Positions 1-25,666 of a stretch of DNA of 25,666 nt are shown in pieces. Within the stretch, counting starts at the first letter, position 1; every line of letters starts with the position of its first letter. The translations under genes were made by a program, and so were the position numbers. Origin of the DNA: a virus; IMG/VR virus record IMGVR_UViG_3300032285_000710, positions 1 to 25,666 of that record; one strand, written 5' to 3'. The notes under the pieces are model-generated. The model saw nothing but the letters and a program-made list of their open reading frames with translations, ran no database searches and was not told the DNA's origin.

Positions 1-1
1 C

Positions 2-2053
2 ACTTATGGCGGCGTACCTTTTGCAGGCATTGGCTCTTACGCATCACGTTTGTACTTGGCCAACACTGCGGCTTTGGCGACCACTTACGCGATTGACTTT
101 AACGGCGCTAACTTCCAGCCTGCTGTTGACTCAAGCGCTGCGACTGCACTGACACTGGGCGGCGCGTCTAACAATTGGAACGGCTTTTATTTAAAAAACG
201 CTTTCACTTGGAACGCTTACGCGATCCCTGCGCCGACCGGCTCAACCACCACTTTCTTGCGCAACGACGGCACATGGGCTACACCATCTGGCTCTGGTTC
301 TGGCACGGTCACAAGCATCACGGCAGGCACTGGCCTAAACGGCGGCACGATCACAACGTCAGGCACAATCAGTTTGGCGGCCACCACTGTGACCGCTGGC
401 TCATACACATCAGCCAACATCACTGTCGACGCTCAAGGCCGCATTACTGCAGCGGCCAACGGCTCTGGCGGCGTAACGCCAACTCTGGCGCAAGTGACTG
501 CGGCTGGCAACGTCACCACGCTTAACGGTGTGTTTGGCCAGACAGCGTCCGGCAACGGTATTGGCGTGGGCGGCGCAACGCCCGGTGGCCCTATGGGCGT
601 GGCTACTTATGACGGCACGATGTATCTGACCAACAACGGTTTGGCAGCCACACCGCGCGCTATTGACTTTAATTTGGCCAATTTTCAACCAAGCGCGGAC
701 AGCAACGCTACTAATGCGTTGACGCTAGGCGGCGCTACAAAGCGCTGGAACGGTTTTTACCTAAGCAACACAATGACGTGGAACGGCTACGGCATTGTTC
801 AGCCAACCGGCGACACAAGCAAGTTTTTGCGTAACGATGGCACTTGGGCCGTTCCTCCAGCCGCAGGTGGCGGCGTCGTATCTGTCAACGGCCAGACCGG
901 CGTGGTGGTGTTAACTAACTCTGACATTGTTACTTCACTGGGCTACACGCCCGCCAACATCGGCGCAACCAACACGTTCACTGCAAACCAAACCATCAAC
1001 AACTTAACCGTTGGTCAGGTAACTGGCAGTAGTTACCCCGGCATCTTGTCAACCACTGCAACGGCTGTGTTTGGTAACTCAACAAGCTACGCGGCTATGT
1101 TTACTGGCGGCGGGTTTACATCGTTTATCCCTGCGGCTGACGACACCATCAATTTAGGTGCATCTGGTTACTCATGGAAAACCCTGTACCTTAAAAACCA
1201 ATTGATTTGGGGCACGTATTCCATTACCGCGCCAACTGGCAACACAACGCTGTTCTTGCGCAATGACGGCACTTGGGCGTCGCCTACATCCGCAGGCGTG
1301 TCTCAGTTTAACGGCCGCACTGGCGTTGTGACTTTAAACAGCGGCGACGTCACAGGTGCGTTAGGGTTTACCCCCGTGGCATCTGGCGGCGCTTTGGGCA
1401 CGCCTTCTAGCGGTAATTTGGCCAACTGTACGTTTCCAACACTGAACCAAAACACAACTGGCAACGCCGCAACGGCAACTTTTGCCACGTCTGCCGGTTC
1501 TGCATCTAGCGCGACAACTGCCGCAACCGCAACGAGCGCGTCAACGGCGGCTAACTTGTCTGGCGCGACGCTGTCAACCAGCAGTTACACATTGGTGTCG
1601 TCAAACAACATCATTGCTTTGCAAAGCAGCGCAGGCAACGGCGTGTTTGTAAACGGTTCTGGCGCGTCGTTTAGCGCAAGTTCTGACAACGCCATGTCCT
1701 TGGGCACTTCTGGCTTCCGCTGGACGACTGTGTACGCCACAACCGGCACGATCAACACGTCCGACGCTACCCAGAAAGAGCAGATCGCTGACCTGACCGC
1801 CGCTGAGTTGGCCGTGGCCAGACGCATCAAAGGCTTGTTCAAGACCTTCAAGTTCAAGGACGCCGTGGCGGCCAAAGGCGCAGGCGCACGCAAACACATC
1901 GGCGTCATGGCGCAAGATGTGCAGGCGGCGTTTGCGGCTGAAGGTCTGGACGCGGCTGAGTACGGCGTGTTCTGCTCGGATACTGTGGACGATGTGACCA
2001 CTCTTGGTGTACGCTACGAAGAATTGTTAGCCTTTGTGATCGCCGCCTTATGA
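2..2053 (+). CDS. Tail fibre/tailspike protein, 5' partial, with C-terminal S74 intramolecular chaperone domain
   Basis: The reading frame is open to the left edge, so the start lies outside the window; the TTG at 50 is not a real start. The protein is Gly/Ala/Thr/Ser rich and modular. A block ending in FLRNDGTWA occurs at about 254, 824 and 1253, each preceded by a domain of the type NFQP..DS....LTLGG....WNGFYL. Two spacers of the NGxTGVV...LG(Y/F)TP type (about 885-955 and 1310-1380) are typical of phage fibres. The last about 100 residues (1745-2050) look like a peptidase S74 chaperone: TSDATQK at the expected self-cleavage region, then GVMAQDV. In that family the domain trimerises the fibre and is then released by self-cleavage. 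The likely role is host receptor binding. Fibre identity is firm; the receptor cannot be inferred. Confidence 0.9.
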   Translation, partial: TYGGVPFAGIGSYASRLYLANTAALATTYAIDFNGANFQPAVDSSAATALTLGGASNNWNGFYLKNAFTWNAYAIPAPTGSTTTFLRNDGTWATPSGSGSGTVTSITAGTGLNGGTITTSGTISLAATTVTAGSYTSANITVDAQGRITAAANGSGGVTPTLAQVTAAGNVTTLNGVFGQTASGNGIGVGGATPGGPMGVATYDGTMYLTNNGLAATPRAIDFNLANFQPSADSNATNALTLGGATKRWNGFYLSNTMTWNGYGIVQPTGDTSKFLRNDGTWAVPPAAGGGVVSVNGQTGVVVLTNSDIVTSLGYTPANIGATNTFTANQTINNLTVGQVTGSSYPGILSTTATAVFGNSTSYAAMFTGGGFTSFIPAADDTINLGASGYSWKTLYLKNQLIWGTYSITAPTGNTTLFLRNDGTWASPTSAGVSQFNGRTGVVTLNSGDVTGALGFTPVASGGALGTPSSGNLANCTFPTLNQNTTGNAATATFATSAGSASSATTAATATSASTAANLSGATLSTSSYTLVSSNNIIALQSSAGNGVFVNGSGASFSASSDNAMSLGTSGFRWTTVYATTGTINTSDATQKEQIADLTAAELAVARRIKGLFKTFKFKDAVAAKGAGARKHIGVMAQDVQAAFAAEGLDAAEYGVFCSDTVDDVTTLGVRYEELLAFVIAAL
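254..1279 (+). repeat. Three diverged copies of a fibre module ending in FLRNDGTWA
   Basis: Codons for FLRNDGTWA recur at 254-280, 824-850 and 1253-1279. Each follows a related stretch containing TLGG or NLGA, then W, then (F/L)YL and PTG. A fourth, truncated copy of the upstream half (DNAMSLGTSGFRW, about 1685-1725) runs directly into the S74 domain. This looks like growth of the fibre by module duplication. Confidence 0.75.
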
Positions 2054-2391
2054 TCAACCACCATTTCAGCGCAGGCGTCTACGCCAAAGAAACGCTGATC
2101 CCAGCCGGCCATGTGCTTGTCCAGCATAAGCACAAGTTCAGCCACTTGTCGATTTTGGCGAGTGGCTCAATTGAAATGATGGTAGATGGCGAGCGCAAGA
2201 TTATTCACGCGCCAGCCTGTTTGACTATTGAAGCTGACAAGCATCATGGCGTAAAATCGCTCACAGATGTTGTGTGGTACTGCATTCATGCAACAGAATG
2301 CACTGACGCAGATGAAATTGATGAAGTTTTGATTGTGCCGGGCGATCAAGCCAAGGTTCAAGAACTGGCCCAGTGCCTACAGGAGAGTTGA
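2050..2391 (+). CDS. Small cupin-fold protein
   Basis: A 113-residue protein whose start overlaps the fibre stop (ATGA at 2050-2053), so it is probably translationally coupled to the fibre. It carries a cupin-like first motif: Gly20 (GHVLV), then HKH at 26-28, and Gly39 near a predicted turn (ASGSIEMMVDGE). A second part has HAP followed by KHHGV, which supplies a third histidine. Three histidines could bind one metal ion, but the usual Glu of motif 1 is not evident. Cupins are diverse (enzymes, isomerases, sugar-binding proteins), so no reaction is assigned. Its position between the fibre and the ejection genes suggests a late or virion-associated role such as fibre assembly or modification; that is inference from context only. 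Confidence 0.65.
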   Translation: MINHHFSAGVYAKETLIPAGHVLVQHKHKFSHLSILASGSIEMMVDGERKIIHAPACLTIEADKHHGVKSLTDVVWYCIHATECTDADEIDEVLIVPGDQAKVQELAQCLQES

Positions 2392-2392
2392 T

Positions 2393-3064
2393 ATGCCATG
2401 GTCATTTATTGTCCCCGCCGCAGTTGGACTTTTTGCGGCTAATAAACAAGCTGGTGCAGCTAAAGACGCGGCGACTGCCGCCAATGAACAACAAGACAAA
2501 TCGCTTGCATTGCAAACGCGAATGTATGAAGAAGGCGTTGCTCGCCAACAACCGTACGCTAATATCGGAATGGAGTTTACAAACCGATTAGCTGACATGC
2601 AACGCGGCGGCCCCGGCGCTGGCGTAAACATGCTTAATATGGATCCCGGTTATGGTTTCCGTTTATCTGAAGGCCAAAAGGCGCTTGATCGTCAAGCAGC
2701 CGCGCGCGGTGGTTTAATTAGCGGTGGGGCATTAAGAGCCGCACAACGTTACGGTCAAGATTTTGCGTCAAACGAATTTAACAACGCATACAACCGCGTG
2801 GCTAGCCTTGCATCTCTTGGCCCATCTGCGGCAGGTGTGATGAATAATTTGGGTACAACTTATTCCACTAATGCTGGCAACACCATAGGCACTATGGGCG
2901 CTAACACTGGCAACGCTTTGCTTTCTGCGGCGGCTGCTCGATCGTCTGCATATGCTGGCGCAGGTAATCAATTTGGTAAGTATTTAAGCGCTAATCCAAA
3001 TTTTGGTGGAGGTGGAAGTCCATCAAATAGACAGCTTGAAGATCAATACTATATGAATGGGTAA
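2393..3064 (+). CDS. Virion DNA ejection (transfer) protein, P22 gp7-like by position and size
   Basis: A 223-residue protein. The ATG at 2393 is chosen because AGGAGAG (2381-2387) sits just upstream; a longer in-frame ORF from 2333 would overlap the cupin. The N-terminus is hydrophobic (PWSFIVPAAVGLFAANKQ), followed by an Ala/Gln-rich helical stretch and then a conserved-looking core: DPGYGFRLSEGQKALDRQAA, RGGLISGGAL, and FASNEFNNAYNR. That core matches phage proteins usually labelled DNA transfer protein. The C-terminus is Gly/Ser/Asn rich. It is the first of three consecutive ejection-type genes; in P22, gp7 (about 229 residues) is likewise first. Such proteins are packaged in the capsid and expelled before the DNA to help it cross the envelope. 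Confidence 0.7.
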   Translation: MPWSFIVPAAVGLFAANKQAGAAKDAATAANEQQDKSLALQTRMYEEGVARQQPYANIGMEFTNRLADMQRGGPGAGVNMLNMDPGYGFRLSEGQKALDRQAAARGGLISGGALRAAQRYGQDFASNEFNNAYNRVASLASLGPSAAGVMNNLGTTYSTNAGNTIGTMGANTGNALLSAAAARSSAYAGAGNQFGKYLSANPNFGGGGSPSNRQLEDQYYMNG

Positions 3065-3071
3065 ATCTATC

Positions 3072-4478
3072 ATGGCTTTAAATTTTGGTTTACTAGACCC
3101 AAACGCGCCCGCCGCAATTGCGAACAGCGTTTCGCAAGGTCAACAAATGGGCCAGCAAGAAAAAATGGGCCAAATGCGCATGGAATCCGCGCAACTTGAT
3201 TTAGACAAAATTAAACGTGAAGCCGCTGGTTTGCAACGCATGCAACAGTTGTTTATGGAAAACGGCAAATCGCCGGACATGCGCACAAACTTTGCGGAAA
3301 TGGTTAAGTCCGGTGTCCCACATTTTATGGACATTGGCTACAACGGTTTAAGAGCACTTGAAGAACAAGATCGCTATCAACAAAGATATGGCGGCGGCAC
3401 GCCTAACGCAATGGCAGCGCCTGCTCAAAACGTTAATGCAATGGCAGCACCTGCGGCGCCAAGCGCCCAAGCGCCGGTTAATGCAATGACCGCGCCTGCA
3501 CCAGCGCCAACTAACGCAATGGCAGCGCCCAATCGCACAGCACAAATTCAGCAAGAAATGGCTGATTTATCAGCATACCCCAACGTACCTGCGGCCAAAG
3601 CGCGGTTAAAAGTGCTAGAAAAAGAATTGGAATCAGCATTTAAACCGCACGTTGTGGCAAATAATCTTGTTGGCCCAAGCGGTAACGTAATCTTTACTGC
3701 GGATAAAACGGCGCCCGATGCGGCATTAATGCAACAATTAGGCTATCCATTAACGCCAGCGGGTTATCAAGCCTTTCGCGACGCGCAACGTCAAGAGCGC
3801 ATGCTTACGGCCGCCGAAGAAGCGCAAAAAATTCGTATTGCTAACGCTAGCCGCCCGCCTGTTCAGCCTGTTGCGCCAACAATTACAACAATTGTTGACC
3901 CCACTAATCCAAATCAAATGATTTCTATTGATGCTAAACGTTATCAAGGCGGCGGTGCTGGATCAGTAGGCGTCATTGGGGTTGCGGGTAAAGAGCCAAG
4001 CGCCGCGTTGCGCGTCAATAAAGTTGAGCAAGGTAAAACACAACTTGCAGATGATTTAGATAATCTTCGCAACGCATTTCAAACACTTGACCAAATGCGC
4101 GCTATTCCAAGTACCGAGCGAAATGTTTTGTCTAATCTTGGATCTGCTACCGCCGCGTCTGGCATAGGCCAAATGCTTGGTCGGGCAACGGGCACAGAAG
4201 CGCAGGTTGAACGTGACGTTATTAACAGCGCTCGCATGCGCTTGGTTAACTCAATTAAGAATGCTACAGGCATGTCCGCGCAACAACTTAACTCCAACGT
4301 AGAATTGCAAACTATGTTGAAATCAATTTCTGATCCCGGACAATCAGTTGAAGCCGCTATGCGCATTATTAGCGATATTGAAGACGCTTATGTTAAGAAT
4401 AACAATGCGTTACCAAAACGTAATAAACCCGCCGTTGCTGCGCCTAACATTGACGCCTTACTTAACAAGTATAAATAA
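3072..4478 (+). CDS. Internal virion/ejection protein, P22 gp20-like by position and size
   Basis: A 468-residue protein. I prefer the ATG at 3072 (MALNFGLLDPNAP, a familiar opening for this class); the ATG at 3057, which overlaps the previous stop, would add five residues and neither has a strong Shine-Dalgarno. After a Gln/Met-rich helical N-terminus comes a Pro/Ala linker with four NAM(A/T)AP repeats (about residues 112-153), then a long helical region. The C-terminal half resembles phage virion proteins in its mix of helices and small residues. P22 gp20 is also the second of three ejection genes and is about 471 residues. No enzymatic motif was found. The role in DNA delivery is inferred from order, size and composition. 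Confidence 0.6.
   Translation: MALNFGLLDPNAPAAIANSVSQGQQMGQQEKMGQMRMESAQLDLDKIKREAAGLQRMQQLFMENGKSPDMRTNFAEMVKSGVPHFMDIGYNGLRALEEQDRYQQRYGGGTPNAMAAPAQNVNAMAAPAAPSAQAPVNAMTAPAPAPTNAMAAPNRTAQIQQEMADLSAYPNVPAAKARLKVLEKELESAFKPHVVANNLVGPSGNVIFTADKTAPDAALMQQLGYPLTPAGYQAFRDAQRQERMLTAAEEAQKIRIANASRPPVQPVAPTITTIVDPTNPNQMISIDAKRYQGGGAGSVGVIGVAGKEPSAALRVNKVEQGKTQLADDLDNLRNAFQTLDQMRAIPSTERNVLSNLGSATAASGIGQMLGRATGTEAQVERDVINSARMRLVNSIKNATGMSAQQLNSNVELQTMLKSISDPGQSVEAAMRIISDIEDAYVKNNNALPKRNKPAVAAPNIDALLNKYK
3405..3529 (+). repeat. Four 17-bp direct repeats coding for NAM(A/T)AP
   Basis: Near-identical units of the type AAYGCAATGRCMGCRCC start at 3405, 3435, 3480 and 3513, in frame within the ejection protein. 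They encode NAMAAPA, NAMAAPA, NAMTAPA and NAMAAPN inside a Pro/Ala-rich linker. Copy number could vary by slippage or recombination. Confidence 0.8.
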
Positions 4479-4480
4479 TT

Positions 4481-6997
4481 ATGGCCACACTTGAACAACT
4501 TAGCGCAGCGTTGGTCAAGGCTGATGCTGCGGGAAACACAGATGATGCCAAAGCATTTGCAGACGCTATTCGTCAAATGCAAGCGGCGCCGTCTAACGGC
4601 ATGCCTGTTGGGCGGCGCGGCGGTGGGTTGGCCGGCCAAATTCCCGGCTACGGCGGCCCTGTACCTGCTGCACCAGAAGCGCCTGCAAAACGATACGGCG
4701 GCCCATTATCTGAAACGTTAATGGCTCCTATTGAAACGGCAGTTACTTTGGGTACTGGACTGATTACCGCGCCTATTGTTGAAGCATCAAAAATTGGCGG
4801 CGCGCTTTTTAGCGGTAAATACGGAACACAAGAAGGTATTAAAGCCGGCGAAGCTGTTGGTCGTAAAGTTCAAGAATTTTTTCAGCCCGCCATAAGCCCA
4901 ACTGCCCAAGGCCAAGTAGAAAGCATTGGCAACGCGTTAGCCAGCACTGGCCTACAAGGTGTGCCGATGAACATGCTAGGCGACCTTCAGCGCGGTATGG
5001 CGCCGGCATTGCGTGCTACTGCCGACACTGCTCGCGCGCCTATCGCCGCCCGCGCAGAAAACTTGAAACAAGCACGCATTGAACAAAGTTATGCTAACGC
5101 GCCGATGATTGATGCGGCGCAAGCGGCGCAACGAATTGGCGGTGCAATTCCACCCGCTATTTCTAACCCAACAAAAGCTAACGTTATTAAAGGCAAACTA
5201 GTTGGCCCTGAACTTGAATCGCGATTAGCCAAAGCTAATGAAACGGCTGTAACGGAAAAAGTTCGTAAAGACCTTGGCGTCAAACCAAATGAAAAACTTA
5301 TTCCTGAAGTAGATGAAGTAACAGGAAAATTAAACCTTGACAGCCCGATTACGCGGGCGGTTGATGAAGCTAGTAAACCATACGAAGCCATTCGTAAAAT
5401 GGATTCGCTAATTACACCCAAAGAATCTATTGACGCATTAGAAGCCTTGAAAAAACAAGCGCCTATTGGTGGCGACGCAAAAACTGCGGCTATTAACGGC
5501 GTAATAGACGACGCGCTAACCAAGTTGCAACAGACTACAAGTGGCGCTTTTTCTGGCGTAGGCGGCGGCCCTGTAACTGTCGGGCGTAGCGGCGCGGCGG
5601 TGTTGGATGATATTCGGTCTTTGCGCAGAGATGCGCAAACAACATACCGCGCGCAAAAAATTAACCCTGATCCGTTGGCGATTGCTAAAGCCGACACGCA
5701 AATGTCAATTGCAAACATTCTTGAAAGCGTAATTGATGCTAACGCGCCTAATCCAAAAGTGTTGGGTGATCTTAGGGCCGCACGAACAAGAATTGCGCAA
5801 ATATACGAGCACGAGCGCGCTATCAATTACGGCCAACAAAAAATTGATCCGCAGGTATACGCCAAAATATACGAAGAACGCAAAGGCGGGATGACTGGGC
5901 TTAATGCAGATATTGCCAAAGCCGCGTCAATGTTCCCTGATTACTTTACATTGACGCCTGCTGAAGTTAAAGGTTTGCCGCGTATTACCCGAGGCGGCGC
6001 TGGCGGCGCTATTGGTGGCGCTTTAGGTGTTCCTTTTGGCCCCGGCGGCGTGGTTGCGGGGACTGCCGCAGGTATTGGCATTGGTAGCGCGGCTAGTGGC
6101 GTGATGGCTAAACGAATGGCAACACCAGCGTATCAACGCGCTAATGCAATGCCTGCCGATTATCGTCCTGTGCCTATGGGCGACAATCCAGCAACGATCA
6201 ATTACGCGCCCAATCAAATGGTGCCGTATAACTTTGCTCAACAAACTTTTGAGTCGCCTAATTTTATAGTACAACCCAATCAATACGGCCCACAAGTTAC
6301 GCCTAGCGCGCCTAATATGCTTAACGCGTTGCCAAGGCCGTCTGCTGAAAGCACTATGGGTGGTTTGGCTGCCGACCGCGCCCGCGCTGCTGCCATGTCG
6401 CGCACGCTGGGCCAACAAGCTGAAGCACAACAAGCCGCCGCTGAAGCCGCCGCACGTCGGCCTACAAGCGGTGCAGTTGAATTGCAAATCAATCCTTTGA
6501 CTGGCGTGCCAGAGATTGCCAAAGGTGTTAAAGGCGCAACACCAGCTATCATTGAAGGCGCAAACAAAGCCGCCGTAACCGCCGCAGAAAAAATGCGCAG
6601 CGGGCGCGCATTTGACATGACAGCCGCAGAAAAAATCCAGTGGGGTAAAAGCGTGCTTGAAGGCATGACAACTGCGCAAGGTGAAGCGGTGTTTGGCAAA
6701 TTGACACCCCAGCAAATTACAACCAAAATGGCTGACCGTGCATTTGCTGAAAACGCAATTATAAAAGCACGTCAACAAGCGCAAGCGTTTGAAGATATTG
6801 CCGCGCGCGCTAACACTGAGCGTTTGCGTCAAGATGCGTTAATTAAGCGTGAACAAATGTTTGACTTAGCCGAACAATTACAAGAAACGTTAGGCGCGCG
6901 TCCGGTTAAACGCGGCGGCCAAGGCCCAAAGACCCGTGCATTCCAACGCAACATGTTGACGCCGGAACAAGAAATTCAAAACGCATTGGCTAAATAA
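4481..6997 (+). CDS. Large internal virion/ejection protein, P22 gp16-like by position
   Basis: An 838-residue protein beginning three bases after the previous stop. The N-terminus (LEQLSAALVKADAAGNTDDA) is a helical repeat-like opening I associate with podovirus internal virion proteins. Residues about 82-180 hold weakly hydrophobic helices (VTLGTGLITAPIV, IGGALF) followed by VGRKVQEFF and PTAQGQ. Residues about 500-545 are Gly/Ala-rich and hydrophobic (GGAIGGALGVPFGPGGVVAG), a plausible membrane-inserting segment. The C-terminal third is charged and helical with Ala/Glu/Gln runs, suggesting coiled coils. No transglycosylase motif was recognised. It is the third and largest gene of the ejection trio, as gp16 is in P22. 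Its stop shares a base with the next start. Confidence 0.6.
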   Translation: MATLEQLSAALVKADAAGNTDDAKAFADAIRQMQAAPSNGMPVGRRGGGLAGQIPGYGGPVPAAPEAPAKRYGGPLSETLMAPIETAVTLGTGLITAPIVEASKIGGALFSGKYGTQEGIKAGEAVGRKVQEFFQPAISPTAQGQVESIGNALASTGLQGVPMNMLGDLQRGMAPALRATADTARAPIAARAENLKQARIEQSYANAPMIDAAQAAQRIGGAIPPAISNPTKANVIKGKLVGPELESRLAKANETAVTEKVRKDLGVKPNEKLIPEVDEVTGKLNLDSPITRAVDEASKPYEAIRKMDSLITPKESIDALEALKKQAPIGGDAKTAAINGVIDDALTKLQQTTSGAFSGVGGGPVTVGRSGAAVLDDIRSLRRDAQTTYRAQKINPDPLAIAKADTQMSIANILESVIDANAPNPKVLGDLRAARTRIAQIYEHERAINYGQQKIDPQVYAKIYEERKGGMTGLNADIAKAASMFPDYFTLTPAEVKGLPRITRGGAGGAIGGALGVPFGPGGVVAGTAAGIGIGSAASGVMAKRMATPAYQRANAMPADYRPVPMGDNPATINYAPNQMVPYNFAQQTFESPNFIVQPNQYGPQVTPSAPNMLNALPRPSAESTMGGLAADRARAAAMSRTLGQQAEAQQAAAEAAARRPTSGAVELQINPLTGVPEIAKGVKGATPAIIEGANKAAVTAAEKMRSGRAFDMTAAEKIQWGKSVLEGMTTAQGEAVFGKLTPQQITTKMADRAFAENAIIKARQQAQAFEDIAARANTERLRQDALIKREQMFDLAEQLQETLGARPVKRGGQGPKTRAFQRNMLTPEQEIQNALAK

Positions 6998-7218
6998 TGG
7001 AATCGCAAGTTTTATTTAACATAGCAGTCAGTTTGGCTGGCGCTTTAGGCGGCTGGATACTCAACAACATTTACAGATCGCTTGAGCGCCTTGACACCGA
7101 CGTGCGGGCTATGCCGTTTAACTATGTCACCCGTGACGACTACCGCGCTGACATGCGCGACATTAAAGAAATGCTTGGAAAAATATTTGACAAACTTGAC
7201 AACAAAGTAGACAAATGA
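6997..7218 (+). CDS. Small membrane-anchored protein of the lysis region
   Basis: A 73-residue protein whose ATG shares one base with the previous stop. Residues about 5-25 (VLFNIAVSLAGALGGWILNN) form one transmembrane helix, and the rest is charged and helical (DDYRADMRDIKEMLGKIFDK). Proteins of this design often sit beside holins in phage lysis regions, but I do not know the function of this family. It could be a membrane-tethered accessory or a small holin-like protein. No Shine-Dalgarno is visible, so translation probably depends on coupling. Confidence 0.65.
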   Translation: MESQVLFNIAVSLAGALGGWILNNIYRSLERLDTDVRAMPFNYVTRDDYRADMRDIKEMLGKIFDKLDNKVDK

Positions 7219-7506
7219 ATGCGCTGGCTTTTACTTTTATTGCTGTTGGGGCTGGTCGGAGCCGTAGCCAAGAGTGGATGTCATGTGCGCGAGTTTTATG
7301 GGATTGGCTACACCGTTCACGATCCTACACAGCGGCACAAAGAAATGATGGCTTGGCTGGAGCAGAACGCAGGCCACTGCAAGTCAACAGATTACGTAGT
7401 TATTTGGAACAACTTAGCAGAGTGGGCGGGGTCAGCCGACTCCACCCAACTTAGAGGTTTAGTCATTCACGGGTACTCGGAGGCGCTTGTACGTGAAAAG
7501 AAATGA
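7219..7506 (+). CDS. Small exported protein with signal peptide, function unknown
   Basis: A 95-residue protein starting directly after the previous TGA. The start MRWLLLLLLLGLVGAVA is a signal peptide with an AVA signal-peptidase I type site. The Cys21 that follows (KSGC) does not make a good lipobox, because Lys is at -3. The mature part has aromatic-rich motifs (FYGIGYTVHDP, DYVVIWNNLAEWAG) typical of a compact folded periplasmic domain. It lies upstream of the holin and endolysin candidates, so a periplasmic part in lysis is possible. Spanin identity is not supported, because it has neither a lipobox nor an obvious coiled coil. Confidence 0.65.
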   Translation: MRWLLLLLLLGLVGAVAKSGCHVREFYGIGYTVHDPTQRHKEMMAWLEQNAGHCKSTDYVVIWNNLAEWAGSADSTQLRGLVIHGYSEALVREKK

Positions 7507-7742
7507 TTCCGCCCATATACAAATGGTATCCGATGGTTCAGCCGGGAGGCGAGCCAACCAAAACAGACGCGCTAGAACGCAGGGCTGAACGTCTGACTGA
7601 AGACTATAAGCAAGCGTTGAAGATGAAAAAAATAGATGAAAAAATTGACGCTGTTGAATTTGAGTTGTACGTGAAGAAAGCAGAACGCAACCAAATAGCT
7701 CTTGAGATTTTTACAAACCGCAAAGTGGACATACTTGTATGA
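7503..7742 (+). CDS. Small coiled-coil hypothetical protein
   Basis: A 79-residue protein coupled by ATGA to the gene before it (7503-7506) and to the gene after it (7739-7742). It is highly charged and helical from about residue 18 on (ERRAERLTEDYKQALKMKKI), probably a coiled coil. There is no signal peptide or membrane helix. Function not recognised; its position inside the lysis cassette is the only clue. Confidence 0.6.
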   Translation: MIPPIYKWYPMVQPGGEPTKTDALERRAERLTEDYKQALKMKKIDEKIDAVEFELYVKKAERNQIALEIFTNRKVDILV

Positions 7743-7990
7743 ACGAAAACCCAGACGTAGTAGGTAAATTGACGTACTCTGTAACCCTGATGGTAGCCGC
7801 TACCCTTTGCCTGTCGGTGCTTGGTATGGTGGTTGCGTTCCTGCTCGGCCTGTGGGCCAAGGAAGTGGACAACGCAGAAATATTCAGTATGCTCCACCCG
7901 GCGTTTCAGACAATCATCGGGGGGTTTATTGGCCTCTTAGCGGGTGTCAAACTCTCGCACGGCGACAGTCATCACAAATGCAAGGACTAA
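7739..7990 (+). CDS. Two-helix membrane protein, holin candidate
   Basis: An 83-residue protein coupled by ATGA to its predecessor. Two transmembrane helices are evident, about residues 12-38 (SVTLMVAATLCLSVLGMVVA) and 53-70 (FQTIIGGFIGLLAGVKL), separated by a short charged loop. The C-terminus is hydrophilic with His, Lys and Cys. Size and topology suit a class II holin, and it lies two genes ahead of the endolysin. The next gene is an equally good holin candidate, so one of the two may be a holin and the other an antiholin or accessory protein. Confidence 0.65.
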   Translation: MNENPDVVGKLTYSVTLMVAATLCLSVLGMVVAFLLGLWAKEVDNAEIFSMLHPAFQTIIGGFIGLLAGVKLSHGDSHHKCKD

Positions 7991-7991
7991 C

Positions 7992-8507
7992 ATGCTGACA
8001 CTACTCTCAACCCTAATCTCTTTCTTGATGGGCGGCCTGCCCAAGCTGCTGGACTTTTTCCAAGACCGCGCTGACAAGATGCACGAGTTGGCGCTGGCGC
8101 AAATGCAAATCCAGCGCGAGTTGGAGTTGCGCAAGGCGGGCTTTGAAGCGCAAGAGCGCATTGAGCATATTCGCACAGAGCAATTAGAAACTGAAAGCGC
8201 AGCCGCCACCAGTCAAGCCATCATCGGCGCCCAGCAGGCCGAGATGCAAGCCATCTACGCACACGATGCAAGTTTGAATGAAGGGACGTCAACATGGATG
8301 AAAAACCTCAGAGCAAGTGTGCGGCCTGTAATTACTTATGGATTCTTCTTTTTACTGGTGTTCGTGGATATTGGGGGCTTTTGGTATGGCTACTACACGA
8401 ACGTACCTTTTAATGAACTCTTGCAAATGTTGTGGGACTCAGATACCCAAGCGCTGTTTGCGTCCATCATAGCGTTCCACTTTGGTGGACGGGCGTTTGG
8501 CAAATGA
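7992..8507 (+). CDS. Holin-like membrane protein with central coiled coil
   Basis: A 171-residue protein. The ATG at 7992 follows AAGGA at a five-base spacing; the in-frame upstream extension overlaps the previous gene and was rejected. Order of parts: an amphipathic or hydrophobic N-terminus (TLLSTLISFLMGGLPKLLDF), a long charged coiled coil (residues about 25-90), then two membrane helices (VRPVITYGFFFLLVFVDIGG and ALFASIIAFHFGGRAFGK). The ending, an Arg-Pro before the first helix and FHFGGRA in the last, resembles the phage three-helix holin-like family. It directly precedes and overlaps the endolysin gene, so it likely controls endolysin release across the inner membrane. Confidence 0.65.
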   Translation: MLTLLSTLISFLMGGLPKLLDFFQDRADKMHELALAQMQIQRELELRKAGFEAQERIEHIRTEQLETESAAATSQAIIGAQQAEMQAIYAHDASLNEGTSTWMKNLRASVRPVITYGFFFLLVFVDIGGFWYGYYTNVPFNELLQMLWDSDTQALFASIIAFHFGGRAFGK

Positions 8508-8980
8508 ATGTCTCGCCCAAAGCCATAGAGATGATCAAACATCATGAGGGTGTTCGATTCAAACCGTACCAGTGCCCAGCAAAGCTGTGGACAATAGGAG
8601 TTGGCCATGTTCTTTATCCGGATCAAATCAAAATACTATTACCTGAAAGGGGCGCTTACGCGCTTCATCCTGAAGATAACCGGACGTTTACAAAAGAAGA
8701 AGTAGATGGGATTCTTAGAAGCGATCTCGACCGTTTTGAGCGAGGCGTGGAGCGCTTTTGCCCAGTACCCCTTACGCAAGGTATGTTTGACGGTCTTGTG
8801 TCTTTTAGTTTTAATGTCGGTCTGGGAACACTACAGCGTTCGACGCTTCGTCAGAAGTTGCTTCGGGGCGATAAAGAGGGCGCTGCCGAAGAACTTTTGA
8901 AGTATTGCATGGCGGCGGGCAAGGTTCTTAAAGGCTTGCAAAACCGCCGCATAGACGAGCGCGCCTTATTCCTTAGCTAA
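8504..8980 (+). CDS. Endolysin, GH24 (T4-type) lysozyme
   Basis: A 158-residue muramidase. The ATG at 8504 overlaps the holin-like stop (ATGA); a longer ORF from 8432 was rejected because it runs through the holin gene. The GH24 catalytic pattern E-8-[D/C]-5-T is present as Glu15 (HHEG), Cys24 and Thr30 (LWTIGVGH), with Cys in place of the T4 Asp20, a known variant in this family. Downstream motifs fit too: LTQGMFDGLVSFSFNVG and the C-terminal GLQNRRIDER. It cleaves the glycan chains of peptidoglycan. There is no signal peptide or SAR helix, so it needs the holin to reach the wall. Its 3' end overlaps that of the convergent gene at 8966. Confidence 0.93.
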   Translation: MNVSPKAIEMIKHHEGVRFKPYQCPAKLWTIGVGHVLYPDQIKILLPERGAYALHPEDNRTFTKEEVDGILRSDLDRFERGVERFCPVPLTQGMFDGLVSFSFNVGLGTLQRSTLRQKLLRGDKEGAAEELLKYCMAAGKVLKGLQNRRIDERALFLS

Positions 8981-9127
8981 CGCTCGGTACGCCTCGATGG
9001 CGGTCTTTAAATCGCATTGCAAATGCTGTATGCGGTCGTCTTGCTGACACAACATAGCGTAGGCTTCTTGCGCAAACTTGATCAAGTTGGCTTGACTCCA
9101 TGTTGCAAAGTCTGGCGAGTTAGTCAT
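8966..9127 (-). CDS. Small conserved phage protein, unknown function
   Basis: A 53-residue protein (opening MTNSPDFATWSQANLIKFAQ) read on the minus strand, last gene of the minus operon. It is predicted to be all helical, with a coiled-coil-like part (QQDDRIQHLQCDLKTAIEAY). I have a memory of similar short proteins in betaproteobacterial phages, without a function. The start overlaps the stop of the gene at 9120 by eight bases. The stop lies inside the 3' end of the endolysin gene. Confidence 0.7.
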   Translation of the reverse strand: MTNSPDFATWSQANLIKFAQEAYAMLCQQDDRIQHLQCDLKTAIEAYRALAKE

Positions 9128-9299
9128 TGATTTCTTTCTTTAAAAACGTGGAGTAATACTTGGCCGGCATCTTGGCTTTCTTGTCCAATTGTTTGCGCAG
9201 CCATTCGCCGCCGCCAAGTTCTTGCAAAATCATCCAATGTCTATCCGACAGACGCATGGCGCGGTTTTTAAGGGGTTCAGGTGGTTTTGGTCGTGGCAT
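9120..9299 (-). CDS. Small basic phage protein, unknown function
   Basis: A 59-residue protein opening MPRPKPPEPLKNRAMRLSDR, then HWMILQELGGGEWLRKQL and KYYSTFLKK. The helix-turn-like spacing and high Lys/Arg content would suit nucleic acid binding, but no defined domain is recognised. An AGGAG lies about ten bases before the ATG, inside the end of the upstream gene. Confidence 0.65.
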   Translation of the reverse strand: MPRPKPPEPLKNRAMRLSDRHWMILQELGGGEWLRKQLDKKAKMPAKYYSTFLKKEIND

Positions 9300-9479
9300 T
9301 TACCTGACTCTCCTAAGTTCGATAATTTTTTCAGGTGGAGGCGGCGCCATTTTTTCAGACGGCGGTGCCCAGCCGTGTTTGCGCCAAAGCGCTTGCACGT
9401 CTGAGCCAGACTCCCATTTGAAATCTTTGGTTGGCGTAGATGGGTAACTGATTTTTGAGTGTGGGGGTAGTTCGATCAT
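9300..9479 (-). CDS. Small Pro-rich hypothetical protein
   Basis: A 59-residue protein (MIELPPHSKISYPSTPTKDF at the start; WRKHGWAPPSEKMAPPPPEK later). The ATG is preceded by AAAGGAG at a seven-base spacing and overlaps the previous stop (ATGA). The second half is Pro-rich and likely unstructured. No family recognised. Confidence 0.65.
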   Translation of the reverse strand: MIELPPHSKISYPSTPTKDFKWESGSDVQALWRKHGWAPPSEKMAPPPPEKIIELRRVR

Positions 9480-9664
9480 TGTGTTGCTCCTTTAAGTAGT
9501 TCTAATCTTTCCCGCGCTACGCGCAAGGTGTTATAGCGCTGGTGAAGGCGTTCAAGCACGCTGACACGTTTAGCGCCCACGCGTTCCTCGTTAAGCAAAG
9601 CAAGGACGTCTTCTTCGCTCATTCTGCTGAGTTGGCTGTTAAGGCTTCGCCAAGTGTTTGTCAA
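9476..9664 (-). CDS. Small helical phage protein, TTG start
   Basis: A 62-residue protein. I place the start at a TTG (9664) because GGAG lies exactly seven bases upstream and the resulting N-terminus (MTNTWRSLNSQLSRMSEEDV) is coherent. The in-frame extension to 9733 would overlap the upstream gene heavily, and an internal ATG at residue 15 is the alternative. The rest is helical and charged (LNEERVGAKRVSVLERLHQR). It resembles a family of short phage proteins whose function I do not know. Confidence 0.65.
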   Translation of the reverse strand: MTNTWRSLNSQLSRMSEEDVLALLNEERVGAKRVSVLERLHQRYNTLRVARERLELLKGATQ

Positions 9665-9800
9665 TTTTTTTCTCCAATTGTGTAATTGTCGTGTGAATGC
9701 GAACGACAGCACGGGCGGCGGCGTTGGCCTCACGGCCCCTAATGCGCAACTCGGCTTTGGCCACCTTCAGTTTGGCTTTCCATTGGTCAATTCGTTTCAT
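9639..9800 (-). CDS. Small basic coiled-coil protein
   Basis: A 53-residue protein beginning MKRIDQWKAKLKVAKAELRI, Lys/Arg/Ala rich and helical throughout. The ATG overlaps the end of the 9787-10200 gene by 14 bases, and GAAAG precedes it. The gene carries the Shine-Dalgarno of the next gene near its end and overlaps it by 26 bases. Function unknown. Confidence 0.6.
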   Translation of the reverse strand: MKRIDQWKAKLKVAKAELRIRGREANAAARAVVRIHTTITQLEKKIDKHLAKP

Positions 9801-10200
9801 TTTTTTCTTTCAGTTTGGCTTCAATGGCTTCGTAAAGTTTATAGGACAATCCAAAGGGCAACACACCACATCTAATAAGTTCTGTGCGTGTCAGCCCTAC
9901 CCATGTGCGTTGTGCTTGGGTGTACAAAGCCACATCACCTTCTTCGGGTTCAAGGCCAAGGTTTACACGCCAATCTTTTGCGCCAGCGTACGCATTTCCA
10001 CGCATAACTAACAGTTCTTTGGCACTAATCCACGCCACAGGCTCATCCTTCGCTTCTAGTGCGGCTTTAATGGCGGTGATGGCTTGCTCCGCTTTTAGCA
10101 TTGGCCCAATGTTGGCCTCATTTTTAAGCAAAAACTTACTTAAATTTGTTGTGTATTCCAACGCCTCCAATGCAAGGCGTAATGCTTCGTCTTGTGTCAT
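9787..10200 (-). CDS. Conserved phage protein of the MTQDEAL type, unknown function
   Basis: A 137-residue protein. The N-terminal helical part (MTQDEALRLALEALEYTTNL and EQAITAIKAALEAKDEPVAW) is a pattern I have seen in many betaproteobacterial phage proteins, where the EPVAW motif begins a variable C-terminal domain. The C-terminal half (residues about 58-137) contains ELLVMRGNAYAGAKDWRV and VGLTRTELIRCGVLPFGLSY. The start follows GAGGA and overlaps the small upstream gene (ATGA). No function can be given. Confidence 0.75.
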   Translation of the reverse strand: MTQDEALRLALEALEYTTNLSKFLLKNEANIGPMLKAEQAITAIKAALEAKDEPVAWISAKELLVMRGNAYAGAKDWRVNLGLEPEEGDVALYTQAQRTWVGLTRTELIRCGVLPFGLSYKLYEAIEAKLKEKNETN

Positions 10201-10292
10201 CGCGGTGCGTCCTCATAATTGTCAGGGTTGAACTTGGGCACGTTGGTGCCCTTGTCCTTGGGGTTTGGGAAAGGTGGGAATGGCCATGTCAT
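10197..10292 (-). CDS. Very small Pro/Asn-rich protein
   Basis: A 31-residue reading frame (MTWPFPPFPNPKDKGTNVPK onward) too short for most gene finders. It is supported by AAGGA six bases before the ATG and by ATGA overlaps with the genes on both sides, leaving no gap in the operon if it is real. Composition suggests an unstructured peptide. It could instead be a translational link between its neighbours. Confidence 0.55.
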   Translation of the reverse strand: MTWPFPPFPNPKDKGTNVPKFNPDNYEDAPR

Positions 10293-10522
10293 GCTTGTTC
10301 CTTTGCTCGAATGGTTGAGCCAATCATTCTTGGTGTCCAACCACTATGGTCATCACACACTTTTGCACACGTCTCACGCTCATGCTGTGCTACTAACTTG
10401 GCAAATGTTTTAAGGTCTGTAAATTTTCCTATAAAGAATGATTCATTCATTTCTGAATCGTAGTCTTTCATATCTTTCCAGCCCGCCTGTTTAGCCATCT
10501 CAATGATTTCATCTTGTGTCAT
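10289..10522 (-). CDS. Small conserved phage protein, unknown function
   Basis: A 77-residue protein opening MTQDEIIEMAKQAGWKDMKD, with a C-terminal part AQHERETCAKVCDDHSGWTP. The block F.KLVA.HERE.CAKVC recurs in many phage small proteins, in my recollection, and its paired Cys may bind metal. The first 14 bases of the gene match those of the 9787-10200 gene. GAAGGA precedes the ATG. Function unknown. Confidence 0.7.
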   Translation of the reverse strand: MTQDEIIEMAKQAGWKDMKDYDSEMNESFFIGKFTDLKTFAKLVAQHERETCAKVCDDHSGWTPRMIGSTIRAKEQA

Positions 10523-10656
10523 GGCTTTTCCTTCAGTGCGGCCTCAAGCGCATCAAGAGCCTTGTCCCATGATTCATAGTCAATGCTATTGCTAAACGTT
10601 TTGACCAATTCAACGGCCAGCTTTTCAACCAGCCTTAAATACTCATGCTCACTCAT
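10519..10656 (-). CDS. Small acidic helical protein
   Basis: A 45-residue protein (MSEHEYLRLVEKLAVELVKT, then FSNSIDYESWDKALDALEAA). It has an excellent Shine-Dalgarno, GGAGG seven bases before the ATG, and overlaps the helicase stop (ATGA) upstream and the next start downstream. Two predicted helices. No family recognised. Confidence 0.65.
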   Translation of the reverse strand: MSEHEYLRLVEKLAVELVKTFSNSIDYESWDKALDALEAALKEKP

Positions 10657-11972
10657 TTCAGTTCCTCCATTGCAATATCTGATATGGCGCGCTTGTCATG
10701 CAAGGCCGCCCAAATTTTTTCATCCACTGTTTTGCTGGTCAGCATCACGTAGCACCACACGGGGTGCTGCTGTCCGCTTCGATGCAAACGTCCGATGGTT
10801 TGCTCGTAAAGTTCGAGACTCCACGGCAGGGACAGAAAGACAATGTGGCAGCCGCCGTGCTGTAAGTTAAGCCCGTGACCTGCTGATTTCGGATGCACGG
10901 CCAATAGTCGAATCTTGCCGGCGTTCCAGCGCTCAATAGCATTGGCATCATCGAGCGTGGTTACGTTAAATCGTCGCTTGAGTTCGGCCAGTTCTTCTTG
11001 GTAGTTGTAAACAACGATGGTGTTTGCGCGTTGGTTTTCATCTAATAACTCCTCTAGTCTTTCAAACTTGTGCATGTTGTACCAGATCGGGCGCTGGTCA
11101 ACTTTAAACTTGCCCGGCGACTCAGACGGCGTGGTCTTTGTGTCGTAAACAAAACCTGACGCCAGTTGTTGTAGCTTGCCCGTGACAACCGCCGCGTTGA
11201 CGGCTGTGATGCCTTCCAGCACAAAGTCTTTCTTCATCGTGTTGTACGGCGTCAGATCCATGGTGCAAGCCAGTTCCACAATATGCAAAGGCGGCAACTT
11301 GTCCTTATACTCACCTGCCTCTAAAACAAATGTGGCAGGCTTGATCACGTTCATTACTTTTTCAAGCGAGCCTACTCTGGGCGACCATTCGCCAAACTCC
11401 TTGTTGATCAGCACAAAGTATTGCTGCATGAACGCGCCTTTGCTGCGCCCCAGCAATGACTGGTCAACGATCTTGCACTGGCCAAAAACGTCCTCAAGGC
11501 CGTTGCTGGTAAACGAGCCAGTCAAGCCCCAGCGCGTTGTCATGGGGTCAACGACTTTGAGAAACGCTTTGAAGCGTGTGCCGCTAGGGTTCTTTAATCT
11601 GGTCAGTTCGTCAAACACCACGCCATCAAAGTTTAGCTTCTGCTCGGCCAGCCATTGCAAATTGTCGTAATTGGTCACGACCACTTGGGCGGGGCTTTTA
11701 AGGGCGTCTAATCGCTGTTTTGGTGCCCCAACGCACAAATTCATGCTCAAGAGGGGTGCCCATTTGGGGCGCTCGACTGGCCACACGTCGGTACAGACGC
11801 GCTTGGGCGCCAGCACCAGCCAGCGCTTCACATGCCCGTCGCGGATCATCTCCCACATGGCCGTCAGTGTGATGGCCGTCTTACCCGCACCGACGGGCGC
11901 CAAGATCATGGCGCGGTCATGCTCAAAGAGAAAGTCAGCGGCTGTCTCTTGATACGGTCGTAATGAAACCAT
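10653..11972 (-). CDS. SNF2/DEAD-like superfamily 2 helicase
   Basis: A 439-residue ATPase (starting at the ATG at 11972, with AGGA eight bases upstream; a TTG three bases earlier is possible). Motif I PVGAGKT is at residues 26-32, motif II DELT at 121-124, motif III LTGSFTSN at about 150-157, motif V (HPKSAGHGLNLQ) at 360-371 and motif VI QTIGRLHRSGQ at 391-401. The order and the motif VI sequence match SNF2-type phage helicases; no extra chromatin-type domain is present. It likely translocates on DNA in replication, repair or recombination. Its 5' end overlaps the VRR-NUC gene by 38 bases, a pairing often seen in phages. Confidence 0.9.
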   Translation of the reverse strand: MVSLRPYQETAADFLFEHDRAMILAPVGAGKTAITLTAMWEMIRDGHVKRWLVLAPKRVCTDVWPVERPKWAPLLSMNLCVGAPKQRLDALKSPAQVVVTNYDNLQWLAEQKLNFDGVVFDELTRLKNPSGTRFKAFLKVVDPMTTRWGLTGSFTSNGLEDVFGQCKIVDQSLLGRSKGAFMQQYFVLINKEFGEWSPRVGSLEKVMNVIKPATFVLEAGEYKDKLPPLHIVELACTMDLTPYNTMKKDFVLEGITAVNAAVVTGKLQQLASGFVYDTKTTPSESPGKFKVDQRPIWYNMHKFERLEELLDENQRANTIVVYNYQEELAELKRRFNVTTLDDANAIERWNAGKIRLLAVHPKSAGHGLNLQHGGCHIVFLSLPWSLELYEQTIGRLHRSGQQHPVWCYVMLTSKTVDEKIWAALHDKRAISDIAMEELK

Positions 11973-12222
11973 CAACTTGTTCCTTAGTCCACAAACATGT
12001 GTAGTTCTGGCGCAGTAACGCCATCTCTGTCTGAAATATTTTTTGCAGTTCTGACAATCTGCCGCCTTTGGTTTTCAATTCCACAAACCAAGTTTGGCCA
12101 TCGGGTAAACACGCAATCCGATCTGCTACACCTTTGCGTCCGGGAGATGTAAACTTCCAAGTCCGGCCACCGATGCGCTGCACCGCCCAATCAAAATAAA
12201 TTTCAACTTCTTTTTCTTTCAT
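11935..12222 (-). CDS. VRR-NUC domain nuclease
   Basis: A 95-residue stand-alone VRR-NUC protein, the compact PD-(D/E)XK nuclease type found in phages. Visible signatures: WKFTSPGRKGVADRIACLPD with Asp34, FVELKTKGG with Glu48 and Lys50, then RLSELQ with Gln60; an upstream Glu (residue 4 or 7) could complete the metal site. In this family such proteins cut branched or structured DNA, with Holliday-junction-like substrates reported for some members. It is first in the minus operon and overlaps the helicase gene. No clear Shine-Dalgarno precedes its ATG. Confidence 0.9.
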   Translation of the reverse strand: MKEKEVEIYFDWAVQRIGGRTWKFTSPGRKGVADRIACLPDGQTWFVELKTKGGRLSELQKIFQTEMALLRQNYTCLWTKEQVDGFITTVSRDSR

Positions 12223-12230
12223 GTCAAAAA

Positions 12231-12260
12231 GTTTAACACACTTTTATTTTTTGTGCTAAC
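12231..12260. promoter_or_regulatory. AT-rich divergent spacer with imperfect inverted repeat, possible operator
   Basis: The about 70-bp gap between the minus VRR-NUC start (12222) and the plus GTG (12292) must hold any promoters for both operons. Within it, GTTTAACACA and TGTGCTAAC form an imperfect inverted repeat (eight of nine positions after one bulge) around an A/T stretch. I could not place convincing -35/-10 pairs in either direction. Confidence 0.25.
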
Positions 12261-12291
12261 ATTCAAGTTCAATTTAATAAAGGACAGTAAA

Positions 12292-12492
12292 GTGAACGAA
12301 CCAGCATTTCCAAACGAGGGTTTTAACGGATGGGGTGAACCGTTTCAAGGCATGTCACTGCGCGACTACTTTGCGGCCAAGGCCATGCAACCTTTAATTG
12401 TTAGCTTTACAGTTCAAGATATAAATTGGACAGCCAAACAAGCATACAAAATAGCAGACGCAATGATGAAGGCACGCAATGCAGCACAGTAA
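12292..12492 (+). CDS. Small conserved phage protein (LRDYFAAKAM type)
   Basis: A 66-residue protein with a GTG start at 12292, chosen because AGGA lies seven bases upstream; the longer frame from 12253 would include the divergent spacer. The centre reads GMSLRDYFAAKAMQPLI, and the end TAKQAYKIADAMMKARNAA. This combination is common in small phage and prophage proteins of unknown function. The last 14 bases overlap the nuclease gene, so it leads the replication operon. Confidence 0.75.
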   Translation: MNEPAFPNEGFNGWGEPFQGMSLRDYFAAKAMQPLIVSFTVQDINWTAKQAYKIADAMMKARNAAQ

Positions 12493-13606
12493 CATCGTAG
12501 GCGGCTCAACAGCCAAGCGCGTGATCAACTGCCCCGGCAGCGTGGCGCTGGTGCAAAAGATGCCGCCAAGACCTTCCAGCAAATACGCTGACGAAGGCAC
12601 ACTTCTACACAACGTCATGTCTGAACTCATCATGGGCGACGAAGCCCCTGAGCATTACCTTGGCGCGCGTTATGAAGACCAAGTTCTGACGCAAGAATTG
12701 ATCGACAATAAAATCAAACCAGCATTGGAGGCGCTTGATGCGATCGACCCACAGCGAATTATGGAAATCGAGGCCGAGACACGCGTCGGTTTTGGTGACT
12801 TGCTTGACGGCGTCTTTGGGTCTACTGATCTTATCGGTCGTCTTGGCAATCGTGCCGTTGTACTGGATTGGAAATTCGGCGACGGCGTTATGGTCGAGGT
12901 TGAGGAAAACCCGCAATTGATGTTCTATGCGGCCGCTGCCATGCGCACGCCAGAAGCGCAGTGGGCGTTTGAGGGTGTGACTGAAATTGAATGCGTCATT
13001 GTCCAGCCACCACAAGTGCGCCGCTGGGTGACGACGCCTGAACGCATCGCCAAGTTTGAATTGGAACTTGTGCAGGCGGTCAAGCAAGCCGAGAAGCCTG
13101 ACGCCAAGTTGGCCGTCGGCGATCACTGCAAGTGGTGCGCGGCCAAGCCCATCTGCCCCTTGATGACCGGCGCAGTTGATCGCGCATTGAAGGTGCAGAT
13201 TGACGCATTACCAGCGCCTCAGATCAGCAACTACCTCAAGACCGCTGATATGCTAGAAGACTGGATCAAAGACTTGCGCGCGCTTGCGCTCCAGATGCTT
13301 GAGTCTGGCGCCAAGTTACCTGAATACAAACTGGTGGCCAAGCGTGCCATCCGGTCATGGTCAGACGACGAAAAAGCGAAGATTGCTTTGTTCGCGTATG
13401 GCCTCACAGAATCTGAAGTGATGGAGACTACTGTCGTCTCCCCCGCCAAGGCCGAAAAGGCGCTCAAAAAGCGCAAGATCGGCCTACCGGAAGACCTCGT
13501 GGTCGCCATCTCGTCAGGTAACACTTTGGCAAGCGTGGATGATCCACGACCCGAAGTGATGCTCTTGGGCAAACAGTTATCTGCTGCCCTTTCTAAACTA
13601 CAGTAA
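12479..13606 (+). CDS. PD-(D/E)XK nuclease with Fe-S cluster signature (DUF2800/Cas4-like)
   Basis: A 375-residue protein, GAAGG six bases before the ATG. RecB-family nuclease residues are visible: ADEGTLLH (residues 38-45, His44), GSTDLIG with Asp117, VLDWKFG with Asp130 and Lys132, then NPQLMFYA with Gln146 and Tyr150. Cys18 (INCPG) plus Cys217, Cys220 and Cys226 (C-x2-C-x5-C) reproduce the four-cysteine arrangement of Cas4- and AddB-like nucleases, where it binds a 4Fe-4S cluster. The C-terminal about 140 residues are an extra helical part. It likely acts as a 5' or 3' exonuclease in phage recombination or DNA end processing. Polarity cannot be read from sequence. Confidence 0.85.
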   Translation: MQHSNIVGGSTAKRVINCPGSVALVQKMPPRPSSKYADEGTLLHNVMSELIMGDEAPEHYLGARYEDQVLTQELIDNKIKPALEALDAIDPQRIMEIEAETRVGFGDLLDGVFGSTDLIGRLGNRAVVLDWKFGDGVMVEVEENPQLMFYAAAAMRTPEAQWAFEGVTEIECVIVQPPQVRRWVTTPERIAKFELELVQAVKQAEKPDAKLAVGDHCKWCAAKPICPLMTGAVDRALKVQIDALPAPQISNYLKTADMLEDWIKDLRALALQMLESGAKLPEYKLVAKRAIRSWSDDEKAKIALFAYGLTESEVMETTVVSPAKAEKALKKRKIGLPEDLVVAISSGNTLASVDDPRPEVMLLGKQLSAALSKLQ

Positions 13607-13614
13607 GGAAAATC

Positions 13615-14244
13615 ATGTCTAATTTAGTAACCTTCTCTCAAGCTAATCTACCCGCTGTTTCTACTTTGTCTAGCGCTTTGCGTTCGATCCAAGCCGAAGT
13701 TGGCCCGTCCGGTGTTGTCATCATTAAGATGGACAAAACTGGCCATTGGGTCTTTGGTGCAGATCAAACCGAAGTTGAAGACGACGCTGTTTGGGCAGTC
13801 AACCCTTTCTCATTCGTACATGGTTTCATCGCTTGGGGCGATGGCGAAGTGCTGGGCGAGAAGATGACAAGCGTGAGCAACCCACTGCCTGAATTGGATG
13901 AGGCGCCGCCCCAAGCCAAGAAAGGTTGGGAAACTCAAGTCGGTATGTCCATCAAGTGCCTGACAGGCGAAGACAAGGGCATGGAAGCGCGCTTTACCAC
14001 CACGTCAGTGGGCGGCAAGCGTGCGGTTCAGACCTTGGCCATTGCTCTGGCCGAGCAGGTCGAGAAAGACCAGACCAAGCCAGTGCCAGTCGTGCGTCTG
14101 AAGAAAGACCACTACGCCCACAAGTCCTACGGCAAAATTTACACGCCAGTGTTTGAAGTTGTCGAATGGGTGAGCATGGATGGTGAGGCGCCAGTGGTTG
14201 AGGAACCAGCCGCCGCGCCAGCACGCCGTCGCCGGTCTGCTTAA
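13615..14244 (+). CDS. Conserved replication-region protein, possible ssDNA-binding protein
   Basis: A 209-residue protein with AAGGAAA just before its ATG, nine bases after the nuclease. Aromatic and beta-rich segments (KMDKTGHWVFGAD, VWAVNPFSFVHGFIAWGDG) are followed by SIKCLTGEDKGMEARF and a KSYGKIYTPVFEVVEW strand; the C-terminus is Pro/Ala then RRRR. I do not recognise a named domain. In phage modules of nuclease, this kind of protein and family A polymerase, the middle gene commonly serves as the ssDNA-binding protein, and the beta-rich composition would allow an OB fold. The basic rather than acidic tail is unlike T7 gp2.5. Function is inference from position. Confidence 0.5.
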   Translation: MSNLVTFSQANLPAVSTLSSALRSIQAEVGPSGVVIIKMDKTGHWVFGADQTEVEDDAVWAVNPFSFVHGFIAWGDGEVLGEKMTSVSNPLPELDEAPPQAKKGWETQVGMSIKCLTGEDKGMEARFTTTSVGGKRAVQTLAIALAEQVEKDQTKPVPVVRLKKDHYAHKSYGKIYTPVFEVVEWVSMDGEAPVVEEPAAAPARRRRSA

Positions 14245-14250
14245 TTGAAT

Positions 14251-14340
14251 AGGGGGCTGTTAAGCCAGCGTTCGAGGATGTTTCTGTAGGGATTTTCTGG
14301 CTTTCCCCCCTACCTAGACGAAACCAAATCGAAGCCCCCG
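14251..14340 (+). promoter_or_regulatory. Structured leader upstream of the DNA polymerase gene
   Basis: The 103-base gap holds a long hairpin. AGGGGG (14251-14256) and AAGCCAG (14262-14268) pair with CTGGCTT (14297-14303) and CCCCCC (14305-14310), with a short bulge and a 28-base loop. A competing pairing exists: GGGGGCT (14252-14258) with AGCCCCC (14333-14339), eight bases before the polymerase ATG. No U-run follows the hairpin, so it is not an ordinary terminator. The polymerase ATG has no Shine-Dalgarno. A switch affecting polymerase translation is possible, but unproven. Confidence 0.4.
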
Positions 14341-14347
14341 CCTTTTT

Positions 14348-16240
14348 ATGCTCTACCTAGATTTTGAAACGCGCAGTACGTGCGACCTACGCGCCAAGGG
14401 CGTGTACAACTATGCTCAGGATATGTCGACGAAAGTCCTGTGCATGTCGTATGCGTTTGACGATGAAGACGTAGTGACGTGGGTGCCCACGGAGCAATTC
14501 CCTGAGCGCGTACGCAGTTACACCGGCCAGATCAGGGCGCACAACGCGGCGTTTGAGCGCTTGATTTTTTGGTACGTCTTACAAATAAATTTTAAACTTG
14601 AGCAGTTCTATTGCACTGCAACACAAGCCCGTGCCAACTGCGCGCCGGGCAGTCTGGAGGACGTTGGCCGCTTTGCTGGCGCGTCCATGAAGAAAGACCA
14701 CAGAGGCGCGCAACTCATTCGTCTGATGTGCGTGCCGCCATTTAAAGACTCGCCTGAACTGATGGCTGAGATGATTAAGTATTGCGAGCAAGACGTGCGC
14801 GCCATGCGTGCAATCAGCAAGGGCATGCGCGATCTGTCAGACGATGAACTACTCGACTATCACGTCAACGAACAGATCAACGACAAGGGCGTGCTAGTGG
14901 ACGTGCCGCTGTGCCACGCCGCAGTTAAGTACGCGTCGGACGAACTAATTGAGATCGAAGAAATTGTCAAGGAAGTGACCGAAGGCGCTATCACCAGCGT
15001 TCGCAGCCCCCGCATGCGTGAGTGGGTCTGGGATCGCGTGGATGAAGAAGCGCGCAAGCTGATGCAAAAAAACGACAAGGTCAGCATCGACAAAACCGTG
15101 AGAGCTAATCTTTTAAACTGTGATGGAGTACCACCTGATGTTCAAGAAGTCATTCAATGCGCAGACGACCTCTGGGCTTCGTCAGTCGCAAAATTCAGCA
15201 GACTTTCAGCTTTGGCAGATGAAGAAGATGAGCGAGTCCGAGGAGCGTTTGTATTTGCAGGCGGTTCAGCAACAGGACGCGCATCGTCCTACGGCGCCCA
15301 AGTCCACAACTTCACCCGAAAGTGCGCCGACGAACCCGATGATGTTAGGCACGCGATGGTCAGAGGGCACGCCATCGTGCCTCGGTATGGAAAGCGCGTT
15401 ACCGATGTACTTAAAGGAATGCTCAGACCCGCCATCATTCCCGCCGCAGGCAAGCATCTTGTGGTTGCCGACTGGGCGGCCATCGAAGCCCGCGTCAATC
15501 CGTGGCTTTCCGGACGAGGCGCCGATAAACTGGAACTATTCCGCACTGGGGAAGACGTCTATAAAGTTAACGCAGCCGCCACATTCAACTGCCGCGTTGA
15601 CGACGTCACCAAGGATCAGCGCCAGATCGGAAAAGTTCAGGAACTTGCTTGTGGTTTTGCTGGCGGTGTCGGCGCCTTCGCTGCTATGGGTCGGGCTTAT
15701 GGGATCAGTCTTCCTGAACCTGTTGCCAAACGCATGGTTGACGGTTGGCGGCGTGCTAATGGCTGGGCTGTTCCTTATTGGTCAGCACTTGAGGAATCGT
15801 ACACCCGAGCCATGAGAAACAAAGGGCGCGAATTCAAGGCTGGCCGTATAACATATTTATACGATGGCCTGCACCTATGGTATGCCCTACCCTCTGGTCG
15901 CATTTTGTGCTACCCCTATGCCAAATTGGAATCAGAGGGCGTTAGTTATGCCAAAGCGGCATGGAAGCCGGCGCAAGATGCAAAAGAATGGCCACGCGCC
16001 CGCCTGTGGAAAGGCTTGGCATGTGAAAATGTAACGCAGGCAGTGGCCAACGATCTGCTTCGCCACGCCTTGCGCCAACTCGACGACGTTGTGCTGCATG
16101 TGCATGATGAGATTGTGCTTGAGACGGCGAATCCAAACGCCGCAGAAGAATTAAAACGTGTGATGTGTACAGCGCCAGCATGGGCAGACGGCCTGCCCTT
16201 GAACGCTGAAGTAGAAACTATGAAAAGGTATGGCAAATGA
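14348..16240 (+). CDS. DNA polymerase, family A, with 3'-5' exonuclease
   Basis: A 630-residue replicative polymerase. The exonuclease motifs are intact: Exo I LDFETRS (Asp5, Glu7), Exo II AHNAAFE (residues 64-70) and Exo III YCEQDV (Tyr145, Asp149). Polymerase motif A reads VVADWAAIEARV (Asp at about 375), motif B RQIGKVQELACGF (about 424-437) and motif C VLHVHDEIVLE (about 582-592). Motif A has DWAAIE instead of the DYSxIE of cellular Pol I, a form common in phage enzymes. There is no 5'-3' exonuclease domain. The start at 14348 puts Exo I at residue 5, so little sequence can be missing, yet no Shine-Dalgarno is present. Its stop overlaps the primase start (ATGA). Confidence 0.94.
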   Translation: MLYLDFETRSTCDLRAKGVYNYAQDMSTKVLCMSYAFDDEDVVTWVPTEQFPERVRSYTGQIRAHNAAFERLIFWYVLQINFKLEQFYCTATQARANCAPGSLEDVGRFAGASMKKDHRGAQLIRLMCVPPFKDSPELMAEMIKYCEQDVRAMRAISKGMRDLSDDELLDYHVNEQINDKGVLVDVPLCHAAVKYASDELIEIEEIVKEVTEGAITSVRSPRMREWVWDRVDEEARKLMQKNDKVSIDKTVRANLLNCDGVPPDVQEVIQCADDLWASSVAKFSRLSALADEEDERVRGAFVFAGGSATGRASSYGAQVHNFTRKCADEPDDVRHAMVRGHAIVPRYGKRVTDVLKGMLRPAIIPAAGKHLVVADWAAIEARVNPWLSGRGADKLELFRTGEDVYKVNAAATFNCRVDDVTKDQRQIGKVQELACGFAGGVGAFAAMGRAYGISLPEPVAKRMVDGWRRANGWAVPYWSALEESYTRAMRNKGREFKAGRITYLYDGLHLWYALPSGRILCYPYAKLESEGVSYAKAAWKPAQDAKEWPRARLWKGLACENVTQAVANDLLRHALRQLDDVVLHVHDEIVLETANPNAAEELKRVMCTAPAWADGLPLNAEVETMKRYGK

Positions 16241-18525
16241 ATTTTCTTGATTTTTTAATTTCCTTGGCGCCCGAGGGTGAGACTGCGCTAATCGTGCGTC
16301 AAAAACCCATCGGCAAAGAACTGCAATTCCACGCAGACGGCGCGATCAAATGCACTTGGCCGGCTATGTTGCCCACCGCCAAAATCAAGCCCGACTGGGC
16401 GATTTACGGCAACACGGCCAGCTTCATTGTTGACCGCTTCAAAGATGGCCACGTGTCAGCCAGTGCCGCCAACTGTGAGTACGTGCTTGTCATGGTGCTT
16501 GACGACGTGGGCACCAAAGCGGCCATCCCGCCCTTAGAACCCACTTGGAAGATCGAAACGTCTGAAGGTTCATACCAATGGGGCTACGCCTTCTCAGAAC
16601 AGCCTACAAAGGCCGATTTCAGCGCGGCCATCAAAGCCATCGCCGACGCAGGTTACACCGACAAGGGCGCGATCAATGCTGTGCGCAATTTTCGCTTGCC
16701 CGGCTCGATTAACTTGAAGCCCGACCGCAATAACTTTGCGGCCAAGCTGGTGGAGTTTCACCCATCGCGTGATTTTACGCTTGACCAAATTTGTGACGCG
16801 CTTGGTGTTGTCCCCGCGTCTGCTGACTCAGTGGGCTTCAAGCCCATCCGCTTGTCAGACGATGGCGCTGACGATGTAATGGCGTGGCTCAGTAGCCAAG
16901 GTCTGCTGTTGTCTAAACCCAATCAAGAAGGCTGGGCTGGCGTGGTGTGCCCCAACTCAGCCGAGCATACCGACGGCAACCCTGAAGGCCGCTACATGCC
17001 CGCTAATCGCGCCTACTGCTGCCTGCATAGCCACTGCGTTGACTTTGGTTCTAGCGCGTTTCTCAAGTGGGTCGATGACAATGGCGGCCCTAAGCATGCG
17101 CCCGGCTTGCGTGATGAATTGCTAGCCTCGGCCATGGACGCAGCGCTTTCCAAACTGACGCCTACCGACATGTTCACCGACGACGCCGCCGCTGTGATCG
17201 CCGAGGTCGAGCGCAAAGAATTAGGCCGGATTGAAAAGGCGCAGTGGTATGAGCGCTTCGCCTACATTCAAGACGATGAGTCGTTTTTTGACATGCAAGA
17301 CCGCCGTGAAGTCAGCAGAAGCACATTTAACGCCTTGTACAGACACATCAAATGCAACTCGATTCACGGTAAGAACCCCAAGGTTGAGGCGTCTATTTGC
17401 TTTGACGAAAACCGCCAAAAACATGGCGCAAAAGCGCTGGTGGGCATCACTTATGCCGCCGGTGAGTCGGTCATTGTCGCCCGTGATGGCGACCTCTACG
17501 GCAACCGCTGGCGCGACGCGCGTCCTCCAGTGGCCGCCGGTGACATCACCCCATGGATGGATCACTGCAAAACCCTTGTGCCCGATCAGCGCGAGTTAGA
17601 TCACATCTTGAACGTGATGGCTTTTAAACTGCAGCACCCAAACGTCAAGATCAATCATGCCGTGTTACATGGCGGCGACCAAGGCTCAGGCAAAGACACC
17701 ATGTGGGCGCCGTTCATTTGGGCCGTGTGTGGCCCCCACCTTAAAAACCGTGGCCTGCTGGATAATGACACCATGAGCAGCCAATTTGGCTACGCTTTAG
17801 AGTCCGAGATTCTGATCTTGAATGAGTTGAAAGAACCCGACGCTAAAGAAAGGCGCGCGCTGGCCAATAAGTTGAAGCCTATTATTGCCGCGCCGCCTGA
17901 GATGCTGACAGTCAACCGTAAGGGCCTGCACCCCTACCAGATGGCAAACCGCGTGTTTGTGCTGGCCTTTTCCAATGACCCCGTGCCGATCTCGCTCGAC
18001 TCCCAAGACCGCCGGTGGATGTGCATTTGGTCGCATGCACCCCGTATGGCCGCCGACGCCGCCGCGCGCATGTGGGACTGGTACAAGGCCGGCGGGTTCG
18101 CCTCAATAGGCGCGTGGCTGCATGCCCGTGACGTCTCGGCCTTTAATCCGGGCGCTGCGCCTATGATGACCGAATTTAAATTGAACTTAGTTGAGCATGG
18201 CATGAGCATGGCTGAATCGTACCTTGTCGAGCTTATGCGCAATCGCTTGGGCGAGTTTTCTAAGGGCGTGGTAGCGTCCCCCTTCCATGCGCTTTGTGAC
18301 CGCGTGGCTGGCGCTGCGCCCGCTGGCGTTAAGGTGCCCCAGCCGGCCCTACTGCATGCGCTTAAAGAGGCTGGGTGGGTGGATCTTGGCCGCGTCGCCT
18401 CGGGTGACTTTCAAAGCAAAAAACACATGTTTTGCGCGCCAGAGATGGCCAGCCGGCCCAAATCAGAGCTGCGCCGCATGGTCGAGGATATACCGGCGCC
18501 GTTGGCCGTGCGCTTAGTGAAGTAA
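16237..18525 (+). CDS. Primase-helicase: AEP-like primase, zinc-binding region and SF3-type helicase (DUF5906-like)
   Basis: A 762-residue replication protein coupled to the polymerase gene. The N-terminal part has the primase-polymerase traits VMVLDDVG (Asp89, Asp90) and RLPGSINLKP (153-162). A CHC2-like cysteine/histidine set follows (Cys237, His243, Cys260/261, His263/Cys266), probably zinc binding. The C-terminal ATPase has Walker A GGDQGSGKDT (479-488), an acidic Walker B-like ILILNELKE (about 525-533) and the downstream VFVLAFSNDP and DRRWMCIW stretches typical of DUF5906/SF3 helicases. It should prime and unwind DNA, and proteins of this type can also bind the origin, as P4 alpha does. 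It is the last plus gene before a minus-strand terminator. Confidence 0.87.
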   Translation: MNFLDFLISLAPEGETALIVRQKPIGKELQFHADGAIKCTWPAMLPTAKIKPDWAIYGNTASFIVDRFKDGHVSASAANCEYVLVMVLDDVGTKAAIPPLEPTWKIETSEGSYQWGYAFSEQPTKADFSAAIKAIADAGYTDKGAINAVRNFRLPGSINLKPDRNNFAAKLVEFHPSRDFTLDQICDALGVVPASADSVGFKPIRLSDDGADDVMAWLSSQGLLLSKPNQEGWAGVVCPNSAEHTDGNPEGRYMPANRAYCCLHSHCVDFGSSAFLKWVDDNGGPKHAPGLRDELLASAMDAALSKLTPTDMFTDDAAAVIAEVERKELGRIEKAQWYERFAYIQDDESFFDMQDRREVSRSTFNALYRHIKCNSIHGKNPKVEASICFDENRQKHGAKALVGITYAAGESVIVARDGDLYGNRWRDARPPVAAGDITPWMDHCKTLVPDQRELDHILNVMAFKLQHPNVKINHAVLHGGDQGSGKDTMWAPFIWAVCGPHLKNRGLLDNDTMSSQFGYALESEILILNELKEPDAKERRALANKLKPIIAAPPEMLTVNRKGLHPYQMANRVFVLAFSNDPVPISLDSQDRRWMCIWSHAPRMAADAAARMWDWYKAGGFASIGAWLHARDVSAFNPGAAPMMTEFKLNLVEHGMSMAESYLVELMRNRLGEFSKGVVASPFHALCDRVAGAAPAGVKVPQPALLHALKEAGWVDLGRVASGDFQSKKHMFCAPEMASRPKSELRRMVEDIPAPLAVRLVK

Positions 18526-18552
18526 AAAAAAGGCCCCTATCACTAGGGGCCT
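18524..18552 (-). terminator. Intrinsic terminator of the minus operon
   Basis: Read on the minus strand, a perfect 9-bp stem TAGGGGCCT... is formed (18531-18539 with 18544-18552, four-base loop) and is followed at once by eight T residues (18531-18524). The T tract overlaps the stop codon of the convergent primase gene. In the plus direction no T-run follows, so termination there would be weak. Confidence 0.88.
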
Positions 18553-18557
18553 AACTT

Positions 18558-18617
18558 CTATAGATCAAGAAGGATGGCAATCAATGCCGCCAGTATAAGC
18601 GCAAATATTAAAATCAT
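18558..18617 (-). CDS. 19-residue hydrophobic membrane micropeptide
   Basis: A 20-codon frame encoding MILIFALILAALIAILLDL, a nearly pure transmembrane helix. Its ATG overlaps the stop of the upstream gene (ATGA), as in the rest of the operon, and its stop lies six bases before the terminator stem. Translation would depend on coupling. Too short for statistical support; it could be a chance frame, but an uninterrupted hydrophobic helix with perfect overlap is suggestive. Confidence 0.45.
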   Translation of the reverse strand: MILIFALILAALIAILLDL

Positions 18618-18823
18618 CGCATCATGGCCTCCATAGCGCCCCTATGCACCAGCCGGCGCGCTTCTGGCCCTTCAGCCATGGCCATTTTGTACTCATGTTC
18701 TGACACTTTCCCCAGCTCGTGCCGATAACCCAAATCGACGTAATAATGGTCGGCATAAGTGAGCGGCGCCCATGGCGCGATGATCTCGCGCATCAGTGGG
18801 TGTAGATTATCCTTCGTTTTCAT
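18614..18823 (-). CDS. Small hypothetical protein
   Basis: A 69-residue protein (MKTKDNLHPLMREIIAPWAP at the start) with Tyr/His-rich centre (DHYYVDLGYRHELG) and a Met/Ala/Arg end. The start overlaps the previous gene by 17 bases. No membrane helix, signal or known motif. Unknown function. Confidence 0.65.
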   Translation of the reverse strand: MKTKDNLHPLMREIIAPWAPLTYADHYYVDLGYRHELGKVSEHEYKMAMAEGPEARRLVHRGAMEAMMR

Positions 18824-19121
18824 ATAAATTCTCTCCGGTGTAATAGGTGGTCGGCGCTGCGCTTAGGTTTTCATAGAAGCCGGTTAACGTGTTTTCACCG
18901 CCGTAGGGCGCGCCCTTGCCTTGGTGACCCCGGCCACTGTTTAGCGCGTAATAGCGCGCTACATAATCGGCGGTCGAATAAAAATAGGTCGGAAAGTATC
19001 GGCGCTCCGGCCCTTTACTTTTGACAATCTTATGCTTACCGGTGCATTTTGCATGGTCCGCGAAAATGTCGCGCGCGTCGTTGATTTTGTAGGCCGTGCG
19101 GCCAATGGTTACGGTTTTCAT
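18807..19121 (-). CDS. Hypothetical protein, unknown function
   Basis: A 104-residue protein. I choose the ATG at 19121 (MKTVTIGRTAYKINDARDIF) because it overlaps the preceding stop as ATGA; the longer frame starts with a TTG. Lys/Tyr/Gly rich, with an aromatic stretch (YFPTYFYSTADYVARYYALN) and a Gly-rich loop (GRGHQGKGAPYGGENT). No named family is recognised. Confidence 0.65.
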   Translation of the reverse strand: MKTVTIGRTAYKINDARDIFADHAKCTGKHKIVKSKGPERRYFPTYFYSTADYVARYYALNSGRGHQGKGAPYGGENTLTGFYENLSAAPTTYYTGENLYENEG

Positions 19122-19333
19122 GAGTCCCAATCTTCGGTTGATAATTTAATATTACAAAAATCTTGATGTTCGGTGTTGATATGCTTACGCATAAGCGCGC
19201 ATATTGCATCAATCAATTTTCGGTCGACTAAGTCGTTGATTGTGAAAGTCGCGAACGGTTCGGCGTCTATTCCCTCCGGCGTGAATGCATTCCCACGGTG
19301 AAATGTAATTAGGGTTTTATCGTAATGGGTCAT
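19118..19333 (-). CDS. Small acidic hypothetical protein
   Basis: A 71-residue protein starting at the ATG at 19333 (MTHYDKTLITFHRGNAFTPE), which has GAAAGG upstream. The frame stays open to 19501 but that part overlaps the cysteine-rich gene out of frame and was rejected. The middle (FTINDLVDRKLIDAICALMR) looks like a helical domain. Unknown function. Confidence 0.65.
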   Translation of the reverse strand: MTHYDKTLITFHRGNAFTPEGIDAEPFATFTINDLVDRKLIDAICALMRKHINTEHQDFCNIKLSTEDWDS

Positions 19334-19343
19334 TTTTTGCCTT

Positions 19344-19571
19344 TCAAATAGTGCAGCAACCGCAGCATGGCGCATCGATGCACCGGCCGCGCGGGTTACG
19401 GTAGAACGTGCTGGGGCCGTTTTCACCGTAGAAGATAACGCGGGTATCGCCCGGCTCTTCCAGCCAGGCGCGGCGCGTGATAGTGTCAAATTTAATATCA
19501 TCGCCCGGGTTTATCCGGGCGCCGGACCGGCTGCAATGGCCGGGGTATTTGGCCCGCATGCTTTTTATCAT
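19344..19571 (-). CDS. Cysteine-rich, probably metal-binding protein
   Basis: A 75-residue protein starting at 19571 (MIKSMRAKYPGHCSRSGARI), where its ATG overlaps the previous stop. The opening GHCSRSGARINPGDDIKFD matches the pattern of small phage proteins in which a Cys pair (here partly replaced by Ser) precedes a PGD turn. The C-terminus is CIDAPCCGCCTI with five cysteines, together likely a zinc site. Role unknown; a nucleic acid-binding or regulatory role is speculation. Confidence 0.65.
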   Translation of the reverse strand: MIKSMRAKYPGHCSRSGARINPGDDIKFDTITRRAWLEEPGDTRVIFYGENGPSTFYRNPRGRCIDAPCCGCCTI

Positions 19572-19777
19572 TGTGTGACCCCCAGCATACGTGCGCATGC
19601 GCCCTCGTATATGGCGCGTGCGTTCTCATTTAAATTTTCCACTGACAGCAGCGGCGACGGCCGAAAATACGCGCCCATGCGCGATAGGCGCGCGTATTCC
19701 CGCGACCATTGGCCACCGTGACAATGGGAAAGCGCCAAATAATAAGCGTCGCAAATGTCGAATCGGTCAAAATACAT
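19568..19777 (-). CDS. Conserved phage protein (YFDRFDICDAYYLA type)
   Basis: A 69-residue protein starting at 19777 (MYFDRFDICDAYYLALSHCH) with AAGGGG well placed before the ATG. The continuation GGQWSREYARLSRMGAYFRP and the end AIYEGACARM match a family I have seen repeatedly in phages and metagenomic contigs, without known function. An open frame to 19939 precedes the start but overlaps the next gene in a different frame. The stop overlaps the next ATG. Confidence 0.75.
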   Translation of the reverse strand: MYFDRFDICDAYYLALSHCHGGQWSREYARLSRMGAYFRPSPLLSVENLNENARAIYEGACARMLGVTQ

Positions 19778-19788
19778 TTTGTGCCCCT

Positions 19789-20541
19789 TTATGCTGTCGC
19801 TGTAATTGAAATAACGCGGCGCTGGTGGCCGCTGGCGTGATCCGCGATCACAATGTCGCGCGCTTGCTTGCTGGTGCCGGCGCATAACAGGCACGACGCG
19901 CACGTCGCGCGCTTGCCACCTTCGGCGCTGGCTGGGCATGTTGTCTCGCCGGCTTGCTTATCAATGCCGACCGATACCCGAAAAACCCGCATGCCAAGCA
20001 AATTAGCATGCGCCGCGTCGTCGATAGAGTCGGCGCTTGCCATAAGCAAGGGCGCCCATGCGGCATGGTCAAAATTAGGGTTTTTCCATGCATGCGAATA
20101 ACCCGAATGCCCGGCCACAAATTGCACTAGCGCGCGCCAGTATTCGACCGGCGCCGCGAACGGGTCCCCATAGGTTCCAATTCTCAAAAGTAAACCCGCG
20201 ATCGCGCGCGCTATGGTGGCCGCGTCGGCGCGCTCATACCGGCCGCGCTTGTATGCTTCGTACACCGACCGGACCGACCGACCGACATTTACATAGCACG
20301 GCGGTTTTCCGGTTTCTTTGGCCAAAATTGGCCGGTGTTCACAATCACCGCAGATTGACGCGTCGTCGCCGGTGCGCAGCGCTTCGGTCGGCGCGATATC
20401 GGAGCGGATAATAAATGTCTGAACCATAGCGCCGGTTTTTGCGTTATCGGATCCGTCGATTTTGTTCACAATAACGACAATGGGCGCGCCGTCAATTTGC
20501 GACGGACCTTCATACAAAATATAGCCTAGGGGTTTTTTCAT
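19789..20541 (-). CDS. Cysteine-containing phage protein, putative zinc binder
   Basis: A 250-residue protein, the largest in this minus operon. I choose the ATG at 20541 (MKKPLGYILYEGPSQIDGAP), which follows AAGGGG. The region IVVIVNKID...NAKTGAMVQTFIIRSD and the first cysteine group CGDCEHR with CYVN are typical of a phage family known to me only as a domain of unknown function (possibly DUF7227, not certain). A second cysteine group, CASCLLCAG, lies near the C-terminus after CPAS. Two metal sites are likely. It may act on early infection, given the operon's strong promoter, but function is unknown. Confidence 0.7.
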   Translation of the reverse strand: MKKPLGYILYEGPSQIDGAPIVVIVNKIDGSDNAKTGAMVQTFIIRSDIAPTEALRTGDDASICGDCEHRPILAKETGKPPCYVNVGRSVRSVYEAYKRGRYERADAATIARAIAGLLLRIGTYGDPFAAPVEYWRALVQFVAGHSGYSHAWKNPNFDHAAWAPLLMASADSIDDAAHANLLGMRVFRVSVGIDKQAGETTCPASAEGGKRATCASCLLCAGTSKQARDIVIADHASGHQRRVISITATA

Positions 20542-20551
20542 ATCCGGCCCC

Positions 20552-20656
20552 TTATTTTGTGAGAATGTCAAAATACGCTAGCGCGCCGATAAGCAAAGCG
20601 CCGGCCACCAGCAGCACGGCCACTAGGTCTAATAAATCTAATAATGCTTTTTTCAT
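20552..20656 (-). CDS. 34-residue single-span membrane protein
   Basis: A 35-codon frame: MKKALLDLLDLVAVLLVAGA, then LLIGALAYFDILTK. One transmembrane helix spans about residues 10-30. It sits between the operon's first gene and the large cysteine protein with short gaps on each side. An upstream GGCAAAAC stretch gives only a weak Shine-Dalgarno. It is too short for standard gene calls but has strong membrane character. Confidence 0.6.
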   Translation of the reverse strand: MKKALLDLLDLVAVLLVAGALLIGALAYFDILTK

Positions 20657-20676
20657 GTTGTTTTGCCTTTACTGTA

Positions 20677-20961
20677 TTAAATTGATTCGGCCGCGTCGCG
20701 CAGCTGGCGCGCCGTCGCAAAATCATCTTCTAGGTCGTACGCGCACGTATATTGATTTTCATCATAGGACTGCAAAACGCCGCGCTGGGTAAAAAATCCA
20801 AAGTCAATAATTTCTTGGCGGGTCAATCCGTTCGCGCGGATTGTGCCTTCTATGCGGCGATCAACGTCGACAAATACAATGTCGCCGTTTTCTTGCAAAG
20901 CGGCCGCGATGCGTTGGCCGTTTGTCGTATACGTGCGACCGGTGTTAAATTTCAAGATCAT
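20677..20961 (-). CDS. Hypothetical protein, first gene of the minus operon
   Basis: A 94-residue protein (MILKFNTGRTYTTNGQRIAA) with GAAAGG before the ATG. A beta-rich start is followed by DIVFVDVDRRIEGTI and LTRQEIIDFGFFTQRG, then an acidic helical C-terminus. It is the first gene downstream of the promoter at 21014-21042, so it should be the most promptly made product of this operon. No function recognised. Confidence 0.7.
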   Translation of the reverse strand: MILKFNTGRTYTTNGQRIAAALQENGDIVFVDVDRRIEGTIRANGLTRQEIIDFGFFTQRGVLQSYDENQYTCAYDLEDDFATARQLRDAAESI

Positions 20962-20995
20962 TTTGTGCCTTTCGTTTACTGTAGAGTTTCCCTTT

Positions 20996-21007
20996 TCGCC
21001 GAAGCGA
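20996..21007 (-). promoter_or_regulatory. UUCG tetraloop hairpin at the 5' end of the minus-operon transcript
   Basis: On the minus strand TCGCTTCGGCGA folds into a four-pair stem with a TTCG loop. It begins seven bases after the -10 box, so it would be the first thing transcribed. Such 5' hairpins can shield an mRNA from decay. A near copy (GCGCTTCGGCGC) lies at 21137-21148. Confidence 0.5.
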
Positions 21008-21013
21008 GCCTAG

Positions 21014-21042
21014 AGTGTAAACGATTCTTTTACAGTTTGCAA
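21014..21042 (-). promoter_or_regulatory. Sigma70-type promoter for the minus operon
   Basis: Minus-strand -35 TTGCAA (21042-21037) and -10 TACACT (21019-21014) are separated by exactly 17 bases; each matches consensus at four of six positions. Transcription would start near 21007 and give a 46-base leader before the ATG at 20961. The nearest iterons lie 44 bases upstream of the -35 box. Confidence 0.6.
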
Positions 21043-21085
21043 GGCACGCAAGCAAATAAATTGCAACTATGCAAAATTTGCATAA

Positions 21086-21472
21086 TTGGGTCATTTGGGT
21101 CATTGATTGGCCATGGAAAATAAACAAATGACCTAAGCGCCGAAGCGCGCCAATGCTAGAAAATTCTATGCTTTAGGTCATTTGGGTCATGGTTTCCAAT
21201 TAAGAAAATAAAAGATTTTGATATAAGGGTTAATACCTAGTAAATTGTGCACGCGTAAGAACGCGGCTCCGGCCACCGATTTTTATCGGGTGACAAAATG
21301 ACCCAAATGACCCAAAGAACCAAAACCCCTTGTTCCGTTATGTGGAACGTTTTGGGTCATTTGGGTCATACAAAAAACAATGACCCAAATGACCCAACGG
21401 CCGCCGGCTGGTGGCCATGCTGGCGCCAGCTTGCAATTTAAAACCGTGACCCAAATGACCCAAATGACCTAA
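21086..21472. repeat. Iteron array: 14 copies of a 9-bp unit TTGGGTCAT / ATGACCCAA
   Basis: Copies in plus orientation (TTGGGTCAT): 21086-21103 (two in tandem), 21173-21190 (two), 21352-21369 (two). In reverse (ATGACCCAA): 21128-21136 (one), 21298-21315 (two), 21380-21397 (two), 21446-21472 (three). Most are exact; 21128, 21173 and 21464 carry one shared change (ATGACCTAA), and 21446 begins with G. The tandem spacing is exactly 9 bp. Likely a binding array for a phage initiator, terminase small subunit or repressor. Confidence 0.92.
21352..21397. repeat. Perfect 18-bp inverted repeat made of iterons
   Basis: Two tandem iterons (21352-21369) and two reverse ones (21380-21397) form a perfect 18-bp inverted repeat around a 10-base A-rich loop (ACAAAAAACA). 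It could extrude as a cruciform or hold symmetrically arranged protein. Confidence 0.9.
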
Positions 21473-21578
21473 GGGCTGCCGACCGGTGGCCAAAAAGGCA
21501 TTTTGTTTTGAGGGGGGTGGGTAGGGCCGGCGGCTAAGGGCCAACGAAAACGTATGGGCCGTGAACAATTTTTTTAAA

Positions 21579-21607
21579 TATACAGTCACCGGCTTTATGT
21601 TTACAAT
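21579..21607 (+). promoter_or_regulatory. Candidate promoter for the terminase operon
   Basis: TATACA (21579-21584) and TACAAT (21602-21607) are 17 bases apart, matching four and five of six consensus positions. Predicted start is near 21614, giving a 23-base leader that includes the GGAG of terS. Late phage genes may instead need phage factors, so this is only moderate support. Confidence 0.4.
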
Positions 21608-21636
21608 CCGCACACGTGCAACCGCATGGAGACGCT

Positions 21637-22065
21637 ATGTTCTATTCAATACCATTCACACCGCGCAAGGTGCAAGCGACAGAGTCGCGCTTGAAAGCGG
21701 TGTACGACGCCGCCAAACTTGGCCTTAAAGGCGACTCACTGGCTTTGGCCGCCGGCATGCTGCCCACAGAATACCGACAACTCACGCAACTTGACCCCGT
21801 CGTTGAGATGGCCGCGCAAAAAGGCAAAGCAGACGCTGAAATAGAGATGGCCAAAGTTCTTAGAACCGCAGCCCTAGACGGCGACGCTAAGATGGCGCTA
21901 GAGATATTGAAGCACCAACACGGCTGGGTGGCCAAGCAGGCCATATCTGTCGAGGTGGATCAACGCATATCCATCACAGGCGCGCTGGCCGAGGCGGCTA
22001 AGAGGCTAGATGTGATCGACGTACAGGCCAAGGAGCAAGATGCAATCGACCGTATACAGCGCTGA
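21637..22065 (+). CDS. terS: Terminase small subunit
   Basis: A 142-residue protein. The ATG at 21637 is chosen because GGAG lies five bases before it; an in-frame GTG at 21616 is less likely. The N-terminal helix-turn-helix-like part (DAAKLGLKGDSLALAAGMLP) would bind the packaging site. The centre (AAQKGKADAEIEMAKVLRTA, then GDAKMALEILKHQHGW) is the helical oligomerisation region seen in phage small terminases. Directly upstream of, and overlapping, the large subunit. The iteron array immediately upstream is a possible DNA target for it. Confidence 0.8.
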   Translation: MFYSIPFTPRKVQATESRLKAVYDAAKLGLKGDSLALAAGMLPTEYRQLTQLDPVVEMAAQKGKADAEIEMAKVLRTAALDGDAKMALEILKHQHGWVAKQAISVEVDQRISITGALAEAAKRLDVIDVQAKEQDAIDRIQR

Positions 22066-23566
22066 AGACGAACAGGAACTCATGGCGCGCCTATGGGCGC
22101 CCGCCATCAAGGACAACCCACTGGCGTTCGTCATGTTTGCGTTTCCTTGGGGGCAGGCGGGCACGCCATTGGAACATTTTACTGGCCCACGCAAATGGCA
22201 GCGTGAGGTACTCACTCAAATAGCAGACCATATTAAGCAGAACAACGGCCAAGTCGACTACAACACCCTACGCCACGCCGTCTCATCGGGCCGTGGTATT
22301 GGTAAGTCGGCCTTAGTGTCATGGATCACTATCTGGATGTTGACCACGCGGATTGGTTCGACGACCATCATCTCGGCTAACTCAGAATCCCAACTCAGAA
22401 GTGTCACTTGGGCCGAGATAACCAAGTGGCTGGCCATGGCGCTTAACAGCCACTGGTTTGAAGTCTCAGCCACCCGTTTGATGCCGGCTAAATGGCTTAC
22501 GGAACTGGTTGAGCGTGATCTTAAGAAAGGCACGCGCTACTGGGGCGTGGAAGGGCGGCTGTGGTCAGCGGAGAATCCCGATGCGTACGCAGGTGTACAC
22601 AACTTCGACGGCGTGCTGGTCGTGTTTGACGAGGCGTCAGGTATTGACGACAGCATCTGGGCGGTCACGTCTGGATTCTTTACTGAGAACACACCCAACC
22701 GCTTCTGGATGGCGTTCTCTAACCCACGGCGCAACACGGGGTATTTCTACGAGGCGTTTAATAGTAAGCGGGAGTTTTGGTCGACCAAAGTGGTGGACGC
22801 CCGCACGGTCGAAGGCACGGACAAGCAGGTGTACCAGCAGATTATCGACGAGTACGGCCCCGACTCAGCGCAGGCCCACGTCGAGGTGTACGGTCAGTTC
22901 CCGTCCGAGGGTGACGATCAGTTCATCTCGGCTCTATTAGTAGACGACGCGATGAAGCGCCCAGCGTACAAAGACGCCTCAGCACCGATTGTGATTGGTG
23001 TTGACCCCGCACGGTTTGGTGCGGATGCTACGGTCATTGCCGTGCGACAAGGACGGGATATTGTCTCAATCAGGCGCCACCGAGGCGATGACACCATGAC
23101 GGTGGTCGGGCATGTGATCGACGTGATAGAGGAATACAAGCCAACGCTGGTCGTGATCGACGAAGGTGGCTTAGGAGCCGGTATTGTCGACCGTTTGAAA
23201 GAGCAGCGCTACAAGGTCAAGGGCATCAATTTTGGCAGTAAGTCTAAGAATCCCATCATGTATGGTAATAAAAGGGCTGAAATGTGGGGCGCTATGAAAG
23301 ATTGGCTCAAAGGGGCGTCGATTCCGCTTGACAGATTTCTTAAAACTGATCTAATTTCGCCTATGATGAAGCCCGACTCTAAGGGTACAATCTTTTTAGA
23401 GTCGAAAAAGGACATGAAAGCACGGGGACTGGCCTCGCCTGACGCAGCAGATGCGATTTGCGTCACGTTTGCCTACCCCGTGGCCCACCGTGAGGCGCGT
23501 GAACCCACGCAGCGCCGCATGTATTCAGATCGAAGCGTGGTTGCAACTTCTTGGATGGGATCGTGA
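22040..23566 (+). CDS. terL: Terminase large subunit
   Basis: A 508-residue packaging motor; AAGGAG precedes the ATG. ATPase: Walker A SGRGIGKSA (residues 83-91), Walker B VLVVFDEAS with Asp-Glu at 197-198 and a coupling-type motif SNPRRNTG at about 227-234. Nuclease: GVDPARFGADATVIAVR with Asp322, VVIDEGGLG with Asp374 and SPDAADAICVTFAY with Asp468/Asp471, the three acidic positions of the RNase H-like fold. It cuts concatemers and pumps DNA into the procapsid through the portal. Length and motifs are complete. The stop shares a base with the next start. Confidence 0.95.
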   Translation: MQSTVYSAEDEQELMARLWAPAIKDNPLAFVMFAFPWGQAGTPLEHFTGPRKWQREVLTQIADHIKQNNGQVDYNTLRHAVSSGRGIGKSALVSWITIWMLTTRIGSTTIISANSESQLRSVTWAEITKWLAMALNSHWFEVSATRLMPAKWLTELVERDLKKGTRYWGVEGRLWSAENPDAYAGVHNFDGVLVVFDEASGIDDSIWAVTSGFFTENTPNRFWMAFSNPRRNTGYFYEAFNSKREFWSTKVVDARTVEGTDKQVYQQIIDEYGPDSAQAHVEVYGQFPSEGDDQFISALLVDDAMKRPAYKDASAPIVIGVDPARFGADATVIAVRQGRDIVSIRRHRGDDTMTVVGHVIDVIEEYKPTLVVIDEGGLGAGIVDRLKEQRYKVKGINFGSKSKNPIMYGNKRAEMWGAMKDWLKGASIPLDRFLKTDLISPMMKPDSKGTIFLESKKDMKARGLASPDAADAICVTFAYPVAHREAREPTQRRMYSDRSVVATSWMGS

Positions 23567-23718
23567 TGGCTACCAAACCCGGACTTTACGCAAATATTCA
23601 TGCAAAACAGGCTCGGATAGCCGCTGGCAGCAAAGAAAAAATGCGCCAGCCCGGCCAAAAAGGCGCGCCGACTGCCAAGGCGTTTAAAGAGTCTGCTAAA
23701 ACTGCAAGGAAAAAATAA
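23566..23718 (+). CDS. Small basic phage protein between terminase and portal
   Basis: A 50-residue protein too short for most gene callers: [20 protein letters not shown], then [20 protein letters not shown]. It overlaps the terminase stop by one base and the next start by one base. The sequence G.YANI.AK..RI.AGS.EKMR.PG.KGAPT is a pattern I have seen in several phages at this position. Lys-rich; possibly DNA-associated. Function unknown. Confidence 0.75.
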
Positions 23719-23852
23719 TGCCACTCGTCAAATCAAAGTCACCCGAAGCCTTCCGCAAAAACGTCGCCGCTGAAGTCAAGGCCGGCAAGCCGGTCAAACA
23801 AGCAGTTGCAATTGCCTACAGTGTCAAGCGCGCAGCGCCAAAGAAGAAATAA
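23718..23852 (+). CDS. Small basic phage protein upstream of the portal
   Basis: A 44-residue protein: [20 protein letters not shown], then [20 protein letters not shown]. This motif (AGKP.KQAVAIA) recurs in many phages just ahead of the portal and is Lys-rich with a likely helix. It is one base overlapped by its predecessor. Unknown function. Confidence 0.8.
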
Positions 23853-23853
23853 G

Positions 23854-25666
23854 ATGGCAGCAGATCCAACAGGCATGGTCGCCGCCGCTAATGTAGCGGC
23901 TGGTGGCAAACCACCAAAGAGTGACTCTGACATACTGACCGTCGCACGGGCACGTTTGGACATGGCTGTGAGTGCCTTAGCGGAAAGCAGAGAGGACGAA
24001 ATTGACGATCTGCGCTTCTATGCTGGCTCGCCTGACAATCATTGGCAGTGGCCTGCTGACGTATTGGCCACGCGAGGCGCGGTGCAGGGTCAAACGATCA
24101 ACGCACGCCCAACATTAACAATCAACAAACTTCCGCAACACGTTCGTCAAGTGACGAATGACATGCGTCAAAACCGCCCCGGCGCCAAGGTCATCCCCGT
24201 AGACGACAACGCGGACGTGCAGGTGGCTGAGATTTTCAACGGCATGATTCGCCACATTGAATACATGTCAGACGCAGATGTAGCGTATGACACAGCGTGT
24301 GAAAATCAGGTAGCGTATGGCGAAGGTTACATCACGCTGATGACAGAGTATTGCGACCCCAACACGTTTGACCAAGACATTAAAATTGGCCGTGTTCGTA
24401 ACTCGTTCAGCGTCTACATGGATCCTTTGATCCAAGACCCAACGGGTGCGGACGCTAAATATTGCTTTATCACTGAAGATTTGACCAAGGCAGAGTACGA
24501 GCGCCAGTACCCAGACGCTGCGCCTATCTCTACCTTGCAGTCGCTTGGTGTTGGCGATCAGTCGATCAGCAACTGGCTTAATGAAGACACTGTACGCATT
24601 GCCAGTTACTACTACATCGACTACGAAAAAGCCAAACTGAATATGTACCCCGGCGGGCAGACGGCATTCCAAAACACCCCCGAAGACAAACAACTCAAAG
24701 CGTTTTACGGTGAACCCAAGCGCACACGCGAGTCGGTCAACCCCAAGGTCAAGTATTGCAAGATCAACGGGTATGAGATTTTGGAACAAAACGACTGGGC
24801 GGGAAAGTGGATCCCCGTCATTCGCGTGGTGGGTAACGAATTTGAGGTTGACGGCCGTCTTTATGTCAGCGGTTTGGTTAGAAACGCCAAAGATGCCCAG
24901 CGTATGTACAACTATTGGGTGTCACAAGAGGCTGAAATGCTTGCTTTGGCGCCTAAAGCACCGTTTATTGGTTACGGCGGCCAGTTTGAAGGCTACGAAG
25001 ACAAGTGGAAGACGGCTAATACCAACAATTGGCCTTATTTAGAGGTCAATCCAGACGTCACAGACGGCCAAGGCGCGGTCTTGCCACTACCCCAGCGCGC
25101 GCAGCCGCCAATGGCTTCCAGCGGTCTATTACAGGCCAAAGCAGGCGCATCTGAGGATATTAAGGCCACAACGGGTCAATATGACGCTTCTCTTGGTCTG
25201 GGCGGTAACGAACGCTCAGGAAAAGCCATCCTTGCACGCCAACGCGAGGGTGATGTAGGTACGTACCACTACGGTGACAACCTGACTCGTGCTGTAAGGC
25301 ATGTGGCAAGGCAACTCGTGGATCTGATTCCTAAGATTTACGACACACAACGTATCGCCCGCATCATTGGTGAAGACGGCGAGACGAAGATGGTCAAGAT
25401 CAACCCAGAGCAACAGGAACCCGTCAAGCAAATTGTCAACGATCAAGGCATTGTCATTGAGAAAATCTACAATCCCGGCGTCGGCAAGTATGACGTGGTG
25501 GCCACCACTGGCCCCGGCTACGCAACCAAGCGCCAAGAAGCACTGGAAGCCATGGCTCAACTGCTTCAGGGTAATCCCCAACTGTGGTCTGTCGCGGGTG
25601 ACTTGTTTGTGAAGAACATGGACTGGCCGGGCGCTCAGGAAATGAGCAAACGCTTTGCCAAGACCA
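23854..25666 (+). CDS. Portal protein, P22-like, 3' partial
   Basis: 604 residues are visible before the window ends, starting at ATG 23854 one base after the previous stop. P22-portal-type features: EDEIDDLRFYAGSPDNHWQW near residue 50, NKLPQHVRQVTNDMRQNRPG about residue 90-110, and a later ASEDIKATTGQYDASLGLGG with NERSGKAILARQREGD. That block, and DNLTRAVRHVARQLVDLIPK after it, are typical of the family's stem-to-wing region. The portal forms a dodecameric ring at one capsid vertex, the docking site for terminase and for the tail. Usual length is about 700 residues, so roughly 100 are beyond the edge. Confidence 0.93.
   Translation, partial: MAADPTGMVAAANVAAGGKPPKSDSDILTVARARLDMAVSALAESREDEIDDLRFYAGSPDNHWQWPADVLATRGAVQGQTINARPTLTINKLPQHVRQVTNDMRQNRPGAKVIPVDDNADVQVAEIFNGMIRHIEYMSDADVAYDTACENQVAYGEGYITLMTEYCDPNTFDQDIKIGRVRNSFSVYMDPLIQDPTGADAKYCFITEDLTKAEYERQYPDAAPISTLQSLGVGDQSISNWLNEDTVRIASYYYIDYEKAKLNMYPGGQTAFQNTPEDKQLKAFYGEPKRTRESVNPKVKYCKINGYEILEQNDWAGKWIPVIRVVGNEFEVDGRLYVSGLVRNAKDAQRMYNYWVSQEAEMLALAPKAPFIGYGGQFEGYEDKWKTANTNNWPYLEVNPDVTDGQGAVLPLPQRAQPPMASSGLLQAKAGASEDIKATTGQYDASLGLGGNERSGKAILARQREGDVGTYHYGDNLTRAVRHVARQLVDLIPKIYDTQRIARIIGEDGETKMVKINPEQQEPVKQIVNDQGIVIEKIYNPGVGKYDVVATTGPGYATKRQEALEAMAQLLQGNPQLWSVAGDLFVKNMDWPGAQEMSKRFAKT

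Follow-up and report, generated by a model that had tools for sequence, protein, structure and literature searches.

A dialect-varying iteron array beside the terminase genes of a podovirus group and its probable role as a replication origin recognized by a PrimPol-SF3 helicase

A 25,666-base virus record, analysed over its full length and referred to here as the window, contains an array of 14 nine-bp repeats (iterons) that very probably serves as a replication origin, with the iterons bound by the C-terminal winged helix of the phage's own PrimPol-SF3 helicase. The array, its layout, its conservation, its confinement to a single locus, the variant spellings of its unit (dialects) and the covariation of these spellings with the wing of the winged helix were established by computation, and origin function is the reading of these sequence data that we favor. 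The initial annotation had offered three roles for the array, namely a replication origin, a terminase binding site or a regulatory array for two divergent operons, and had left the binding protein unnamed. The single locus, the AT-rich core and the covariation with the PrimPol-helicase support the first role and leave the regulatory array with less support, and the missing binding protein is, by covariation, probably the primase-helicase encoded at 16237-18525, acting through its C-terminal winged helix.

Fourteen units of TTGGGTCAT, 10 exact and four with one mismatch, lie in seven clusters at 21086-21472. A unit scan and shuffled sequences confirmed the earlier description of 14 nine-bp copies, seven clusters and 9-bp tandem spacing. 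The period of tandem units is exactly 9 bp, and the whole window holds 22 matches with at most one mismatch to TTGGGTCAT vs. a mean of 5.2 and a maximum of 12 in dinucleotide shuffles (none of 100 shuffles reached 22). The remaining eight matches are isolated one-mismatch copies scattered outside the array. From left to right, the array begins with two exact plus-strand copies of TTGGGTCAT at a 9-bp period (pair 1, 21086-21103), followed by a single minus-strand unit, TTAGGTCAT (21128-21136), and a plus-strand pair composed of TTAGGTCAT and TTGGGTCAT (pair 2, 21173-21190), which forms the left border of an AT-rich spacer (21191-21297). The right border is a minus-strand pair (pair 3, 21298-21315), beyond which lie a plus-strand pair (pair 4, 21352-21369), a minus-strand pair inverted to it with 10 bp between the two (pair 5, 21380-21397) and a minus-strand triplet that reads TTGGGTCAC, TTGGGTCAT and TTAGGTCAT on that strand (21446-21472). 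The spacer separates the two unit sets by about 106 bp and is a candidate DNA unwinding element, judged from the GC profile and from comparison among dialects; GC content was 0.275 in 21160-21239 with a minimum of 0.23 per 60 bp, against a window mean of 0.52. AT-rich DNA had been reported to flank the repeats; the AT-richness stood, but it belongs to the spacer between the unit sets and not to the flanks in general.

The window is part of a podovirus genome whose near-full-length relatives measure 36-40 kb, and the phage group encodes its own terL as well as homologues of portal-region and virion proteins. A block of short genes runs leftward from the array, and terS (21637-22065, plus strand) and terL run rightward on its other side. 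The ATG of terS at 21637 lies 165 bp past the last unit, as first reported. The array starts 2561 bp past the stop of the primase gene (18525), with opposed genes between them, and the distance from primase stop to terS start had a median of 3085 bp among 105 loci.

An exact scan of IMG/VR with the doubled unit returned at least 120 stretches. Among the matches listed, 96 loci (window included) had a cluster of at least seven units, and in 94 of them the array lay directly upstream of a terS of the same podovirus group (56-100% identity). The recurring layout consists of (+ +) ... (+ +), the AT-rich spacer, (- -), (+ +), 10 bp, (- -) and finally a minus-strand group of two or three. All three main dialects kept an AT-rich core with an iteron set on each side; the median inner spacer was 106 bp in the dialect of the window and 97 and 91 bp in two others, and the lowest 50-bp GC content was 0.22-0.26, with 0.22 in the window dialect. 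The doubled unit, with up to two mismatches allowed, was confined to the array locus in all nine near-full-length records of the window dialect. DNA searches of isolated phages with the locus or with the array alone gave no match or weak, short fragments. Exact matches in bacterial genomes, mostly Saprospiraceae/Chitinophagales, were taken as unrelated. Long degenerate GGGTCATTT-like arrays with a spacing of about 8-10 bp were seen in L171, L173, L181, L187, and other contigs of these bacteria, on several contigs per genome; in L171, the one that was read, the repeat is degenerate, intergenic and roughly 10 bp long. These bacterial arrays are probably unrelated to the phage array.

Further loci were fetched by TerL and by primase, and these often had an array in the same place that was built of another unit: ATTGTCCACA, ATGACTCACA/ATGACCCACA, ATAGCCAACA, ATAGCCCACA, ATTGCCTACA, or ATGGCACACA. 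Spellings such as ATTGTCCACA, ATGACYCACA and ATAGCCAACA occur in close relatives, where array and layout are kept. Among named phages, an array of GTTTACAT was present in the relative MW202483, and repeats of the CCCACTGGG type in OR003940, which is more distant. The initial annotation had asked whether the unit stays between the two operons in related phages, and had set collinear relatives lacking the array against its reading; most relatives with enough upstream sequence kept an array in place, but many spelled a different unit. Across the main dialects the unit always opens with AT and closes with A.A (AT.....A.A). Three loci (L224, L232, and L265) had two unit types within one array, and in L020 a dialect A array core gives way toward terS to dialect B repeats (ATGACCCAAATGGTCCACATTGTCCACA), apparently a recombination junction within the proposed origin; L020 has a type A wing, in agreement with its core. 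A second repeated motif, AAGTTAGT/ACTAACTT, was observed beside the iterons in L229, L239, L244, L246, L249, L253, L262, and L265.

The spelling of the unit provided a label that could be followed on protein trees. The fewest dialect changes among 105 distinct loci were 41 for TerS, 28 for primase residues 1-300 and nine for primase residues 690-762. TerL, Pol and SSB needed 35, 25, and 19 changes (shuffled means of 41.8, 28.4, and 20.4); on matching sets of loci the primase C-terminus needed 10, 8, and 6. For o18614 the count was 10, compared with 2 for the primase C-terminus. In a sliding 48-residue scan the count was 30 at the N-terminus of the primase and dropped to six at residues 697-744, with about 41 on label-shuffled trees and 23-36 in windows of TerS. 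Polymerase, SSB, exonuclease and o18614 were each rejected as reader of the unit on the grounds that they tracked the dialect less well than the primase C-terminus.

The closeness of the array to terS, which it precedes by 165 bp in the window and also closely in the relatives, is in keeping with a packaging site where TerS would bind the iterons, as lambda terminase binds cosB, beside a cut site. The terminase role is nonetheless contradicted, because unit spelling varies freely against TerS, the 5' end of whose gene is so close: the 40-41 changes on the TerS tree approach the number for shuffled labels (40 vs. a mean of 45.7 and a minimum of 41). TerS is nearly unchanged across phages with different units, with 91-100% identity in its second and third 24-residue bins; its N-terminal third is nearly identical between close-clade dialects. 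A better packaging candidate lies nearer to terS, where a G-rich block (GGGGGG.GGGTAGGGCC) followed by AACAATTTTTT (21510-21588, plus strand) forms a consensus upstream of the gene that is conserved across dialects. This block is separate from the iterons and is a candidate packaging (cos/pac) site and/or late promoter. A packaging role for the iterons themselves is very unlikely, and terS, whose sequence does not track the unit, falls outside the mechanism proposed below.

The protein that did track the unit, the proposed initiator, is a 762-residue PrimPol-SF3 helicase (16237-18525, plus strand), recognized by DUF5906, DNA primase PHROGs, and profile and fold matches. Its SF3 helicase core spans residues 477-593 (17665-18015, plus strand; Pfam DUF5906), and the protein resembles D5-type helicases. 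The nearest solved relative was the NrS-1 polymerase (PDB 6k9c, 6lrb; profile E-value of 5e-11, fold E-value of 3e-12), and the fold search also recovered the AEP domain of the cyanophage S-2L PrimPol and PriRep1 with dsDNA. It belongs to the class of self-loading primase-helicases that start the replication of SaPI, PICI, and P4. AlphaFold2 topology and fold matches placed a predicted winged-helix domain, the proposed iteron reader, at about residues 677-749 (18265-18483, plus strand), with strands at 715-722 and 725-733 and a turn at 723-724 (mean pLDDT of 80). Fold searches with this domain returned generic winged helices (Z up to 6.7), with the P4 and SaPI domains not among the matches, an absence that carries no weight, and a sequence search of solved structures with the domain alone gave chance-level matches only.

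Within a close clade of 37 dialect A and 21 dialect B loci, seven columns (717, 720, 721, 723, 726, 731, and 739) split the dialects without exception. The first six lie in the wing hairpin, residues 715-733 (18379-18435, plus strand). The full-length predicted model places the variable residues in the wing loop, and the probable recognition helix (702-711) hardly differs between the two dialects of the clade; the wing is therefore likely to be the part that confers specificity. Residues and bases were compared at the 90 loci where one unit clearly predominated and the wing could be read. Residue 723 was Arg in 42 of 42 loci with C at base 9 of the unit, and Gly, Ala, or Ser in 47 of 47 with A at base 9; the sole pairing of Ser with T was found in L246 (unit ATTGTCCATA). 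Dialects move largely by recombination, so the independent events number about 10 rather than 90; when independent pairs were counted, the association held in every one, 10/10 using the primase-N tree (p = 0.002) and 11/11 using the TerS tree (p = 0.001). These comparisons suggest a code in which Gly723 would pair with ATGACCCAA and Arg723 with ATGACCCAC, although the arrays with two units and the hybrid L020 mean that it is not strictly one-to-one.

Recombination might also carry the array and the end of the primase gene together without any contact between them, since a distance of about 3 kb at most separates the two, and the tracking of dialect improves along the primase gene in the direction of the array. 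Genes nearer to the array, however, tracked the dialect worse than the primase C-terminus, as the counts for TerS (40) and o18614 show. Wing type and unit were shared even by phages with only about 62% primase identity, and the match between residue 723 and base 9 extended to all 90 loci compared. Such hitch-hiking is decidedly unlikely to account for the covariation.

Another alternative was an origin recognized chiefly by a host protein, for instance DnaA. The unit of dialect B, TTGTCCACA, differs by a single letter from the DnaA box TTATCCACA, which itself occurs once, without mismatch, in the array of L304, so that a contribution of host DnaA in dialect B is possible. The window dialect and dialects C and D, however, are unlike DnaA boxes, and the spelling follows the phage protein, which makes DnaA extremely unlikely as the main reader.

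The position of the array in a divergent control region would also suit an operator array that controls the early and late operons, with the primase-helicase or a different early gene product as binding protein and no origin involved. A TTGACA-16-TACAAT promoter (11/12; L036:4932-4959, minus strand) points toward the leftward early genes just outside the array of that locus, and promoter-like sites matching a loose pattern lie to the left of 37 of 91 arrays. An operator array is nevertheless unlikely: the covarying partner is a PrimPol-helicase and not a typical regulator, the units occur at a single locus while other promoters lack them, and an AT-rich core with symmetric iterons is conserved. 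By eye, a weaker version of the L036 promoter seems present in the window at about 21020-21060. Palindromes resembling LexA boxes (CTGTN8ACAG; TACTGTATATATATACAGTG) were found in 25 of 103 array regions vs. 0.7 expected; they occur in relatives such as L011, L029, and L053, are absent from the window and lie mostly at the distance where the AT-rich spacer is expected. The spacer of these relatives may contain a promoter or damage-responsive control.

As a replication origin, the array could function as follows. The C-terminal winged helix of the PrimPol-SF3 helicase would bind the 9-bp iterons, with the constant letters (AT.....A.A) probably read by conserved residues and the variable ones by the wing loop (residues 717-731). 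The two inverted iteron sets would seat helicase assemblies at either end of the 106-bp AT-rich spacer. This DNA would melt and admit the self-loading helicase, and the PrimPol domain would then prime in both directions. GC skew took no consistent turn at the array and gave the origin no support of its own. The analysis assigns a proposed origin role and a candidate initiator to a repeat array that had neither, a pairing that can be tested in vitro. A single phage clade supplies matched protein-DNA variants as a natural series, from which the recognition code of an SF3 initiator could be deduced one residue at a time. More tentatively, a widespread freshwater phage clade might keep a bank of interchangeable origin-initiator dialects (Arg723 reading C9; Gly, Ala, or Ser723 with A9). 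Selection would maintain these dialects as replication-compatibility groups, one conceivable benefit being escape from initiator hijacking by satellites or rival phages. We regard this reading as possible but less likely than not. The dialects would define which phages share replication machinery or lose it by robbery.

The proposed origin was compared with known systems. P4 alpha is a primase-helicase that initiates at short repeats (ori1/crr) via a C-terminal winged helix, and the phage system shares the primase-helicase, the short repeats and, in predicted topology only, a C-terminal winged helix. P4 uses two cis sites, in contrast to the single phage array, and no second crr-like site was found in nine of nine near-full-length records. 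The NrS-1 polymerase likewise joins a PrimPol to an SF3 helicase; among the abstracts listed for NrS-1, none describes an array or origin. Terminase sites of the cosB/pac type adjoin terminase genes, as the phage array does, but the phage unit shows no co-evolution of its spelling with TerS. Dispersed operators of the stoperator type have copies at many promoters, whereas the phage units occupy one locus (nine records and a window-wide scan). In SCCmec, the isolated C-terminal domain of the Cch2 helicase binds AAGTG repeats specifically (PMC7581432). Cch2 is similarly a D5-type helicase with a C-terminal domain as repeat reader, the role proposed here for the phage domain, but its three short direct repeats downstream of the gene are unlike the phage array in unit and layout. 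The C-terminal domain of SaPI Rep recognizes the origin iterons (PMC7581432), and in PICI origins an AT-rich region lies between two iteron sets (PMC6092414). The phage system resembles those of SaPI and PICI (PMC6092414, PMC7581432; PDB 7pds, PriRep1) in its self-loading helicase, here fused to an AEP primase, in the two iteron sets around an AT-rich region and in an initiator whose C-terminal domain sets iteron recognition, in the phage by covariation only. It differs in that the phage is no satellite island but a tailed podovirus that encodes its own terminase and virion proteins, and in that the array lies about 2.6 kb from the initiator gene, beside terS, rather than directly 3' of rep. 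It also differs in having 14 units of 9 bp and many interchangeable dialects in one clade. The phage array is probably an iteron origin of a known mechanistic kind; what is new is its setting and its arrangement, and it comes with a natural recognition code amenable to direct testing.
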